This document shows, in pieces, positions 1 through 64,000 of a stretch of 64,000 nucleotides of DNA. The first letter of the stretch is position 1; each line of letters starts with the position of its first letter. The stretch is from Brevibacterium mcbrellneri ATCC 49030 (GTDB lineage: Bacteria; Actinomycetota; Actinomycetes; Actinomycetales; Brevibacteriaceae). A model generated the notes under the pieces. It worked only from the letters and a program-made list of their open reading frames with translations, was not told the DNA's origin and did not search any database. A program made the translations under genes and the position numbers. The stretch lies in NCBI RefSeq assembly GCF_000178455.1, contig NZ_ADNU01000039.1, forward strand, positions 1-64,000, in the 5' to 3' direction.

Positions 1-1
1 G

Positions 2-74
<73 letters not shown>

Positions 75-231
75 ACGCGTTTTAAACGCTCCTATAGTGT
101 ACGGGTTTTGCCTCTCCTTGCCAAAAATCGCCAAAACTCTCGCCACACCCTCACCAAAACGTTCGCGCGGTGGCACTAGACCAGCACCACCGGGCGAACA
201 ACAGCGTGATTCGCCATCACGCAAAACCTGC

Positions 232-654
232 CTACTTACGGGCCGTAACTTCCTTCACACGCCCACCCAGCGACATCATCAAGCTCACCAGACCGAACGT
301 CAGCAAAATGTGGCCCAGCCCCGCGATTCCAGCTGTCATTCCGTTACTGCTTGAACCACCCACAGCCATGATGCCGTGCACCACCATCATGGTGATCGTC
401 ACCGCCATACCTGCGTTGTACGTCCAGAAGAAGGCAGAAAACGACCTAGTAGAAGAAAGGTCAAACGCTTTGTCCAACAGCAGAACAATGAGCATCGCAA
501 AGAAACCCAACATCAACAGATGCGTGTGCAGGGTGCTCAACTGGGTGTACTGCCCCTGCTCAAACCCAACGATCTTGGTGTACTCGCGATAAAAGACCCC
601 AGAGGCCAACCCCAGAATCAAGTACGTCAGAGCCGCGTAGTACAACTTCCGCAT
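232..654 (-). CDS. DUF2871-type four-helix membrane protein
   Basis: A 140-residue integral membrane protein with four hydrophobic segments, at about residues 5-22, 43-62, 76-97 and 110-128. The first segment is followed by a conserved-looking YREYTKIVGF stretch, and histidines sit near the second and third helices (LHTHLLMLGF, MVVHGIM). This matches the DUF2871 family, whose function is not established. The membrane histidines would suit haem or metal binding, but that is inference. A purine-rich GGGGGAAG lies just upstream of the ATG. A perfect 11-6-11 dyad 16 bp upstream suggests control by a dimeric repressor. It is the only gene between tRNA-Lys and the winged-helix gene. Confidence 0.8.
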   Translation of the reverse strand: MRKLYYAALTYLILGLASGVFYREYTKIVGFEQGQYTQLSTLHTHLLMLGFFAMLIVLLLDKAFDLSSTRSFSAFFWTYNAGMAVTITMMVVHGIMAVGGSSSNGMTAGIAGLGHILLTFGLVSLMMSLGGRVKEVTARK

Positions 655-669
655 TTTCTTCCCCCACTC

Positions 670-697
670 AATAGAGATAATTTCCGTTATCTCTATT
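670..697. promoter_or_regulatory. Perfect 28-bp dyad upstream of DUF2871 gene
   Basis: AATAGAGATAA at 670-680 and TTATCTCTATT at 687-697 are perfect reverse complements separated by TTTCCG. The dyad ends 16 bp before the ATG of the minus-strand DUF2871 gene, where a repressor would block its promoter. Its length and AT-richness suit a dimeric winged-helix regulator (for example Rrf2/MarR type), but no such regulator is adjacent. It is not followed by a T-run, so a terminator is unlikely. Confidence 0.6.
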
Positions 698-762
698 CAG
701 CCAGAAACCAGCCCCACAAACAGCGCCCAATCGGTTGAACCTGGCATCAACCTTTCGGTTGA

Positions 763-1905
763 TTACGCGGTCGCGTGCGGGAACTGCTCAAAAAGTACTC
801 GCGCTTTGTTCTCACGCGCCTCAGACATGACTTTAAAAGGTTCAAGCACCAACGACCGCTTACCCTTCTGCCCCTTACGACGCCAATAGCCCACCACCTG
901 GCTACCGGCCACAACAGCTGACCGGAAAACACCGTTATTACCCGGCACAAGTGTTGAGTGATGTTCAGCAGGAACAATGTACGTGCGGTCCGGATACCCC
1001 AAAATCAGCTCGTCAAACGGTGGCAACAACTGCGGACGGTCCGTCACACGCCCCACCTGAGCAACCACCTCGGGAAGGCCCGGGGCACACACAAGCGCCT
1101 CCCCCGACTCATCAGTCCCCCATTCCTCCACGGACGACTCAATATCCCGCGCAGCCGCACGAATCAGCGTCAACGGGAGCTTGGTCCACCACTGGAAATC
1201 ACGCAAGGTCACCGGCCCGCGCAACAACACATACCGACGCAGAAGCTCGGCCGTCGCGGCCTGCCGGTCGTCATTAAACGCAACCGCCAATTGACTGCTC
1301 TGCGGCAAACACTCACGTGACAGAACCACGCGATTCTCCACCGGACCGCCCTCGGTCAACGGCCCATAAGTAACGACCATTGTTGACAGAAAATGCTTGA
1401 GCAAGTGATACGCACATCCACCTTCCGTAGGCACACCGGCCGTCGCCCACGCCTCAAACACCTGCGCGCGCGTCGCACCCTCACGCCCCACGCACAAACG
1501 TTCTAAAACGTCTCGCGCCACAGAAAAGTGCTCATCGTCAATACCCAAACGCGGACTGTTCTTCCGCGCCTGCTTCACAGCTGGGCCTGCACACAAATCA
1601 GTCATCCACCACAAGTCCTCCGCGGAGGTCACGAAAACCGTCCCCCGCATGGGGTACCCACGCACCAACCGGCCACGAGCAAACGCTTCACGCGTCCGCT
1701 CAAGCGCCACACTCGCCTCAACACCGGACCCCGCCTGCATCACACGCAACGCAACTGAGGACAAAGCCCCCGGCAAATCCTGCCCCTGGAGGGCACCGAG
1801 CTCAGCCGCTACCGCCTCGGGACTTTCAAACGACGAACGCCCGCCCGGCACAGGGCACATGCCCTGCGCCACCAGGCGGGCGCGCACCAACGGCTTATCA
1901 ACCAC
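763..1905 (-). CDS. Winged-helix DNA-binding protein (AlkZ/YcaQ-like, HTH_42)
   Basis: A 380-residue soluble protein beginning MVDKPLVRARLVAQGM. The N-terminal half carries the family-typical LGALQGQDLPGAL and RGTVFVTSAEDLWWM segments. The C-terminal part holds LLPPFDELILGYPDR and a late VVGYWRRKGQKG strand. These match the PF06224 winged-helix family, which includes the AlkZ/AlkX-type glycosylases acting on interstrand crosslinks. DNA repair is therefore a plausible role, but many actinobacterial members are uncharacterised. Start is GTG 1905; no convincing Shine-Dalgarno is seen. It lies 5 nt downstream of the 319-aa gene on the same strand and may be co-transcribed with it. Confidence 0.8.
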   Translation of the reverse strand: MVDKPLVRARLVAQGMCPVPGGRSSFESPEAVAAELGALQGQDLPGALSSVALRVMQAGSGVEASVALERTREAFARGRLVRGYPMRGTVFVTSAEDLWWMTDLCAGPAVKQARKNSPRLGIDDEHFSVARDVLERLCVGREGATRAQVFEAWATAGVPTEGGCAYHLLKHFLSTMVVTYGPLTEGGPVENRVVLSRECLPQSSQLAVAFNDDRQAATAELLRRYVLLRGPVTLRDFQWWTKLPLTLIRAAARDIESSVEEWGTDESGEALVCAPGLPEVVAQVGRVTDRPQLLPPFDELILGYPDRTYIVPAEHHSTLVPGNNGVFRSAVVAGSQVVGYWRRKGQKGKRSLVLEPFKVMSEARENKARVLFEQFPHATA

Positions 1906-1910
1906 GGTGA

Positions 1911-2870
1911 CTACAGCCGTACATCCGGGCGGTACGTGCGCGGAGTGTCATCACGTACCTGCGGTTCGCCATCAAACGAAGACGAACCAGAAGAAGCAGA
2001 CCGTTCCACAACTTCACCTTCAATAACATCGTCATTACCGCCACGACGTTTCTTCTTGGTGGCCTTCAGCAGTTGCTTCAAGCCGCCCATGATGTCAGTG
2101 TCACGTTTTTGGGTACTCACTTTTGGCTCCAATTCAGGTTCAAAAACAGCTGGCGCGGGCCCAAACGCATGCTGGGCGTTTTCAATCACGATCTTCGCCA
2201 TCTTCCGGTTAACCGCAGCTCCCACCACGGCACCAATTCCAAACGGCAGAATCCGCCCAATCAGCGACCCAGCAGACCTCCGTGCATACCGCTTAAACAT
2301 CGCCTTACGCATCTGCTTGGTAAGCATGTCCACCATCTGCGTAGGAATCTGCTTGGTGATCATGGCACCCCAAGCCGCGTCACGGCGAGGCACGTCTTCA
2401 CCCTGCGCTTGAGCTGCGACCTTCTTGACCATGTCTTTGCCGTCGTTCCCCAGCATGAGGCCCATAATCAGCGCATTCGCGCGAGCTGGATCCTCCACCG
2501 GCAAGTTGTGGATCTCCGCAATCGACTGGGCATACAGCGCGGAGCCTTCCAAAAACGCGCCCGTTTCAATAGCCGCGACACCTAGTGCCGCCCCTGTTCC
2601 CAGCCCCGGGATCACAGCAGTTGCACCTGTTGCGGCACCCCCACCTGTCACCAGGTTCTTGTAGTGGTCAGCCAAAATGTCGGCCATCTGAGCGGGGGTC
2701 GCGTGTGGGTGGCGGCGACGGACGCTACGAACGTAGGCCAAAACAATGGGACGTTGAACGCTCAACAGCTTGCTAATGGCCTTGGCGGCCATGGGGTTGA
2801 CCGTTCCGTCCTTTTGAACGAGTTTGTCGGCGAGCTTGCCTGCACCGTGAGTGACGCGCGAGTTTGCCAT
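1911..2870 (-). CDS. Conserved actinobacterial protein with glycine-zipper core (EcsC-like?)
   Basis: The frame stays open further upstream, but AAGGAATGG immediately precedes the ATG at 2870, giving a 319-residue protein beginning MANSRVTHGAGK. Residues about 80-120 are rich in Gly/Ala (GAATGATAVIPGLGTG, ALGVAAIETGAF). A second Gly-rich segment follows (IGRILPFGIGAVVGAAV). Both are typical of membrane-inserting or membrane-apposed helices. The C-terminus is charged and contains KATKKKRRGG then DDVIEGEVVE. Similarity to EcsC-type proteins is suspected only from this composition. No function can be assigned. Confidence 0.7.
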   Translation of the reverse strand: MANSRVTHGAGKLADKLVQKDGTVNPMAAKAISKLLSVQRPIVLAYVRSVRRRHPHATPAQMADILADHYKNLVTGGGAATGATAVIPGLGTGAALGVAAIETGAFLEGSALYAQSIAEIHNLPVEDPARANALIMGLMLGNDGKDMVKKVAAQAQGEDVPRRDAAWGAMITKQIPTQMVDMLTKQMRKAMFKRYARRSAGSLIGRILPFGIGAVVGAAVNRKMAKIVIENAQHAFGPAPAVFEPELEPKVSTQKRDTDIMGGLKQLLKATKKKRRGGNDDVIEGEVVERSASSGSSSFDGEPQVRDDTPRTYRPDVRL

Positions 2871-3026
2871 TCCATTCCTTCCCGCGAATGCGTGTTCGTT
2901 AAGAAGCTTACGGATCGTTGGTGAATGTGTCCTGAACATCCAGGTCACCAATTGAGGCAACCATGACAAAACACGCGGACATTCACTTTTATTCCGCACC
3001 CGCCCAAAGCCACCCCGGCCACGTCC

Positions 3027-3032
3027 TACACT
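3027..3032 (+). promoter_or_regulatory. -10 box for leaderless gene at 3039
   Basis: TACACT is followed by exactly six bases and then the GTG start at 3039. No Shine-Dalgarno lies between them, so transcription would begin at or next to the start codon. No clear -35 was seen. The same TANNNT-N6-start arrangement recurs elsewhere in the window, which supports using this GTG. Confidence 0.45.
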
Positions 3033-3038
3033 GGGCAC

Positions 3039-3611
3039 GTGGGAGATTTTCACAAGCCAGTCATGCGCCCGGACCTTGACGGATACTCTGAGGCACCGGG
3101 CCCTGCCCAGAAGGCCGAAGCCGCGCACGACCTCGCCCATCTACTCATCCACGACCCGTCCGTGCCCCGCGATCAAGCCGCCACCGACCGCTTCATCGCG
3201 TTAGAGCAGGAGTTCGGGTTGGAAACGCTCGCCGAGCTGTGGAGTAGCGCCCCCGCGGTGTCACTGCCGGGCGCGTTGTATCGCCTGTACGCGTTGCACA
3301 GTTGGATTACGCGCCAGCCGGATGAGGCGTCTGGCTGGTTTTCGGCTGGCCGGTTGTCGTCCCCCGCTGAGGTCGTCGCCGGTGTCGCTGACCCGCCGGG
3401 TCCGCGTGAGGTTGAGTCCATGGCCCGGGAGATCCTCTCTGGTGCATTCCGCGGTGATTTTGCCCACGCATGTGACCGGGCCGCCGCGTTTGTTTTTGTC
3501 GCTGCCCGAGGTCGTGCCACTGAAGACGGCCCCGGCCTTGCCGAGTTCCACCGGATGGGTGAGGACCTGCGGGCGGCCGCGCGCCTGTACCGCGAGGGCG
3601 GCCTGGCATAG
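3039..3611 (+). CDS. Conserved actinobacterial hypothetical protein
   Basis: A 190-residue soluble, mostly helical protein starting MGDFHKPVMRPDL. No signal peptide, membrane segment or catalytic motif is evident. Similar proteins in actinobacteria have sometimes been labelled 'RNA polymerase subunit beta', but nothing in this sequence supports that name. The GTG start is backed by a -10-like TACACT six bases upstream; an internal ATG at 3063 (MRPDL) is the alternative. It is divergent from the 319-aa gene and convergent with the VOC gene. Codon use is high-GC and normal for the region. Confidence 0.7.
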   Translation: MGDFHKPVMRPDLDGYSEAPGPAQKAEAAHDLAHLLIHDPSVPRDQAATDRFIALEQEFGLETLAELWSSAPAVSLPGALYRLYALHSWITRQPDEASGWFSAGRLSSPAEVVAGVADPPGPREVESMAREILSGAFRGDFAHACDRAAAFVFVAARGRATEDGPGLAEFHRMGEDLRAAARLYREGGLA

Positions 3612-3760
3612 CGGAAGCTACACGCCCGACCAGCGCGATGCGACAGACTGAACACACAATCCCTAGAGGCTTAAAGTAGCAACACCTAGGTCTGCAGAAT
3701 CCTAGCTGTCACTTTCTTCAAGCTAGACATCAAGAGGCATTTCCTACTTAGCTGGATTGT

Positions 3761-4132
3761 CTACTGTTTGTCATGGATTGTGAGCAGATAACCATCGGGG
3801 TCTCGCAGACTAAAAGCCTTACCGAACGGGGTTTCATTGAGAGTGGTCTCGACTCTTACCCCGCATCCCTCAAGTTCATCAAATAGCTGCTGGGAATCTG
3901 GAACGTAGATCCATAGTGCGACCCCTGTTCCTGGGTGAGGAGCAGTTGCGTCGAGGTCAACGCCTGGCAGTGGCTTTCGCACAGCGAAAGGAATGGGATG
4001 CGTGTTGAACACGATCGCGTCATCAGGATGATGTGGAGCGCGTTGTAGTCCGATCCGTTTCTCGTAGAACTGTGCCGATTTTTCTAGATCGCGAACTTGG
4101 AGTGCAACGAAGTCTGGTCCGACGGCGGTCAT
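3761..4132 (-). CDS. VOC-family (glyoxalase/bleomycin-resistance-like) protein
   Basis: A 123-residue single-domain protein with the beta-alpha-beta-beta-beta pattern of the vicinal-oxygen-chelate fold. The first strand is FVALQVRDLEKSAQFYEK and the closing strand is FSLRDPDGYLLTIHD. Such proteins bind metals and isomerise, cleave or sequester small molecules; the substrate is unknown. AAAGGA sits upstream of the ATG. It is divergent from a marR gene, and two operator-like dyads between them imply MarR control. A MarR-VOC pair often handles an electrophilic or antibiotic stress, which is inference here. Base composition of the pair is visibly more AT-rich than its surroundings, hinting at later acquisition. 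Confidence 0.85.
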   Translation of the reverse strand: MTAVGPDFVALQVRDLEKSAQFYEKRIGLQRAPHHPDDAIVFNTHPIPFAVRKPLPGVDLDATAPHPGTGVALWIYVPDSQQLFDELEGCGVRVETTLNETPFGKAFSLRDPDGYLLTIHDKQ

Positions 4133-4147
4133 TGAATATCCTTTCTA

Positions 4148-4163
4148 TGTCAATGTATTGACA
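4148..4163. promoter_or_regulatory. MarR-type operator 1 (TGTCAA-N4-TTGACA)
   Basis: A perfect inverted repeat, TGTCAA TGTA TTGACA. Its right half is also a consensus -35 (TTGACA) for rightward transcription towards marR. On the minus strand it covers the putative -10 TACATT of the VOC promoter, which has an ATGACA -35 at 17-bp spacing. One bound MarR dimer could therefore block both genes. Confidence 0.65.
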
Positions 4164-4174
4164 CTCGTAGGCTA

Positions 4175-4190
4175 TGTCATACTGTTGACA
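4175..4190. promoter_or_regulatory. MarR-type operator 2 overlapping the marR start
   Basis: TGTCATACTGTTGACA is an imperfect copy of operator 1, with half-sites TGTCA and TGACA, 27 bp further along (centre to centre). It covers the putative -10 of marR (TACTGT, 16 bp after TTGACA) and ends on the A of the marR ATG. The arrangement fits autoregulation of marR. Confidence 0.6.
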
Positions 4191-4651
4191 TGAAGCAACC
4201 CCAAATTGAAGAATCGCTAACCCTTTCGCCGGGGTACAAGCTAAAAGAACTCACTACCCTCCTACGGGCAGCAATGGAGGAATCACTAAGGGAGTACAAG
4301 ATTACAGTTGCGCAATTTGCCTGCTTGGAGTTGCTGGGTAGACATTCCCACCTGTCTAACTCGGAACTGGCGAGGGGAGCCTTCGTGAGCCGACAAGCAA
4401 TGAACAAAGTTCTTAAAGGCCTCGAAGAAAAGGAGCTTGTTTCCCGACCTCAACAAGCAGAGTCCGGGAGGGTCCGGAGAGTTCAACTAACCCAACGAGG
4501 AGCCGATCTGCTAGCTCAGACTAGGGAAGGGATTTTTCATGTAGAAAAAGCCATGGTTCACGGGCTTAGCATCGAAGAGCGAGCACAGCTATCAGAGTTA
4601 ATCGCCCGTTGTTCTGGCAATCTGCAGAAATCTTTGAACCCTCACTCTTAA
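4190..4651 (+). CDS. MarR-family transcriptional regulator
   Basis: A 153-residue winged-helix regulator. The recognition region reads LSNSELARGAFVSRQAMNKV at about residues 61-80, followed by a wing (VSRPQQAESGRVRRVQLTQRG) and the C-terminal dimerisation helices. Length and layout are normal for MarR. No Shine-Dalgarno precedes the ATG; the promoter lies so close that the mRNA is probably leaderless or nearly so. It probably represses itself and the divergent VOC gene through the two TGTCA/TGACA dyads between them. The inducing ligand cannot be told. A pyrimidine- and AT-rich codon choice marks this pair out from its neighbours. Confidence 0.88.
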   Translation: MKQPQIEESLTLSPGYKLKELTTLLRAAMEESLREYKITVAQFACLELLGRHSHLSNSELARGAFVSRQAMNKVLKGLEEKELVSRPQQAESGRVRRVQLTQRGADLLAQTREGIFHVEKAMVHGLSIEERAQLSELIARCSGNLQKSLNPHS

Positions 4652-4784
4652 AGATGTTTCTTCAACATCGACCACGGTAATCCGTTCTCACTCTCAGCGA
4701 GCTACGCGTAACCGGAGTAGAGACCGAAAGCGGAGCAGCCCAAGCCCCCGCCCCACCAAAACCACTCCCCCGCCCCACGTTCGT

Positions 4785-4882
4785 TACAATGGTCGCGGAT
4801 GCCGATCCGCTGAAGCCCCGGGCTCCAACATTTGCCGCTACGAGCGGCCTTCCGCCGAGAGGCGCTCTCGGATCGGCATCCG
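4785..4882 (+). promoter_or_regulatory. Promoter and structured 5' leader RNA of the DUF47-pit operon
   Basis: A -10-like TACAAT (4785-4790) predicts a transcript starting near 4797. That transcript opens with CGGATGCCGATCCG (4796-4809), a perfect 14-bp reverse complement of CGGATCGGCATCCG (4869-4882). Inside lie hairpin GCCGCT/AGCGGC (4834-4848) and hairpin CCGAGAG/CTCTCGG (4855-4871). The second shares three bases with the long stem, so the two cannot fully coexist. The 5' arm can also fold on itself (GCGGAT/ATCCGC, 4795-4810). The mutually exclusive pairings, 28 nt before the start codon, look like a switchable leader. No known riboswitch consensus was recognised. Confidence 0.5.
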
Positions 4883-4909
4883 TCATATCGGTTTGAACCA
4901 GAGGTCGCT

Positions 4910-5530
4910 ATGAGTCTTCGTCGTTTATCAAATGATGATGCTATTTACGAACTGCTACACAAGATAGCGGTCACGGTACGCGACGGAAATCTGGTGCTGG
5001 CTGAGCTTTCGGGCATCCCTGTGGGTAAGCGTCGCGAGGCCTTAAGCCGGATTCATGAAATCACTCAGGCGGCAGACGACCACGCCGGCGCCATCAAACG
5101 CCAGCTCCGCGAAAACTACCTCACACGCTTTGACCGGCGCCTCATTTATCGCCTGTCTGAAGCAATGCGTGACGTTGTTCACCGGCAGGACGCGGTTGGT
5201 TTCGCTATGACGTCTTCGGCTTTCGACGAACTGCCCGTGGGCGTGCTTGAAATGCTGGCCCTGCTGTCCAACCAGGCTGACAACACATTGCGCATGACCC
5301 AACGCCTGCGTGCCAAACCCGATCAGTGGGAATACGTCGACACCATCGAAACACTGCACCTGCGAGCGGTCACCCTGCAACAGCAGGTGACGGACGTTGT
5401 ACCGGGCGCGCGCATGGGTCTGACGTTCTTGGCCGCCGCCACTTCGCTAGGCGCGGCGTTTATTCGCGCCTCCGACGGCTATCAGTCCGTCGCTGCGGTG
5501 GTCGCAGAAATCGCATTGGACGAATCTTGA
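4910..5530 (+). CDS. DUF47 / PhoU-like accessory protein of Pit transporter
   Basis: A 206-residue all-helical protein. The ATG at 4910 is chosen because GAGG lies 5 nt upstream; the frame is open further up but would run through the structured leader. The pattern of long amphipathic helices with spaced acidic/basic residues (ALSRIHEITQAADDHAGAI, LPVGVLEMLALLSNQADNTL) fits the DUF47/PhoU fold. In many bacteria these proteins are encoded next to pit and modulate phosphate uptake. The pit gene follows 52 nt downstream on the same strand, supporting that role here. Confidence 0.8.
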   Translation: MSLRRLSNDDAIYELLHKIAVTVRDGNLVLAELSGIPVGKRREALSRIHEITQAADDHAGAIKRQLRENYLTRFDRRLIYRLSEAMRDVVHRQDAVGFAMTSSAFDELPVGVLEMLALLSNQADNTLRMTQRLRAKPDQWEYVDTIETLHLRAVTLQQQVTDVVPGARMGLTFLAAATSLGAAFIRASDGYQSVAAVVAEIALDES

Positions 5531-5582
5531 CGGCTCCCATGAGCACACCCAGCCTGTCAAACCCGTCCGCAAGTGAGGCCCC

Positions 5583-6581
5583 GTGGAACTAGCAACTCTG
5601 TGTGTTCTGCTCTTGGGCCTCGCGTTCGCATTCTTTAACGGTTTTCACGACGCCGGTATCACGGTGGGCAATATCGTGGCCACGCACGGTTTGAGCCCAC
5701 GGGTCGCGCTCACCCTGGCCACGGGTTTTAACTTTGTTGGCGCGCTTTTGGGGCAGGGAATCGCCACGGTGGTTGCCACCGAGGTTGCGAGTTTCCCTCA
5801 TTCCAGCAACCAGCTTTTAGCGGTGTTAGGTGGCGGAATTGCGGGCGCACTGTTAGTGAACGTGGTGACGTATTTCATGGCCGTTCCGATCGCGTCCACG
5901 CACGTTCTGATGGGTGGTTTGGTTGGCGCGTGGCTGGTGGTCGGGTGGGAAGACCGGCCATCGATCATGTTCGACGAAACCATTATTTCGATCTTCATCA
6001 TGCCGTTCGTGGCATTTTTCGCTTCGATCGTGCTCACGCGCGTGGTCTTCCGCGTGGTAGCGAGTTATCCGCCCAAGCCTCTGTTTAAGCGTTGCCGTCA
6101 GGTCAACAGTGTCATGGTGGCTGGCTTGTCGTTGGCTCACGGGTCGCAGGATGCTCAGAAAATTGGCGCTGTTATGGGGCTTGTGTGGGTGTCGGGTGTG
6201 CATCCCGGCGCCGAGGTCGTTATGGACGGCCGTCCGTGGACCCTTATCGTGTTGACGGCTGTGGCTTTGGCTGCGGGCACGTGGTTTTCTGGTTGGCGGG
6301 TAGCTCGCACGGTCTCGGTTTCAATGGTGCGACTGGACCCGGTCACCTCGGTCATTTCGAACACCACTTCTGCGGTTTTTCTGAGTTTGGCGGCGTTTGT
6401 TTTCCGCTTGCCAGCGTCGATGAGTTTTGTGGTCGTCGCTTCTAACTTAGGGACTGCCCGGAGACGCCAGGATATTCGTCTTCGCCCGTTGATGAAGGTT
6501 GTAGCGGCTTGGATTTTGGGTATTCCCGCGACGTCCTGTGTTGCAGCGTTGTTCACGCTGCCGCTTCTCATGCTGACGTAG
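5583..6581 (+). CDS. pit: PiT-family inorganic phosphate transporter
   Basis: A 332-residue integral membrane protein with the PiT signature duplicated. The N-terminal half has FAFFNGFHDAGITVGNIVAT; the second half has SLAHGSQDAQKIGAVMGL. About nine to ten membrane helices are visible. These transporters import phosphate, usually as a metal-phosphate complex, driven by protons. The start is GTG 5583 after GTGAGG. It lies behind the PhoU-like DUF47 gene, so both are probably translated from one mRNA bearing the structured leader. It ends one base from the convergent yitT-like gene. Length is shorter than E. coli PitA because the large central cytoplasmic loop is small. Confidence 0.9.
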   Translation: MELATLCVLLLGLAFAFFNGFHDAGITVGNIVATHGLSPRVALTLATGFNFVGALLGQGIATVVATEVASFPHSSNQLLAVLGGGIAGALLVNVVTYFMAVPIASTHVLMGGLVGAWLVVGWEDRPSIMFDETIISIFIMPFVAFFASIVLTRVVFRVVASYPPKPLFKRCRQVNSVMVAGLSLAHGSQDAQKIGAVMGLVWVSGVHPGAEVVMDGRPWTLIVLTAVALAAGTWFSGWRVARTVSVSMVRLDPVTSVISNTTSAVFLSLAAFVFRLPASMSFVVVASNLGTARRRQDIRLRPLMKVVAAWILGIPATSCVAALFTLPLLMLT

Positions 6582-6582
6582 T

Positions 6583-7239
6583 TCAGTAACCCATGTAGCG
6601 CCCTGGCCGGTGGTTAAACGCCAGGACCAGGTTGAGGATGACAGCGCCGCCGGCTGAAAGTAAAACGATGTACCAGGGCGTGACAAAGAGCGACGCCAAG
6701 ACAATGAGAACGTCAAAGGACATTTGGAAGTAGCCGGCGCTGATGCCTGCACGTTCTTGCACGATGAGCGCCAAGATGTTGACACCACCCAAGCTGGCTT
6801 TGTGCCTAAACAGGATCAACAGCCCCACTCCTGCCAGAAGGTTTCCGCAGATGACACCGTAAACGGGGTGGACGTGCACGTTCATCATCAACAGGTGGAA
6901 GTCGGTAAGGACGCCCACGGCCACGACGCACAGGATGGTGCGGATTGTGAAGCTCCACCCCTTTTTCCAAATGGCCAAGATAAAGAAAGGAACGTTGACC
7001 AGCGGAAAAAGCCAGGCGACAGGAAGCGGAACAAGGTAGCTGACAAGGAGGGACAACCCTGCTGTCCCGCCTGTCACGGCACCCGCGGTTTTCAAGAAGA
7101 AAAGACCCAAGGATGCAACGAAGCACCCCGTGATGAGACCCATGAGGTCTTCTGCCCACGAGTGTTTGAGATTGAGTTTTTCGGCTTCTTTTTGTACCGC
7201 TGATTCTGCCACCGTTACCTCCGCGAACGATCTTCTCAC
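6583..7239 (-). CDS. YitT-family membrane protein
   Basis: A 218-residue protein. A short charged N-terminus is followed by five or six hydrophobic helices, with typical YitT features: a Gly-rich AGAVTGGTAGLSLLVSY loop near the first helices and FRHKASLGGVNILALIV later. The family is annotated as a membrane protein of unknown transport function (DUF161). No C-terminal DUF2179 domain is present, so this is the short form. It overlaps no neighbour; it is convergent with pit (1-nt gap) and divergent from the lut operon. The exact start is uncertain. Confidence 0.82.
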   Translation of the reverse strand: MRRSFAEVTVAESAVQKEAEKLNLKHSWAEDLMGLITGCFVASLGLFFLKTAGAVTGGTAGLSLLVSYLVPLPVAWLFPLVNVPFFILAIWKKGWSFTIRTILCVVAVGVLTDFHLLMMNVHVHPVYGVICGNLLAGVGLLILFRHKASLGGVNILALIVQERAGISAGYFQMSFDVLIVLASLFVTPWYIVLLSAGGAVILNLVLAFNHRPGRYMGY

Positions 7240-7307
7240 ACAGTGAGCGCACAGCTAAAAGAAAACGAGAAAGCTTCGCTAACCGCAAGGGAACTGGGCG
7301 TTCAACG

Positions 7308-7313
7308 TATAAA
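7308..7313 (+). promoter_or_regulatory. -10 box of the lut operon
   Basis: TATAAA lies eight bases before the lutA ATG with no Shine-Dalgarno between, so the lut mRNA may begin at or just before the start codon. No good -35 is visible at 16-18 bp, as is common where an activator is needed. No operator dyad was recognised. Confidence 0.4.
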
Positions 7314-7321
7314 GTGGACTC

Positions 7322-8125
7322 ATGCGTATTGCACTGTTTGCCACGTGTATTGTCGACGCGATGTACCCCGAAGTCGCGCGCGACACCGTCGAAATTTTGG
7401 AGCGTTTGGGCCACACTGTGACGTTCCCTCAGGGGCAGGCGTGTTGTGGTCAAATGCATATCAACTCGGGAAAATTTGACCAGGCCGCACCCGTTGTACG
7501 CAATCACGTCAACGCTTTTGAGGACGCGAATTTTGACTACGCAGTAGCTCCATCAGGTTCATGCGTTGCGTCTTTGTCTCACCAGCACGGCATGATCGCA
7601 CAGCACATTGGGGACCACGATCTTGAGGAGCGCGCCGCTCAGGTTGCCTCCCGCACGTTTGAGCTGGCCCAGTTTTTGACCGATGTCGCCAAGATCGACA
7701 ACGCAGCCGAACAGCTGGGAAGCTACTTCCCCCACACTGTCGCATACCACCCGTCGTGTCACGGGATGCGTCTTTTGCGACTGGGCGACCGTCAGAAGAA
7801 GCTCCTGGAAACAGTTGAGGGCACCACCGTCATTTCGCCAGCTCATGAAGATACGTGCTGTGGTTTTGGTGGAACTTTTTCAGTGAAGAATCCTCAAGTC
7901 AGTTCTGCGATGCTCAGCGACAAGGTCGATGCGCTCATCAACACTGGCGCTGACGTGTGTACCGGCGGTGACGCCAGTTGCCTCATGCACATCGGCGGTG
8001 GCCTATCCCGTACGCGTGAACTGAAACCGCAAGATACGCACATTCCGCCTACTGTTCACTTGGCTCGTATTTTGGCATCCACAAAAGAACGGCCCCTCAC
8101 TCTGACGGGAGGATCAGTCCGATGA
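7322..8125 (+). CDS. lutA: L-lactate utilisation protein LutA (CCG-domain Fe-S protein)
   Basis: A 267-residue protein carrying two cysteine-rich CCG domains: CCGQMH near residue 41 with HPSCHGMRLL following, and CCGFGGTF near residue 180 with a late GGDASCLMHI. This is the LutA/YkgE pattern, in which the cysteines hold a noncubane or 4Fe-4S cluster. LutABC together oxidise L-lactate to pyruvate at the cytoplasmic membrane face. lutA overlaps lutB by 4 nt (ATGA), and lutB overlaps lutC the same way, so the three are translationally coupled. Length is close to the family norm of about 240-270. Confidence 0.93.
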   Translation: MRIALFATCIVDAMYPEVARDTVEILERLGHTVTFPQGQACCGQMHINSGKFDQAAPVVRNHVNAFEDANFDYAVAPSGSCVASLSHQHGMIAQHIGDHDLEERAAQVASRTFELAQFLTDVAKIDNAAEQLGSYFPHTVAYHPSCHGMRLLRLGDRQKKLLETVEGTTVISPAHEDTCCGFGGTFSVKNPQVSSAMLSDKVDALINTGADVCTGGDASCLMHIGGGLSRTRELKPQDTHIPPTVHLARILASTKERPLTLTGGSVR

Positions 8126-9627
8126 CCACGTTTTTGGGAATTCCGCGCCGTCGAACCACCAACCCGCGACTAGCGCGAGCCGTCCCCGGCACGGGGAACA
8201 TTGTGGAGGAAACTCCGTTCCCCACGCTGGCCGAACACGAAATGAACAACGTCCAGCTTCGGTCGAACCTGTCCAAGGCCACCACCACGATCCGCACCAA
8301 GCGGGCTCAGCGGGTCGCAGAAATGCCTCACTGGGAGGACCTGCGAACTACTGGTCATGACGTTAAAGCGTATGTCATGGAGCACCTGCCGGAACTGCTC
8401 GTGCAGTTTGAGGAAGCGGTGAAACAGCGTGGCGGTCACGTCCACTGGGCAGCTGACGCAGGCGAAGCCAACGCCATTGTTGAAAAACTTGCCCGCGAAC
8501 ATGCCCCTGTGCTTCCGTCTGGCAGGCGTGAAGTCATCAAGGTGAAATCCATGGCCACGCAAGAAATCGGGCTGAACGAACACCTTGAGGCCCGTGGCAT
8601 TGACGCGATTGAAACTGACCTCGCAGAACTGATTGTGCAGTTGGGCAATGACCGCCCCAGCCACATCCTGGTTCCAGCCATTCACCGCAACCGCAACGAG
8701 ATCCGCGACATTTTTATTCGCGGCATGGAGTCAGCAGACGAAAGCCTGACCAGCGACCCCACTGATCTCACTCGCGCAGCACGCGTCCACCTGCGAAAGA
8801 AGTTCCTCAGCACCAAGGTCGCAGTTTCCGGGGCCAACTTTGGTATCGCGGAAACAGGAACACTGTCGATCATCGAATCCGAAGGCAACGGTCGCATGTG
8901 CGTGACCTTGCCCGAAACTCTCATTTCTGTCATGGGAATCGAGAAGATCCTGCCTCGCTTTTCTGACCTGGGAACCTTTATGCAGCTCCTCCCCCGGTCC
9001 TCTACCGGCGAGCGCATGAACCCGTACTCCTCATTGTGGACAGGTGTCACGGAAGGTGACGGGCCACAAAACTTCCACGTGGTGCTCCTAGACAATGGTC
9101 GCACCCGGGCGTTAGCCGATGAGCACGGCAGACAGGCACTGCACTGCATTCGCTGTTCAGCGTGCATGAACGTGTGCCCTGTGTATGAACGTACGGGTGG
9201 CCACGCATACGGATCGGTGTACCCCGGCCCCATTGGCGCGATCTTGTCCCCATTGCTCACTGGCGTAGAAGAAGGCGAAAACGGTTCCCTGCCTTATGCG
9301 TCCAGTCTGTGTGGCGCGTGCTATGACGCGTGCCCAGTCAAGATCAACATCCCTGAAATGCTTGTTCGTTTGCGCGCACAGGATTCTGAAAAGAACTCCT
9401 CACCGTCCCAGCTCAACGCGGCTCTGAAAGTCGCGTCCTGGGTCATGTCTGACGGCCGTCGCATGAGTGCGGCCGAATCAGCGCTTCCACTCGCTGCACT
9501 TTTGGGCCGTGACGGCTTTAAGTCCCTCCCCGGAATCGCAGGAAAATGGACACACACCCGCACTATCCCCGCCCCTCCACGCGAATCGTTCCGTTCATGG
9601 TGGCGCAAAAACCGAGGTGACGCATGA
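8122..9627 (+). CDS. lutB: L-lactate utilisation iron-sulfur protein LutB
   Basis: A 501-residue protein. Residues about 60-310 form the LUD domain, with a nucleotide-like SGANFGIAETGT loop. Residues about 340-410 hold two 4Fe-4S motifs, CIRCSACMNVCP and CGACYDACP, and a DUF3390 tail follows. LutB is the central electron-transfer component of the LutABC lactate oxidation complex. It is coupled to lutA and lutC by 4-nt overlaps. The N-terminus is about 20-30 residues longer than in B. subtilis, with an Arg/Thr-rich start; a later start is possible, but the ATGA overlap favours this one. Confidence 0.93.
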   Translation: MTTFLGIPRRRTTNPRLARAVPGTGNIVEETPFPTLAEHEMNNVQLRSNLSKATTTIRTKRAQRVAEMPHWEDLRTTGHDVKAYVMEHLPELLVQFEEAVKQRGGHVHWAADAGEANAIVEKLAREHAPVLPSGRREVIKVKSMATQEIGLNEHLEARGIDAIETDLAELIVQLGNDRPSHILVPAIHRNRNEIRDIFIRGMESADESLTSDPTDLTRAARVHLRKKFLSTKVAVSGANFGIAETGTLSIIESEGNGRMCVTLPETLISVMGIEKILPRFSDLGTFMQLLPRSSTGERMNPYSSLWTGVTEGDGPQNFHVVLLDNGRTRALADEHGRQALHCIRCSACMNVCPVYERTGGHAYGSVYPGPIGAILSPLLTGVEEGENGSLPYASSLCGACYDACPVKINIPEMLVRLRAQDSEKNSSPSQLNAALKVASWVMSDGRRMSAAESALPLAALLGRDGFKSLPGIAGKWTHTRTIPAPPRESFRSWWRKNRGDA

Positions 9628-10274
9628 GTCGCGATCTTATTCTCAACCGCATTTACGACGCCCTGGGCCGCTCGCCACAGGTAGCACCCCCGGCTTCTCC
9701 CACACTCCCACCAGCGGTCCCTACAGACCCGCTGAAAGCCCAGACGACCTCGGCGCTTGTGGACCTTCTCACTGACCGCCTGGTGGACTACAACGCCACC
9801 GTCACGCACGCCACCTCGGACACGGTTGGCAAGGAGGTGGCAGAGCTTTTAGGGGACGCGCACAGCGTTGTGATCCCGCACGACCTCCCGTCAGACTGGA
9901 CGGCCGCCTCACAGGCGCAGTTTCACGTGGATTCGGCAGACGAGCCACTCAGCGTGGACCAGTTGGACACGGTTGATGCAGTTGTCACTGGCTCAACAGT
10001 TTCGATTGCAGACACCGGCACGATCTGCCTAGCTGGGGCCACTACTGGACGCCGGGCAATCACGCTGGTTCCGGATCACCACGTGGTCGTTGTCAGACTG
10101 TCCGACGTTGTCGAAAGCGTGCCCCAGGCAGTCGAAACCTTGATTGAGCGCGAACTCGACACGGCAGTGCAGACGTGGGTTTCCGGCCCCTCAGCAACCG
10201 TGGACATTGAGCTGGAACGCGTCAAAGGTGTGCACGGTCCACGCACACTCAATGTTGTGCTCCTCGAAGACTGA
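9624..10274 (+). CDS. lutC: L-lactate utilisation protein LutC
   Basis: A 216-residue LUD-domain protein. The diagnostic TGSTVSIADTGTICL segment in the second half is followed by RAITLVPDHHVVVV and a conserved GPSATVDIELERVKGVHGP stretch. It is the third component of the LutABC lactate-oxidising system. The start overlaps the lutB stop (ATGA). No terminator-like hairpin was seen after the stop. The gene is complete and of normal length, so the lactate operon appears functional. The GntR-type LutR regulator and a LutP permease are not in this window. Confidence 0.92.
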   Translation: MSRDLILNRIYDALGRSPQVAPPASPTLPPAVPTDPLKAQTTSALVDLLTDRLVDYNATVTHATSDTVGKEVAELLGDAHSVVIPHDLPSDWTAASQAQFHVDSADEPLSVDQLDTVDAVVTGSTVSIADTGTICLAGATTGRRAITLVPDHHVVVVRLSDVVESVPQAVETLIERELDTAVQTWVSGPSATVDIELERVKGVHGPRTLNVVLLED

Positions 10275-10339
10275 CGGAACCTACTTGGAAAAAATTTCAT
10301 AACGACCACAAAATGTGAGCCAGAGCACTGTATGCTTTT

Positions 10340-10368
10340 TTGCATTGTGATCTAGAACATAGATACAA
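10340..10368 (+). promoter_or_regulatory. Promoter of the amino-acid ABC transporter operon
   Basis: TTGCAT at 10340-10345 is followed, 17-18 bp later, by ATACAA/TACAAC. The box positions fit a sigma70-type promoter and leave a leader of roughly 45 nt carrying AGGAGG before the substrate-binding protein start. Confidence 0.4.
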
Positions 10369-10416
10369 CAATGCGCGGTGTTCAGTTGAACGCAGCGCCC
10401 CACTTCAGGAGGACCT

Positions 10417-11241
10417 GTGAAACGCTTCTTTTCCACGATCGCTGTTGTTGCGTCGTCCGCTCTGGCCCTGGCCGCGTGCTCCGGCGGTGGTGGCGGTGGC
10501 ACCACTGAAAGCGGAGTCGACCTTGTTAAAGACGGCAAGCTGACTCTGTGTTCGGACATCCCGTACGAACCATTTGAGTACGTCAACGACCAGAACGAAA
10601 CCGTTGGGTTCGACATCGACTTGTCGAAGAAGCTTGCTGAGCGCCTGGGCGTGGAACTGGACGTGAAGACCACACCGTTTGAAGGCATCCAGTCAGGTTC
10701 GTCGCTGGACACAGGCCAGTGCGACATCGCGCTTTCCGGAATGGCTATCACAGATGAGCGGAAGTCCAAAATGGACTTCTCCATGATGTACCTCAAGGAC
10801 AACCTGGCTCTCATGGCAGCCAAGGACTCCGGTTACAAGTCAATCGACGATGTCAAGGACAAGAAGGTCGGCGCCCAGGCAGCTACCACCGGTGAAAAGT
10901 ACGCGAAGGAAAAGGGCATCTCCCCCACCCAGTTTGAAACCGGCGGTCTGCTCACACAGGCAATGCAGACTCGCAAGATCGACGCTGCGATCGCCAACGT
11001 CTCCACCATCTACGCTGCTACACAGGCTGACGACTCACTCACCCTGGTTCAGGACTTCGAAACTGGTGAAGTTGTTGGAGCTGCCGTGAAGAAGGGCAAT
11101 TCCAAACTGCTCGACGAGTTCAACGGAATGCTTGAAGGCATGTTCGAAGACGGTTCATACGACAAGCTGGTCGACGAATGGTTTGGCCCGGTCGCCGATG
11201 CCGCTCGCGTTGACCAAGAAGAAGCCAAAGCAAGCAAATAA
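10417..11241 (+). CDS. Polar amino-acid ABC transporter substrate-binding lipoprotein
   Basis: A 274-residue family-3 solute-binding protein. The signal sequence ends in lipobox LALAAC, so the mature protein is lipid-anchored and preceded by a Gly-rich linker. The mature part opens with LTLCSDIPYEPFEYV and has GFDIDLSKKLAERLG then ALSGMAITDERK, the standard SBP_bac_3 signature. It would capture a polar amino acid outside the membrane and deliver it to the permease downstream. Glycine-rich hairpin DNA follows the stop. AGGAGG precedes the GTG start. Substrate identity (glutamine, glutamate, cystine and others) cannot be told from sequence alone. Confidence 0.92.
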   Translation: MKRFFSTIAVVASSALALAACSGGGGGGTTESGVDLVKDGKLTLCSDIPYEPFEYVNDQNETVGFDIDLSKKLAERLGVELDVKTTPFEGIQSGSSLDTGQCDIALSGMAITDERKSKMDFSMMYLKDNLALMAAKDSGYKSIDDVKDKKVGAQAATTGEKYAKEKGISPTQFETGGLLTQAMQTRKIDAAIANVSTIYAATQADDSLTLVQDFETGEVVGAAVKKGNSKLLDEFNGMLEGMFEDGSYDKLVDEWFGPVADAARVDQEEAKASK

Positions 11242-11252
11242 ACACTAGACAT

Positions 11253-11284
11253 GCGACCGCGTCACAGAACTGTGGCGCGGTCGC
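11253..11284 (+). other. Intercistronic stem-loop
   Basis: GCGACCGCGTCACAG and CTGTGGCGCGGTCGC pair almost perfectly (one G-T) around a tiny loop. A smaller hairpin, GCGGT/ACCGC, follows at 11292-11305. There is no T-run, so it is not a classical terminator. Such structures between a binding-protein gene and its permease gene usually stabilise the upstream mRNA so that the binding protein is made in excess. Confidence 0.55.
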
Positions 11285-11337
11285 ACTGAGTGCGGTCGCA
11301 ACCGCCCGGGCAACACCCCCAACTTTCAGGAGCTTCT

Positions 11338-12132
11338 ATGGCCCTCACAATGCAACAGCGCGCCAAGATGTCACTGGGAATCCAGTACGGCATCCTCGTC
11401 GTGGTCGTGCTCGCCCTTGCAATCTTTATCGACTGGGGAAACATTGTTGACAAGTTCTTCAACCCCAAAATCATCGCGCAACAGTTCCCCCTCGTTATCA
11501 CGACAGCGCTGAAGAACACCATCATCTATACAGCGCTCGGGTTCGTCTTCGCGATGCTCCTGGGGAACATCCTGGCGCTCATGAAGATTTCCTCGGTAGC
11601 ACCGTACCGGTGGATTGCCACCGCTTACATTGAGTTCTTCCGAGGTGTTCCTGCCCTTCTGGTGTTCATCGCTTTTGGCTTCGGTATCCCCGCCGCATTC
11701 TCGATCAACCTCAACACATATGTCACGGTGATGTTGGCCTTGGGAATTGTGGAGTCGGCCTACATTGCTGAAACTCTGCGTGCTGGCCTGCAGGCGGTTC
11801 CTAAGGGCCAGTACGAGGCAGCCCGTTCGCTGGGCATGAGCCACTCACGGGCCATGTTCACGATCGTGGTTCCGCAGGCCATGCGCATTATCCTGCCTCC
11901 GCTGACTAACGAAATCATCATCATGACCAAGGACTCGTCCCTGATTTACCTGTTGGGCTTGTCCGCCGTTCAGTTCGAACTTGCCCTGTTCGGTAAGAAC
12001 GCTATTGCGGCCCCATCAGCCGGTTTGACCCCGCTGGTCGTTGCAGGTGCTTGCTACCTGGTGATCACACTCCCACTGGGATGGCTTGCACGGAAGTTCG
12101 AATCACGCCAGGCAAAGGAGAGGAAAGCATGA
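11338..12132 (+). CDS. Amino-acid ABC transporter permease
   Basis: A 264-residue inner-membrane permease. The ATG at 11338 is chosen because CAGGAG sits 6 nt upstream and an upstream in-frame start would run into the hairpin. Five or so membrane helices are visible. The N-terminal transmembrane family signature [18 protein letters not shown] is followed by the EAA loop ([10 protein letters not shown]), which docks on the ATPase. A single permease gene suggests a homodimeric channel. The stop overlaps the ATPase start (ATGA), so the two are coupled. Confidence 0.92.
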
Positions 12133-12989
12133 CTCCCGCAGACTCCACAGCCCCTAACACCTCGGGCAACAACGCCTCACACAACCCTGACAACTCAGGC
12201 AGCACCGTCGCCACTGACGTTGCTGACACCAAGCACGTCAAGGGCGTCAAAATCACTGACCTCCACAAGAGCTACGGCAACGTTGAGGTCCTCAAGGGCA
12301 TCAACCTTGAAGTCAAGCCCGGCGAGGTTGTGTGCCTGATCGGCCCGTCAGGATCCGGTAAGTCCACCCTGTTGCGCTGTATCAACGTGTTGGAAACGTC
12401 GAATTCGGGGACCATCGAAGTGGCCGGTTTTGTTGCCACCGACCCGGAAACTGATCTCAACAAGATGCGTCGCCACGTGGGCATGGTGTTCCAGGGCTTC
12501 AACCTCTTCCCGCAGATGACAGCACTTGAAAACTGTGTGGTTGGACAGGTGAAAGTGCTCAAACGTGACCAGGCAAAGGCCAAAGAAGTCGCCATGCGCA
12601 ACCTCAAGCACGTGCGCCTGGACCACTTGGCAGACCGTCACCCCGACCAGCTTTCTGGCGGTCAGCAACAGCGCGTGGCGATTGCCAGGTCCCTTTCCAT
12701 GGACCCTGACCTCATCCTCTTTGACGAACCCACCTCGGCGCTGGACCCAGAAACCGTGGGTGGCGTTTTGCGAGTGATGCGCGAACTCGCCGCGGCAGGC
12801 ATGACCATGGTTGTGGTCACGCACGAAATGGAGTTTGCGCGCGAGGTCGCTGACAAGGTGGTCTTCATGGATGGCGGGGTTGTGGTTGAGCAAGGGCCCC
12901 CGTCCGAGGTGTTGTCCAACCCCCAGCACGAACGCACCAAGTCGTTCTTGGCTCGCGTGTCCGACCACGGGGAAATCGACACGGACTAG
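12129..12989 (+). CDS. Amino-acid ABC transporter ATP-binding protein
   Basis: A 286-residue ATPase of the GlnQ/HisP type. Walker A is GPSGSGKST near residue 75, the Q-loop is [12 protein letters not shown], the signature is LSGGQQQR, Walker B is [14 protein letters not shown], and the H-loop is VVTHEM. An unusual N-terminal extension of about 40 residues, rich in Thr/Asn/Ser/Pro, precedes the first beta strand. The ATGA overlap with the permease supports this start, so the extension is probably real. It energises uptake by the preceding binding protein and permease. Confidence 0.93.
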
Positions 12990-13006
12990 GCAGATTACTG
13001 GTGTGG

Positions 13007-13050
13007 CCGTGTGGCCCTCGCCCCATATGGGTGGGGGCCACACGGTTTCT
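13007..13050 (+). terminator. Rho-independent terminator of the ABC operon
   Basis: CCGTGTGGCC pairs with GGCCACACGG, with extra G-C pairs running into an ATAT loop, and is followed by TTTCTT. It lies 17 nt after the ATPase stop and separates the transporter operon from the exporter gene. Confidence 0.8.
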
Positions 13051-13099
13051 TGTGCGGAAGTATGGTTTGTTTGTCAGCGCTGTAGCTAGGAGGACTCTT

Positions 13100-13900
13100 A
13101 TGGTTGATTCGACTGCGCCCCGCCTCTCACCAATCTCCCTCCTGCTCATTGGTGCGTTCACCGGTTTGATGTCCGGTCTCTTTGGGGTGGGCGGCGGTTT
13201 CATTATTGTGCCTCTGTTGCTGTTACTGGGCATGAAGCAAAAACTGGCGGCAGGGACCTCGGTCACCGCGATTCTTCCCACCGCAATCGTTGGCGCTATT
13301 GGGTATATGACGCTGGGGCAGGTTGACTGGCTGGCAGCGATTTTGCTGGCTACGGGCATGATTGTGGGAACCCAAGTAGGTGGGCGACTCCTGCAGATCT
13401 TGCCTGAGTCTGTTCTGTTCTGGATGTTCCTCGTAGCGCTTCTTCTCATCATTCCGAGCTTGTTCTTAGTCGTTCCCTCACGTGATGCGCACATCGACAT
13501 CACGGTTGTTGTAGGGATTCTCCTGGTCATCACCGGAGTGATCGTGGGGATCCTTTCGGCCCTTTTGGGCGTGGGTGGCGGTATCGTCATGGTGCCCGTA
13601 CTCGTGTTGCTATTTGGGGCCAATGACCTTGTGGCTAAAGGAACGTCCTTGCTCATGATGATCCCTGGTTCAATTTCTGCCACGACCGTGAACTATCGGA
13701 ACAAGAACGTGGACCTGAAGGCCGCCGCGATTGTGGGAATCACCGCCTCGGTGGTGTCGCCGCTGGGCATTTGGTTGGCTGAGTTCATTACGCCCAAACA
13801 GTCGAACTACGCGTTTTCACTGTTGCTGATCTTCACCGCGGTCCAGCTGATCGCACGGAGGTATCCGCACTGGGTGCGGTTTGGGAAAAAAGAAAAATAG
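13100..13900 (+). CDS. TauE/SafE-family sulfite/anion exporter
   Basis: A 266-residue membrane protein. The ATG at 13100 follows AGGAGG at a good distance; the longer open frame upstream crosses the terminator. It has the two-fold repeat typical of TauE/SafE (DUF81), with GLFGVGGGFIIVPLLL in the first half and ALLGVGGGIVMVPVLV in the second, and about eight helices. The family exports sulfite, sulfoacetate or other organic anions from taurine and related catabolism. Its position between an amino-acid importer and a class III aminotransferase region makes a sulfonate link possible but unproven. Confidence 0.87.
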   Translation: MVDSTAPRLSPISLLLIGAFTGLMSGLFGVGGGFIIVPLLLLLGMKQKLAAGTSVTAILPTAIVGAIGYMTLGQVDWLAAILLATGMIVGTQVGGRLLQILPESVLFWMFLVALLLIIPSLFLVVPSRDAHIDITVVVGILLVITGVIVGILSALLGVGGGIVMVPVLVLLFGANDLVAKGTSLLMMIPGSISATTVNYRNKNVDLKAAAIVGITASVVSPLGIWLAEFITPKQSNYAFSLLLIFTAVQLIARRYPHWVRFGKKEK

Positions 13901-13982
13901 GCCCGCGTCTGTCAATCGCGGTCGAAGGTTTCAAAGCGTAGGCTAGGTTTTGACCAACTTGCAATGACGCCAGAGGTGAAAA

Positions 13983-15617
13983 ATGAAGCTTGATGCCCTG
14001 ATCACGAACGCATCCGTGAAGACCCTGGACCCGCGCCACCCGCAAGCTACAACGGTTGGGATTTACGACGGCAAGATTGTGGGTCTCGATGACGAGGTTG
14101 CAGGCTTGGACGCCCACGAAACCATTGATGCGCAGGGCGTGTGTGTCACTCCCGGGTTCAACGACGTTCATTGTCACACCACGTGGTACGGCCTAACACT
14201 TGCCAGCCTGGACGTCGAAAAGCTGGGCAGCATGGACGAACTCTACGCACAGGTCGAACAAGCCGCGAAGAACACACCAGAAGGCGAATGGATTAACGCG
14301 ACCGGGTTCGCGCAGCAGGACTACAACGACGAATACCCCAGCCTTGAGGTGCTGGACCGCATCACGCACGGGCGTCCGCTTTTCATGCGCAAAGTTTCAG
14401 GTCACGCAGCAATCGCCAACACGCGCGCACTCGAAATGGCTGGGATTTTGGACCCAGACTTCCGGGTGCCTGCAGGTGGAAAGGTGGTTCGTGACGCCGA
14501 CGGCAACCCCACTGGTTTGGTGGAAGAAACAGCTCAGTCGCTCATCCAAGACCTGATCCGCCCGTACAGTCAAGACGCAATCGTTGAAGCCTTGGACCTG
14601 GCCACCGCACAGTACGCAAAAGAAGGCATCACCAGCTTTGGTGAAGCCGGTATCGCGGCCGGGTGGATCGGACACTCTCCCGTTGAAGTCACCGCATACA
14701 TGCGCGCCCGCCGTGAAGGAAAACTGCGTGCCCGTGCTCAGCTCATGCCCATGATCGAGGCACTACACACCATCAAGGCTCACCCGGCCGATAACTACGG
14801 TGTTGGGCTGGACCTTGGCGTGGTCACCGGCTTTGGTGACGACTGGATTAACATTGGCCCCACCAAAGTGTTCATGGACGGTGCGATGAGTGGTGAGACC
14901 GCGGCACTGACCAAGAATTACCACGGCAAAGACCACCCTGGTTATCTGCAAGAAGACCCCGAGGTGTTACGCCAGCAGATCCTCACCGCGTACCAATCCG
15001 GGTGGTCGCTGGCCGTCCACGCGATTGGCGACTTGGCCTGCAATGAAGCCACCCGCTTCATCACCGAGGCCGTTGACAGATTTGGGGCTCCCGCCTCGGG
15101 CATTCCCAACCGGATCGAGCACGCCGGCATGGTTGCCGACGAACTCATCCCCACTCTTGCGAAATACAACATCGCGGTCACCCCGCAGGCGGCGTTCGCA
15201 GACGCGATCGGAGACTCGATGAACGTGTCGCTGGGTGACGAGCGCGTGCGTTTGCTCTACCGCGCCAAGTCCTTCCTTGACGCCGGTGTTCGTGTGCCAG
15301 GTACTTCAGACCGGCCATGTGCAGATGGAAACGTGATGCGTGGTATCCAAGCGTTTGTTGACCGTCGCACCAGATCAGGTGGCGTGTTTGGGTCTGCAGA
15401 CGAATGCATCACGCCGCAGCAGGCGCTTGAAGCGTACACCTCGGTGGCGGCGGAAGCTTCTGGGCACGGGGCCATCAAGGGCACGGTCACGCCAGGCAAG
15501 CTCGCCGACCTGGTGTTCTTAGAGGCTGACCCCACTGCCGTTGACCCCACCACTATTGCGCAGATTCCGGTGCGCGCCACCATGGTGGGTGGTAAGTTCA
15601 CGCACCGGGAACTCTAG
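13983..15617 (+). CDS. YtcJ-like amidohydrolase (Amidohydro_3)
   Basis: A 544-residue metal-dependent hydrolase of the amidohydrolase superfamily. An N-terminal beta-sandwich strand is followed by the metal-binding HCHTTW. A carboxylated-lysine-like region FMRKVSGHAAIANTRAL and KVFMDGAMSGETA come next, then late histidines (LAVHAIGD, RIEHAGM) and the C-terminal GKLADLVFLEADP sandwich. Members hydrolyse amide or cyclic amide bonds; the substrate is unknown. AGAGGTG precedes the ATG. The M20 hydrolase gene follows, so the two may act in sequence on a cyclic ureide or amide. Confidence 0.88.
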   Translation: MKLDALITNASVKTLDPRHPQATTVGIYDGKIVGLDDEVAGLDAHETIDAQGVCVTPGFNDVHCHTTWYGLTLASLDVEKLGSMDELYAQVEQAAKNTPEGEWINATGFAQQDYNDEYPSLEVLDRITHGRPLFMRKVSGHAAIANTRALEMAGILDPDFRVPAGGKVVRDADGNPTGLVEETAQSLIQDLIRPYSQDAIVEALDLATAQYAKEGITSFGEAGIAAGWIGHSPVEVTAYMRARREGKLRARAQLMPMIEALHTIKAHPADNYGVGLDLGVVTGFGDDWINIGPTKVFMDGAMSGETAALTKNYHGKDHPGYLQEDPEVLRQQILTAYQSGWSLAVHAIGDLACNEATRFITEAVDRFGAPASGIPNRIEHAGMVADELIPTLAKYNIAVTPQAAFADAIGDSMNVSLGDERVRLLYRAKSFLDAGVRVPGTSDRPCADGNVMRGIQAFVDRRTRSGGVFGSADECITPQQALEAYTSVAAEASGHGAIKGTVTPGKLADLVFLEADPTAVDPTTIAQIPVRATMVGGKFTHREL

Positions 15618-15710
15618 ACCATGACTGGCCACTACCGCCCGCTACCTTCACCGTTCGTCCCTGACCCGCTCGCCCGTATTACGCGCACTACCCACGCAAA
15701 GGAGCCCACT

Positions 15711-16943
15711 ATGGATCAGCAGTTTCTTGATGACTTCGACACCATGTCGTCATTTGGTCAAACCCCTGCCGGAGGTGTGGACCGTGAAGCGATGACAGGC
15801 CCTGACGTTGAACAGCGCAACTGGCTGGGCGCGTGGATGCGTGAACGTGGTTTTACCGTGACCACCGACCGTATTGGCAACCAGTTTGGGCTGGTCGAAT
15901 GGACTCCGGGCGCACCCTATGTCCTGGTAGGTTCACACATGGACTCGCAGCCCTTGGGAGGGAAGTTCGACGGCGCGTACGGGGTTTTGGCAGGTGCTCA
16001 CGCCGTGTGGCGGATCCAGCAGGAAGTTGAGAAGAGCGGACGCATACCAAAGTTCAACCTGGGCGTTGTCAACTGGTTTAACGAAGAAGGCTCGCGGTTC
16101 CAGCCCTCCATGATGGGGTCCTCGGTTTTCACCGGAAAGATGGATGCTGACACCGCGTTGAAGGTTACCGACAGCGCAGGCGTTTCCGTCCATGAGGCGC
16201 TTGAGGCCGGCGGGTACTTGGGTAGCGGCGAAGGTCCCACACCTGCCGCTTACGCAGAAATCCACATTGAACAGGGCCGTATCCTCGACGAAGAAGGCAT
16301 CAACATTGGCTTGGTTGACGCCACGTGGGCTGCGCAGAAGTACCACTTCATTGTGCACGGCGAACAGGCTCACACTGGCTCAACGGTCATTGCTGACCGG
16401 CAGGACGCGCTCTTGGGTGCCGCACACCTGGTGGTGACCGCGCGCGAAATCGCTGACGAGTTCGGCATCCACACGTCTGTGGGGCAGCTCAACGTGCTTC
16501 CCAACTCCCCCGTTGTGGTGCCCCGTGAGGTCCGGTTGCACATGGACATGCGCTCGCCTGACTCCGATCTTGTGAAGCGTGCTGACGAAAAACTGCACCA
16601 GAAGATCACGCAGATCGAAGGGCTTGCGCACGTCAAGATCGAGAAGGACACCGCGCATTCGTGGGATCTGTTGCCGTATGACGAACGCGGGGTGGAATTG
16701 GCCCGAGGTGTCGCAGAGGAAATGGGCTTGAGTCACCGTAACATCATGACGGTTGCCGGCCACGACTCCACAAACATGAAAGACACGGTGCCCACCGTGA
16801 TGCTGTTCGTGCCCAGTGTTGACGGGATCAGCCACAACGAAGGTGAGTACACAAAACCAGAGGACATGGTCGCCGGTGTCACCATGCTCACCGGAGTTTT
16901 GGACAAGCTCATTGAAGGCGCGTTGGGCACGCCTTCCCTTTAG
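15711..16943 (+). CDS. M20-family Zn hydrolase (allantoate / N-carbamoyl-L-amino-acid amidohydrolase type)
   Basis: A 410-residue enzyme; ATG 15711 is preceded by AAAGGAG, whereas the longer frame has no such signal. Binuclear-zinc motifs are visible: GSHMDSQPLGGKFDGAYG, NWFNEEGSRF, AEIHIEQGRILDEEG, and a late VAGHDSTNM. The HIEQG motif marks the hydantoinase/carbamoylase subfamily, which removes carbamoyl groups from ureido acids. It follows the YtcJ-like amidohydrolase by 93 nt and converges with the aminotransferase gene (4-nt overlap of stops). Together they suggest degradation of an N-carbamoyl or ureido amino compound. Confidence 0.87.
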   Translation: MDQQFLDDFDTMSSFGQTPAGGVDREAMTGPDVEQRNWLGAWMRERGFTVTTDRIGNQFGLVEWTPGAPYVLVGSHMDSQPLGGKFDGAYGVLAGAHAVWRIQQEVEKSGRIPKFNLGVVNWFNEEGSRFQPSMMGSSVFTGKMDADTALKVTDSAGVSVHEALEAGGYLGSGEGPTPAAYAEIHIEQGRILDEEGINIGLVDATWAAQKYHFIVHGEQAHTGSTVIADRQDALLGAAHLVVTAREIADEFGIHTSVGQLNVLPNSPVVVPREVRLHMDMRSPDSDLVKRADEKLHQKITQIEGLAHVKIEKDTAHSWDLLPYDERGVELARGVAEEMGLSHRNIMTVAGHDSTNMKDTVPTVMLFVPSVDGISHNEGEYTKPEDMVAGVTMLTGVLDKLIEGALGTPSL

Positions 16944-18292
16944 AACCGCGCGTTCGTGATGACGTCCTCAATAACGTCGAGTCCCTGGCTGAGTTCGTCC
17001 TCACTGATGTTGAGCGGTGGAACAACATGGATGCGGTTGAAGTTAACGAACGGCAGAACGCCTCCTGCTTTGATTCCGCTCACGATCTGGTTCATCTCCG
17101 GTGATGACCCGCCATATGGCGCCAGTGGTTCGCGCGTCTCTTGGTCCTTGACCAACTCGATGGCCCAGAACATACCCGTTCCACGCACATCTCCCACGTG
17201 CGCTGAGTTCGCCATGATCTTTTCCAAACGCGGACGCACAACTTCTTCACCCATGGTGCGTGCGTGTTCCAGCATCTGTTCATCACGCATCGCGTTGATG
17301 GTGGCAACAGCGGCAGCGCATGCGAGCGGGTGCCCGGAGTATGTGAGCCCGCCCGGATATGGGCGTTCACCAAAGGTTGCGTAAATGTCGTCACTCATAG
17401 CCACACCGCCCAGTGGCACATACCCGGAGTTCACACCCTTAGCGAAGGTCACAAGGTCTGGCGTGATGTCGTAACGGTTGAACGCAAACCATTCGCCTGC
17501 ACGCCCGAACCCGGCCATCACCTCGTCAGCGATGTACATGATGTCAAACTCATCGCACAGCGCACGCACACCCTGCATGTACTCAACAGATGGGAGCATG
17601 ATGCCGGCAGTACCTGGAATGGATTCCAGGATGATCGCGGCAATCGTCGACGGCCCTTCCAGCTCAATTGTGCGACGCAGATGCTGGAGAGCCCGCTGTG
17701 TTTCTTCTTCTTCGGTCTGAGCATGAAATTCGGAGCGGTACCGGAACGGCCCAAAGAAGTGAACGACACCTTGGGCAGGCGCGTCGTTCGGAACACGCCT
17801 GGGGTCACCGGTGACGTTGATCGCAAGGTTCGTGCCACCGTGGTAGCTGCGATACCGCGACAGCACTTTGTGCTTGCCCGTGTGCAACCGGGCCATGCGG
17901 ATCGCGTGTTCATTGGCGTCCGCACCTCCGTTGGTGAAAAACACATGGTTGAGCGATTCCGGGAGCAATTCAGCGATCAACCGTGCCGCTTCTGAACGGG
18001 CAGCGTTGACGTGCGCGGGGTTAATCGTAGTGAGCAGGTCTGCTTGATCCTTGATCGCCTGAACCACAGCAGGGTGTTGGTGACCAATATTCGTGTTGAC
18101 CAGTTGGGAAGAAAAGTCCAGAAAAGAGTTGCCTTCCCCGTCCCACACGCGCGATCCGGCAGCGCGTGAAATCACCATGGGCGTGAGGGTCTGCTGAGCT
18201 GACCAACTGTGGAAAACATGCGCGCGATCCAGTTCATATGCACGTGCCGATTCCTCTTTTAACGCCGTGAGTTCTTCATCGTTGAAGTTCAT
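16940..18292 (-). CDS. Class III (omega) aminotransferase, PLP-dependent
   Basis: A 450-residue fold-type I aminotransferase. ATG 18292 is chosen because AAAGGAAG lies just upstream. Visible features are the N-terminal HVFHSWSAQQTLTP substrate region, the PLP-contact FFTNGGADANEHAIRMAR, the Asp motif YIADEVMAGFGR, and the PLP-lysine segment VTFAKGVNSGYVPLGG. Sequences of this kind include beta-alanine:pyruvate and taurine:pyruvate aminotransferases. The neighbouring carbamoyl hydrolase and TauE/SafE exporter fit either, and I cannot choose between them. It is convergent with the M20 gene. Confidence 0.88.
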   Translation of the reverse strand: MNFNDEELTALKEESARAYELDRAHVFHSWSAQQTLTPMVISRAAGSRVWDGEGNSFLDFSSQLVNTNIGHQHPAVVQAIKDQADLLTTINPAHVNAARSEAARLIAELLPESLNHVFFTNGGADANEHAIRMARLHTGKHKVLSRYRSYHGGTNLAINVTGDPRRVPNDAPAQGVVHFFGPFRYRSEFHAQTEEEETQRALQHLRRTIELEGPSTIAAIILESIPGTAGIMLPSVEYMQGVRALCDEFDIMYIADEVMAGFGRAGEWFAFNRYDITPDLVTFAKGVNSGYVPLGGVAMSDDIYATFGERPYPGGLTYSGHPLACAAAVATINAMRDEQMLEHARTMGEEVVRPRLEKIMANSAHVGDVRGTGMFWAIELVKDQETREPLAPYGGSSPEMNQIVSGIKAGGVLPFVNFNRIHVVPPLNISEDELSQGLDVIEDVITNARF

Positions 18293-18373
18293 GGGGCTTC
18301 CTTTCATCCTTTGAGCCTATTAACAGGATTGGAGCCAGGTTACGGCAGAGTTGTCACGCACCTCGGCCGTGCC

Positions 18374-18393
18374 CACACTGTGACCACAGTGTG
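18374..18393. promoter_or_regulatory. Perfect 20-bp dyad upstream of yigZ-like gene
   Basis: CACACTGTG and CACAGTGTG are perfect reverse complements separated by AC. The dyad lies 14 bp before the yigZ-like ATG and within the divergent region shared with the aminotransferase gene. It has operator size and symmetry (TetR/GntR-like). With a 2-nt loop it is a poor RNA hairpin. The cognate regulator is not evident nearby. Confidence 0.5.
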
Positions 18394-18407
18394 AGAAACT
18401 GGCACGT

Positions 18408-19061
18408 ATGGACTTCGACGCTGACCTGTTAGACGGTTTCCCCGTCACGTCATACACCACGGTGAAAGGTGATGCGACGGCCGAAATCGAGATCAAGAAG
18501 TCACGCTTCATTGGTCGTGTGGCGCACATCGAGAACGAGCAGGCCGCCCGCGAGGTGATTGAGCAAGAAAGGTCGAAGCACCCTAAGGCCCGGCACTGGT
18601 GTACGGCGTTTGTTCTGGATCCGGATGCGCGCACGCAACGGTGCAATGACGACGGGGAGCCCTCGGGTACGGCGGGCATTCCCATGCTCGACGTGCTCAC
18701 TGGCAACCAGCTCACCTACGTGGTTGCGGTAGTGACCAGGTATTTCGGTGGCACACTGCTGGGAGCGGGAGGTTTGGTGCGCGCGTACGGGGCGGCGACC
18801 TCGGCGGCGTTGGAGGGTCTCACCCGGGTGACCCGCCAGTTGGTCGTGCCGGTCACGGTGAGCTTGGATTACGCCCGGGCCGAGGTGGCAAAGACCAAGT
18901 GCGAACAGCACGGCTGGGCAGTGATTGACGCGCAATATGCGCAAGCGGTGACGCTGACGTTTGGGGTGGCACCTGCCGAGGTTGAGGAAATGGCTGCGGT
19001 ATTAGCCGATCTTTCAGCTGGTCAGGCGCATGCCATGGCACGCGAACCGAGGTACGCGTGA
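18408..19061 (+). CDS. YigZ/IMPACT-family protein (UPF0029)
   Basis: A 217-residue protein. The N-terminal UPF0029 domain contains IEIKKSRFIGRVAHIENE, ARHWCTAFVL, DDGEPSGTAGIPM and a Gly-rich FGGTLLGAGGLVRAYG, all typical of YigZ. The C-terminal domain of about 70 residues is the ferredoxin-like DUF1949 extension. Bacterial YigZ proteins have been linked to translation and nucleic-acid binding, but the cellular role is poorly defined. Start ATG 18408 has no strong Shine-Dalgarno. A palindromic CACACTGTG dyad sits just upstream. The gene is complete and normal in length. Confidence 0.88.
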   Translation: MDFDADLLDGFPVTSYTTVKGDATAEIEIKKSRFIGRVAHIENEQAAREVIEQERSKHPKARHWCTAFVLDPDARTQRCNDDGEPSGTAGIPMLDVLTGNQLTYVVAVVTRYFGGTLLGAGGLVRAYGAATSAALEGLTRVTRQLVVPVTVSLDYARAEVAKTKCEQHGWAVIDAQYAQAVTLTFGVAPAEVEEMAAVLADLSAGQAHAMAREPRYA

Positions 19062-19101
19062 ACGGGGATTCTTGGCTGCGTAGGTGGTTAGTCGTGGGTG
19101 G

Positions 19102-19602
19102 TTAGTCGAGGGCTGCGATCCGGTCGACGCGAGCGTCGGTGATCATGATGAGGTCGGCGGGGCGGATTTCAATTTCCAAACCACGCTTACCTGCGGACAC
19201 GAAAATTGTTTCGTGATCGTTGGCCGAATGGTCAATCACCACTGGGCACGAATTGCGTTGCCCGAACGGGCTGATACCGCCGGTGGGGTATCCGGTGCGT
19301 CGCTCACTGGTCGCGATTCCGGCCAGTTGCGCCTTTTTACCTCCGGTGGCCTGCGCCAGAAGTTTCAGATCCAGCTGACCTGAAACGGGGACTAGGGCTG
19401 AAAATGGTTCACCATCGACCATGATGATGAGGGTTTTGAAAACGCGCCCGGAGTCCACACCCAGTTTCTGTGCCGCTTCGGTTCCATAGCGTCGCACATG
19501 TGGGTCGTGTTCAAATTCGTGCACTTGGTACTCAACTCCAGCGAGGTTGAGAACCCGAAGTGCTGGAGTGGCGGTCGTGTGCGATCGAGATGCAATCGAC
19601 AT
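19102..19602 (-). CDS. ybaK: Cys-tRNA(Pro)/Cys-tRNA(Cys) deacylase, YbaK/EbsC type
   Basis: A YbaK-family trans-editing protein of about 166 residues. The substrate-pocket motifs are visible: YGTEAAQKLGVDSGRVFKTLI near residues 37-57 containing the essential lysine, then DLKLLAQATGGKKAQLA, and YPTGGISPFG near the C-terminus. It hydrolyses mischarged Cys-tRNA(Pro). The ATG at 19602 (MSIASRS) starts close to the conserved domain; GGAGG lies upstream but farther than usual, so a longer form from 19665 cannot be excluded. It stands alone on the minus strand downstream of the zincin gene. Confidence 0.88.
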   Translation of the reverse strand: MSIASRSHTTATPALRVLNLAGVEYQVHEFEHDPHVRRYGTEAAQKLGVDSGRVFKTLIIMVDGEPFSALVPVSGQLDLKLLAQATGGKKAQLAGIATSERRTGYPTGGISPFGQRNSCPVVIDHSANDHETIFVSAGKRGLEIEIRPADLIMITDARVDRIAALD

Positions 19603-19773
19603 GTGCGCTGGTACGCCTCCCTGCTCACCGGTTCGAACGCGAAGTTCGTGATTAAAGCTATCCAAGCAACCATAAACGAACGAGTCGGCAAGGAGCCAAT
19701 TGTAAAGCCCGGATCACGTATTTTTGCAGGGTAGTCGGACTTTTTTCAGGGCGCCTGAGAACGCGTGGTGGCT

Positions 19774-20124
19774 TTAGCCCCACCCCAGTTCGTGCAGGCG
19801 TTCGTCGTCGATTCCGTAGTGGTGCGCGATTTCGTGGACGATCGTGATGTAGATCTGTTCGAGCAGATCTTCTTCATTGAGCGCGAAGTCAACGAGTTGT
19901 TCCTTGAACAGGGTGACGGTATCCGGTGGAACGAACCCGTAGTCAGAGCCACGCTCCGTCAGCGCGATTCCGTCGTAGACGCCCAACATGGGTGGCTCCC
20001 CTTCTGGGGATGTGTCCTCAACAAAGATGACCACATTGTCCATGTGTGCCTTCAACTCTTCAGGCATGAGTTCAAGCGCTTCCTCTACAAGCGCATCAAA
20101 GTCCTCATCGCTGATCTGTTCCAC
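19774..20124 (-). CDS. Minimal zincin metallopeptidase-like protein (DUF1025)
   Basis: A 116-residue single-domain protein ending in the zinc-binding HEIAHHYGIDD signature, in which two histidines and a later Asp ligate zinc and the Glu would be catalytic. The rest of the chain (LMPEELKAHMDNVVIFVED, GVYDGIALTERG) matches the minimal-zincin (PF06262) family common in actinobacteria. No protease substrate is known. The start is GTG 20124. A TAAGAT -10 box lies exactly six bases upstream with no Shine-Dalgarno, so the mRNA is probably leaderless. Confidence 0.9.
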   Translation of the reverse strand: MEQISDEDFDALVEEALELMPEELKAHMDNVVIFVEDTSPEGEPPMLGVYDGIALTERGSDYGFVPPDTVTLFKEQLVDFALNEEDLLEQIYITIVHEIAHHYGIDDERLHELGWG

Positions 20125-20130
20125 GCTTGA

Positions 20131-20136
20131 ATCTTA
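20131..20136 (-). promoter_or_regulatory. -10 box of leaderless zincin gene
   Basis: On the minus strand TAAGAT is followed by six bases and the GTG start at 20124, with no room for a ribosome-binding site. It is one of several TANNNT-N6-start arrangements in the window. Confidence 0.45.
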
Positions 20137-20232
20137 CGGAATCTGCTGGTTCATGTGGCCCGTGTTTCTGCGGAATTCATACGGAAAGACACCTGTCTTG
20201 CGTGGGGTGTTTTATATCACTCTTCACTCGTT

Positions 20233-20262
20233 TTGCATTCCACACTAGTTTCAGGCTAAGCT
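20233..20262 (+). promoter_or_regulatory. Promoter of the tRNA-Glu/Asp unit
   Basis: TTGCAT (20233-20238) and TAAGCT (20257-20262) are separated by 18 bp and lie 58 bp before the mature tRNA-Glu 5' end, which fits a short processed leader. Confidence 0.45.
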
Positions 20263-20320
20263 ATCCAAGGTCCGAAAGACACCAGGTCGCAATTACGGTT
20301 GCGCAAGGTCGAATCGGCAG

Positions 20321-20393
20321 GCCCCCATCGTCTAGCGGCCTAGGACACCGCCCTTTCACGGCGGCGGCACGGGTTCAAATCCCGTTGGGGGTA
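20321..20393 (+). tRNA. tRNA-Glu (anticodon TTC)
   Basis: A complete 73-nt cloverleaf: acceptor GCCCCCA with TGGGGGT and discriminator A, an anticodon stem CCGCC/GGCGG around CTTTCAC, and a T arm with loop TTCAAAT. The anticodon TTC reads glutamate. CCA is not encoded. Confidence 0.97.
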
Positions 20394-20420
20394 CGCAGTG
20401 GAAACATTCCATGCATATCA

Positions 20421-20494
20421 GGCCCTGTGGCGCAGTTGGTTAGCGCGCCGCCCTGTCACGGCGGAGGTCGCGGGTTCGAGTCCCGTCAGGGTCG
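20421..20494 (+). tRNA. tRNA-Asp (anticodon GTC)
   Basis: A complete 74-nt cloverleaf: acceptor GGCCCTG with CAGGGTC and discriminator G, anticodon loop CTGTCAC, and T loop TTCGAGT. The anticodon GTC reads aspartate. It follows tRNA-Glu by 27 nt, probably in one transcript. Confidence 0.97.
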
Positions 20495-20504
20495 CGGAGC
20501 ACCT

Positions 20505-20529
20505 GGCTCTTCTGAAAAGAAGAGCCTTT
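20505..20529 (+). terminator. Terminator after tRNA-Asp
   Basis: A perfect 9-bp stem, GGCTCTTCT/AGAAGAGCC, with a GAAA tetraloop is followed by TTTG. It sits between tRNA-Asp and tRNA-Phe. tRNA-Phe therefore needs readthrough or its own promoter (a TATGGT lies 22 nt before it). Confidence 0.7.
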
Positions 20530-20554
20530 GTTCTATGGTTAGCTAAGCGACCAT

Positions 20555-20627
20555 GGCTCTGTAGCTCAGTTGGTAGAGCGTTCGACTGAAAATCGAAAGG
20601 TCACCGGATCGACGCCGGTCGGAGCCA
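20555..20627 (+). tRNA. tRNA-Phe (anticodon GAA)
   Basis: A complete 73-nt cloverleaf: acceptor GGCTCTG with CGGAGCC and discriminator A, an anticodon stem TTCGA/TCGAA around CTGAAAA, and a T arm CCGG with loop ATCGACG. The anticodon GAA reads phenylalanine. The T loop begins with A rather than the usual T in TTC, a small oddity. Confidence 0.95.
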
Positions 20628-20634
20628 CAACATG

Positions 20635-20686
20635 AAGAGGCCTTGTTACCCAGCCTGACCTGGGAAAACGAGGCCTCTTAACTTTT
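20635..20686 (+). terminator. Terminator after tRNA-Phe
   Basis: AAGAGGCCT and AGGCCTCTT form the base of a long stem, with an inner CCAG/TGG(G) helix, followed by AACTTTT. It lies 7 nt after tRNA-Phe. Confidence 0.7.
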
Positions 20687-20762
20687 GCCACGGCTCCGGG
20701 CCACACACCTTGATAGTGTGACTTACAATAAAGTGGATGCCCATCCCCCCTCAGGAGTCCCC

Positions 20763-22454
20763 GTGCGAAAACTGTTCGCTGCTATCGCTGTCACTCTGTG
20801 CGCTGCCTTAAGTGTTTCCGCTTGTACCAGCAAGGAAGCCGGATCCAACTCCAGCGGAAACAACGAACAACCAGCTCCTGGCGCCCCGAACCCGGACGCA
20901 ACACCGGGCATCCAGACCATCGACGGGTATAAGACGGACGCACGCTTGGGAGACGGGCTGGCTCACATCGATCTGGAGCTTCCCTGGTCAGACGGTGGCC
21001 CTGAGCTCATGACCAAAGGGCGCTTCCAGGTCCTCTCCCTAGACCGTAAGGGCGACAACGTGCGCATGGTCGCGGCATGGCTCGAACCAGAGTCGGGCCC
21101 ATTCATGGGTTCCCGTGCTCTGGCAAGTGGCATGGACGCTCTTAATTATTCGCCCACCACCAAGCTTTGGGACCCTCAGACCAACGAGATCATCTCCCCG
21201 CTTCAGCTCAATGATGAATCAAACAGGGACAAGTGCCACTGTTCAGGCATTCACTCTCGTTCCAGTGATGTTCCCACCACGAAGGAACGTGTCGAACTCT
21301 TCTGGGTCGACTTCCCAGCACCGGCAAACAAAGAAGTCCGGGTTATCCCCAGTGAGTGGAGTGGCCCCATCGACCAACCCGTCACCATCACCGACAACCA
21401 ACCGTTCAACAACCCAGCCCCCGACATTGCCACATTTGCTGACAATGAGGACCCGGCCGACGAATACGGTTCACCAGAGGCCAAGCGATACATCGACAAA
21501 CTCCAGGACAAAACAGAATCTTTACTAGGTTCATCGACAACCACAGCCGATGCAACTACCGCGCTGAACATCACGGCCGACGTCCTCTTCGACTTCGACA
21601 AATCCGAGATTAATGACAAAGGTCATAAGGTCCTTGGCAACGTCGCTAAGACTCTTAACCAACAGGCAGCCGGCCAAACCGTGAAAGTCGTAGGCCACAC
21701 CGACGCAAAAGGCGACGAAAACTACAACAAGAAACTTTCCGAAGACCGCGCAAAAGCAGTTCAAAAAGAACTCCAGCCTCAACTCAACAACGTGAAACTC
21801 GAAACCGAAGGCCGTGGCGAAACACAACCCATCGCAAAGAACTTCGACGACAAAGGCAACGACCTCGAAGCTAACCAGGCCAAAAACCGGCGCGTCAGCT
21901 TCGAGTTCAAACCCACCGACACTGAAGACCTTCAAGTCGACACCGGGCAACACACAAAGGACGTACCCAAAGTAAAGAGCACCACTCCACCCGACGGGGC
22001 ACTTGCTTCAGCAGAGTTCTTCCTACCCGAGAGCCACGACAACCCCATCCGCGTCGACATCAACAAAGTCGCCGAAAAGGACGGCTATGTCCGCCTCGAC
22101 TATGGCTTCTCGGTCACCGGCAACACACCCAACTTTTCCTACTTCAGCGGAGTGCCCGGAAATACCGAGTTCCAGTTCGGACTCAACGACTTCACCGGCG
22201 GTCTCGCCCCGTCCAGCGGATACGTCTCCCTCATCGATTCCAACAACATCATGCACTTCTCACCGCAAGCAGCCGGACGCGGATGCCTGTGTACTGAAGC
22301 GACCGGCACCGACCGCGCTGGTTACTCCACGCCAGCGCCCATGTACGGATACTTCCCCAAGAAACTGCTTGACGAAGGCAAGGTCACACTCCGTATCGGA
22401 GACTCCGGAAAGTGGGACATCGACCTCAAAGACCTCGAAGCCCGTTCCAAGTAA
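20763..22454 (+). CDS. OmpA-domain lipoprotein with paired CxC motifs (paralogue 1)
   Basis: A 563-residue exported lipoprotein; GTG 20763 follows TCAGGAG, and the signal peptide ends in lipobox VSAC. After an Asn/Pro-rich linker comes an N-terminal domain of about 200 residues with CxC (CHC near residue 157). A canonical OmpA C-terminal domain follows (about 272-383: ADVLFDFDKSEI, GHTDAKGDENYN, LSEDRA, NRRVSF). The protein ends in a domain of about 180 residues with a second CxC (CLC near 508). OmpA domains bind peptidoglycan, so the protein could tie the membrane to the wall. Its layout matches the two paralogues near the pilus genes at 35-39 kb, but it stands alone here behind the tRNA genes. 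Confidence 0.85.
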   Translation: MRKLFAAIAVTLCAALSVSACTSKEAGSNSSGNNEQPAPGAPNPDATPGIQTIDGYKTDARLGDGLAHIDLELPWSDGGPELMTKGRFQVLSLDRKGDNVRMVAAWLEPESGPFMGSRALASGMDALNYSPTTKLWDPQTNEIISPLQLNDESNRDKCHCSGIHSRSSDVPTTKERVELFWVDFPAPANKEVRVIPSEWSGPIDQPVTITDNQPFNNPAPDIATFADNEDPADEYGSPEAKRYIDKLQDKTESLLGSSTTTADATTALNITADVLFDFDKSEINDKGHKVLGNVAKTLNQQAAGQTVKVVGHTDAKGDENYNKKLSEDRAKAVQKELQPQLNNVKLETEGRGETQPIAKNFDDKGNDLEANQAKNRRVSFEFKPTDTEDLQVDTGQHTKDVPKVKSTTPPDGALASAEFFLPESHDNPIRVDINKVAEKDGYVRLDYGFSVTGNTPNFSYFSGVPGNTEFQFGLNDFTGGLAPSSGYVSLIDSNNIMHFSPQAAGRGCLCTEATGTDRAGYSTPAPMYGYFPKKLLDEGKVTLRIGDSGKWDIDLKDLEARSK

Positions 22455-22539
22455 CAGACCGCAGACCAAAGCCAGCAAGAAACCTCCCACAGAACATAGC
22501 CAAGCCTTTCCTCGCTAGAACACCCACACCTCGGGCGCA

Positions 22540-22545
22540 TACAGT
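22540..22545 (+). promoter_or_regulatory. -10 box of leaderless cupin gene
   Basis: TACAGT followed by exactly six bases and the cupin ATG at 22552, with no Shine-Dalgarno. It is another TANNNT-N6-start case. Confidence 0.45.
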
Positions 22546-22551
22546 GGATAT

Positions 22552-22974
22552 ATGGCAGAGATCAAGGACAACGGGCCTCACCCGTACGCAGTCAACATTG
22601 AAGAAGTCACCCTAGAAAACGAAAACTTCCGCACCGCACTGTGGACTGGCGAGGAATTCCAGGTCACTCTCATGGAAATTCCCGTCGGTGGCGACGTAGG
22701 GCTGGAAGTCCACACCGAAAATGACCAGTTCCTGCGCCTCGAACAGGGCAAGGGACTCGCAAAGATGGGCCCCGCCAAGGACAACTTCACGTTTGAGCAG
22801 GAAGTGTCAGCCGACTGGGCCGTCATCGTCCCCAAGGGCGTGTGGCACAACATCGTCAACATCGGCGACGAACCCATGAAGCTGTACAGCATCTACGCGC
22901 CTGCCCACCACCCACACGGCACGGTACACAAGACGCAGGAAGAAGCAGAAGAAGCTGAAGCCTACGAACACTGA
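22552..22974 (+). CDS. Small cupin-domain protein
   Basis: A 140-residue single-domain cupin. The first metal motif region is IPVGGDVGLEVHTENDQFLRLEQG, with histidine and glutamate ligands. The second is WAVIVPKGVWHNIVNIGDE. The C-terminus has YAPAHHPHGTVHKTQEEAEE. Such proteins bind a metal and may be isomerases, dioxygenases or mere binders; the substrate is unknown. The transcript is probably leaderless (TACAGT six bases before the ATG). A strong terminator follows the stop, so it is probably monocistronic. Confidence 0.9.
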   Translation: MAEIKDNGPHPYAVNIEEVTLENENFRTALWTGEEFQVTLMEIPVGGDVGLEVHTENDQFLRLEQGKGLAKMGPAKDNFTFEQEVSADWAVIVPKGVWHNIVNIGDEPMKLYSIYAPAHHPHGTVHKTQEEAEEAEAYEH

Positions 22975-23011
22975 GTTACACCTGATACTCAGGTAACCGG
23001 TATCTAGCCCG

Positions 23012-23066
23012 CCGAGGTCGTTCCCACCTTGCGCTGTTAAGGAGGGAACGACCTCGGGCATGTTTT
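23012..23066 (+). terminator. Strong rho-independent terminator after the cupin gene
   Basis: CCGAGGTCGTTCCC (23012-23025) and GGGAACGACCTCGG (23044-23057) form a perfect 14-bp stem with an 18-nt loop, followed by GCATGTTTTCT. It overlaps the first in-frame ATG of the MFS gene, which is why a later start is chosen for that gene. Confidence 0.85.
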
Positions 23067-23101
23067 CTGCCACCACCAACCACCCCCGTAGGACAACGAC
23101 C

Positions 23102-24454
23102 GTGAGCACAACCGACAAACTGTATTCAGCACTCGTGAAACGTGAGGCTGAAGCGGACATGCCTGAGCAAGCACGCTCACAAGTCGCATCCAACGGGCTC
23201 AAACTCATCGCGGCCAACGCCTTGCAGTCCTCCGGGGACCAAACGGTCAATGCGTCGACCGTGTTGCCGTGGCTGTTCTCAGCCCTGGGCGTACCGCCAG
23301 CGCTGGCTGGACTTCTGGTTCCGATTCGCGAATCCGGTTCGATGCTTCCGCAAGCAGCGCTCACTCCCCTGGTGGTGAAAGCGCGCTACCGCAAACACGT
23401 GTTCGTAGCCGGAGCGCTCACGCAGGCGGCCTCGGTGGCAGTGATGACGGGGACCGCTGTTTTCGCATCTGGGCTTGTGGCCGGGCTCATCATCATTGCC
23501 GCACTTGCAGTATTCTCTTTCGGCCGGTGCCTGTGCTCTATTGCATCTAAGGACGTGCAGGGTCGCACGATCCCTAAAGGTGAGCGCGGCCAGATCAACG
23601 GGCTTGCCACCACGGTTGCCGGGTTCGTGGCGATCACCTTGGGGCTTGCGATTCGTGTGTGGGGTGGCGATGACCTCACACCGCAGATGCTTGCCTGGAT
23701 TCTGGGCTTAGGGGCAGTGCTGTGGGTGGGCGTAGCCGCCGTGTACATCGGCATTGACGAGCCCAGCGATACAGAGTCTTCGAAGTCCGCTTCTGCAAAA
23801 TCTGCTCCCGCAAAGGCCACGCAGGATGCAAAGGCGTCCAACTGGTTCAACGACACCATCGACCTGTTGCGTACTGACAAGTTATTCCGGCATTTCTTCA
23901 CGGTACGCTCACTCCTCTTGGTGTCCTCCCTGAGCCCGCCGTTCATTGTCATGCTTTCGGTGCAGTCAGGAGCCTCGGGCCTCACAGGGTTGGGCGGATT
24001 CGTGATCGCATCTGGGCTGGCGTCACTTTTAGGTGGCCGGATCTTTGGCCGATTTGCCGACAAATCAAGCAAGCGGCTCATGAGCATCGGCGCAGGAATT
24101 GCCTCCGCGATCATCCTGGCCACGATCCTCATCGCCTCTATCCCTGCTCTGACGGATCAGCACACGCTCATTAGTGTGGCGTTCGTTGTGGCGTATTTCC
24201 TCATCACGCTCATGCACACCGGTGTTCGTGTGGGGCGTAAAACATATGTGGTGGATATGGCCGAAGGTGATAAGCGCACAACGTATGTGGCCGTGTCCAA
24301 CTCAGCTATGGGGCTCATTCTGTTGATCGTGGGTGGAGTCAGTTCAGCACTGGCGACAATCCACGTGTTCTACGCGCTGGGCTTCCTTGCAATCATGGGG
24401 TTGGTGGGCGTTTTCGCTGGAACCTCACTGCCCGATGTTTCACGCAAAAAATAG
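23102..24454 (+). CDS. MFS-type transporter
   Basis: A 450-residue membrane protein with about twelve hydrophobic helices and a charged Ser/Ala/Lys-rich cytoplasmic loop mid-way (ESSKSASAKSAPAKATQDAK). The loop between early helices contains RESGSMLPQAALTPLV, a pattern seen in major facilitator proteins. The substrate is not evident. GTG 23102 (MSTTDKLYS), with AGGA 8 nt upstream, is preferred over ATG 23060, which lies within the cupin terminator. It has no operon partner; the acyl-CoA synthetase downstream has its own promoter. Confidence 0.83.
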   Translation: MSTTDKLYSALVKREAEADMPEQARSQVASNGLKLIAANALQSSGDQTVNASTVLPWLFSALGVPPALAGLLVPIRESGSMLPQAALTPLVVKARYRKHVFVAGALTQAASVAVMTGTAVFASGLVAGLIIIAALAVFSFGRCLCSIASKDVQGRTIPKGERGQINGLATTVAGFVAITLGLAIRVWGGDDLTPQMLAWILGLGAVLWVGVAAVYIGIDEPSDTESSKSASAKSAPAKATQDAKASNWFNDTIDLLRTDKLFRHFFTVRSLLLVSSLSPPFIVMLSVQSGASGLTGLGGFVIASGLASLLGGRIFGRFADKSSKRLMSIGAGIASAIILATILIASIPALTDQHTLISVAFVVAYFLITLMHTGVRVGRKTYVVDMAEGDKRTTYVAVSNSAMGLILLIVGGVSSALATIHVFYALGFLAIMGLVGVFAGTSLPDVSRKK

Positions 24455-24523
24455 GCTCTGACACTCCGCACGGCGCTCACAACGCTCTGCCCAGCCGTGA
24501 AGGTTTCATCCCTCGACGCACAA

Positions 24524-24552
24524 TTGCGTCACGCCAGCATGTGACCTATATT
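24524..24552 (+). promoter_or_regulatory. Promoter of the acyl-CoA synthetase gene
   Basis: TTGCGT and TATATT are separated by 17 bp, a good sigma70-type promoter, leaving a leader of about 60 nt that carries AAAGGAG before the ATG at 24620. Confidence 0.65.
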
Positions 24553-24619
24553 ACAAACCAAGCCAGTAAACAGTGACTAACTGAAACAACACTCACGCGT
24601 TGCACGCAAAGGAGCGCCA

Positions 24620-26347
24620 ATGACGTCGACCCAACTCTCCTACTCATCTGGACCTTCATCAGCACCCCTGTTAGGTGACACGATCGATGGGCACTTCCAA
24701 AAACTGGTTGCCTCCGACCCGCAGGCCATAGCCCTGATCGACCACCCCACAGGGCGCACATACACGTACGAGCAGCTCAACGAACAAGCCAACTTTTTGG
24801 CATATGGCCTGATCGAACGTGGCATCAAGAAAGGCGACCGAGTAGGCATTTGGGCACAAAACCTTCCCGAATGGGTCATCGTCATGTACGCATGCGCCAA
24901 ACTGGGCGCAATTCTGGTCAACATCAACCCGGCATACCGCGCCCACGAACTTGAATACGTGGTCAAACAGTCCGGTATGAGCATGCTCATCAGCCAAATT
25001 TCGGCACCCCCACACTCCGACTTCGTGGCCATTGCCCGCGAAGTTAACACGCAAGTGCCCGGTCTCCAACTCGTCTACATCGACACGCCAAACCCCAACC
25101 ACAACCCAGAAACCACCTCGGCGCCCACCCCACACACCCACACCGAACACACCCGCAACCCCGCCGAACTCCTTTCCACCCTGCTGACGCGAGGCAATGA
25201 ACTCGCACAGACCTCGGGCGCCAAAATGGCCCAGCGCCTCGAAGCGATCTCCCACGAACTCAACGCCGACGACCCCGTCAACTTGCAGTACACCTCGGGA
25301 ACTACCGGGTTCCCTAAAGGTGTGACCCTGACCCACCACAACTTGCTCAACAACGGGTACTTCATCGGTGAGCTCTTAAGCTACACGCCGGCCGACCGCG
25401 TGTGCCTTCCCGTGCCGTTCTTCCACTGTTTTGGCATGGTGATCGGGATTCTGGCGGCCTACTCGCACGGCTCCACCGCCATCATCCCCAACCCCGGTTT
25501 CAACCCGCAGAAAACCCTGGAAACCGTCACCGCACACAAGGCCACCTCACTGTACGGCGTGCCCACCATGTTCATCGCGGAACTGGAGTTGGAGAACTTT
25601 GGGGACTACGACCTCGGCACCCTGCGCACGGGCGTGATGGCCGGCTCCACGTGCCCGGTGGAGGTTATGAACAAGGTCATTGATCGGATGAATATGGCCG
25701 AGGTGGCAATCTGTTACGGCATGACCGAAACTTCCCCTGTGTCCACGATGACGCGTGCCGACGATTCGATTGAGCGTCGCACTCAGACCGTTGGCCGAGT
25801 CATGCCTCACGTAGAGGTGAAGGTCGCCGACCCTGTCACGGGACTGCCGTTGCCACGCGGGCAGAAAGGCGAGCTGTGCACGCGCGGGTACTCGGTGATG
25901 CGTGGGTACTGGAACGAACCAGACAAGACCGCTGAAGCCATTGACGACGCCGGGTGGATGCACACGGGCGACCTCGCCATCATGGACGAAGACGGCTACC
26001 TGGACATCTCCGGCCGCATTAAAGACATGGTGATTCGCGGGGGTGAAAACATTTACCCGCGTGAAATCGAGGAGTTCCTCTACACGCACCCCGCAATTCG
26101 CGATGTTCAGGTGGTGGGTGTGCCGGACTCCACGTACGGCGAAGAGCTCCTGGCATGGGTGATTTTGCGGGACCCCACTGACACGCTGACCGCCGAGGAC
26201 GTCAAGGCTTTCGCTCAAGGCAAGCTCGCGCACTACAAGATTCCGCGCTATGTGGAAGTACGGACGGAGTTCCCCATGACGGTGTCCGGAAAGATCCGCA
26301 AAGTGGAGTTGCGCGCTGAAGGTGCACAGCTCATTGAGGGCAAATAA
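24620..26347 (+). CDS. Fatty-acyl-CoA synthetase / AMP-forming acyl ligase
   Basis: A 575-residue adenylate-forming enzyme. The phosphate-binding P-loop YTSGTTGFPKG lies near residue 227. It is followed by CYGMTETSP, the motif GWMHTGDLAIMDEDGYLDI, hinge region GRIKDMVIRGGENIYPREIE, and the C-terminal lysine in PMTVSGKIRKVELR. It activates a fatty or related carboxylic acid to its acyl-CoA via acyl-AMP in the cytoplasm, and is closest in pattern to FadD3/AcsA-like medium-chain enzymes. An insertion-like His/Thr/Pro-rich stretch (TSAPTPHTHTEHTRN) lies near residue 165. AAAGGAG precedes the ATG. Confidence 0.93.
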   Translation: MTSTQLSYSSGPSSAPLLGDTIDGHFQKLVASDPQAIALIDHPTGRTYTYEQLNEQANFLAYGLIERGIKKGDRVGIWAQNLPEWVIVMYACAKLGAILVNINPAYRAHELEYVVKQSGMSMLISQISAPPHSDFVAIAREVNTQVPGLQLVYIDTPNPNHNPETTSAPTPHTHTEHTRNPAELLSTLLTRGNELAQTSGAKMAQRLEAISHELNADDPVNLQYTSGTTGFPKGVTLTHHNLLNNGYFIGELLSYTPADRVCLPVPFFHCFGMVIGILAAYSHGSTAIIPNPGFNPQKTLETVTAHKATSLYGVPTMFIAELELENFGDYDLGTLRTGVMAGSTCPVEVMNKVIDRMNMAEVAICYGMTETSPVSTMTRADDSIERRTQTVGRVMPHVEVKVADPVTGLPLPRGQKGELCTRGYSVMRGYWNEPDKTAEAIDDAGWMHTGDLAIMDEDGYLDISGRIKDMVIRGGENIYPREIEEFLYTHPAIRDVQVVGVPDSTYGEELLAWVILRDPTDTLTAEDVKAFAQGKLAHYKIPRYVEVRTEFPMTVSGKIRKVELRAEGAQLIEGK

Positions 26348-26406
26348 CGCTGGGTAGCGCCACTATTACGGTCGTTAGCGGCGCCGACCACTGTTGTTAG
26401 CCTCGT

Positions 26407-27261
26407 TTAGCGGCGCTGCCCGTTGTTGTTGGAGTTGTTGTTAGCCGGGACGGTCGCAGGAGCCGGCGCTGGGGCAGGCGATGTCACGCGCGCAATGTTG
26501 TTCGCAGTAGCGAAGACCTTTTGCACGTAGTCATCTGAGTCGTTGTATGCGCGAATTGCTTTGTCCCAACCGACCGACGTTCCTATGTTGCCTGATTGGC
26601 ACAGGTACGCGACTGCGGTGACGGTAGCGTCGTCGATGTTGTTGGGGTTGGTACGGCCGTCCCCGTTTCCGTCTTTGGCCATGCTCTGCCAGGTCTGCGG
26701 CAAGAACTGCATGGGCCCTACTGCACGGTCAAATTCGGTGTCGCCGTCCAGGCGCCCTTTGTCGGTGTCATTGATGCGCTTGAACCCTTGACCGTTGAGC
26801 TGAGGGCCCAGAATGTCCTTATCAGCGTTGCCGTCGTCTTTAATCGAGGCTCCGCCCAGGCGACCGTGGTTGGACTCAATGGCACCGATCGCTGCCAGGG
26901 TGTTCCAGTTGAGGTTGCACGACGGGTACTCGCGCGCACCCCACAGCGTGGCCCCAACGTAGGCCTGCAGAACGCGACGCGGAATGTTGGTTTTCTCCGA
27001 CGTGTCGTCCAGCCAGTCCAGCGACAGATCAGCTTTGGCAACGGCAGCGGGGTCCGCGGTAGGTGTTGCGGTTGGATCGTCACCTGCACCGTCCAACGAA
27101 TCTGGTGTGGGCAGTGGCGCGGGGTCCGGCGTCTGTGATCCCGCCGCTTGGCTACTGTCTGGCTGGAGGGACAGTTTAGTGATCACAACACCGGATCCCA
27201 CCAAGAGGCCCAGCGCCAAGAGTCCTGCGATCGCAACGAACACTTTAGAGCCGGTGCCCAT
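26407..27261 (-). CDS. Membrane-anchored lytic transglycosylase (SLT-like)
   Basis: A 284-residue protein starting MGTGSKVFV after AGGAGG. An N-terminal membrane helix (residues 6-27) is followed by a Pro/Thr/Asp-rich linker and then a lytic transglycosylase domain: AAIGAIESNHGRLGG contains the catalytic Glu, and AVGPMQFLPQTWQSM and YNDSDDYVQKV follow. It cleaves peptidoglycan glycan strands outside the membrane. The C-terminal tail is a low-complexity Ala-Pro/Asn stretch. Its ATG overlaps the stop of the large surface-protein gene (TGATG), so translation is coupled. Confidence 0.9.
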   Translation of the reverse strand: MGTGSKVFVAIAGLLALGLLVGSGVVITKLSLQPDSSQAAGSQTPDPAPLPTPDSLDGAGDDPTATPTADPAAVAKADLSLDWLDDTSEKTNIPRRVLQAYVGATLWGAREYPSCNLNWNTLAAIGAIESNHGRLGGASIKDDGNADKDILGPQLNGQGFKRINDTDKGRLDGDTEFDRAVGPMQFLPQTWQSMAKDGNGDGRTNPNNIDDATVTAVAYLCQSGNIGTSVGWDKAIRAYNDSDDYVQKVFATANNIARVTSPAPAPAPATVPANNNSNNNGQRR

Positions 27262-29690
27262 CAGTACCTCCTGCTGTTCAGTACGACCATGACGATGAAG
27301 CCAATCAGAATGGCAGCAAGTACGATTCCAACGATGGAAATGGTCCACCATTCGTCGCCCAGCTGTCCTTTAGCCTGGTCAATGTTCTTGTCGTGTGGCT
27401 TGGCCTCAGTCTGTTCCGACTCATCGTCGGATGGCTGCAACAGATTCTGTTGCACGGCACTGCCGGCGCATGTGCTCAGGATGTTAGACGTGACCAATGA
27501 TCGGGCGGTGTCGGTCGTGTCACCTACCGCGAACTTCATGGTGTAGCCCTTTGAGCCCACTTTGAGTTCAATTTCGTATTCGCCCACTTTGTTGAAACCG
27601 AATGTGAGCGCACCGCTTTCCCCTGCAGCGAATTTTCCGGTGTCGCCGTCGCTAAGCCCAGCCCCGTCTGTTTCGGGGCCAAACACGATTGCGTCACCCG
27701 TGCCACTGATCTGACGCATGCTGATCTCGACTTCGTCGTTGCTTCCCGAGGTGTTCCATTCGAAGGACGGGGCACTTGCCCCAGCGCCACCGGTTGCCCA
27801 GTAGCTTCCCTGCGGGTCTACGAAGTCGGTGATTCCGGCTTGCGCTGTACGGGTTGCGGACTGCGAGATCACCGAGGTCGAACCTGCTGGCACCGAACGG
27901 GTGCCCTTGCGATTGCTCACTTTGATGTTGTCTGCCGTGTGGAAGACAAAGTTTCCGGAGCGGAGTTGCTGTTCGTCTTCAACGTTGGCGGGGCACAGTT
28001 TCACACCGGACGGCGCGCGCACAATCTTGATTTTGGGGTCGGCGGTGGGGGTTGCCGAGGCCCCTTCCGTGGCTCCTTCTGTCGTGGCTTCGTCTGTTGC
28101 GTCGTCCCTAGTCTCGACCGCTGCGGGATCTTTTGGTTCTGGCGTTTCTGTTGCCTCTGTTGCCTTTGTTGGCGTGGATGTCACCTTTGGTGTCGCCGAG
28201 TTCGTTGGAGTTCCCGTTGGCCCAGGAGTGGGCTCTTCGTCCTTCACATAAGGCGTGGTGATGGGGAACCGGAGTCCAGCGTTATTATCCAGTGCGGACG
28301 TTTTACAGTCGACCGTCGCCGGGTCCGCTCCACCGACCGCGAACTTGAGGATCCCAGCGAAGTCGGTCCATTCGTCTGGAGCGCCGACTTTGGTCAAGGA
28401 TCGGGTTCCGTACCCCACGCAGTACACACCCGGCTTGCTGAACTTCCAGGTGGCGAACAGGTCACGCGAGGCGTTGGAGCGGTGGCGCACTTTGCTGACC
28501 GTGTTGCGTCGCAGTTCGAGCGATCCGGCCCATTCTTTCGGTTCAGACGATTCAATGGCAGGTTTCTTCCCTGGTTTGGGTTCGTCTTTGACCGGCTTCT
28601 TGGTGTGAGGGTTGACTGTGCCGTTGCGGTAGTAGGCGGTTGCGCCTTCAGGTGCGTCGATGAGGTTGAACTGGAATTGTTGCAGAGGTGTGTCTCCGCT
28701 GAAGGAGAACCCGAGGTCACTGGTATCCTTCTCAACCTCGTAGTACGGTTCTTTGGTCGTGGAGTCGGCTTTTCCTGCCGGATCCAGTGGCGTCATCTGC
28801 GCGCCGGCTTCGCTTGGCCTTGGCGTGTTCTTGGCGTCGCAGTCCACGGTGATGCTCTGGGCAGCTTCCTTCCAGTCTTTCCCGACAGCAATGGTCAGGT
28901 TGCTGGTTTTCTGCGTGAGGGTGGGGGCGGTTGCTGGGAATGAGTTTCCCAGCTGGAATGTTTCACGGACGTGTGAAACCGTCACAGCTACGCAGAACAC
29001 GGAAACGTCCGGTTCCTCTGGATCCGGGGTTGGTTCCGCGCCAGGAGTGGCGTTCTGTGAGGGGGTTTCGGAGGCATTCTCGGTGGACTGCCCGCTTTGT
29101 GTGGGGGTTGGTTCAGGTGTCGCCGAGGTCGTTGGAGTTGGTTCGATCCCGGGAGTTTCCGCGAGGTCTTCTACTTCAGTGAGTTCCCATGTAAGTGGGT
29201 ACTCGTGGTCGACATCGAACGCGCGGGAAGGGTTGGAGCTGGTTGGCGAGTAGGTGGAGACTTTGTGCTTGGTTGCGCTCGAGGTAATGTCGACGCGCGC
29301 GCCGGATTTCTTCTCACCGTTAGGCTTGACTGCCTTTGCGCCCGTAATAGAAACGCTTACTGGTTGGTCTTGGGGCGTGAGACCGTGAGACCGGATGACC
29401 GATTCGAATGTGCCGTACTCGGCTCCAATAATGACGTCGCTTGCGGGCAAGACCTTGTCTTGGCCACGTGGGGCTTCGATAGTAAGGCCGTCCTCGCCGA
29501 CCCTCAGCGAGGGTTGGTCGAGGAGCTTGCGGTCCTTTGCACTGTCTGCCGGTTGCGTGTCCGACCGTTCGTTAGAAACGATCGTGGGCGCTGCCTCGAC
29601 AAAGTGTCCAGGCATGATGACAAGTGCAAGTACCGCGGCCGCTACTGCGGGGATTGCGCCGGGCACTCGCGGACTGCGTAACATCCGCAC
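27261..29690 (-). CDS. Large secreted surface protein with C-terminal membrane anchor
   Basis: An 809-residue exported protein. A signal peptide spans about residues 1-33. Several beta-rich domains are separated by Thr/Pro/Glu-rich linkers (TPTTSATPEPTPTQSG; TPGPTGTPTNSATPK). A transmembrane helix (about 780-803) and RRY form the C-terminus, with no LPxTG. The segment ending ATWKFSKPGVYCVGYG resembles actinobacterial surface-anchored repeat (choice-of-anchor M) domains, but this is tentative. GTG 29690 follows AGGAG. It is translationally coupled to the lytic transglycosylase, implying a shared role in cell-wall remodelling or surface display. Confidence 0.75.
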   Translation of the reverse strand: MRMLRSPRVPGAIPAVAAAVLALVIMPGHFVEAAPTIVSNERSDTQPADSAKDRKLLDQPSLRVGEDGLTIEAPRGQDKVLPASDVIIGAEYGTFESVIRSHGLTPQDQPVSVSITGAKAVKPNGEKKSGARVDITSSATKHKVSTYSPTSSNPSRAFDVDHEYPLTWELTEVEDLAETPGIEPTPTTSATPEPTPTQSGQSTENASETPSQNATPGAEPTPDPEEPDVSVFCVAVTVSHVRETFQLGNSFPATAPTLTQKTSNLTIAVGKDWKEAAQSITVDCDAKNTPRPSEAGAQMTPLDPAGKADSTTKEPYYEVEKDTSDLGFSFSGDTPLQQFQFNLIDAPEGATAYYRNGTVNPHTKKPVKDEPKPGKKPAIESSEPKEWAGSLELRRNTVSKVRHRSNASRDLFATWKFSKPGVYCVGYGTRSLTKVGAPDEWTDFAGILKFAVGGADPATVDCKTSALDNNAGLRFPITTPYVKDEEPTPGPTGTPTNSATPKVTSTPTKATEATETPEPKDPAAVETRDDATDEATTEGATEGASATPTADPKIKIVRAPSGVKLCPANVEDEQQLRSGNFVFHTADNIKVSNRKGTRSVPAGSTSVISQSATRTAQAGITDFVDPQGSYWATGGAGASAPSFEWNTSGSNDEVEISMRQISGTGDAIVFGPETDGAGLSDGDTGKFAAGESGALTFGFNKVGEYEIELKVGSKGYTMKFAVGDTTDTARSLVTSNILSTCAGSAVQQNLLQPSDDESEQTEAKPHDKNIDQAKGQLGDEWWTISIVGIVLAAILIGFIVMVVLNSRRY

Positions 29691-29850
29691 GAGTATTCTC
29701 CTGAGGGGGCATGTGCCTTAAATGGCCAAGATCGAGTAGACCACACAAAGGTTAACACACAGGAAACTCACTGTTACGGCTAAACGTCCGCTAAGGGTAC
29801 CACCAGCAGTAATACGAGCTCTGAAGTACTTGCTCCCCAGAGAATGCCCT

Positions 29851-30267
29851 CTACGACTCCATGAGTCGCGAACGAATAAGGAAGCGCTTTCCAGTTGGCG
29901 ACTCAACCGAAAAGCCCGAGCCACGCCCCGTCACCACATCGACGGTAATGTGGGTGTGTTTCCAGTACTCGAACTGCGCTTTAGACATCCAAAACTCGCA
30001 CTGCGCGGCCGCCTCTTCCACCTCGGGAAGGGTGAAAACCCCTAACAGTACATCACTGTCCCCGGTAATGAACTCCCCTGCCGGGTAACACATGGGCGCC
30101 GAACCGTCACAGCACCCACCCGACTGGTGAAACATCAGCTGCCCATGAACACCCGCCAGCTCTACCAGCAGGTCGACTGCTTCCTGAGTGAGGGCCACCC
30201 TGGAGTGATATTCGCCCGGGGGCGCCGGTGCCTCTAGTACCGGCGCCCCCGCTTGCGCGTTGCTCAT
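29851..30267 (-). CDS. DUF779-domain protein
   Basis: A 138-residue cytoplasmic protein with the family hallmark HQSGGCCDGSAPMC near residues 47-60, then DVLLGV and WKHTHITVDVVTGRGSGFS. The clustered cysteines suggest metal or Fe-S binding. DUF779 genes are regularly found directly after an aldehyde dehydrogenase gene, as here, where the ATG overlaps the dehydrogenase stop by one base (TAATG). A helper role for the dehydrogenase is likely but unproven. Confidence 0.9.
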   Translation of the reverse strand: MSNAQAGAPVLEAPAPPGEYHSRVALTQEAVDLLVELAGVHGQLMFHQSGGCCDGSAPMCYPAGEFITGDSDVLLGVFTLPEVEEAAAQCEFWMSKAQFEYWKHTHITVDVVTGRGSGFSVESPTGKRFLIRSRLMES

Positions 30268-31790
30268 TAGAACAGTCCAGTTGGCTGTTCAGAGTAGCTG
30301 ACCAGCATGTTCTTGGTCTGCTGGTAGTGGCTGAGCATCATGAGGTGGTTCTCACGGCCAATACCAGAGTTCTTGTACCCACCGAACGCTGCGTGCGCTG
30401 GATACGTGTGGTAGTTGTTCACCCACACGCGCCCGGCCTGGATTTCACGGCCAGCCCTGTAAGCCGTGTTGGTGTTACGGCTCCACACACCTGACCCAAG
30501 ACCGTACAACGTGTCATTGGCAATGCTCAGCGCTTCGTCGTAGTCCTTGAACGAAGTCAGCGCGAGCACCGGACCAAAGATTTCCTCTTGGAAGATGCGC
30601 ATGCTGTTGTTCCCGCGGAACACCGTGGGCTGAACGTAGAAGCCACCGGCCAGATCGCCGTCAAGGTGAGCTTGCTCGCCACCGATGAGCACCTCGGCCC
30701 CTTCTTCCTTACCAATAGCCAGATACGACAGGATCTTTTCGAGCTGATCGTTGGACGCCTGCGCACCCACCATGGTGTTCGTATCCAGCGGGTTGCCTTG
30801 CACGAACTTCTTGACACGCTCAATACCGGCTTCGACGAATTCGTCGAAAATGCTTTCCTGCACCAAGGCGCGCGAAGGGCACGTACACACTTCACCCTGG
30901 TTGAGCCCGAACATGGCAAGACCTTCCACTGCCTTGTTGTAAAAGTCGTCCTTTTGCTGGGCCACGTCTTCGAAGAAGATGTTGGGGCTCTTACCACCCA
31001 GCTCCAGAGTGATGGGGATGAGGTTCTGGGACGCGTACTGCATGATGAGACGTCCCGTGGTGGTTTCACCCGTAAACGCAATCTTTGCGATGCGCGGGTT
31101 GGAGGCCAGCGGCTTACCGCATTCGACACCGAAACCGTTGACCACATTGACCACGCCGGGCGGCAGAAGGTCGCCCACGATTTCCATGAGAACCATGATG
31201 GAGGCTGGGGTTTGCTCGGCTGGCTTGAGCACAACTGCGTTACCGGCGGCCAACGCGGGGGCGAGTTTCCAGATGGCCATGAGGATCGGGAAGTTCCACG
31301 GGATGATCTGACCTACAACGCCCAGTGGCTCGTGGAAGTGGTACGCGACGGTGTCTTCGTCGAGCTGGGACAGGTGGCCTTCTTGCGTGCGGATCGCCGA
31401 GGCGAAGTAGCGCAAGTGGTCAGCGGCCAGAGGGATGTCAGCAGCGAGGGTTTCGCGGATTGGCTTGCCGTTGTCCCAGGTTTCAGCAACGGCGATCTTT
31501 TCGAGGTTTTCGTCGATGCGGTCTGCCATTGCGTGCAGGATTGCTGCGCGTTCTGCCGGGCTGGTCTTGCCCCACGCGGGCGCTGCTTTGTGAGCTGCAT
31601 CGAGAGCTACCTCAACGTCGTCGGCGTTTGATTGAGCGGCTTCGCAGAAGACTTTTCCGGTGACGGGAGTGACGTTTTCGAAGTATTTTCCAGATTTTGG
31701 GGGGACCCATTCGCCACCAATGTAGTTGTCGTAGCGAGAGCGGAATTCGACTTTCGCGCCGTCGGTTCCTGGCTGAGCGTAAACGGTCAT
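30267..31790 (-). CDS. NAD(P)-dependent aldehyde dehydrogenase (ExaC/AldA-like)
   Basis: A 507-residue enzyme; ATG 31790 is preceded by GAGGAG, and the frame upstream lacks such a signal. Catalytic features are the glutamate motif [14 protein letters not shown], the nucleophile cysteine segment [14 protein letters not shown], and the C-terminal [17 protein letters not shown]. The double-cysteine CTC and a downstream DUF779 partner are typical of acetaldehyde or short-chain aldehyde dehydrogenases. It would oxidise aldehydes to acids in the cytoplasm. A good promoter lies about 50 nt upstream. Confidence 0.93.
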
Positions 31791-31841
31791 GGTACTCCTC
31801 GTTGAGTGTGTTTCCGCCTCCGATTCTGGAGACTTGTAGGC

Positions 31842-31870
31842 ACTATAAGGGCAGACCAAAAACTGATCAA
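31842..31870 (-). promoter_or_regulatory. Promoter of aldehyde dehydrogenase/DUF779 operon
   Basis: On the minus strand TTGATC (31870-31865) and TATAGT (31847-31842) are separated by 17 bp. Transcription would start near 31835, leaving a leader of about 45 nt with GAGGAG before the ATG. Confidence 0.6.
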
Positions 31871-31934
31871 TCGTTAAGTTTGATGTGGACTGGGGCCCGG
31901 TGTCAGCGGCGCGCATGGTCTAGGCGAGACGGTT

Positions 31935-32456
31935 CTACGCCACCTGCCAATCTATCTGGTCGCCGTTTTTAAATACAGAGATGGGAATGGGCTGTTCGAG
32001 TGTGAACTCATACGACCCGCCATTCGCAATCGTCTTTTCTGCCCGGTCTTTTTTCGCTGGGTCTGAGATTTTGAGGGGCGCAACCCCGTTCTTGGGATTA
32101 CGGCCAAGATCGTAGCGACCGTGGTAGACAAACTGCTTGCGCACTTTGTCTACCATCGTCAGGTTGTATGCCGGAGGTTCTGTGATTGAATGCGTCCGCC
32201 CGTCCTCAAAGTACTCGATATGGAGGGCAAGGTAGGGTTCTTTCCCCATAGTGTCCGAAGTGCCAACATGCTTAGCCGTCACGGTCGCCCCGGTGATGCG
32301 TCCAGGGAGAGCGCCAGTGCGGAACACTTGCTTTGTGCCCTTGCGCATCCGGATGATCATGATCATTCCCAGAATGCCAACTGCCGGTATTGCCAGCATG
32401 ATAAGGAAGGACCCATACTGAGGCCCGCCCGGTGGAAAGAAGTTTGAATCAAACAT
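31935..32456 (-). CDS. Hypothetical protein with N-terminal membrane helix
   Basis: A 173-residue protein. Residues about 16-36 form a single membrane helix (FLIMLAIPAVGILGMIMIII-like), followed by a soluble beta-rich domain with GRITGATVTAKHVGTSD and YLALHIEYFEDGRTH. No known family is recognised. AGAAGGAG precedes the ATG. It is the last gene of the leftward run containing the prepilin peptidase, after an 88-nt gap, so membership of that operon is uncertain. Confidence 0.6.
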   Translation of the reverse strand: MFDSNFFPPGGPQYGSFLIMLAIPAVGILGMIMIIRMRKGTKQVFRTGALPGRITGATVTAKHVGTSDTMGKEPYLALHIEYFEDGRTHSITEPPAYNLTMVDKVRKQFVYHGRYDLGRNPKNGVAPLKISDPAKKDRAEKTIANGGSYEFTLEQPIPISVFKNGDQIDWQVA

Positions 32457-32544
32457 TGGGGTACTCCTTCTTACAGGGGTCCTTCTAGCAGGGATCCTTT
32501 TGCCGTGCTCGGTTACCTTTTTTCCTTGATGGAACTGGCTTACG

Positions 32545-33192
32545 TCAGCCTAACGCGCCAATCACTATGATCACCAGCGTTCCGATGATGAGGTATGGCC
32601 CCAGAGCGATCGCAGTTTTCATGGTTGCTTTGCGCATGATCATCAGCACGACTCCCACCGCAAAGCCCAAGAGCATTCCGATGAACGGGCCCAAAAGTAG
32701 CGCGAACCAACTGTAGGTTCCCAGCACAGCCCCCATCGACAGGCCAAGCTTCACGTCACCGAACCCGAACGCTCCCCCAGCAACGATGAACATGACGAAG
32801 AACGCGGCGAACAAGATGAGCATGCCGGCACCACCTCGCAAGGCAGGCCCCCAGTCACCAGACGCCAGTCCCCCAACGATCAGCGCAATGACACTCGCAC
32901 CTGCCGCCGGCAACGTCACCACATCGGGCAACCTGCGTTCAGCAAAGTCGATCGCAGTCAATATAGGGGAAACCGCCACAAACACAGCTGCCACGTACGC
33001 GCTCGGGTGGTTCCACCCGTACGCAACCAGGGTGACAACGGCCAGCACGCCACCGGCACCGAACAGCGCAACGAGCACCCACCTCGGCGGGTTCCACGTC
33101 TCTAACAGGCGGTAGCCACGGTCGGCGGGTTCCACCTCGGCGGGGTTCTGGGTAGATTCACCGGAATCCAGATCGTCATGATGCTCGCTCAC
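32545..33192 (-). CDS. Type IV prepilin peptidase (A24 family, TadV/CpaA-like)
   Basis: A 215-residue membrane protein. The N-terminus is acidic and hydrophilic, then about six helices follow. Both catalytic aspartate motifs of the A24 family are present: AIDFAERRLPD and the hallmark FGFGDVKLG. It cleaves the leader of class III prepilins just after a glycine on the cytoplasmic side. In this window its likely substrates are Flp pilin, TadE-type proteins and the large pilin-leader proteins at 60-64 kb. The GTG start overlaps the stop of the preceding 136-aa membrane gene (GTGA). It lies in the operon divergent from the tad genes. Confidence 0.87.
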   Translation of the reverse strand: MSEHHDDLDSGESTQNPAEVEPADRGYRLLETWNPPRWVLVALFGAGGVLAVVTLVAYGWNHPSAYVAAVFVAVSPILTAIDFAERRLPDVVTLPAAGASVIALIVGGLASGDWGPALRGGAGMLILFAAFFVMFIVAGGAFGFGDVKLGLSMGAVLGTYSWFALLLGPFIGMLLGFAVGVVLMIMRKATMKTAIALGPYLIIGTLVIIVIGALG

Positions 33193-33599
33193 TGCGCCAC
33201 CTCCTCTTTTTGAGGTTTGCTGACCATGGAGGCAGCCGTAATGATAGCGCCCACAAAGAGCGCGTCGATGAGCAGCTCAACGAGTGCCAGTGAGTCGCTG
33301 GACAGGGTGGCGATCAAAGCGAAAGGGATGAGCGGGATGACCGCGCCTAACATGCCGGCTGGCACTAGGTTGAAGAGGATGCGGCGCAGTGGGGCATCGA
33401 GTTCCCACATGCGTTCAGCCGTCATTCTGGTGAGCCCAAAGCGCCAGAACAGCACCAGTGCGACGAAAAGCAGGCGTGTGAATCCGGTTCCTAGGTTGAG
33501 TGCGAGCGTGGGCCCCAGAATCACGGCTGCCACGAACGCGATAACGCTCACGGCGGCGTTCATCAGCAGGGATGCGTAGAATCCTTTTGCGTAAAACAT
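33189..33599 (-). CDS. Small integral membrane protein of pilus-linked operon
   Basis: A 136-residue protein with four hydrophobic segments and few charged residues between them (VIAFVAAVILGPTLALNLG, LVPAGMLGAVIPLIPFALI). No family is recognised. The start overlaps the stop of the 410-aa gene by one base (TGATG), and its end overlaps the prepilin peptidase start, so it is translationally coupled to both. A role in pilus assembly or in holding the peptidase is inference from this context. Confidence 0.65.
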   Translation of the reverse strand: MFYAKGFYASLLMNAAVSVIAFVAAVILGPTLALNLGTGFTRLLFVALVLFWRFGLTRMTAERMWELDAPLRRILFNLVPAGMLGAVIPLIPFALIATLSSDSLALVELLIDALFVGAIITAASMVSKPQKEEVAQ

Positions 33600-34831
33600 C
33601 AGGACTCCGTCTCGCAGCTGACGAACGGTTCGAACTGTGCGTGCGGAAGGGCCAAGTCAGCGGCGTTGACTTCGCGGGCTTCCAGTCCGGCTGTGGATTC
33701 GTGCATGAGGGCGTGCTTGGTGAACGCTTCTGACAGGTTTTCTACGTCAAGATCCGCCGAGGTGGCAAAGGTCGTTTCTGTGACCACCGCGGTGTCTCGG
33801 GTACGGTCGCGCATGGCTGAGTACGGGTTTGTGGCCGCTTTACCTTCTGCCACGTCCTTGTCGAAAAGACCGGTTTTTAAAGTGTCGACCTTTACACCTT
33901 GAACGATTTTCTGGTCCACGAGCGCTTTGTAGGCTTCACGGTTGGTGGTTTGTTTGAGATCTAGCGTGTAGGAGCGGACAATAAAACTGTCCCCCTCGGT
34001 TTTCACCTTGGTGTCGACAGTGGCTCGCTTGAAATCTGAAGCTTTGATGACGCTCAGATTCCACGCTTCTGAGGCGGGCCCGGAAAAGGTGAGCGAATAT
34101 GGCGAGCCGTCTGGTGCTTTTCGCACGTCCATTCGTAAAGCACCTGTGATGCCCAGAGTGGCAGCTAAGCGGTTCAACGACGGGGTGTCGTCTGCGGGGA
34201 GCTGAGTGACTAACGTTTGGGTAGTGTGCTGGTCACGTACGTTTTGGCTGATGACACCTTCAGAGATTTCGCCGGATGTAAACCGGGCACCTTCTGCCCA
34301 CGGTTCGGCAGACTCTTTGGACACGAGGCCCAACTTGCCCATGAGTTTGGTGAAGCCCTTGTACATCCCGTCAGTGGTGGGGCCTACCCCGGCGTCGATC
34401 GCGCGGGGCAGCGAGGTGGATTCGTCGTACACGAACCGTTTGGCTTGTTCTTGGTCTGAAAATGAGTAGATGTCCACTCCCCCGTGCTGTGACGAGGTGG
34501 CGATTTTCACGGCCCCGTTGACCACGCCGGCAAGGTGCATTGGCTGTTTTGCAGGCGCGGTGGTGGAAAACGATGTGAGGCTGGATGATATTGCCTTGTC
34601 GCGTCCCACACCTGAGCACTGTGGCATCTGCCCTACGCTGGTCGAGCAACCTTCGCCGGAACATAGGCCGTCTGCCAGGGAGTATCCCAGGGGGCGGGCT
34701 ATTGGTGTGGCGATGATTGCAAGTCCCGTGAGCACCGACAGCATGACGGTTCGTTGTTTGCGTAGGCGACGCGGGTCACGCGCTTTGGTTTTGAGATTCC
34801 GCTGGCGCGTTGAGGACAGTTTCAGTTTCAT
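33599..34831 (-). CDS. Hypothetical secreted or membrane-anchored protein of pilus-linked operon
   Basis: A 410-residue protein with a basic N-terminus (RQRNLKTKARDPRRLRKQR), then one hydrophobic helix (about residues 29-47). The large extracellular part includes a cysteine pair (LCSGEGCSTSVGQMPQCSG). No domain is recognised, and no lipobox is evident. The architecture, a basic start followed by a single helix, is that of a type II membrane protein. It sits between the DUF192 gene and the 136-aa membrane gene in the operon ending with prepilin peptidase. Confidence 0.6.
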   Translation of the reverse strand: MKLKLSSTRQRNLKTKARDPRRLRKQRTVMLSVLTGLAIIATPIARPLGYSLADGLCSGEGCSTSVGQMPQCSGVGRDKAISSSLTSFSTTAPAKQPMHLAGVVNGAVKIATSSQHGGVDIYSFSDQEQAKRFVYDESTSLPRAIDAGVGPTTDGMYKGFTKLMGKLGLVSKESAEPWAEGARFTSGEISEGVISQNVRDQHTTQTLVTQLPADDTPSLNRLAATLGITGALRMDVRKAPDGSPYSLTFSGPASEAWNLSVIKASDFKRATVDTKVKTEGDSFIVRSYTLDLKQTTNREAYKALVDQKIVQGVKVDTLKTGLFDKDVAEGKAATNPYSAMRDRTRDTAVVTETTFATSADLDVENLSEAFTKHALMHESTAGLEAREVNAADLALPHAQFEPFVSCETES

Positions 34832-34870
34832 GGCTTTCGCACTCTGTGTGGGGATTCTGGGGTACGGGGG

Positions 34871-35227
34871 CTATGTTTCTTCTGCCAGGATAATACGAAC
34901 ACCCTGGTGGATGCCCCACTGCTCCAAAAGTCCGGGGTTGGCCTCTAGAACGGCGTGAGCGTTGCGGACGGGCATGTGCATGGTCCATGGTTTGAGGTCT
35001 TTCACGGTGAGCACTTGGCCGTCTTTGTCGATGTACGCCACTTCAAGTGGGCGGTTAAACCCAATAGAGTGCACGGAGCTACATGGCACGATCATGAGCG
35101 CTTCAGCGTCACTAAAGAACAGGCCACGGAGGCGGCGAAGTGCGGTCCCAGCGAGTTGGACCGTGTAGTGGGTGCCTTGCGGGGTTGTGAGGCAAACTTC
35201 GCGGGCTTTTTTGTTGAGGTCTTTCAT
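34871..35227 (-). CDS. DUF192 protein
   Basis: A 118-residue protein matching the compact beta-barrel DUF192 family: LAGTALRRLRGLFF near the start, VHSIGFNRPLEVAYIDKDGQVL in the middle, and an AHAVLEANPG helix near the end. Family members usually carry a signal peptide, but this one does not; it begins directly with the domain, so it is probably cytoplasmic. Its function is unknown. It starts 7 nt after the stop of OmpA-domain paralogue 2 and belongs to the same operon. Confidence 0.85.
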   Translation of the reverse strand: MKDLNKKAREVCLTTPQGTHYTVQLAGTALRRLRGLFFSDAEALMIVPCSSVHSIGFNRPLEVAYIDKDGQVLTVKDLKPWTMHMPVRNAHAVLEANPGLLEQWGIHQGVRIILAEET

Positions 35228-35234
35228 ACGTGTT

Positions 35235-37043
35235 CTAGCCTTGTGCGGTGGGTGATGGCCGAGGTGTCGAAGAGTTGGGTGCGCTTGCAGACTGGGTGCG
35301 GTTCACTTTGATTTGCGCAGTATCTGCCACGCGGATGATGAGTTCGTCTGACTCCATGCTCACTTTAGGGAAGAAAGCAAACATTTCGATCGGCTCCCCA
35401 CGAGCAACCGCATAGTCAACCGGGCTCATCGTTTGCGAACACAGACAGTTACCAGGCCCCGCCGTCACAGTGGTCGCCATCATGTTTGTTGTCTTATCCC
35501 ACAGTGCCAGATTGCTCAGCGATGGAGTGGCGGGATACTCAGCGGTGAAGTTTTGCCCGAACGGCATTGTCTCGACTTTCGAATCCCGTTGGCTAAACGC
35601 GGATGCATCGTCTTGTCCGGATGCTGTACTTATCGCGACAGTCAATTTCAGAAAGTCTCCCTGCTCTTCCAGCGCTTTGACATCAAAATTCAGCTCAGGT
35701 GTACTTCTACCCTTAGGAGTGGGAAGGATGCCTGCAGTGATGCCCCCGTTCGATGTTGCTGATTTCATTTCTGGAAGGTCTTTGATTTTCTTGCCAGCGT
35801 CGACATTTGCATCGATCTGACCTTGAGGCGTGTAACTAAACGAGACGCGTCTGTTCTTCGCCTGGTTTTTCTTGATGGGGTTTCCTTTGCCGTCGCGGTT
35901 AGGCACGATCGGTTTTGTCTCACCGAATCCTTTTGTCTCTAACTGAATTCCAGCACCAGAAAGCTTAGGCTCAACGGCTTTTTTGACTGATTCCGCGCGA
36001 CGCTCGGATAGGCCTTGGTTATATCCTTCATCACCTTCGTCATCAGTGTGGCCCTCGACCACAACCTTCTGGCCCTTCGCTGATTTCTTCAGCTCTTCAG
36101 CGACTGAATCAATCGTTTTCTGCGCGTCTTTGTTGAGTTTGTCCGAGTCAAACTCAAACAACACATCCGCACTCACGTTCAACGCAGAGGTATCACCTCG
36201 ATTAGATACCGAAGCATCGGTTACAGATTCAGTATTCACATCCATCGGGATCCGCCTCTGCCCTACAGCACCAGAGCCGTAAACGTCAGGCAAAGCGTCT
36301 TGACCGATCTTAATGAAGTTAAAATCTACAAGCTCCGGAACGTCGAACTTCTTGCCACTACTGACTGTGACACCTTCAAGAACCGCTGCATTGTCGCCAA
36401 AAAACAGCGAAACTTCATCAGCCTCGGGCGCAGGGAAATCCGCGTAGAACAAACGCAACGACTTTGGCGCGGTGGACGTGTCGTCAATCTCTTCGGGCCC
36501 GTACGAGCACACGCAGTCCGTGTTTCGCGTGACTTTATCAGTGGCAGGCAGGTCCTTGGCCCGAGGTGGATTCTTAAATGAGCCATCTGCTAATTTACTT
36601 GTCCCCTGATAGGGCTCAATGAACTCATGAGCCTCAAAATCAGCAAGCCTCGTCCACGGGACGAGTTGTGAACGCCCTTTTTGACTAAGTAGCTCATCTG
36701 GCGCAAGGTACTGACCCTCCACCGGTGGCAACCAAGCCGCGACCATGCGCGCAGATTTACCATCAGAATCCAAAGACACCACTTCAAGCCGAGCCTTCGC
36801 CGGACCATCATCAGTAGGACGCTCAACCACTTTTTTCGCTAGCGGTTCGCCTAGCGTGTTCGGGCGCCAAAAACCGTCGCTCTCGATCATTTCGGGAGCG
36901 GGAGGCTGCACACCACCACCGCCACCGTCACCATTTCTCCCTATGCCAGGGATGCAACCAGAAAGAACCAACGCCACGACGGCCAAAACCGTCATGCCGC
37001 CCATGCGTGCCTGTGACAGGGAAGGGAACGCAACAAACTTCAT
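35235..37043 (-). CDS. OmpA-domain lipoprotein with paired CxC motifs (paralogue 2)
   Basis: A 602-residue exported lipoprotein with lipobox LSGC near residue 30 and a Gly-rich linker. The N-terminal domain has a CVC motif (about residue 178). The OmpA C-terminal domain runs from about 292 to 398 (ADVLFEFDSDKL, GHTDDEGDEGYN, LSERRAESV, NRRVSF). A C-terminal domain of about 200 residues carries a CLC motif. A Ser/Pro/Thr tail closes the chain. A block after the lipobox (PPAP then MIESDGFWRPNTLGEPLA) is almost identical to paralogue 3. Peptidoglycan binding is inferred from the OmpA domain. It is the third gene of the leftward operon opposite the tad genes. Confidence 0.85.
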   Translation of the reverse strand: MKFVAFPSLSQARMGGMTVLAVVALVLSGCIPGIGRNGDGGGGGVQPPAPEMIESDGFWRPNTLGEPLAKKVVERPTDDGPAKARLEVVSLDSDGKSARMVAAWLPPVEGQYLAPDELLSQKGRSQLVPWTRLADFEAHEFIEPYQGTSKLADGSFKNPPRAKDLPATDKVTRNTDCVCSYGPEEIDDTSTAPKSLRLFYADFPAPEADEVSLFFGDNAAVLEGVTVSSGKKFDVPELVDFNFIKIGQDALPDVYGSGAVGQRRIPMDVNTESVTDASVSNRGDTSALNVSADVLFEFDSDKLNKDAQKTIDSVAEELKKSAKGQKVVVEGHTDDEGDEGYNQGLSERRAESVKKAVEPKLSGAGIQLETKGFGETKPIVPNRDGKGNPIKKNQAKNRRVSFSYTPQGQIDANVDAGKKIKDLPEMKSATSNGGITAGILPTPKGRSTPELNFDVKALEEQGDFLKLTVAISTASGQDDASAFSQRDSKVETMPFGQNFTAEYPATPSLSNLALWDKTTNMMATTVTAGPGNCLCSQTMSPVDYAVARGEPIEMFAFFPKVSMESDELIIRVADTAQIKVNRTQSASAPNSSTPRPSPTAQG

Positions 37044-37067
37044 GCAAACAACCTTTAGTGACGCTCG

Positions 37068-37613
37068 TCAGGGGGTGTACTCAAGCGAGTCACGGATACC
37101 GTTGACCATGGCAGGTGATACGCCCGTGCCAATAATTTCGACGCCTGCAACCTTCTCAGACTTACGATTCGACACAAACATCCACGTACCATTGACTGTC
37201 GCTTCCTCCTGCGTGGTTGTAAAGGAGGCTTCTACCCCAACATCGGCGTTCTTGACCTCAAGCTTTGACACCTTTTCAGAAGAAAAGTCTTCACCATACG
37301 GTCCGCCAAACATCGCTTCAGTTTGGATAACGCCCAGTGTCGAGTCAGCTTCCGCAGTACGGCCAAGATCGTCGCTGACACGGATAACGACTTTAGGGTC
37401 AGACGGGTTGTCCGTGAACGACTTCGTCCAACCGTCGGTCGGCTCGTAGTCAGGCACCTCGCTCACGCCGTCAGGAAGTTCAAACGTAATCGTGGACGCG
37501 CCAGAACGGTTGGAATTGTCATCACCCGGTTGACCTTCACCTCCGCCCAACCCGCAGGCTGACACAAGAAACACTGTTGTCACAAGAGGAATGACTCGTT
37601 TCAACACGTTCAT
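37068..37613 (-). CDS. Small hypothetical lipoprotein
   Basis: A 181-residue lipoprotein starting MNVLKRVIPL, with lipobox VSAC at about residue 22; the ATG lies 4 nt after the stop of paralogue 3, and an upstream frame is rejected because the signal peptide starts here. The mature domain (DGWTKSFTDNPSDP, VVIRVSDD) has no recognised family. It resembles the lipoprotein at 60179-60772 in length, layout and the order of a W-K-x-F segment and a WVV/VVIR strand. It is sandwiched between two OmpA-domain lipoproteins and probably acts with them. Confidence 0.75.
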   Translation of the reverse strand: MNVLKRVIPLVTTVFLVSACGLGGGEGQPGDDNSNRSGASTITFELPDGVSEVPDYEPTDGWTKSFTDNPSDPKVVIRVSDDLGRTAEADSTLGVIQTEAMFGGPYGEDFSSEKVSKLEVKNADVGVEASFTTTQEEATVNGTWMFVSNRKSEKVAGVEIIGTGVSPAMVNGIRDSLEYTP

Positions 37614-37617
37614 CGCA

Positions 37618-39441
37618 CTAAGGGGTGGAAGTCGGCTCAGAAGTGGACTGAGAAGGTGCACTACTTGGAGCGTCCGACTGTCCGGTCGAACCATTGCGGT
37701 TAAACTCCATCTGCGACATGCCACCAACACGCAGCGTAAGCGTGTCAGAAGTGATGCCTTTCTTGGGGAAGAACGCAAACATTTCTACAGCTTCGCCACG
37801 AGCTTTGTCCTTATCCGTTGGTCGCACAGACCGCGAGCACAGGCAGTCCAGTGGGCCGGCTGTCACCGAGTGAGCCAGCAGGTTGCTCGATTTGTCCCAC
37901 AGCTGCATGTCGATCGTGGTGGGAGTGTCCCTGTAGTGAGTGACCGGGTTGTTTCCAAAGGCCATTTTTCCTTCAATGTTGGCTCCTTGCGTAAAAGCCC
38001 GTTCAACATCTTGACCAGATGCCGTTCGCAAGGCAAAAGTCACCTTCAAGAACTCGCCATACTCCTCAAACTCTTTGATATCTAGCTGCATTTCAGGAGC
38101 ATCGGTATCTTTCGGAGACGGAACAATCCCACTGGCTATGGAGTCTGTGGAATCGCCTGGCTCCATCTTTTTCAGGTCAGAGATTTTCTTGCCAGTGTCC
38201 ACGTTAGGGTCGATATCTCCTTGGGGCTTATAACTAAACGAGACCCTGCGATTTTTCGCTTGGTTCTTCTTAATAGCGTCGCCACCGGCAGTGCGGTTAG
38301 GAAGAATAGGTTGCGACTCCCCAAAGCCTTTCGTCTCAAATGAAATTCCCGAGCCCTTTACCTTTGGTTCGAGAACTTTTTTGACTGACTCAGCACGGCG
38401 ATTCGACAGGTCGACGTTGTATTTTTCATCACCCTCATCGTCGGTGTGGCCTTCAATCGTCACCTTCTGGCCCGCCGCTGATTTCTTTAACTCATTCGCG
38501 ATGCCGTCGATCAGTTTCGAATCGGAGTCTTTAACTTTGTCTGAGTCAAAATCAAACAAAACATCGGCGCTCACGTTCAATGCCGATGAGTCACCCCGGT
38601 CAGACACCGAAGTGTCCATGACCGATTCAGTAACAAGACTCATGGGGTAGCGCCTCTCATAAATTGCGCCGCCACCGTACGGGTTAGACAGGTCTTCTTG
38701 GTGGGCCCAACGGTAATCAATTTCTGTCAGTTTAGGTGCTTCATAACGCTGGTTCTCGCTGAGCTTCACATCAGTGAATACGGCAGCGTTGTCGCCAAAA
38801 GCAATGCCAACGGAGTCCGAGGACGGAGCCGGGAAGTCTGCGTAAAAGAGTGGGACGGATTCTGGTTTTTCCCCTTGGTATTCCTCAGTCTTGGGGATGT
38901 TTGAGCAAGTGCAGTTTGAGTACGCTCTTTGGAATTCGTCCGGTCCTGTTGGCTGGGGGTTGGGTTCGTTTTTGAAGTTGTCGGAGTACTGCAACTTTTC
39001 GCCCTCATAGGACGATAGAAGCTCGTGACTTTTAAAGTCGAGAAGACGAATGAATGGCATATCTGAAACTGTCGCAAGCTCAGTCTGAAGCTCAGACCCC
39101 TCAAGGTACTTACCCTCAACGGGTGGCAACCACGCCGCGACCATGCGCGCAGCCGTGCCACCAGAATCGAGCGACACCACTTCTAACCGAGCTTTCGCTG
39201 GACCGTCATCAGTAGGACGCTCAACCACTTTTTTCGCCAGCGGTTCGCCTAGCGTGTTTGGACGCCAAAAACCGTCACTCTCGATCATTTTGGGTGCAGG
39301 CGGTTGCTGACCGCCCCCACCGCCGTCACTTCCTCTACCCAAGCCGGGGATACAGCCGGTCAGGACCACAGTGGCAAGAATCAGTGTGGCGAGAACACTC
39401 AAACGGGGGCGGCGTACAGCGGGGATTATGAGGGGCTTCAT
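37618..39441 (-). CDS. OmpA-domain lipoprotein with paired CxC motifs (paralogue 3)
   Basis: A 607-residue lipoprotein with lipobox LTGC near residue 30 and linker CIPGLGRGSDGGGGG. The N-terminal domain has CTC (about 177), the OmpA domain spans about 293-400 (ADVLFDFDSDKV, GHTDDEGDEKYN, LSNRRAESV, NRRVSF), and the C-terminal domain has CLC (about 532). The chain ends in a Ser/Thr/Pro tail. It is the first gene of the leftward operon. Promoter TTGCGT-N16-TATAGT ends 8 nt before the ATG and there is no Shine-Dalgarno, so the operon mRNA is probably leaderless. It is closely related to paralogue 2, by a tandem duplication with the small lipoprotein between. Confidence 0.85.
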   Translation of the reverse strand: MKPLIIPAVRRPRLSVLATLILATVVLTGCIPGLGRGSDGGGGGQQPPAPKMIESDGFWRPNTLGEPLAKKVVERPTDDGPAKARLEVVSLDSGGTAARMVAAWLPPVEGKYLEGSELQTELATVSDMPFIRLLDFKSHELLSSYEGEKLQYSDNFKNEPNPQPTGPDEFQRAYSNCTCSNIPKTEEYQGEKPESVPLFYADFPAPSSDSVGIAFGDNAAVFTDVKLSENQRYEAPKLTEIDYRWAHQEDLSNPYGGGAIYERRYPMSLVTESVMDTSVSDRGDSSALNVSADVLFDFDSDKVKDSDSKLIDGIANELKKSAAGQKVTIEGHTDDEGDEKYNVDLSNRRAESVKKVLEPKVKGSGISFETKGFGESQPILPNRTAGGDAIKKNQAKNRRVSFSYKPQGDIDPNVDTGKKISDLKKMEPGDSTDSIASGIVPSPKDTDAPEMQLDIKEFEEYGEFLKVTFALRTASGQDVERAFTQGANIEGKMAFGNNPVTHYRDTPTTIDMQLWDKSSNLLAHSVTAGPLDCLCSRSVRPTDKDKARGEAVEMFAFFPKKGITSDTLTLRVGGMSQMEFNRNGSTGQSDAPSSAPSQSTSEPTSTP

Positions 39442-39449
39442 AATGAAGG

Positions 39450-39477
39450 ACTATAACGAACACAACCCGCAACGCAA
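39450..39477 (-). promoter_or_regulatory. Leaderless promoter of the OmpA-lipoprotein/prepilin peptidase operon
   Basis: On the minus strand TTGCGT (39477-39472) and TATAGT (39455-39450) are spaced 16 bp and the ATG at 39441 follows only 8 nt later, leaving no space for a ribosome-binding site. Confidence 0.6.
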
Positions 39478-39651
39478 ACACAATTGAGCCGCTTTTTGAT
39501 GCACTTTTCATGAATGACGAACGACATAGCACTAACGTTGTGTAGGCACACAAGCAATAGTGAGATGCCTTGTGAGCCGTCTAGACACATTCTGTTGATC
39601 CATACTATTGTTCTAGCTAAGACTCCCTTTCATTCCCAAGAGAACTGAAGA

Positions 39652-40413
39652 ATGACCCCATCCCCAACTGTTTTGCATACGGACACGCTGGAGTTTGACG
39701 AGGTCGCAGACCGCATCAAACAGTGCCCTGACTCCAGTCGCTCTTTTTTTGTTGTCCCCATTGCACAGAAAAAAGAGCGAATCGCTCAAATCTTTAACGC
39801 TCGTGCCGTCAGCATGCACAACCAGGTCGTGGTCCATGTTTCCCAGCTATCCCCGCTAGGGATCACCGTTCTAGCCGATATGCTTCACGTTGCTAAAGAG
39901 TCACTTTCGACCGCGCAACTCGCAGCGTTTGCTACCGAGCTTGAAACAGCAATCACATGCAGCGCTTACCTCCGCTCCGTCACGAAATTGCAAGTATCAC
40001 GAACCAATATGTGGCATCACGTGATGAGCTGGCTACCTCCAACGCGCTTCGTCGCCACGGCGCACGCGGGAGTACACTTCGCAAAGAAGTTTGACCAAGA
40101 CGCGGAGTATTGGGAAGACAACGCTCACGAAGTTCTGTTCATAAGCGACTTACGGGAACAACAGTCAACCCTCAACCCACAGAGAATTGCTGAACTCGCG
40201 CAGGCTTCATCAGTGACAACCCGAAACGTACATGACGCGGGGTTCTGGGGCACCAAACCAGTTTTTGAATGGGTTTTTGCACCCACCGACCTGTGGGCGC
40301 ACGTTGACAACATCAGGAATCGTTCAACGCTGTGCCCGTGGTGTTCCGAGCCTTATGTCCCCCCACGTTGCGCGGTTTGTAGCGCACCATCCCTGATTGG
40401 AGAAACTCAATGA
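39652..40413 (+). CDS. Hypothetical protein with C-terminal zinc ribbon, first gene of tad operon
   Basis: A 253-residue protein with no recognised domain in its first 220 residues, which lack signal or membrane segments, so it is probably cytoplasmic. The C-terminus has CPWCSEPYVPPRCAVC, a four-cysteine zinc ribbon. AGAGAA precedes the ATG. It overlaps cpaB by 4 nt (ATGA), so it is co-translated with the pilus genes and probably serves the Tad machine, perhaps as a regulator or adaptor. No similar Tad component is known to me. Confidence 0.7.
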   Translation: MTPSPTVLHTDTLEFDEVADRIKQCPDSSRSFFVVPIAQKKERIAQIFNARAVSMHNQVVVHVSQLSPLGITVLADMLHVAKESLSTAQLAAFATELETAITCSAYLRSVTKLQVSRTNMWHHVMSWLPPTRFVATAHAGVHFAKKFDQDAEYWEDNAHEVLFISDLREQQSTLNPQRIAELAQASSVTTRNVHDAGFWGTKPVFEWVFAPTDLWAHVDNIRNRSTLCPWCSEPYVPPRCAVCSAPSLIGETQ

Positions 40414-41189
40414 ACCCGAAGCAACGCAGGGGCCTACTCCTCATGATTGCGGCTACATTGCTCGCAATCATGGTCTTCATCGCAGTTGTCGTGTACGTGC
40501 AAAACGTCTCGTCTAAGGTGGGCCCCACAACCGAGGTGTACGTTGCAAAAGAGGACATTACTGCATTTCAACCTATCGAGCAGGACATGCTCGAAACTAA
40601 AACAGTCCCAAACCGTTACATCACGGAAGACATGGTCACGAGCCTTGAGCAGGTTGCAGGACAAAAGGCATCCGTAAAAATTTCAGCTGGTTCCTTCATC
40701 CAAACAGACGCCATCGAACCGGCATCTTCAATCGAAGACGGCCAACGTGAAATCTCGATCACCTTCGTTGGTGACGCTGGAGTTAGCGGGCGTGTTTCCC
40801 CGGGAGACAAAGTCGATGTCGTCGCTTCATTCGCGCGTGCACGCGAAAACGACCAAGGCGAAACCGCATACAAACGCGCCGACATTCCTTACAACGTTTC
40901 CGGAATCGTCGTGAGCAACGCGACCGTTGTCTCCGTCGGCCAACCGGTAGACCCAAATGCCGTTGTGGGAGCCGCTGACCAGTCTGGCGCTGAAGCTGAA
41001 GCAGTAGCGGTGACGTTCGCGGTATCGGTAGAAGAAGCCGGGCGTTTGTCCTACGCAGAAGCCTTTGCAGTAAGTATGCGCGTTATGCGAATTGGCAATA
41101 ACGAAACTGGAACCAAGGTCAACGAATCCGACAAGTCCTTCGACGACCGTGATTTGCAGGGCACGATTTCTGGCGAAGGAGATAAGTGA
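40410..41189 (+). CDS. cpaB: Flp pilus assembly protein CpaB/RcpC (SAF domain)
   Basis: A 259-residue protein with an N-terminal membrane anchor (residues about 8-29) and then a SAF domain, EVYVAKEDITAFQPIEQDM. The second half carries the RcpC-type motif DVVASFARARE. In Tad systems CpaB lies on the outer face of the membrane and has an SAF fold thought to bind wall carbohydrate. It follows the zinc-ribbon gene (ATGA overlap) and overlaps the next gene. Its length is typical. Confidence 0.85.
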   Translation: MNPKQRRGLLLMIAATLLAIMVFIAVVVYVQNVSSKVGPTTEVYVAKEDITAFQPIEQDMLETKTVPNRYITEDMVTSLEQVAGQKASVKISAGSFIQTDAIEPASSIEDGQREISITFVGDAGVSGRVSPGDKVDVVASFARARENDQGETAYKRADIPYNVSGIVVSNATVVSVGQPVDPNAVVGAADQSGAEAEAVAVTFAVSVEEAGRLSYAEAFAVSMRVMRIGNNETGTKVNESDKSFDDRDLQGTISGEGDK

Positions 41190-42745
41190 CAATGACATCC
41201 GCCGTGCTCATTAGTTCGAGTGAGGATCGAGGCACAAACATCCGTGCCTCACTGGGTGACGCAGGCCTCACAATCTACCGGCAGTATTCCTCGACGTCTG
41301 CGTTCCTGGCGGCACTGCCTACTATGTCCGATGAAGTCGACCTCATTGTGATCGACCAGGACGTTGAGCCTATCAACGCGTGGGACCTAGCTCGAGAAAT
41401 CTCGATGCGTTTCCCTGCGCTTCCCACCGCGGTAGTGCTCGACTCTCCCACCCAAGCAGACTATGCCCGCGCAATGGATGCGAATATTCGGAGTGTCATT
41501 GCCTACCCGCTTGAGTTTGAAGATGTCCAGCGGAAAGTCCAGTCGGCTCTCGCCTGGGCAAAAACAGTTCGCACCGTAGTGTTCGACCGGACTGCTGAAG
41601 GGAGTTCACCCAGCAAAGCTGGACGCATGATCACACTGTCCGGTTCTAAAGGTGGTGTGGGAGTTTCTACAATCGCTACTCACCTAGCTCGTGAAGCAGC
41701 TAAAGCCGACCCCAGCAAAGCGATCGTTCTTGTGGACTTTGATCTGCTAAAAGCCGATCTATCAATCGTGCTGAACGTACCCCAATCACGCACTGTCACC
41801 GACATTCTTGGCGTAGTTGAGGAGCTGAGTCGGCAACAGATCCAGGATGTGCTGTACACATCTCCCGACGGATTCAGTGTCTTCTTCGGCCCCAAGAATG
41901 GTGAAGAGTCAGAGCTTGTAACAGAGCTAGTAACGCGGAAAATTTTTGGTCAGCTTCGCTCCCATTTTGACCTGGTCATTGTTGACGCTGGGTGCCACCT
42001 GAATGAAGCCAATTCGGCGGCCATTGAGATGGCTGACGACGCTTACATCGTAGCAACGAGCGATGTGCTCAGCCTCAGGGGTAGCCACCGGCTTGCACAG
42101 CTATGGAAGCGCCTGGGGATACGACCCACGGACAGCTCAAAAGTCATTCTCAACAAGGTCAACAAGAAACAAGACCTGCAGCCTGAAGCTGCCAAGAAGG
42201 TTGTAGGACTTCCTGTCATTCCTCAATACATTCCAGAATCAATTAGCGCAATTGAACTCGCAATGAACCACCGTGATCCAAGTCTTGTCACACCAGTCTG
42301 GTCGGCACGCGTCAAACGGTTGGGAGCAGAAATGGGAATCCTGCCTGAAGAACAGTTATCAGTTGCACCCCCTCCAGCCAAACCCAAGAAGCGCAAGACA
42401 AGGAAACGCAACAGAAAAGAGCGCGGACAAAGCACACTTGAGTTCGCCGGAATTTTCGTACTCTTCATCTTCATCGCCCTTGTAGGTTTTCAGTCAGTGC
42501 TGCTGGGCATGACCTGGATCTACGCGTCCGGAGCGGCTAACGAAGGTGCACGTGCGGCAGCGGTGAACGAATCAGCTGTGAGCGCAGCAGAAAGCCACAC
42601 TCCAGCCGCGTGGCGCAAGAACATGTCTGTCACCCAGTCGCACGACTCAGTGCACGTAAGCATTAAGACGCCCACCATTGTTCAAATGAGCGAGCGTTAC
42701 GCACTTATCATCAACACCTCAGCCGGAATCGTCAAGGAGGACTAG
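41186..42745 (+). CDS. TadZ/CpaE ATPase fused to a TadE pseudopilin
   Basis: A 519-residue two-part protein. Residues 1 to about 130 form a receiver-like domain. About 145-385 make a MinD/ParA-type ATPase (SGSKGGVGVSTIATHL Walker region, LVDFDLLKADLS, LVIVDAG), as in TadZ/CpaE, which positions the pilus machine. A Lys/Arg-rich linker (KPKKRKTRKRNRKERG) leads at Gly414 into a class III prepilin motif, G|QSTLEF, followed by a membrane helix and a TadE-like tail. Usually tadZ and tadE are separate genes. The reading frame is uninterrupted, so the fusion looks real. Cleavage by prepilin peptidase after Gly414 would separate the two. Start is GTG 41186 or ATG 41192. Confidence 0.85.
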   Translation: MTMTSAVLISSSEDRGTNIRASLGDAGLTIYRQYSSTSAFLAALPTMSDEVDLIVIDQDVEPINAWDLAREISMRFPALPTAVVLDSPTQADYARAMDANIRSVIAYPLEFEDVQRKVQSALAWAKTVRTVVFDRTAEGSSPSKAGRMITLSGSKGGVGVSTIATHLAREAAKADPSKAIVLVDFDLLKADLSIVLNVPQSRTVTDILGVVEELSRQQIQDVLYTSPDGFSVFFGPKNGEESELVTELVTRKIFGQLRSHFDLVIVDAGCHLNEANSAAIEMADDAYIVATSDVLSLRGSHRLAQLWKRLGIRPTDSSKVILNKVNKKQDLQPEAAKKVVGLPVIPQYIPESISAIELAMNHRDPSLVTPVWSARVKRLGAEMGILPEEQLSVAPPPAKPKKRKTRKRNRKERGQSTLEFAGIFVLFIFIALVGFQSVLLGMTWIYASGAANEGARAAAVNESAVSAAESHTPAAWRKNMSVTQSHDSVHVSIKTPTIVQMSERYALIINTSAGIVKED

Positions 42746-42746
42746 C

Positions 42747-43139
42747 GTGGTATCCCGACTGATCAAGCGGTCTCGGCAACAGGGTGCAGTTAGCCTGGAG
42801 TTTGTGGGAATGCTTTTTGCCTTCTTCATTATTCTTGTTACTGCTCTTCAAGCCATGCTTGCAGTGTTTTCTCTTTCGCAAGCTAACTCTGCCGCTCGTA
42901 ATGCCGCACGAGCGGAAGTCCTCAACCCCGGTTCAGGAGTTACAGCCGCACAGCACGCAGTTTCTCCTGGATTACGTGATGCGGGTGTTTCGACATCGTG
43001 TAGCGGCACCCGAGTACACAACGGGTCAATCACGTGCAAGGTGACAGTTGCTGTCCCTAACCTGGGCACCGACTCTTCCCTGTGGTTGCCAACCCTAAAA
43101 GTCAGTCGTTCAGCAACACAACCAATCACAACGGAATAA
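42747..43139 (+). CDS. tadE: TadE-family pseudopilin
   Basis: A 130-residue protein with a basic leader and class III motif G13|AVSLEF (Glu at +5), followed by one membrane helix of about 24 residues. The soluble tail of about 95 residues contains two cysteines. GGAGG precedes the GTG start. TadE-type pseudopilins are processed by prepilin peptidase and help the Flp pilus assemble. This copy follows directly after the fused TadZ-TadE gene, so the operon encodes two TadE-like domains. Confidence 0.87.
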   Translation: MVSRLIKRSRQQGAVSLEFVGMLFAFFIILVTALQAMLAVFSLSQANSAARNAARAEVLNPGSGVTAAQHAVSPGLRDAGVSTSCSGTRVHNGSITCKVTVAVPNLGTDSSLWLPTLKVSRSATQPITTE

Positions 43140-43143
43140 GTGA

Positions 43144-44505
43144 ATGTCACTACTCAAACGCGCCGAACAGCAGAGGCAGCTTAGGGGTACCCTTGGTACC
43201 GATAAGGACATTGACCCTAGGCAGTCGAGTTTCAACGAACAAGTAAGTTTCTACCGCCGGCTACTTCTTGAAGAAGTCGATCTGGAAGAACTTTCTAAGC
43301 TTGAACGTACACAGAGACGTGTCCGCCTGGAACGCATCCTAAGCCACCTGCTTTCACAACAAGGTCCGGTCCTTTCCGCACGTGAACGATCGCAATTGAT
43401 ACAACGCGTAGTGGACGAGTCTCTGGGACTCGGTATTCTCGAACCGCTACTGGCTGACGAATCAATCACCGAAATCATGGTGAACGGGCCTAACACCATT
43501 TTCGTTGAGCGTGCGGGGCGCCTTGAAAAACTTGACCTTTCGTTTAGCAACGACGAACAGTTGATGCAGGTCATTGACCGTATTGTTGCGGAAGTGAATC
43601 GGCGCGTTGATGAGTCGTCGCCCATGGTGGACGCTCGCTTGCTTACGGGCGAACGTGTCAACGTCATTGTCCCCCCGCTGGCGATGGATGGCCCCACCCT
43701 CACCATTCGACGCTTTCCCAAACCGTTTACCCTTGAGGACCTGCAGAACAAGGGGAGCTTTGATGAGCTCACCCGCGAATTCCTCATGGCGTGTGTCAAA
43801 GCACGTTTCAATATTGTGGTTTCCGGCGGTACAGGTACTGGGAAAACCACCATGCTCAATGCTCTGTCGGGCATGATTCCCGACGGCGACCGTATCGTCA
43901 CCATTGAAGACTCGGCAGAACTCCAGCTTCAACAACCGCACGTCATTCGCCTTGAATCACGCCCGCCAAACGTTGAAGGTAAAGGTCAGGTGACTATCCG
44001 TGACCTCGTAAAGAACTCCCTACGTATGCGTCCCGACCGCATTATTGTTGGTGAGGTCCGTGGTGGTGAAACACTCGACATGCTCCAAGCGATGAACACG
44101 GGTCACGACGGATCATTGGTAACAGTTCACGCTAATAACCCGCTCGACGCGGTATCACGTCTGGAAACTTTGGCCAGTATGAGTGAGGTTAAGGTTCCGT
44201 TCGAAGCCCTCCGCGACCAAATTAACAGTGCTGTAGACCTCATTGTCCAGCTGGGGCGTGGAGCTGACGGTTCACGTCGTATGACCGAGGTCGCTGCTGT
44301 GACATCGGAAAGCCGCGAAGAATTCGAGCTTACGACCCTCATGAAATTTGAGTCGGAGCCTCTGACCGCTGACCGCGTAGTGCGCGGAAGACACGTGATG
44401 CGTCAGATTCCTGACAACATCGCCGACCGACTCTGGATCAGTGGTAACGGGCTTTCAGAAAACTTCGACATTTCACCCACCGCTGCGTGCAGGGGTGGTC
44501 ACTGA
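43144..44505 (+). CDS. cpaF: CpaF/TadA secretion ATPase
   Basis: A 453-residue type II/IV secretion ATPase. Visible features are an N-terminal helical domain ([16 protein letters not shown]) and [20 protein letters not shown]. Walker [15 protein letters not shown], lies near residue 230, followed by the Asp box ([10 protein letters not shown]), Walker B region ([17 protein letters not shown]), and His box ([11 protein letters not shown]). It powers extension of the Flp pilus from the cytoplasm. The tadB gene begins on its stop codon. Length is typical of actinobacterial CpaF. Confidence 0.93.
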
Positions 44506-45431
44506 TGATGCTTGGGATTCTCCTCGGTACCCTCGCTGTACTGGTCCTGGGTTCGATCGGGCTTGTTGTCTTCGCGCTTGGAACCGGCGAACAGCACGAC
44601 ATCGTTCGCGCCGAACGGTCTGGCGGTACAGTGTCATTCCGCTCGTCCCGCATTTTTCCTGCAGATCGAATCTTCCGTAAAACGAGGTTTGGGGACAAAC
44701 TCTCACAGCAACTTATTCAAGCGAATCTGCGTTCCATCACATCTATCGAGTACCTCCTCATTGCACTTCTCATCACTGCAGTTGTTTTCATTATCTTGAA
44801 CCGCTACATCGCGATTCTCTATGCATTTCTACTTTCAGCACTCTTGCTTTTCGGGTTTTGGAAAGTTCTTGACGTGCTAAAAGAACGTCAGCGCGCAAAG
44901 TTCTTTCAGCAGTTGCCCGAATTCGCACGCATCATGGCGAACTCAACCGGCGCTGGATTGTCTATCCACACGGCACTTGGTGTTGCCGCTTCTGAACTTC
45001 CAGACCCTGCCAGCCGGGAGTTTTCCGCCCTCAAGCGCGAATTAGAAATCGGAACCCCTCTCGACATCGCTCTCGAACGCATGTCTGAAAGAATCTCCGG
45101 ACGTGACCTCGATGTTTTAGTGAGTACCTTGGTGATTGCACAGCGATCAGGCGGATCCCTGATCTCTTCGCTTCGCAATATGAGCGACACGCTGGAGTTC
45201 CGCAAGGAAACCAAACGCGAAGTAAAAACGCTCGTTTCCCAGTCGAGCTATACGGGTTATTTGGTAGTGGCGTTTGGGGTTGGGTTCGTTCTTCTTCTTG
45301 CCAGTTTCAATGATGGTCTTCTGTTAAAACTCACCTCAACAATCATTGGACAGATTGCGATCGTCATCGCCACTGTCTGTTACGCAATTGGCCTTGTTGC
45401 TATTAACCGCCTAGTCAAGGTCAAGCTATGA
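44505..45431 (+). CDS. tadB: Tad pilus membrane platform protein TadB
   Basis: A 308-residue membrane protein with a T2SSF domain: NSTGAGLSIHTALGVAASE, EIGTPLDIALERMSERI, and VLVSTLVIAQRSGGSLISSL. Two N-terminal and two C-terminal helices flank it. It is half of the TadB-TadC platform that the CpaF motor acts on. ATG 44505 overlaps the cpaF stop (TGATG) behind AGGGGTGG; ATG 44508 and GTG 44487 are alternatives. It overlaps tadC by 4 nt. Confidence 0.88.
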   Translation: MMLGILLGTLAVLVLGSIGLVVFALGTGEQHDIVRAERSGGTVSFRSSRIFPADRIFRKTRFGDKLSQQLIQANLRSITSIEYLLIALLITAVVFIILNRYIAILYAFLLSALLLFGFWKVLDVLKERQRAKFFQQLPEFARIMANSTGAGLSIHTALGVAASELPDPASREFSALKRELEIGTPLDIALERMSERISGRDLDVLVSTLVIAQRSGGSLISSLRNMSDTLEFRKETKREVKTLVSQSSYTGYLVVAFGVGFVLLLASFNDGLLLKLTSTIIGQIAIVIATVCYAIGLVAINRLVKVKL

Positions 45432-46321
45432 TCGTAGGACTGTTAGCGGGTCTCCTAGCGGCTAGTGCCGTCATTATTCTTTATCTTGGTTTCCGTGCTT
45501 ATCGCACCGACCCACTGAGTAGCCTTTCTCCGGAAGACAGGGCGCTTATCAAAGATGAGACCCGCCTCAAACGACGTGCGGACGGTCCTGTCAAGCGCCT
45601 TGGCGCTCGATTAGGACCGAGCCTCGGTCGCTTGTTCGGGGGCAAGTATCCCAGCTGGGTAGAGTCAAAAATCCAACTCACCGATAAGAAGCAGTACCAG
45701 GACTTTACCGGGTTCATGGCTTTCAAAGGTTCAGTATTTCTGCTGTGCGCAGCAGGTGGTGTTTCTATATTCCTTGTCACAAAAGCACCACTCATTTTGT
45801 TCATATTTATCGCGATCGGACTACTTTTCCCTGATTTTGCACTCATACAATCTGGACGAAAACGCCAAGAGGCAATTGAAGATAGCCTGCCAGATTTTCT
45901 CGACGTTCTTGCCGTTACTGTTTCGGCGGGTCTCTCGTTCCGTTCTGCAATCGCGAAAGTCACCGAAAGAACGCAAGGACCACTCGCGGATGAGCTCAAT
46001 ACTGTTTTGCACCAGCTAAATATGGGCGAGACCGTTTATGATGCGTTTTCTGCACTTCGCAAGCGAACAACTTCAGAATCTCTAGACTCCTTTATTACGA
46101 CACTCTTGCAAGCGGAAGAGCTCGGTGCACCTCTCGCTGACACACTGGCTACTATCGCATTAGATATGCGACAGACGACGGCCCAGCGAGCACGTCAAAA
46201 AGCTGCAAAAGCGTCCCCAAAGATTGCTGGAGTCGTAACAATCATCATGGTGCCGGGAACTATGGCCCTCATCATGGTTTCTGTCTACTTCGTGGCAGGA
46301 CTCGACGAGCTGAGCTTTTAA
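45428..46321 (+). CDS. tadC: Tad pilus membrane platform protein TadC
   Basis: A 297-residue membrane protein with a T2SSF domain, with LPDFLDVLAVTVSAGLSFRS and QLNMGETVYDAFSALRKRTT, and flanking hydrophobic helices. It pairs with TadB to form the Flp pilus assembly platform. The ATGA overlap with tadB indicates coupled translation. The middle of the gene (about 45700-46100) is noticeably more AT-rich than the purine genes, as is much of this operon. Confidence 0.88.
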   Translation: MIVGLLAGLLAASAVIILYLGFRAYRTDPLSSLSPEDRALIKDETRLKRRADGPVKRLGARLGPSLGRLFGGKYPSWVESKIQLTDKKQYQDFTGFMAFKGSVFLLCAAGGVSIFLVTKAPLILFIFIAIGLLFPDFALIQSGRKRQEAIEDSLPDFLDVLAVTVSAGLSFRSAIAKVTERTQGPLADELNTVLHQLNMGETVYDAFSALRKRTTSESLDSFITTLLQAEELGAPLADTLATIALDMRQTTAQRARQKAAKASPKIAGVVTIIMVPGTMALIMVSVYFVAGLDELSF

Positions 46322-46322
46322 C

Positions 46323-47510
46323 GTGGTCACGACGAAGCACCGGTATAGCGATAGAGGCACCAGAACACTCGAGACGAAGAGCATCACAACTCAACTCGGA
46401 AAATTCATCATCGTGTTAAGGATGGTGCTTCTATACCCCGTTCTTATTGCTTGGGGGGATTCAGAGTACGCATTCTGGGAAACAGCAGGGGTAGTCGTAC
46501 TAGCGTCTGTCTCCCTTATCACTTTTTCCTTTTGGGACAGTGTAGTCACGTTCGCTGTAAAACATCCTTTGGCAGTCAGCATCGACATTTTTATTTCAGT
46601 TTTAGTCATGGCGCGAGCTGGATCAAGTTCGTCATATTTTCTCTACTTGGGTGCAACTGCGCTCCTCATTGGTCTGCTTGTCGATGGAGTTAACCGCGTA
46701 ATTCTGACCGGCCTGCTCATTGCGGGTTTCCTTCTCATTACACTCACGAACGGATCACCAAACCATACCTCTGCGCAACAAGTCGTAAGTGACCTTATTT
46801 CAGCGTCTATTATCGTTCTTTTTGTCATTTTGGGAGCACGGATGCGCACGCTCCAAGCCCAGGTCAATACAGCATTACAACTCGCAACCCGCAACGCTCG
46901 GGAAGCTGCTCTGGGAGAAGAACGTTCACGCATCGCCAGAGAGCTTCACGACTCAACAGTCAAGTCGCTTGTTGGTATTTCGCTCTTATCCGACACAATT
47001 CGGAAGCAACCCGACGCCAGCGCCCGGCTGGCACAAGCAATTAAAAATGCTGCCGAATCTGCTGTCGACGAATCACGACAATTATTGAGCAATCTTCGAA
47101 GTGGCACTTCAGATAATTTCGAAAAGCTCCTTCGTGCCGGACTCGATGAAATCGAGGTCGTTCATGGTATTTCAGTGGAGCTCGTAATAAATGGATGCGA
47201 GGTCAGCACCGAGCATGCGCATAACGTCGAAAAGATCATTATCGAAGCGGTTACGAACGCGGCACTGCACTCGGGTACTGACAGAGTACGCGTCGCTTTC
47301 ACACAATCCGATACACGCATGCGAGTCACAGTGACTGACTACGGCGAAGGCTTTCGTGTACGCCAGAAAAGAGAAGGCCACATAGGTTTAACGAGCATGC
47401 GTGAACGCGCCACTGATATTGGAGGAACACTCGCAATCAGTTCAACTCCCGGAAAGGGCACAGTCGTGCTGCTCGATATCAATCAAGAGCAAGGAGAGGC
47501 ATATGTCTAA
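46323..47510 (+). CDS. Sensor histidine kinase (NarL-type partner, HisKA_3)
   Basis: A 395-residue membrane kinase. About six N-terminal helices form a sensor with little extracellular material (residues about 25-175). A coiled stretch is followed by the HisKA_3 phosphoacceptor motif ERSRIARELHDSTVKS with His at about 209. The HATPase domain has ATP-lid pieces VTDYGEGFRV and GHIGLTSMRERA. It follows tadC by 1 nt and overlaps its response regulator gene by 8 nt, so it belongs to the tad operon and probably controls it or related surface genes. The GTG start has a weak ribosome-binding site. Confidence 0.87.
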   Translation: MVTTKHRYSDRGTRTLETKSITTQLGKFIIVLRMVLLYPVLIAWGDSEYAFWETAGVVVLASVSLITFSFWDSVVTFAVKHPLAVSIDIFISVLVMARAGSSSSYFLYLGATALLIGLLVDGVNRVILTGLLIAGFLLITLTNGSPNHTSAQQVVSDLISASIIVLFVILGARMRTLQAQVNTALQLATRNAREAALGEERSRIARELHDSTVKSLVGISLLSDTIRKQPDASARLAQAIKNAAESAVDESRQLLSNLRSGTSDNFEKLLRAGLDEIEVVHGISVELVINGCEVSTEHAHNVEKIIIEAVTNAALHSGTDRVRVAFTQSDTRMRVTVTDYGEGFRVRQKREGHIGLTSMRERATDIGGTLAISSTPGKGTVVLLDINQEQGEAYV

Positions 47511-48174
47511 GAGCATTCGCGTAGTAATCGCCGACGACAATGGAATTGTTCGTATGGGTCTCGAATCCCTTCTTGCAGCCACCGACTCCGTTGAAGTCGT
47601 CGCATCAGTGGAACACGGATCTCTAGCGGTGAAGGCAGTCGAAGAACTCAAGCCTGACCTGTGTCTCTTGGACGTACGCATGCCGGTGATGAACGGAATC
47701 GAGGCAACCAAAGAAATATCGAAAACGTGTAAAGTGCTCATGCTGACACACAGTGAAGATGCCGAGAATGTAACTGCCGCAATATCCAATGGCGCCAGTG
47801 GCTATGTTGTCTATAGCGAGCTAAATACTGATTATATCTACCAAACGATGCAGTCAGTTCTGGCGGGCGCCATGGTTGTTTCCCCTACTGCCTCAAGCGC
47901 ATTGTTGAGCCCCACCCCCCACGTCGAAGAGCACTTAGATAAGAATGTGAGCGAACCCAGCAGTGCCACAGTTCCGTCTCCTACCGATCAGTTCGGACTC
48001 AGCCGACGCGAAACTGAAGTGATGGTTTTAGTGGCAGATGGACTCAACAACCGCCAAATCGCCGAAAGCTTTTTTCTAAGCGAGAAGACCGTGAAGAACC
48101 ACATCAACCGCATATTTGCCAAAATGAACGTCACATCACGCGCTGAAGCGGTCAGCATATGGCTCAAACGATGA
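47503..48174 (+). CDS. NarL/FixJ-family response regulator
   Basis: A 223-residue two-domain regulator; ATG 47503 follows AAGGAG, and the longer frame upstream lies inside the kinase gene. The receiver domain has the acidic pair VVIADDN and phosphoacceptor LLDVRMPVMNG (Asp56). The output domain is a LuxR-type helix-turn-helix, SRRETEVMVLVADGLNNRQI, with dimerisation helix. It should be phosphorylated by the kinase encoded just upstream. Its targets probably include the flp promoter region 150-odd bases downstream or the divergent operon. These are inferences from position. Confidence 0.9.
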   Translation: MSKSIRVVIADDNGIVRMGLESLLAATDSVEVVASVEHGSLAVKAVEELKPDLCLLDVRMPVMNGIEATKEISKTCKVLMLTHSEDAENVTAAISNGASGYVVYSELNTDYIYQTMQSVLAGAMVVSPTASSALLSPTPHVEEHLDKNVSEPSSATVPSPTDQFGLSRRETEVMVLVADGLNNRQIAESFFLSEKTVKNHINRIFAKMNVTSRAEAVSIWLKR

Positions 48175-48175
48175 C

Positions 48176-48238
48176 GGGCCCGTGGGCCCAAAAAATAACT
48201 GGGCCCGACATTGGGCCCGTACGCCCTCGAACTGGGCC
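48176..48238 (+). repeat. Cluster of GGGCCC palindromes between regulator and flp
   Basis: GGGCCC occurs at 48176, 48184, 48201 and 48213, with a fifth partial copy (GGGCCA) at 48234. Any pair can form a stem, so several alternative hairpins are possible. There is an A-run (AAAAAA) but no T-run on this strand. It lies between the response regulator stop and the Flp pilin and could act as an mRNA processing or stability element that lets pilin be made in excess. Confidence 0.55.
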
Positions 48239-48317
48239 AGCATATGCGGAATAGTTAAACATGTCAGACAGAACGTCAGGCACACCCTCAACCCGGACAT
48301 ATCTCGAAAGGTACATC

Positions 48318-48563
48318 ATGAACAAGCTCGAACTCATGGCTCACAAGGTAGACGTTAACGCTCGCGCATTCGCTGAGCTCGCAGTCGAAAAACTCCAGGA
48401 ACGCCGTGAAAACGGACAGGGAACCATTGAATACCTCGGTATTGCAGTACTCATCTCCCTGCTTGTTGCAGGATTGGTTGGAGCATTCAAGACTGACATC
48501 GCGAATGCACTTAAGGAGAACATCGTGAACGTCATCTCCAACATTTTCGGAAACACTCAGTAA
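48318..48563 (+). CDS. flp: Flp-family type IVb pilin (major pilin candidate)
   Basis: An 81-residue prepilin; ATG 48318 is chosen because AAAGG lies 6 nt upstream. An unusually long cytoplasmic leader of 33 residues (MNKLELMAHKVDV and onwards) precedes the class III cleavage motif G33|QGTIEYLG, with Glu at +5 and Tyr at +6. A membrane helix and a short amphipathic tail follow (ALKENIVNVISNIFG). The mature pilin would be about 48 residues. It is the presumed major subunit of the Tad pilus, lying beyond the regulator genes and before a TadG-like gene. Its leader motif is shared by three larger proteins at 60-64 kb. Confidence 0.92.
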   Translation: MNKLELMAHKVDVNARAFAELAVEKLQERRENGQGTIEYLGIAVLISLLVAGLVGAFKTDIANALKENIVNVISNIFGNTQ

Positions 48564-48591
48564 GACCGCTTACTAGAACCTGAGTGAACAT

Positions 48592-49257
48592 ATGAAGTTT
48601 CGCTTAAAGCGCGAGGACGGCCAGGTCTCCCTGGCCGTCCTCCTGCTGTCAGTGTTGGTTATCGCCGCCGCGGTCGGAGCATTTATCTTCGGTGAGGCGA
48701 ACGACTCACGTACGCGTGCACAAAAAGCCGCAGACGCTTCCGCACTCGCCGCAGCACGCGACGTGCGAGAACGCTTCATCCCCGCGTTTGCACGTGCGCA
48801 CATCCCACCGCCTCCTGTTGCGGGCCCCGCAGTACCAGCGAATCCAACCGTGGTGCTGTCTCCATTGGGCGAGGTGGGACGCCACGGTGCTTTCACGTTT
48901 GCCCAGAAAAATGAGTCCCAGCTTTCGCGCTACGTCGCCCAAGGAAACCGGTTCGAAGCAAACGTGCAGTCCAACAAGCGCGAAGTTGGTTCACCAGTGG
49001 GGTCTCGTGCGCGCAAAAAGATCAGTGCTCCAGGCGATGCCGTAGCGAAGATCAAAACAGAAAACGTACACTGCTATTCGACGAACATTAAGCGCGCACC
49101 AACGAAACCATTCCACGTTTTGTCATGGTCGATGGTGTGTTCCGGCAACGGCCACACAGCCCGCGTCAACTATTTCGGAGCAACCACAACTTTGAGTGAC
49201 ATTGACTCACGCAAAAAGGAGTGGCGTCGTGTGTTTGACATCAAACTCGACAAGTAG
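48592..49257 (+). CDS. TadG-like pilus-associated protein
   Basis: A 221-residue protein with a short basic N-terminus, motif DG|QVSLAVLL, a membrane helix and a soluble domain with two cysteines (residues about 160-185). The helix is followed by ANDSRTRAQKAADASALAAAR, the TadG/TadE-like pattern (PF13400). Unlike TadE it lacks Glu at +5 (Ala instead), so it is probably not cleaved by prepilin peptidase and stays anchored. It starts 28 nt after flp and ends at a strong terminator, so it closes the pilus transcription unit. Confidence 0.83.
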   Translation: MKFRLKREDGQVSLAVLLLSVLVIAAAVGAFIFGEANDSRTRAQKAADASALAAARDVRERFIPAFARAHIPPPPVAGPAVPANPTVVLSPLGEVGRHGAFTFAQKNESQLSRYVAQGNRFEANVQSNKREVGSPVGSRARKKISAPGDAVAKIKTENVHCYSTNIKRAPTKPFHVLSWSMVCSGNGHTARVNYFGATTTLSDIDSRKKEWRRVFDIKLDK

Positions 49258-49286
49258 TTAGTTTGACTTACCATACTTCAAACACC

Positions 49287-49319
49287 AACATGGGCCAGGT
49301 TTTCCTGGCCCATGTTTTA
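49287..49319 (+). terminator. Terminator of the pilus genes
   Basis: A perfect stem, AACATGGGCCAGG with CCTGGCCCATGTT, and a TTTT loop, followed by TTATT. It ends the flp/tadG unit 29 nt after the tadG-like stop. Confidence 0.85.
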
Positions 49320-49334
49320 TTCCATGCGAGCCGT

Positions 49335-49619
49335 TTACCCCAAAGCTAGAGCCGCAAAAACAGCACCCAGCATTGTGACGGCAAACAAGTACCACCCCAG
49401 CTTGGGGACATTCACCGGTTTCCGTTCACGCGTTTTCTTGTGCTTAGCTCGTTGCCGCTTCGCCTTCTTAGGTTTCGATGCCTTACCAGGTTCGCCACTC
49501 TCAGATGACCGACGCTGTTGCGGGTTCAGCCACGGGTTATCGGAATCAGCCTCCGCCGCCGGGGGTTCTTTGGGCTTGGGCGGGGCTGCGGGTTTTGGAG
49601 GAATGTGTGGGGAGTTCAC
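49335..49619 (-). CDS. Small tail-anchored Pro/Lys-rich protein
   Basis: A 94-residue protein. The first 70 residues are Pro/Glu then Lys/Arg rich (PPKPAAPPKPKEPPAAE; KPKKAKRQRAKHKKTRERK), and one hydrophobic helix near the C-terminus (YLFAVTMLGAVFAALALG) anchors it in the membrane. It has no recognised family and no enzymatic motif. The GTG start lies seven bases after TAGAAT with no Shine-Dalgarno, so a leaderless mRNA is likely. It ends opposite the tadG terminator. Confidence 0.65.
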   Translation of the reverse strand: MNSPHIPPKPAAPPKPKEPPAAEADSDNPWLNPQQRRSSESGEPGKASKPKKAKRQRAKHKKTRERKPVNVPKLGWYLFAVTMLGAVFAALALG

Positions 49620-49626
49620 ACCACCG

Positions 49627-49632
49627 ATTCTA
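49627..49632 (-). promoter_or_regulatory. -10 box of the tail-anchored protein gene
   Basis: TAGAAT lies seven bases before the GTG at 49619 on the minus strand, without a Shine-Dalgarno. It sits within the few bases between this gene and the preceding 271-aa gene. Confidence 0.4.
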
Positions 49633-49637
49633 GCGGT

Positions 49638-50453
49638 CTAGCTACTGTGCGCGAACAGGGAGCGCATTTCCCACTCCTCGGTGAACATGTCAAACGCGAT
49701 CCGTGCCGATTCCATGTCGTCAGAATCCAACGCGTCCAGCCAGTCGAGCACCAGTTCCGCCCCGGTGTGCGGCCACTGCACGTCGCTCATCCCACCTAAG
49801 TCCAGTTCCAGAATGGACCCCATGTCAAAGCTGTCCAACCATTCCAGGAAATCGGACACCGATTCCGTGAAAAACTCGGCTTGGGACTTGTTGCGCAGAA
49901 TGTCCAGCGCCCATTCGGTTCTAGCCGAGGCCGTCAACATTTCCGTTCGGATCCTCACCCGCACGGCGCCGTCGGGTTGCTCTTCTTCAACTATCGTATC
50001 GGTGTCCGGGTCCACGGCCAGCCACCAGATTGGTGGCACATCCCAGGCCGAGGTGCGGGTAAAGACTCGGTCGTCCACCTCGGAGTTCATCCAGTCGACC
50101 CGGCGGACGTGCGCCCGCCTCCGTGCCACTTTTGGCACCATCGCGTCGAGTTCAGCCCGAGGTGTTGTTTCCATGAGAATGTCGAGTGCTTGCCACCCAC
50201 GGACGTCATCCTGCACCGGGCACACCCTGTCACGGTTGTCTCCTGCGTCTTCACCAGACAGCACCAGCGGGGCGTCTCGAAATCTGGAAGGCACGGGGTC
50301 TGGCGGCATCGAAATGAGCCGACGATCTGCGTCAGCGCAGACCAGATCTTCTAAACCTGCCCTGTGAGGAATGGCTCCGCGATGTGCGTGTGAATAGACT
50401 TCTACAGGCTCAAACACGCGCAAATGAATAAGATAGTCACGCTGATAGGGCAT
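49638..50453 (-). CDS. Conserved actinobacterial hypothetical protein
   Basis: A 271-residue soluble protein rich in Asp, Trp and Glu: IHLRVFEPVEVYSHAHRG at the start, DVPPIWWLAVDPDTDTIVEEE in the middle, and a helical acidic C-terminus. No signal, membrane segment or catalytic motif is visible. Similar proteins are found next to DUF3073 genes in other actinobacteria. DUF3073 is divergent from it here. No function can be given. Confidence 0.75.
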   Translation of the reverse strand: MPYQRDYLIHLRVFEPVEVYSHAHRGAIPHRAGLEDLVCADADRRLISMPPDPVPSRFRDAPLVLSGEDAGDNRDRVCPVQDDVRGWQALDILMETTPRAELDAMVPKVARRRAHVRRVDWMNSEVDDRVFTRTSAWDVPPIWWLAVDPDTDTIVEEEQPDGAVRVRIRTEMLTASARTEWALDILRNKSQAEFFTESVSDFLEWLDSFDMGSILELDLGGMSDVQWPHTGAELVLDWLDALDSDDMESARIAFDMFTEEWEMRSLFAHSS

Positions 50454-50557
50454 ACGTGCATGCTATCGACAAGTGCAGTTTTTGCACACCGAGGGCCCCG
50501 CAATTGTGTCTCAGTTTTTCCTTGGAATGCTCTTTGCCAAATGGCCTTTATCGTTGC

Positions 50558-50585
50558 TTGACGCTAGACTTTTGTCGAATACTAA
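50558..50585 (+). promoter_or_regulatory. Promoter of the DUF3073 gene
   Basis: TTGACG and TACTAA are separated by 16 bp. The predicted leader of about 60 nt contains a CCAGGGC/GCCCTGG hairpin (50597-50624) and then AAGGGGG before the GTG start at 50652. Confidence 0.5.
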
Positions 50586-50651
50586 CAAGAGATCTGCCAG
50601 GGCACAGCCACCTCAAAGCCCTGGAACACAAAGATAAGGGGGTCGACGTCT

Positions 50652-50882
50652 GTGGGTCGCGGCCGCGCAAAGGCAAAACAGATCAAGGTAGCCCGGAAGC
50701 TCAAATACTACAGTCCGGAAACTGACTTGAACGCACTCCAGCGTGAACTCGGTGCAGGATCTGTAAGCTCAGACAACGACTACGACGAGTACGACGAGGA
50801 CCCGGATTACGCCGAGTACGCAGACAAATACGCGCACTACGACGAAGAAGAGGAAGATTCCGAGGTCAACAACTGGCGTTAA
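50652..50882 (+). CDS. DUF3073 protein
   Basis: A 76-residue highly conserved actinobacterial protein beginning MGRGRAKAKQIKVARKLKYY. The basic N-terminal half is followed by an extremely acidic, Tyr/Asp/Glu-rich tail (YDEYDEDPDYAEYADKYAHY). Its function is unknown; the strong charge split suggests nucleic-acid or ribosome association. The GTG start is preceded by AAGGGGG. It is monocistronic, with its own promoter and a perfect terminator. Confidence 0.93.
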   Translation: MGRGRAKAKQIKVARKLKYYSPETDLNALQRELGAGSVSSDNDYDEYDEDPDYAEYADKYAHYDEEEEDSEVNNWR

Positions 50883-50895
50883 ACATGACGCATCA

Positions 50896-50938
50896 CGTGT
50901 GTGGGCCCAGCCAGAACGGCTGGGCCCACACACGTTTT
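50896..50938 (+). terminator. Terminator after DUF3073 gene
   Basis: CGTGTGTGGGCCCAGCC pairs perfectly with GGCTGGGCCCACACACG around AGAAC, followed by TTTTC. It lies between DUF3073 and the convergent purM; the stem is symmetric, but the T-run suits only the rightward direction. Confidence 0.88.
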
Positions 50939-50985
50939 CACGCAATGATTTCAGGCATGCACCCCGCCCCCGGGATGCGCCTGTT

Positions 50986-52074
50986 TTAGTCAATAAGAAC
51001 GGCTGCTCCGCCGTCTACCCCTTTAGCACCCTGCACGTAGTCGGGGTTCTCACGGTACTCACCGGTGTCGCTGACAACCTCACCCAGGTGCCACGCTCCC
51101 GGGTAGGCGGCAACGACCTCGGCGGCACGGGCACTATCCACCACAAGGACCATGCCAACGCCTAGGTTCCACGTGCGTTCACGGTCAGCGCGTGGCACGT
51201 TCCCCAGATCACCCAGCACGTTAAACACCGCAGGGACGTCCCACGTGTCACGTTTCATGACCGCCAACGTGCCAGCAGGTAGAACACGCGCAACGTTTGC
51301 AGAAAGCCCTCCCCCGGTCACGTGAGACACGGAGTGGACCGCACCGGGTACGCGTTCGTACAGGCTCAGAAGTTCACCCGTGTACACCTTGGTTGGTTCC
51401 AGGAGCTCTTCACCCAAAGTACGACCAAAGTCGGCAACGTCACGGCTGAGTTCCCAACCGGCGTCAGCGATGATGCGACGCACCAGCGAGTAGCCATTGG
51501 AGTGGATACCAGAGGACGGCAGACCAATAATCACATCACCGGCGTTGACCTTGTGGGCGCCCAGCAGATCGTCCGCTTCAATAGCACCGGTGGCGGCACC
51601 GGCCACATCGTACTCATCTGGCCTCAAAAGCCCGGGGTGTTCAGCGGTTTCGCCGCCCACCAAAGCAACGTCCGCTTCTTTACAGGCTTCTGCAATACCA
51701 CGCACGATCCCGGCAATACGTTCAGGAATGACCTTCCCGCACGCGATGTAGTCAGTCATGAACAAAGGCTTGGCACCTGAGACCACAATGTCGTCAACGA
51801 CCATGCCCACCAGGTCATAGCCAATCGTGTGATGAATGTCCAAGGCTTGAGCGATCGCCACTTTGGTTCCCACACCGTCAGTGGAGGTGGCCAACAGTGG
51901 ACGCGTGTAGTCCTTGAGGAAGCTGACGTCGAACATGCCAGCGAAGCCACCCACTTGGCCAAACACGTGTTCGTTGTGTGTTGCGGCAACCGCTGATTTC
52001 ATGAGTTCAACAGCCCGGTCACCGGCTTCGACGTCGACACCGGCTGTTGCGTAGGTGGTCTGTTTCTGAGTCAT
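50986..52074 (-). CDS. purM: Phosphoribosylformylglycinamidine cyclo-ligase (AIR synthetase)
   Basis: A 362-residue enzyme. The catalytic and ATP-binding motifs are STDGVGTKVAIA, VGGETAEHPGLL, GLPSSGIHSNGYSLVR and HVTGGGLSANVAR. It converts FGAM to AIR in purine synthesis, using ATP. AAAGGAG precedes the ATG. It follows purF by 12 nt on the same strand, as in most actinobacteria. Length is close to the family norm. Confidence 0.97.
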   Translation of the reverse strand: MTQKQTTYATAGVDVEAGDRAVELMKSAVAATHNEHVFGQVGGFAGMFDVSFLKDYTRPLLATSTDGVGTKVAIAQALDIHHTIGYDLVGMVVDDIVVSGAKPLFMTDYIACGKVIPERIAGIVRGIAEACKEADVALVGGETAEHPGLLRPDEYDVAGAATGAIEADDLLGAHKVNAGDVIIGLPSSGIHSNGYSLVRRIIADAGWELSRDVADFGRTLGEELLEPTKVYTGELLSLYERVPGAVHSVSHVTGGGLSANVARVLPAGTLAVMKRDTWDVPAVFNVLGDLGNVPRADRERTWNLGVGMVLVVDSARAAEVVAAYPGAWHLGEVVSDTGEYRENPDYVQGAKGVDGGAAVLID

Positions 52075-52086
52075 GTCAGCACTCCT

Positions 52087-53550
52087 TTATATGTTGTCTG
52101 GGAGCGGAATTGGGTAGGTTCCAGAGAAACACGCAGTACACAGTTCGGCTGGCTTCTGCTGGGTGGCTTTGATCATGCCGTCCATGCTGATATAGCCCAG
52201 TGAGTCAGCGCCTAGGGACTGACAGATTTCGTCAGTGTTGAGTCCGTTGGCAATGAGTTCGGCGCGTGATGCAAAGTCGATGCCGTAGAAGCACGGCCAC
52301 TTAACCGGCGGAGATGAAATGCGGATGTGGATTTCCTTGGCCCCGGCTTCGCGCAACATTCGCACCAGGGCGCGTTGGGTGTTTCCGCGCACGATCGAAT
52401 CGTCCACAACCACCAAACGCTTACCTTCGATGTTTTCGCGTAGCGGGTTGAGTTTGAGTCGGATTCCTAGTTGCCGAATGGTCTGTGTGGGTTGGATAAA
52501 TGTACGTCCCACATACGCGTTCTTCATGAGGCCTTGGCCATAGGGGATCCCGGATTCTTCCGCATATCCCACAGCGGCAGGGGTTCCCGATTCGGGAGTA
52601 GCGATGACTAAATCAGCCTCAACCGGGTATTCGCGGGCCAGTTCGCGTCCCATTTCGGTGCGTGCGGCGTGTACCGTTTTGCCTTCGAGCACACTGTCTG
52701 GGCGTGACAAGTACACGTACTCAAACACGCAACGGGCAGGCGTGGGATCGGCAAAACGGTGTGACCTTAAGCCTTCTTCGTCGATGACGATGAGTTCACC
52801 GGGTTCTACGTCGCGCACAAATGAGGCACCCACAATGTCCAGTGCCGCTGTCTCCGAAGCGACGACCCAACCGTGTTCAAGACGACCCAAGGACAGTGGT
52901 CGTACACCCCACGGGTCACGGGCCGCGTACAACCGGTTTTCTTCCATGAACACCAGGCTGAACGCGCCGGTCAGTTTAGGGAAGAGTTCAAGAGCGGCTT
53001 CCGTGAGGTTGTCACCTTCGGTCGATGCGAGGAGTTCAGTGACCAGCGAGGTGTCGTTTGAGGAGTCGCGGAACTGGCGCGTGCGTTTTTCTTTTTGGGT
53101 GGCTTCGCGCACGGTTTCTTGGTGCATGTGGCGACGGTCGTCAGCCAGTGCTTCCAGCTCAGCAAAGTTGGTGAGGTTTCCGTTGTGCGCAAGCGCCACA
53201 GTGCCAAATGGTGTGGGCCCCAGTGTTGGTTGTGCATTCGCCCACGTGGATGAACCGGTCGTTGAGTAGCGGGTGTGTCCTACAGCCAGGTGCCCGGGCA
53301 GAGTTTCTAGGTCACTTTCGCTAAAGACCTGGGATACCAGTCCCATGTCGCGGTAGACCAGAATTTGCGACCCGTTGCTTGCTGCAATACCGGCGGATTC
53401 TTGCCCGCGGTGTTGCAAGGCGTAGAGCCCAAAGTACACAAGTTTGGCGACTTCTTCGCCGGGCGCAAACACTCCGAACACGCCACATTCGTCTTGGGCT
53501 TTTTCGGTAGGGTCTATCTGATCTGTGAGGAGTCCATCTGCACGTGCCAC
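52087..53550 (-). CDS. purF: Amidophosphoribosyltransferase
   Basis: A 487-residue B. subtilis-type PurF. A 21-residue propeptide precedes ECGVFGVF, where the Cys becomes the N-terminal nucleophile of the glutaminase. The PRPP-binding VVDDSIVRGNTQ motif follows. The four 4Fe-4S cysteines are visible in ARCVFEYV, PCFYGID and LCTACFSG. It makes 5-phosphoribosylamine from PRPP and glutamine, the first committed step of purine synthesis. It follows the small membrane protein gene by 4 nt and leads to purM. The start is GTG 53550. Confidence 0.96.
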   Translation of the reverse strand: MARADGLLTDQIDPTEKAQDECGVFGVFAPGEEVAKLVYFGLYALQHRGQESAGIAASNGSQILVYRDMGLVSQVFSESDLETLPGHLAVGHTRYSTTGSSTWANAQPTLGPTPFGTVALAHNGNLTNFAELEALADDRRHMHQETVREATQKEKRTRQFRDSSNDTSLVTELLASTEGDNLTEAALELFPKLTGAFSLVFMEENRLYAARDPWGVRPLSLGRLEHGWVVASETAALDIVGASFVRDVEPGELIVIDEEGLRSHRFADPTPARCVFEYVYLSRPDSVLEGKTVHAARTEMGRELAREYPVEADLVIATPESGTPAAVGYAEESGIPYGQGLMKNAYVGRTFIQPTQTIRQLGIRLKLNPLRENIEGKRLVVVDDSIVRGNTQRALVRMLREAGAKEIHIRISSPPVKWPCFYGIDFASRAELIANGLNTDEICQSLGADSLGYISMDGMIKATQQKPAELCTACFSGTYPIPLPDNI

Positions 53551-53554
53551 GTGA

Positions 53555-53968
53555 CTATTGTTCCACAGGTGGTGTGCCAGGTTTGGCGCCCGAGGTGTCA
53601 GCGCCTGTGTCAGTGTCCTCCGGTCCCGAGGTGTCAGAGACTTCCGAGGTCTCAGGCGCGTCTGTGGTGTTCTGGGGTTCGGTCACCTTTTCGTATTTCG
53701 CGTTTACCGTATACGTTTTTGCGTTTTTGACAGACGAACGGTCAATGATGAGGGCCACGAGAGCCCCTAAGAATCCACCTACGATACCCAGGAACGCCAT
53801 GAGGATTCCTAGCATCGCGGCTTGTGAGTACTCTTGCGTGAGTGTGCTGGTATCGACGGGTAAGAACGCCAGAATACCGGCGATGATGAAACCGACGATG
53901 ACCCCTAGACCTACGAAAACTGAGTAGCGGGGGCTACGGCGAACGGTGACGTCTACTGTGTCCTTCAT
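53555..53968 (-). CDS. Small two-helix membrane protein upstream of purF
   Basis: A 137-residue protein with two membrane helices (about residues 15-38 and 50-72). The C-terminal tail of about 50 residues is Thr/Ser/Asp/Glu/Pro-rich and derives from degenerate repeats of CCGAGGT(G/C)TCAG. GAGGAAG precedes the ATG. Homologous small proteins adjoin purF in other actinobacteria, but no function is established; a transporter label is sometimes applied without evidence. It ends 4 nt before purF, so it is co-transcribed. Confidence 0.75.
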   Translation of the reverse strand: MKDTVDVTVRRSPRYSVFVGLGVIVGFIIAGILAFLPVDTSTLTQEYSQAAMLGILMAFLGIVGGFLGALVALIIDRSSVKNAKTYTVNAKYEKVTEPQNTTDAPETSEVSDTSGPEDTDTGADTSGAKPGTPPVEQ

Positions 53969-54056
53969 TCACTTCCTCACTGAGATGACCACACAAGTCT
54001 ACCTGGAGTGAAAAACTCGCACGTCGACGGTGTACCCGCCGTTTCGCCCCGTCTCG

Positions 54057-55499
54057 CTATACCTTCATCACCACGGTCTTTGTCTGGGTGTATTCGTCTA
54101 GAGCCTCGATGGATTTCTCGCGCCCATACCCGGACTTCTTGAACCCGCCAAAAGGCAGTTCCACTCCCCCGCCAGCGCCGTAGGTGTTCACAAAGACTTG
54201 GCCAGCGTCAATGTTGTTAACCATGTGGTGTGCGCGTGAAAGGTTCTGAGTCCACACGGCGCTCACTAGGCCGTATTCGGTTCCGTTGGCGAGCGCAAGA
54301 GCTTGTTCATCGCTGTCAAAGGACATGACCGCTACGACTGGGCCGAATACTTCATCCTGCGCGATTTCACTTGCCGGGTCTACCCCGTCGACAATCGTGG
54401 GGGCGAAGAAAGCGCCACCCTTCACATCGTCGCTGAGCCCTTCGGGCGCAGATCCTCCGCACACCACGGCTCCACCTTCGAGCCGGTTGAGGAACCCGTT
54501 GACTCGTTCAAGTTGTTTGGCAGAAATCAAGGGTCCCAGATCAGGGTCGTCAGTTCCGCGCCCAATGGTCAAGGTGCTCATGGTCTTAGCCATTGCGTCT
54601 ACGACCTGGTCGTGCACGTCGCGGTGTACCAAGAGTCGTGACCCCGCTGAGCACGTCTGTCCTGCGTTCTGCACAATCGAGCGCACCAGGCTGGGGATTG
54701 CCGCGTCAATATCGGCGTCTGGGAACACGATGTTGGCGCTCTTGCCACCCAGTTCCAAAACAGTGGGAACAACGCGGTCAGCTGCCGCGTGCGCAATGAG
54801 CGACCCTGTCTGAGTGGAGCCCACAAACCCTAAATGCGCAACCCCTGGGTGGGCTGCCAAAGCTGCTCCCGCCTCGGCCCCTAAACCCGTCACCGTGTTA
54901 AAGGCGCCTACCGGGAACCCTGCTTGGGCAACCAACTCAGCGAGCAGCACGGTTGAACGTGGGGTCTCATCGGCAGGTTTTGCAACTGCACAGTTCCCGG
55001 TTGCCAGGCTGGTGGCAACCGCACGGCCCACCAACTGCAGCGGGTAGTTCCACGCGACAATGTGCCCAGTGACACCGTAGGGTTCGCGGCGCGTGTACGC
55101 GTGCATGCCGTCGCCTAAGGGAATCGTGCGCCCGTAATACGATTCGATCGCGTGGGCGTAAAACTCGAAGTAGCGAGCGCACACGTCAACATCCGCATAC
55201 GCCTGTGTGCGTGGCTTACCGGTGTCTTCGCTTTCGATGCGCGCCAGTTTTTCGCGGTTTTCTTGAATGAGCCGTCCAACGGCGACGAGCAGTTTGGCGC
55301 GTTGTTCAGGTGAGCTGGTTTTCCACTCTTTTTGGGCTCGAGTTGCCGCCACAACCGCCTGGTCGACTTCGTCAGCGGTACTGCGCCCGACTTCCCCAAG
55401 TTCCCGCCCCGTTGCGGGATCGATGTTGGCATACGTGTTGATCGACGGGACATGCCGACCGGCAATGAACGATGTTGTGTGATGGGTCATACCGCCCAT
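54057..55499 (-). CDS. Aldehyde dehydrogenase (gabD/betB-like)
   Basis: A 480-residue NAD(P)-dependent enzyme. The catalytic glutamate motif is LELGGKSANIVFPD, the nucleophile region is QNAGQTCSAGSRLL, and the C-terminal loop is LPFGGFKKSGYGREKS. It has the single Cys typical of class I dehydrogenases. The substrate may be succinate semialdehyde, betaine aldehyde or an aminoaldehyde. The start is either ATG 55499 or ATG 55490 (MTHHTT); neither has an ideal ribosome-binding site. It is downstream of the sterol-carrier-like gene on the same strand. Confidence 0.9.
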   Translation of the reverse strand: MGGMTHHTTSFIAGRHVPSINTYANIDPATGRELGEVGRSTADEVDQAVVAATRAQKEWKTSSPEQRAKLLVAVGRLIQENREKLARIESEDTGKPRTQAYADVDVCARYFEFYAHAIESYYGRTIPLGDGMHAYTRREPYGVTGHIVAWNYPLQLVGRAVATSLATGNCAVAKPADETPRSTVLLAELVAQAGFPVGAFNTVTGLGAEAGAALAAHPGVAHLGFVGSTQTGSLIAHAAADRVVPTVLELGGKSANIVFPDADIDAAIPSLVRSIVQNAGQTCSAGSRLLVHRDVHDQVVDAMAKTMSTLTIGRGTDDPDLGPLISAKQLERVNGFLNRLEGGAVVCGGSAPEGLSDDVKGGAFFAPTIVDGVDPASEIAQDEVFGPVVAVMSFDSDEQALALANGTEYGLVSAVWTQNLSRAHHMVNNIDAGQVFVNTYGAGGGVELPFGGFKKSGYGREKSIEALDEYTQTKTVVMKV

Positions 55500-55544
55500 T
55501 GTGGCACCCGCTCGCGGCGAGAGCTTGCGTGTTTCACAGTGTGT

Positions 55545-55907
55545 TCACGGCCACAGTGGCAAGTGTTCGCCGAGGTCGGAGCGGGTTCCCGTGGCACTCA
55601 CCCGGGCTGCGTCTACGGCTTGGGCCCAGGTGAGTGCGCCGGTCACGAGTGCAAGCCACGTGTCGGCGTCGGTTTCGACGACATTGGGTGGTGTGCCACG
55701 TGTGTGGGTGGGGCCTGCGATGCACTGGGTGACGCCAAACGGCGGGACACGCACTTCGACGGTGTTTCCGGGCGCGCGGGTTGCCAGTTCTTCCAGGCTG
55801 TAGCGCACGGCCGTTGCAAGAGTGGTGCGGTCCGGTGCGTCAGTTGCCCGCCAGTCGTTTAGAGCTCTGCGCCCGGCTTCAACCTTGATACGCCTGCGGT
55901 TGCTCAT
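55545..55907 (-). CDS. Sterol-carrier-like (SCP2/MysB_C-type) small protein
   Basis: A 120-residue cytoplasmic protein with TVEVRVPPFGVTQCIAG and VVETDADTWLALVTGALTWAQAV, the C-terminal SCP2-like pattern of the small actinobacterial 'sterol carrier family' proteins encoded near purine genes. Ligand and role are unknown. The ATG overlaps the asparaginase stop by 4 nt, so it is translated with it. Confidence 0.8.
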   Translation of the reverse strand: MSNRRRIKVEAGRRALNDWRATDAPDRTTLATAVRYSLEELATRAPGNTVEVRVPPFGVTQCIAGPTHTRGTPPNVVETDADTWLALVTGALTWAQAVDAARVSATGTRSDLGEHLPLWP

Positions 55908-56944
55908 GCGCGCCTCTGCAACACCGCGTAGAGGTCTGCACCGGCGCTGATGCTTCCCACGGTTCTGGTGTTGCCATCGGGGTTTGTTCCACCTGTAATG
56001 GCTGGCGTGACGTGGGGTAAAACATTGAGCACGTCACGGGCGTCCAGTGCGCCAATGTGCGCCAGGAGTTCGAGGGCCACAAAGGTTGTCGCACGGCCCG
56101 AACCGTCCAATGCTTTGACTGCCACACAGTAGCCTTCGCGCGTTCCCATGACCAGAACACCTTCAGCGCCGAACTTAGCGAACACCCCCAGCTGTTCAAT
56201 CGCCACGGTGTTGGGTCTCCCCTGACCTTCGATCGCCCACGGGTTGTCCAACACGGCCTGCACTAACTTTTTACCCGAAAGGGTGCGGCCCGCGGTAACT
56301 TTTGAGACACCTCGGGCGAGGCCGACCAGGGACACCGCGTGAACGGGAGCACCGCAGCCATCCACACCGGTGAAGGCGGGTGCTTCGCCACAGTATTCGG
56401 TGACGGCTTCGCGGACTCGCTGTTGGATGAAGGAGTCCGGGTCGAGGTACGCATCGGTTGGTTCGCCCGCATGAACCTGCGCAGCCATGAACGCTGCGTG
56501 TTTTCCAGAACAGTTGAAGAACACCGGCGACGGGTTGTCCCCCACACGACGGCGATTGGCCGGATCAGCGGGGAGAACACTGGGGCACTGCAAGTCAGCT
56601 GCGGTGAGACCAGCCTCGCGCAGCATCCGCTCAACCACCTCGATGTGGCGTGCTTCAGCCCGGTGAGAGGCGCTCGCAAGGACAAGCTCAGGGCCGTTGA
56701 GGGCCACACCTGCTTCTAACACGGCGATCGCTTGGAGTGGTTTGAGGCAGCTACGGGTTAAGACCGGGGCGGTGGGGTCGCCCAAGCTCAGAACTTCCGC
56801 CCCGTCCGGATCGACCACCACGGCGACCCCGGCGTGACGTGACTCGATGAAGCCACTGCGCTCCACGATCGCGAGTTCGGCTGCGCGGTCGAGCGTCAGC
56901 GTGGCAGGTGTAGAAGTCTGTTGAGAATCAGAGTGTGTTGTCAC
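55904..56944 (-). CDS. L-asparaginase II family protein
   Basis: A 346-residue enzyme of the Rhizobium-type asparaginase II family, unrelated to E. coli AnsA/B. Typical stretches are VERSGFIESRHAGVAVV, LTRSCLKPLQAIAVLE, SASHRAEARHIEVVERML and the conserved FFNCSGKHAAFMAA. It would deamidate asparagine, though some relatives have other amidase roles. The start is GTG 56944, six bases after TAGAGT with no Shine-Dalgarno, so leaderless. It is divergent from the purD-purC gene with only 70 bp between them. Confidence 0.9.
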   Translation of the reverse strand: MTTHSDSQQTSTPATLTLDRAAELAIVERSGFIESRHAGVAVVVDPDGAEVLSLGDPTAPVLTRSCLKPLQAIAVLEAGVALNGPELVLASASHRAEARHIEVVERMLREAGLTAADLQCPSVLPADPANRRRVGDNPSPVFFNCSGKHAAFMAAQVHAGEPTDAYLDPDSFIQQRVREAVTEYCGEAPAFTGVDGCGAPVHAVSLVGLARGVSKVTAGRTLSGKKLVQAVLDNPWAIEGQGRPNTVAIEQLGVFAKFGAEGVLVMGTREGYCVAVKALDGSGRATTFVALELLAHIGALDARDVLNVLPHVTPAITGGTNPDGNTRTVGSISAGADLYAVLQRRA

Positions 56945-56950
56945 GCTTCT

Positions 56951-56956
56951 ACTCTA
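56951..56956 (-). promoter_or_regulatory. -10 box of leaderless asparaginase gene
   Basis: TAGAGT on the minus strand, exactly six bases before the GTG at 56944 and without a Shine-Dalgarno. Together with 57003-57008 it makes a divergent leaderless pair. Confidence 0.45.
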
Positions 56957-57002
56957 ACCATCTGGTGTCGCGTGCTCCTTCTAATCGCGTGGGGCCAGAC
57001 GA

Positions 57003-57008
57003 TAGGCT
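57003..57008 (+). promoter_or_regulatory. -10 box of leaderless purD-purC gene
   Basis: TAGGCT exactly six bases before the GTG start at 57015, with no Shine-Dalgarno. No convincing -35 is present. Confidence 0.45.
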
Positions 57009-57014
57009 TAGAGC

Positions 57015-59270
57015 GTGAAGGTTTTAGTTATTGGTTCTGGTGCCCGTGAACACGCTCTAGTGGCTGCTTTGTCGCGCGACCCCATGGTGCACACCGTGAT
57101 CGCCGCCCCGGGTAACCCCGGAATCGACGTGATGTGCGAAACCCGCCCCGTTGACGCGACCAATCCCCAAGCGGTGACCTCTCTTGCTCAGGAATGCGAC
57201 GCGTCGCTTGTGGTCATTGGGCCAGAGGCCCCTCTGGTTGCAGGAGTGTCCGACGCCTTGCGAGACGCCGGTATCGCCGTTTTTGGCCCGTCTCAGGCAG
57301 CGGCTGCGCTCGAAGGCTCGAAAGCCTTCGCTAAAGAAATCATGGACGCTGCCAAGGTGCCAACGGCGGCGTCGGTGGCAGCGACCTCGGCGCAGGAAGC
57401 CCGCGAAGCCCTCACCCGCTTTGGTGCCCCTCACGTGGTGAAAGCTGACGGCTTGGCTGCGGGGAAGGGCGTTGTTGTCACCCGCGATTTCGACCAGGCC
57501 CTCAACCACGCAGTTGCGTGCTTGGAAGAGTCCGACCGGGTGGTGATCGAAGACTTTCTTGACGGTCCCGAGGTGTCCCTCTTCGTGGTCTGTGACGGCA
57601 CCACGGCCGCGCCACTGGCTCCCGCGCAGGATTTCAAGCGGGCACTGGACGGCGACCAGGGGCCCAACACGGGCGGCATGGGCGCGTATTCGCCACTGCC
57701 CTGGGCATCCGATCACCTGGTTGACGAGATTGTGGAGCAGGTGGCTCAGCCGGTTGTCGATGAGATGGCTCGGCGTGGGACTCCGTTTGTGGGGTTGCTG
57801 TATTGCGGGCTGGCGCTGACGAAGAACGGCATTGAGGTCGTTGAGTTCAACGTGCGGTTTGGGGATCCGGAAACACAGTCGGTGCTTTCGCGTTTGCAGA
57901 CTCCGCTTGGTGCGCTTTTGCTTGCTGCGGCGCAGGGGCGGTTGAGTGAGTACTCGCATCTGGAGTGGAGTACGGATGCGTCCGTCACTTTGGTTCTTGC
58001 TGCTGCGGGTTACCCCGCGTCGCCGCGTAAGGGTGACCCGATTGCCGGTTTGGAAGAAGCTGGTGCTGTTGACGGTGTCATGGTGTTGCACGCTGGAACC
58101 GCGGTGAATGATCAGGGCGAGGTGGTGACCAATGGTGGTCGTGTCCTGTCAGTCGTGGCTAACGCGCCTTCGTTGCAGGAGGCACGAGAACTGGCGTACC
58201 GCGCTGGTGACCTGATCACGTGGGAAGGCAAAACCTACCGCAACGACATTGCGTCAGCTGCCGTGCAGGGTTCTATTCGCGTGCCGGTGGCCGCGGGTTC
58301 CGGCGAGGTTGAAAGCGTTGCTGAGAACGACTCGGAAGGTGCGCACGCACCCCGCAGCACAGTGGCGTGGTGGGCGTCTCAGGCGCCGCAGGTTCCTGGC
58401 TGGACGCACGTGTACTCAGGAAAGGTGCGCGATCTATACATCCCTGTTGAGGCTACAAACATGGATGACGCAGACCGCTTGCTCATGGTTGCGTCTGACC
58501 GGATTTCTGCGTATGACCACGTGATTCCCACGCCTATTCCAGATAAGGGGAAGGTTCTCACTGGCCTGACCGCGTGGTGGTTTGATCAGGTGACTGACCT
58601 GGTTGGTAACCACGTGTTGACGGTTGATGTTCCGGCCGAGGTGGCCGGCCGTGGAATGATCGTCAAACCCTTGCGTATGTTCCCGGTTGAGTGCGTGGCG
58701 CGTGGCCACCTCACTGGGTCTGGGCTCAAGGACTACCAGAGGACTGGGGCAGTGTGCGGCAACGAGCTGCCGGAAGGCTTGGGCGAGGCATCTAAGTTAG
58801 AGCCCGCAATCTTCACCCCGGCAACCAAAGCTGAGTTGGGTGATCACGATGAGAACATCACGTTCGACCAAACGGTTAAGTTGCTTGGTGACAGTGACGC
58901 GGAGGCGCTGAAGTCGCTGACGCTGGCTCTGTTTGAGCGTGCCCGGTCGATTGCGGCGGAGCGCGGAATTATTTTGGCTGACACCAAGTTTGAGTTCGGC
59001 CTTGATTTCACGGACCAGATCGTGTTGGGTGATGAGGTTCTGACGCCTGACTCGTCACGTTTTTGGGATGCGGAAGGTTTTGTGGAGGGGCAGTCGCAAC
59101 CCAGCTTTGACAAGCAGTTTGTGCGCGATTGGCTGACTAGTGAAGAGTCTGGGTGGGACAAAGATTCTGGCATGGCACCACCTCAGCTTCCTACCCAGGT
59201 GGTCGAGGCTACCCGTGCCCGTTATATCGAGGCGTTTGAGAAGCTGACAGGGCGAAAATTCCCTGGATAG
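57015..59270 (+). CDS. purDC: Bifunctional PurD-PurC (GAR synthetase / SAICAR synthetase)
   Basis: A 751-residue fused enzyme. Residues 1 to about 425 are PurD: GSGAREHALVAAL, GPSQAAAALEGSKAF, the ATP-grasp VVKADGLAAGKGVVV and EFNVRFGDPETQ. A linker of about 30 residues, rich in Glu/Gly/Ser, follows. From about 455 to the end is PurC: VYSGKVRDLY, VASDRISAYDHVIP, VARGHLTGSGLKDYQ and DTKFEFGLDF. It carries out the GAR ligase and the SAICAR synthase steps of purine synthesis. Each half looks complete, with no internal stop, so both should be active. The start is GTG 57015, with a leaderless-type promoter. Confidence 0.95.
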   Translation: MKVLVIGSGAREHALVAALSRDPMVHTVIAAPGNPGIDVMCETRPVDATNPQAVTSLAQECDASLVVIGPEAPLVAGVSDALRDAGIAVFGPSQAAAALEGSKAFAKEIMDAAKVPTAASVAATSAQEAREALTRFGAPHVVKADGLAAGKGVVVTRDFDQALNHAVACLEESDRVVIEDFLDGPEVSLFVVCDGTTAAPLAPAQDFKRALDGDQGPNTGGMGAYSPLPWASDHLVDEIVEQVAQPVVDEMARRGTPFVGLLYCGLALTKNGIEVVEFNVRFGDPETQSVLSRLQTPLGALLLAAAQGRLSEYSHLEWSTDASVTLVLAAAGYPASPRKGDPIAGLEEAGAVDGVMVLHAGTAVNDQGEVVTNGGRVLSVVANAPSLQEARELAYRAGDLITWEGKTYRNDIASAAVQGSIRVPVAAGSGEVESVAENDSEGAHAPRSTVAWWASQAPQVPGWTHVYSGKVRDLYIPVEATNMDDADRLLMVASDRISAYDHVIPTPIPDKGKVLTGLTAWWFDQVTDLVGNHVLTVDVPAEVAGRGMIVKPLRMFPVECVARGHLTGSGLKDYQRTGAVCGNELPEGLGEASKLEPAIFTPATKAELGDHDENITFDQTVKLLGDSDAEALKSLTLALFERARSIAAERGIILADTKFEFGLDFTDQIVLGDEVLTPDSSRFWDAEGFVEGQSQPSFDKQFVRDWLTSEESGWDKDSGMAPPQLPTQVVEATRARYIEAFEKLTGRKFPG

Positions 59271-59295
59271 GCCTCGATAGTCGCGGGCGCAACCG

Positions 59296-59766
59296 TTAGG
59301 GTGTGAAAAAATATCGCCCGCTTTTACGCTTACACACTGTTGCAGGTACTGGTTCGCGCAACCAGTACCTGTAATAGTTTTCCTTCATTTGCCGGATAGC
59401 GTCTTGTTGCTCACGAGGATCTGTGCTGTTGATTTTGGGTTCAAATACATTGATCACACGGCCTCCGTTCGCGAAGACTTGCTGACGAATGTTACGTGGC
59501 ACCCAGCGGGTGTCTTGACCCCAACCGTCGACTATCATTTCGCCTGACTTCAACTTGGCAACCACTCGTGTGCTCAGAGGCGCAAAATCACCTTTAAGTC
59601 GCGCGTGGTTGGTGACGCTGATGTCGACGGCGACAATATGCCCGTCTTCTTGCCACTCTTTTCTATCCCACAGGTTACGAATTCGGTAACCGAAAAGCCT
59701 CCACCCGATAAAAATCACAGCGATTACAGGGAGAGCGCCTTTCCACCATTCGAGTATGGATTCCAT
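59296..59766 (-). CDS. Hypothetical single-helix membrane protein
   Basis: A 156-residue protein with one N-terminal helix (residues about 11-29) and a soluble part with a basic, Trp/Arg-rich character (YRIRNLWDRKEWQEDGH, ENYYRYWLREPV). No family is recognised. It is the last of four leftward genes that begin with the 528-aa pilin-leader protein; the gap to the previous gene is 11 nt, so co-transcription is likely. It converges on purD-purC. Confidence 0.6.
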   Translation of the reverse strand: MESILEWWKGALPVIAVIFIGWRLFGYRIRNLWDRKEWQEDGHIVAVDISVTNHARLKGDFAPLSTRVVAKLKSGEMIVDGWGQDTRWVPRNIRQQVFANGGRVINVFEPKINSTDPREQQDAIRQMKENYYRYWLREPVPATVCKRKSGRYFFTP

Positions 59767-59777
59767 GAGTAATCAGC

Positions 59778-60173
59778 TTAGTAGGCCGGGGCTTCCTGCT
59801 CGACGTCATACCCGTAACCAAACACCAATATGCGCACCATGGCGCTCACAGCAAAACCCATGCCTGCCACTACGAGGTACAACAGGAGTGCCAACAGGTA
59901 GTAGCCAAGCGCTCCCAACGCTCCTCCGAGCGCAATTGCGATCACAATCTGGGTTAATCCCATAACTAATGTCGGCACAAAAACTAGACTCAAATGTTCA
60001 ACGCTAAACACTGGAGACAAGCGAGCGTGCCACAGATCTACAACTATCGCCGCTACAAAAGGACACAAGAAAAAGAGCAAGCTGCGATTAGAGGTGACCA
60101 ACATGGTCACCACAACATTCACCACAGCGTAAGCTACCATCCCGCCCAGGAATGGCATCAAATATGACCGCAC
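59778..60173 (-). CDS. Hypothetical polytopic membrane protein
   Basis: A 131-residue hydrophobic protein with four helices (about residues 8-27, 31-47, 67-85 and 95-115) and almost no soluble portion. No family is recognised. It lies 5 nt after the lipoprotein gene on the same strand, within the four-gene leftward group headed by the 528-aa pilin-leader protein. A protective role (immunity-like) or a role in export is conceivable, but this is speculation from position. Confidence 0.6.
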   Translation of the reverse strand: MRSYLMPFLGGMVAYAVVNVVVTMLVTSNRSLLFFLCPFVAAIVVDLWHARLSPVFSVEHLSLVFVPTLVMGLTQIVIAIALGGALGALGYYLLALLLYLVVAGMGFAVSAMVRILVFGYGYDVEQEAPAY

Positions 60174-60178
60174 TTTTC

Positions 60179-60772
60179 CTACTCTTTGCTCTTGTCGTAC
60201 TTAGCGTTTGCGATAATGTTTTTCGCATCGTCTTGCGAAATGCCTTCTCCACGGAAGCTGATCAGCTCCATCGTAGAAACGTTGCCAGTTTCGCGGTTAC
60301 CAGCAGACATAAAAAGTCCGTCCCAATAATCACCATCAGCGTCCTTGACCTCAAAGTATGCGACTTGAGCCTCATCCGCGCCTTCAACGTCTACCTTGTC
60401 CACACCTCGCGGGCTAATCTCGGCGGAATTTCCTAGAACGTTTCCGTACAGCACAGCTTGATTTGTAGCGTCTACATGTGGACTCTCACCAGTGTTTTTC
60501 GTGAGCCTAAGTTGGGTCGTCAGCTCTGTATCACTGTCACGTGCCCCCACGACCCACGGGTCTTTGATGTTTTCAGGATCACTTGCTTTGTCGAACTTCA
60601 CCCAGTCTTTTGGGACCTCCACTGTGAGTGGCCCGGAGCTTATTTCCAGTACGTCTGCCTTCTTTGATGATGAACCGACCAAACCAGGGTCTTCACCACC
60701 GCATCCGGCCATACTTAACAGCATGGCGCTAACTGCCGCAATGGATACCATGAACGTCCCGAACTTTTTCAT
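60179..60772 (-). CDS. Hypothetical lipoprotein
   Basis: A 197-residue lipoprotein with signal peptide and lipobox MAGC near residue 23, then a GGEDPGLVGSSSKK linker. The soluble domain has LTVEVPKDWVKFDKASDPEN and WVVGARDSDTELTTQLR. No family is known to me. It resembles the lipoprotein at 37068-37613, which sits between the OmpA-domain genes, suggesting a shared paralogous family tied to the surface apparatus. It follows the 528-aa pilin-leader gene by 22 nt. Confidence 0.75.
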   Translation of the reverse strand: MKKFGTFMVSIAAVSAMLLSMAGCGGEDPGLVGSSSKKADVLEISSGPLTVEVPKDWVKFDKASDPENIKDPWVVGARDSDTELTTQLRLTKNTGESPHVDATNQAVLYGNVLGNSAEISPRGVDKVDVEGADEAQVAYFEVKDADGDYWDGLFMSAGNRETGNVSTMELISFRGEGISQDDAKNIIANAKYDKSKE

Positions 60773-60794
60773 TTTCGCATTCCTTCGAATTCAT

Positions 60795-62381
60795 CTACAA
60801 ACATTTTGTGTTCTTCACGCGCTTGCGTCCACCGTTTTCGTCAGGCACCCACGTATGAGCGTCTTGAAGCTCTGCGGTCGATGAGGTATTGCTATTCTCG
60901 TACCCCGCGCCAACGCCCAAGACCTTTACGCCAACACTTAGCCCGTCAGACTCGTTTGTGTTCTTCATAGTCATCTCGTTGAGCTTGACGTTTGGACTCT
61001 GCATGTACTCAGCCATTGCCTTTTGTTCAGGCGTGCTACCGATTAGTTTCCCTTTGGAAAGATCTTCGAGGTTGGGAATGCCACCTGGGTTCTGCATAAA
61101 ATCCGTCACGACTTTACGCGATTCGGGGTCACTGAGATCAAAGTCAGCAACAAACACCTTAGACGTGTTGTCGTCCTTGGCGTCACCCATACCCCCACCG
61201 CCGTGCACTGATTGGACAATTTTCAGGCCGGTGACGTTACCATTTACATCTGTTTCAACCGAGAACGAGGATTGGTAGCCGACATTTCCACCGCCGTCAA
61301 AGCCGAGTCCTTTACCACTTGCATCACCAGATTCCTTCACATCGAAGGTGAAAGTCATTTTATCGTCCGACGGATCGTCCAAGTTCTCTCCGCGGTCCAC
61401 CTGCATGGATCCCGTTTTAGAACCATCGACGCTCACGGCACCCTTTGGAATATACTTGTCGAGTTTTGACAAGTTGAGTGCATTGTTTACTTCGTTCAAG
61501 TCTGTTTTTCCACTAGAGTCATAGCCATTGCTCTTCCAGCCGTCTCCGGATTCGTTGTCGCTGGCACCGTCGTCAGAGTTGTTTCCAGACTTATTGTCGC
61601 TGGAATTGTTTCCAGACTTATTGCCGCTGGCACCGTCGTCTGAGTTGTTTCCAGATTTGTCGCCATTAGAGTTTTTATCTTTTCCCCCTTTGGCTTTGTC
61701 TTTGGCGTTGCTAATATTAATGCCTGCACTGGCTTCGCCCCATCCCGAAACATCTATCGCGTATGTAGATTTCCGGGGGTCTTTTGGTGCATTACTCGTG
61801 TTGATTGCAGTACCCAGCAATGGAATGTTATTCGTCCAACTGTCCACGCGCTCCTGGTTTTCTTTAGCAAAGTTTTTCGCGTCTTCCACATTGTCAAATG
61901 TCCACGCATCGCCCATAGAACCCGTGATGTCAACGCCGACACCTGCATTTAACTTCACCCAATCGCCTGCTTTTAGTTTGCCTAGCTCAAAATTCGCACC
62001 CGCATTTACATCGCCGATGAGCTGCACTTCCGCAGTGCCGTCCGACATCTCAGTGACCTTCATCGTCACACCGCTACCCAAGGAGAAGAACAGAACATCA
62101 ACCTTTGAACCGTGCCGATTCGTCTGGGTTACAACGGGACACTCCATCATGTAGTCCTCAGGCGTACGCTCTTTCTCTTCAGAGCTATTGCACGAGCCAC
62201 CGAGTACAGGTTGAGCAACCTTGCAAACTGTGTCTTTGATAGCTGTACCCAGCTTGGGTGCGACCGGGGCCACTGCCAACGAAGCAATAAGCAGGGAAAT
62301 CAAAACAGCAACACCAAGATACTCAATGGTGCCTTGCCCGGACTGGGGCTTACGAAACAGGCGGGATCGCAACCACGTCAT
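60795..62381 (-). CDS. Large protein with Flp-type prepilin leader and unknown extracellular domain
   Basis: A 528-residue protein starting MTWLRSRLFRKPQ behind AAGGA. Gly15|QGTIEYLG is an exact class III prepilin motif (Glu +5, Tyr +6), followed by a membrane helix to about residue 40. The remaining roughly 480 residues are extracellular if processed like a pilin. Included are an N-terminal beta-rich part with four cysteines, a low-complexity Gly/Asn/Asp/Ser repeat tract (about 236-275), and a C-terminal domain with a VADFDLSDPESRKV strand. No known enzyme domain is recognised. It is followed by a lipoprotein and two membrane-protein genes. It could be an adhesin, effector or minor pilin. 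Confidence 0.8.
   Translation of the reverse strand: MTWLRSRLFRKPQSGQGTIEYLGVAVLISLLIASLAVAPVAPKLGTAIKDTVCKVAQPVLGGSCNSSEEKERTPEDYMMECPVVTQTNRHGSKVDVLFFSLGSGVTMKVTEMSDGTAEVQLIGDVNAGANFELGKLKAGDWVKLNAGVGVDITGSMGDAWTFDNVEDAKNFAKENQERVDSWTNNIPLLGTAINTSNAPKDPRKSTYAIDVSGWGEASAGINISNAKDKAKGGKDKNSNGDKSGNNSDDGASGNKSGNNSSDNKSGNNSDDGASDNESGDGWKSNGYDSSGKTDLNEVNNALNLSKLDKYIPKGAVSVDGSKTGSMQVDRGENLDDPSDDKMTFTFDVKESGDASGKGLGFDGGGNVGYQSSFSVETDVNGNVTGLKIVQSVHGGGGMGDAKDDNTSKVFVADFDLSDPESRKVVTDFMQNPGGIPNLEDLSKGKLIGSTPEQKAMAEYMQSPNVKLNEMTMKNTNESDGLSVGVKVLGVGAGYENSNTSSTAELQDAHTWVPDENGGRKRVKNTKCL
61555..61672 (-). repeat. Degenerate tandem repeat encoding GNNS/DDGAS tract
   Basis: Two near-identical 39-base units flank a shorter 27-base one inside the 528-aa gene. 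They encode the repeating pattern SGNNSDDGAS and GNKSGNNS, a flexible Asn/Gly/Ser/Asp linker. It separates the N-terminal beta domain from the C-terminal domain and could vary by slippage. Confidence 0.7.
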
Positions 62382-62603
62382 TGTCTATTCCTTGGGGATT
62401 CGGGGACTGGGGAGTTATTGCGATTCTATCGGCACGTCTCCGCAATATCTTGAGACGGTGGGCCTACTTCTCGCGAAGTCAGGCCCTCATTTGCCTTTGG
62501 TGGAGAAACATTCTTTGGGCCCCAGTACCCACGACTCTCAGCGCTTTATTAGCTAGCATGAGTGTGTCTGTACATCCCCGTGCATCTGTGAAGGCCATCC
62601 CCA

Positions 62604-63323
62604 ATGAACCTTAACTCCCACCTCGACTCAGCACCTTCTGTAGCACCAGAACGGCGCGAGTCCGGCGCCATGTCTATTGAGTACCTTGGAATCGCCGTAT
62701 TAACAGCCGTTCTCATCGGTGGCATTATGGCGTTCCCCTACGCAAAACACTTAGTGCCTGGCACACAGGCCTCAGTATGCACCGTCACCACTGGCGACTC
62801 CCGTCACGATGAAGACGGGGAGTGCAAAAACGACAACAAGACGTTCATCCAGAAAAGTCAAGCCCAGCCAATTCCTGATAACGCTCCTGGCCCCGATGCC
62901 GCCGGCACCAAGGATCGCCAGGAGATCATCAAACGAGCAAACACATGGGTAGAACGCGGAGTCCCTTACTCACAGAGCGCCTACACAAATGACCCAAACG
63001 GCAAGCAGTACCGCACGGACTGTTCCGGTTTCGTCTCTATGGCATGGGGGCTGGATCAGAGCCTCACCACGGTGACACTTCCCACTGTGGCCCACCCGAT
63101 TTCTAAAGACGAACTTCAGCCTGGTGACATTCTGCTCAAAGGCGGGCCAGGAAGTGGAGGAAACAATGGCCACGTTGTCATTTTCAACGGATGGACCGAT
63201 GAATCACGCACTTCCTACCACGCTCTCGAACAGGTAGGCGGCCAGGGAGCTATCTCGCGAACTATCTCTTACCCGTATGGAGCCGACTCATCATACGTTC
63301 CGTACCGCAAGAACGGCTTGTAA
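62604..63323 (+). CDS. NlpC/P60-family cell-wall peptidase with Flp-type prepilin leader
   Basis: A 239-residue protein; ATG 62604 follows GAAGG. The leader carries the motif G21|AMSIEYLG (Glu +5, Tyr +6) and a membrane helix to about 45. After a short cysteine-containing linker comes an NlpC/P60 domain: YRTDCSGFVSMAW with catalytic Cys at about 140, ELQPGDILLKGG, and NGHVVIFNGW with His at about 190. Such domains cleave peptidoglycan stem peptides. Use of a pilin leader to anchor or deliver a wall hydrolase is unusual. It is divergent from the 528-aa gene and followed by another pilin-leader gene. Confidence 0.87.
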   Translation: MNLNSHLDSAPSVAPERRESGAMSIEYLGIAVLTAVLIGGIMAFPYAKHLVPGTQASVCTVTTGDSRHDEDGECKNDNKTFIQKSQAQPIPDNAPGPDAAGTKDRQEIIKRANTWVERGVPYSQSAYTNDPNGKQYRTDCSGFVSMAWGLDQSLTTVTLPTVAHPISKDELQPGDILLKGGPGSGGNNGHVVIFNGWTDESRTSYHALEQVGGQGAISRTISYPYGADSSYVPYRKNGL

Positions 63324-63399
63324 TCTCGCCACTTGCGATCGAATCCCCACTCAATCGGTATAGAAAAATCCACCCTCTAGTACTCAAGGATCCCCTCCC

Positions 63400-64000
63400 A
63401 TGAGCACGCTACGAACGCGCCTAAAAAACCTATCTCAGGGTGGCCAAGGCACTATTGAATACCTCGGAATTGGCGTCTTAATCTCCGTTCTGATTGCGGC
63501 ACTCGTCACGTTCCCTGTTGGTGACGCAATCGGTAAAGGGCTCCGAGGTGTGATCTGCCAGATCAGTCACTCGGCCCCGTCTTCTGGCACACTTGATGGC
63601 ACGAACAGTAGAAATGCTTCTCCAGCTCCCACGCTCGCGGCCACAGTTTCAACGCCTAACTCAATAGAGATTCTGGCTGGCAACTGTCCGCTGGCGCATG
63701 AAAAGGCTGAGGCCAAAGCGGAAGCCAAAAGCGCAAAAGGCAAGAGCTCTGACTCCAAAAAATCTGACAAGAACTCCGGAAAGAGCGCAAACAAAGACTC
63801 AGGAAATTCAGGCAGCTCCAAGAGCGATTCTAAGAACGACAGTAAGGACAGCTCTAAGTCCGGCAAAAAGGATAGCCCAGTCAAGGGTGAGCCTATTGAC
63901 GTGAGTCCGCAAGGCTTTGACGGTCCTTTTGTTCAAGGCAAAGACGGTTACGTCTATGACGGTGACGGAAACCGAGTCCCTTACTCGAATAAGAAGAAAC
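63400..64000 (+). CDS. Third Flp-leader protein with Lys/Ser-rich linker (3' end outside window)
   Basis: An open frame of 200 codons with no stop before the window edge. The start MSTLRTRLKNLSQ follows AAGGA. The motif G15|QGTIEYLG and a membrane helix match the Flp pilin. Two cysteines lie at about 56 and 99. The chain then becomes a long Lys/Ser/Asp/Asn-rich linker (about 105-165), followed by PIDVSPQGFDGPFVQ and GKDGYVYDGDGNRVPY, the start of a further domain. The identity of that domain cannot be seen here. Confidence 0.78.
   Translation, partial: MSTLRTRLKNLSQGGQGTIEYLGIGVLISVLIAALVTFPVGDAIGKGLRGVICQISHSAPSSGTLDGTNSRNASPAPTLAATVSTPNSIEILAGNCPLAHEKAEAKAEAKSAKGKSSDSKKSDKNSGKSANKDSGNSGSSKSDSKNDSKDSSKSGKKDSPVKGEPIDVSPQGFDGPFVQGKDGYVYDGDGNRVPYSNKKK

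What the first reader, a model, noticed from the sequence alone, without database searches (positions are those of the whole stretch)
41186..42745. TadZ-TadE fusion: cytosolic ATPase joined to a cleavable pseudopilin
Seen: one uninterrupted frame encodes a receiver-like domain, a MinD-type ATPase and, after a basic linker, a TadE pseudopilin with motif G414|QSTLEF and helix. Known: in Tad operons tadZ/cpaE and tadE are normally separate. Inference: prepilin peptidase cleavage after Gly414 would release the ATPase from a membrane-bound pseudopilin, fixing one-to-one synthesis and briefly tethering TadZ to the assembly site. A Lys/Arg-rich linker next to the membrane is what a cytoplasmic leader needs.
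Basis: partly seen in the sequence, partly recalled or inferred. Interest (0 to 1): 0.7.

Follow-up and report, generated by a model that had tools for sequence, protein, structure and literature searches.

The report
Pilus hub ATPase fused to pilin
One bacterial gene encodes both the internal hub protein of a surface-hair (pilus) machine and one of the pilin parts it builds with, joined at an intact predicted cutting site; the same joined gene recurs in many related bacteria, so it looks like a real and lasting arrangement rather than a sequencing slip.

Summary
Confirmed. Window 41192-42745 (+) is one open frame: receiver-like domain, MinD/ParA-type TadZ/CpaE ATPase, disordered basic linker, TadE minor pilin with predicted cleavage site G412|QSTLEF. 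It lies in a Tad cluster (cpaB, fusion, second tadE, tadA, tadB, tadC, HK/RR, flp-like, tadG-like). The only A24 prepilin-peptidase gene found in the genome is about 8 kb upstream.

The fusion is not an error: 62 distinct fused loci were found in Actinomycetota, in at least three named classes. In 24 related loci the two genes are separate but adjacent (candidate tadE start -17 to +22 nt from the cpaE stop in all 24). A quick tree puts fused members in all five main branches, so fused is probably ancestral with repeated fission.

Gly(-1) and Glu/Asp(+5) are kept in 62/62 fused and 24/24 split proteins, while the linker varies from 25 to 244 residues. Cutting by the peptidase, with the ATPase as an outsized leader, is the best reading but not shown. 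Rivals: an uncut PilM-PilN-like anchor, internal translation start, a neutral fusion. All 87 clade rows lack the P-loop lysine, suggesting a scaffold. My paper searches found no description. New variant of a known kind.

The parts
41192..42745 (+). cpaE/tadZ::tadE fusion gene, 517 aa (GTG 41186 is an alternative start)
41192..41557 (+). receiver-like N-terminal domain, residues 1-122
   Evidence: AlphaFold2 model; Foldseek match to the two-domain structure 3fkq; Pfam Response_reg below cut-off
41624..42331 (+). MinD/ParA-type ATPase domain, residues 145-380; Walker A KGGVGVST without the P-loop lysine
42335..42427 (+). basic linker and leader, residues 382-412, ending in Gly412 (-1)
42332..42334 (+). 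in-frame ATG (Met381) with GGGAG 5 nt upstream: candidate internal start of a separate TadE precursor
   Evidence: consensus match only
42428..42742 (+). TadE minor pilin part, residues 413-517; Glu417 is +5; helix 410-457 then a small domain
42747..43139 (+). second TadE-like minor pilin (TadF position), motif G|AVSLEF
   Evidence: PF07811 23.3 bits
40410..41189 (+). cpaB/rcpC
   Evidence: TIGR03177 and PF16976 over cut-off
43144..44505 (+). tadA/cpaF extension ATPase
   Evidence: PF00437, TIGR03819 just under its cut-off
44487..45431 (+). tadB platform protein
   Evidence: PF00482
45428..46321 (+). tadC platform protein
   Evidence: PF00482
48261..48563 (+). flp-like major pilin candidate, motif G|QGTIEYLG (true start may be an inner ATG)
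   Evidence: Pfam Flp_Fap only at E 0.076, under cut-off; similar to flp-position genes of L034 (45% identity) and L038
48592..49257 (+). tadG-like protein
   Evidence: PF13400 over cut-off
32545..33192 (-). prepilin peptidase (A24, TadV-like, GFGD motif, 215 aa); only A24 gene found in the held genome

Best explanation
The gene makes one precursor in which the Tad-pilus hub protein TadZ/CpaE is the giant leader of the minor pilin TadE. The TadE hydrophobic segment inserts in the membrane with the ATPase in the cytoplasm (inferred from the prepilin topology rule). The prepilin peptidase encoded near the cluster then cuts after Gly412 (inferred), giving mature TadE, which with the second TadE-like pilin and the TadG-like protein would start the pilus tip, and a hub protein carrying a basic tail. 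Until the cut, the hub is held beside a pilus-starting subunit (inferred). Shown here: the anatomy, its conservation, the conserved cutting site, the alternative split form. Not shown: cutting, tethering, or any effect on pili.
For: Fusion in 62 distinct loci. Gly(-1) 62/62 fused and 24/24 split; +5 is E 55/D 7 of 62 and E 24/24; -3 is D/E in 58/62 (Q in 4) and D 24/24, while the residues further upstream vary freely. -1 and -3 lie on the cytoplasmic side and are removed by cutting, so their conservation fits recognition by a peptidase. The gene switches between fused and split with at least 4 changes on the tree, and the site reads alike in both states, as expected if the mature TadE is the same. 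Peptidase gene about 8 kb away; in 4/4 fusion-bearing congeners there are two A24 genes against one in 7/7 congeners without the fusion that were tested, and own genome has one; an A24 homologue lies within the held flank of 11 of 40 distinct loci. Literature passages: TadE/F/G-type pilins form a tip complex that primes the pilus and must be processed (PMC12075869); leaders vary in length and end in Gly or Ala (PMC10191384).
Against: No direct evidence of cutting. No published leader of this size was met in the passages I saw. Conserved Gly/Glu could also be kept for the pilin helix. The counts are of related sequences, not independent events. A24 genes occur in 49/49 genomes searched, fusion or not, so presence alone says little, and 29 of 40 loci show no A24 homologue in the held flank. 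The -3 acid is not universal.
Confidence: 0.57

Rival explanations
1. Uncut anchor: the fusion stays whole, making TadZ a one-pass membrane protein that holds the assembly platform together, like the cytoplasmic PilM joined to membrane PilN in type IVa pili. The second TadE-like protein serves as the working minor pilin.
For: [quoted passage not shown] difficile (PMC6916266 passages). A second TadE-like gene follows in the great majority of clade loci. All 87 clade rows lack the P-loop lysine, fitting a scaffold. In M. luteus, TadE/TadF were not detected in sheared pili and a basal role was proposed (PMC4322843 passages).
Against: Gly(-1) has no obvious reason to be invariant in 62/62 if never cut; an uncut pilin cannot leave the membrane; repeated fission shows that a covalent anchor is dispensable.
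Confidence: 0.2
2. Internal start: ribosomes also start inside the gene, so TadE is made separately with a normal leader as well as within the fusion.
For: The window has ATG 42332 with GGGAG 5 nt upstream, giving a 32-residue leader. In-frame start plus Shine-Dalgarno-like site within 60 codons in 17/62 fused genes, against 8/62 and 4/62 in the other two frames.
Against: 45/62 fused genes have no such site and 10/62 have no in-frame ATG/GTG/TTG there at all, against 21/24 split genes with one. The excess in frame may come from ordinary Val/Met codons.
Confidence: 0.08
3. Neutral fusion: TadZ and TadE genes overlap so tightly that the stop/start is easily lost or regained; the product is cut or works either way and the fusion has no function of its own.
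For: Split relatives keep a candidate tadE start -17 to +22 nt from the cpaE stop in 24/24, ten of them with a 4-nt overlap; the two states interchange.
Against: Fused state is held across all five main branches and at least three named classes, and gene order cpaE-tadE-tadE2-tadA is fixed; long-kept fusion without benefit is less likely but possible.
Confidence: 0.14
4. Sequencing or assembly artefact (a missing stop or frameshift joins two genes).
For: The window genome is a draft in 96 contigs.
Against: 62 distinct fused loci from many genomes, including complete chromosomes such as NZ_CP040020.1.
Confidence: 0.01

Closest known systems
TadZ/CpaE of Tad (type IVc) pili, e.g. E. rectale TadZ structure 3fkq and Chlorobium ParA-family 3ea0
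   Same: Two-domain layout of receiver-like plus MinD/ParA fold, place in a tad cluster, atypical Walker A
   Different: Carries a membrane pilin precursor at its C-terminus. That 3fkq and 3ea0 are TadZ proteins is partly recalled: the call gives only NtrC-like two-domain protein and ParA family ATPase.
TadE minor pilins / pseudopilins (PF07811)
   Same: Class III signal G|x4-E, hydrophobic helix, small outer domain, position in the cluster
   Different: The leader is over 400 residues and includes a folded ATPase
PilM-PilN of type IVa pili (fused in C. difficile, per PMC6916266)
   Same: Cytoplasmic protein joined to a one-pass membrane partner of the same machine
   Different: Different folds (MinD/ParA here); here the membrane partner is a pilin with a cutting site
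TadB-TadC fusion in M. luteus tad-2 (PMC4322843)
   Same: Neighbouring tad genes fused in an actinobacterium
   Different: Joins two like membrane proteins, no cutting site

Membership tests
[quoted passage not shown]
   PF00437 and two PF00482 proteins in a row
Tad / type IVc pilus system | Flp major pilin | tested here: inconclusive
   Flp_Fap under cut-off, E 0.076; motif G|QGTIEYLG and similarity to flp-position genes of L034 and L038
Tad / type IVc pilus system | Prepilin peptidase without methylase domain | tested here: met
   PF01478 only in window 32545-33192 (-)
Tad / type IVc pilus system | Two minor pilins TadE and TadF | tested here: met
   One inside the fusion, one at 42747-43139, both just over the PF07811 cut-off
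TadZ/CpaE | Receiver-like domain followed by MinD/ParA-type ATPase | tested here: met
   Model and Foldseek matches 3ea0, FleN, 3fkq; Pfam Response_reg itself is under cut-off
TadZ/CpaE | Atypical Walker A | tested here: met
   T/A/S/V/C in place of the P-loop Lys in 87/87 clade rows (86 distinct); K in 8 of 10 distant CpaE, R and T in the other two
TadZ/CpaE | Polar hub that recruits other Tad parts | not testable with these tools
   Described in PMC6668835 passages
NCBIfam Ssd / CpaE_hom_Actino (TIGR03815) | Score over curated cut-off | tested here: not met
   45.6 v 154.45 bits; so not filed as Ssd
TadE pseudopilin | PF07811 over gathering score | tested here: met
   23.1 v 22.9 bits; among 35 fusions of A2 only 16 match PF07811 at E 0.01 or better, the rest rest on the profile built here
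TadE pseudopilin | Cutting site G|x4-E before a hydrophobic helix | tested here: met
TadE pseudopilin | Actual cutting by the prepilin peptidase | not testable with these tools
   needs protein data
PilM-PilN | PilM actin-like fold (recalled) | tested here: not met
   The best 50 Foldseek matches listed are MinD/ParA/Fe-protein or receiver proteins, none actin-like

The most novel reading that the evidence does not exclude
A whole class of Tad pili uses a pro-protein: a catalytically crippled hub ATPase is made as the leader of the tip-starting minor pilin, and the prepilin peptidase acts as the switch that both frees the hub and arms the pilin, so that one hub is delivered to each new pilus start. 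This is ancestral in this actinobacterial lineage, and some lineages later split the gene.
Probability: 0.27. Interest if true: 0.78.

Novelty: new variant of a known kind. Interest (0 to 1): 0.6.

Why it matters
What TadZ touches and how the Tad assembly complex is held together is stated as open in a review of monoderm pili (PMC6916266, passages). A recurring, reversible fusion of TadZ to TadE says the two work at the same place and time, gives nature's own fused/split pairs to compare, and would extend prepilin leaders from short peptides to a folded protein of over 400 residues. Annotation pipelines can name such genes MinD/ParA-like and miss the pilin: no NCBIfam model hit covers both halves.

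Tried and rejected
Artefact: rejected (relatives carry the same fusion). General internal start: not supported as the general rule but left open for the window gene. Single-protein scan of genome contigs found no relative; the alignment scan worked. The patterns lie in the ATPase half, so that scan did not select for TadE, but its query alignment was made of fusions, so the share of fused genes in it (38/39) should not be read as a rate; (drawn evenly from the class) gives 15 fused and 24 split among the 39 genomes with matches over 160 bits, own included, heavily weighted by one genus (g39: 4 fused, 17 split); by genus fused in 11 and split in 3. Of one search's weaker matches (102 bits or less) I fetched only three, plus four loci, so fusion was not examined in the others. 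L136 (one CpaE-like row inside the clade with neither TadE nor TadA hit in 7 kb, one TGA reported) and L070 (contig end) were not counted as fused or split. L034-L037 (same loci as L052, L053, L055, L056) and L133 (ATPase identical to L072) were dropped from the count of 62. The trees are quick ones without bootstrap and with long-branch warnings; they cannot by themselves tell gain from loss. Translation was the wrong frame for the peptidase and was replaced.

Full report
Observation. Window 41186-42745 (+) is one open frame. ATG 41192 fits the relatives best, giving 517 aa and a junction G412|QSTLEF. Pfam finds the AAA_31 ATPase at 145-306 and TadE at 412-454, the latter only just over its cut-off. 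The AlphaFold2 model made with 34 relatives has mean pLDDT 89.2 but pTM 0.56, as expected for domains on a flexible joint: receiver-like domain to about 122, ATPase about 145-380, low confidence at 389-393 and 398-410, helix 410-457, small domain with strands. Foldseek's best matches are 3ea0 (ParA family), FleN, and 3fkq, a two-domain protein of Eubacterium rectale, recalled by me as the TadZ structure cited in PMC6668835.

Setting. Upstream is cpaB (40410-41189); downstream a second TadE-like gene, tadA, tadB, tadC, a histidine kinase and response regulator, an flp-like gene and a tadG-like gene. The flp call is weak by Pfam (E 0.076). The held genome (2,561,804 bases, 96 contigs) has one match to the A24 prepilin peptidase family, at 32662-32985 (-) in the window itself, in an ORF of 215 aa at 32545-33192 with no other Pfam domain. 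Congener handle G003 has a contig of the same length (3,239,740) as Brevibacterium sp. CS2 NZ_CP040020.1, so the genus is Brevibacterium; I did not identify the species.

Relatives. Of 39 related genomes (24 congeners), four congeners (G003, G008, G014, G016) carry both halves with the same open-frame length, and G028 of another family carries a fusion too. The other 20 congeners have no strong match to the ATPase half. A scan of named genomes with an alignment of six fusions gave 39 loci; 38 are fused and one, L070, ends at its contig edge in the linker. By NCBI names all 39 are Actinomycetota: 37 Actinomycetes, one Thermoleophilia (Solirubrobacter soli), one Nitriliruptoria (Egibacteraceae bin). 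An even draw of 246 genomes of the class gave 96 with some CpaE-like match; among the 39 over 160 bits, own included, 15 are fused and 24 split. A draw of 346 genomes of the phylum led to ten more fused loci in nine genomes outside the class, one of them (L133) with an ATPase identical to L072. After dropping duplicates, 62 fused and 24 split loci remain. They are relatives, some near-identical, so the counts are not independent events.

Split forms. In all 24 split loci a candidate tadE start lies between -17 and +22 nt of the cpaE stop, ten with a 4-nt overlap; in L107 and L108 that start would give leaders of 82-93 residues. In L094 the two genes are in one phase with a single TGA between them. 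Distant CpaE proteins (10 rows) sit directly before tadA with no tadE hit between. In a quick ATPase tree of 98 rows the 88-row clade has SH-aLRT 100; fused rows occur in all five of its branches and at least four fused/split changes are needed. Fused is therefore the likeliest ancestral state of the clade, with repeated fission and perhaps re-fusion in genus g39; the quick method and long branches make this provisional.

The junction. In an alignment that did not require the motif, Gly(-1) is present in 62/62 fused and 24/24 split proteins; +5 is Glu in 55 and Asp in 7 of 62, Glu in 24/24; -3 is Asp/Glu in 58/62 (Gln in 4) and Asp in 24/24; positions further upstream vary. The TadE segments were found with a profile that included fusions, which may favour such sequences. 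The linker, from the end of the ATPase profile match to the Gly, runs from 25 to 244 residues, median 52. Residues at -3 and -1 are on the leader side; keeping them where the leader is an entire ATPase fits peptidase recognition. Published passages say that leaders vary in length and end in Gly or Ala and that prepilins must be processed before assembly (PMC10191384), and that TadE/F/G-type minor pilins form tip complexes that prime Tad pili (PMC12075869).

Peptidase. A24 genes are present in 49/49 genomes tested, so presence does not discriminate. In Brevibacterium, the four fusion carriers have two copies and seven tested congeners without the fusion have one (of 20 such congeners); the window genome has one. 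An A24 homologue lies within the held flank in 11 of 40 distinct loci. [quoted passage not shown] these loci are exceptions.

Atypical ATPase. The P-loop lysine of the MinD-type Walker A is replaced in 87/87 clade rows (T 53, A 25, S 6, V 2, C 1; L133 duplicates L072), while 8 of 10 distant CpaE rows keep K, one has R and one T. PMC6668835 (passages) describes TadZ as having an atypical Walker A, ATP binding with low ATPase activity, and a hub role at the pole. A scaffold that binds but hardly hydrolyses ATP is the natural reading; not tested.

Mechanism. Best reading (0.57): the fusion is a pro-protein cut after Gly412 by the prepilin peptidase, placing hub and tip-starting pilin together until the cut. 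Rivals: uncut PilM-PilN-like anchor (0.20), neutral fusion (0.14), internal start (0.08), artefact (0.01). The internal-start rival is live for the window gene, which has ATG 42332 after GGGAG, but 45/62 fused genes lack such a site and 10/62 have no start codon in frame there.

Literature. Searches over the held open-access library gave no paper that I could see naming a TadZ-TadE or CpaE-TadE fusion, with exact phrases, returned zero. I read passages, not whole papers, and subscription journals are mostly not held, so the fusion may be in print elsewhere or visible in domain databases.

Noticed in passing
window 41192-42745 and loci L038, L047-L122, L126-L135: The clade of CpaE proteins that is fused to, or adjacent to, TadE lacks the P-loop lysine (87/87 rows), while 8 of 10 distant CpaE keep it.
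   Followed up: partly
L094 (G251), between cpaE and tadE: cpaE and tadE are in one reading phase separated by a single TGA and a new ATG with a Shine-Dalgarno-like site: a snapshot of fission or fusion.
   Followed up: partly
window 32545-33192 (-); L049, L053, L054, L056, L065, L066, L068, L074, L079, L080, L082: An A24 prepilin peptidase gene lies near the tad cluster, unlike what PMC4322843 describes for actinobacteria; fusion-bearing Brevibacterium have two A24 genes, tested congeners without it one.
   Followed up: partly
window 39652-40413 (+): 253-aa protein with two Cys-x2-Cys pairs near its end, no Pfam match, with a similar gene before cpaB in L034-L037.
   Followed up: no
window 35235-37043 and 37618-39441 (-): Two similar, probably duplicated, OmpA-domain lipoprotein-like genes upstream of the tad cluster in a single-membrane bacterium.
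   Followed up: no
window 46323-48174 (+): A NarQ/NarL-like histidine kinase and response regulator pair sits inside the tad cluster; a similar kinase follows tadC in L034-L038.
   Followed up: no
L136 (G533:C15): A CpaE-like row inside the clade without TadE or TadA hit within 7 kb and with a TGA reported in the match: perhaps a decayed copy beside two fused copies in the same genome.
   Followed up: no
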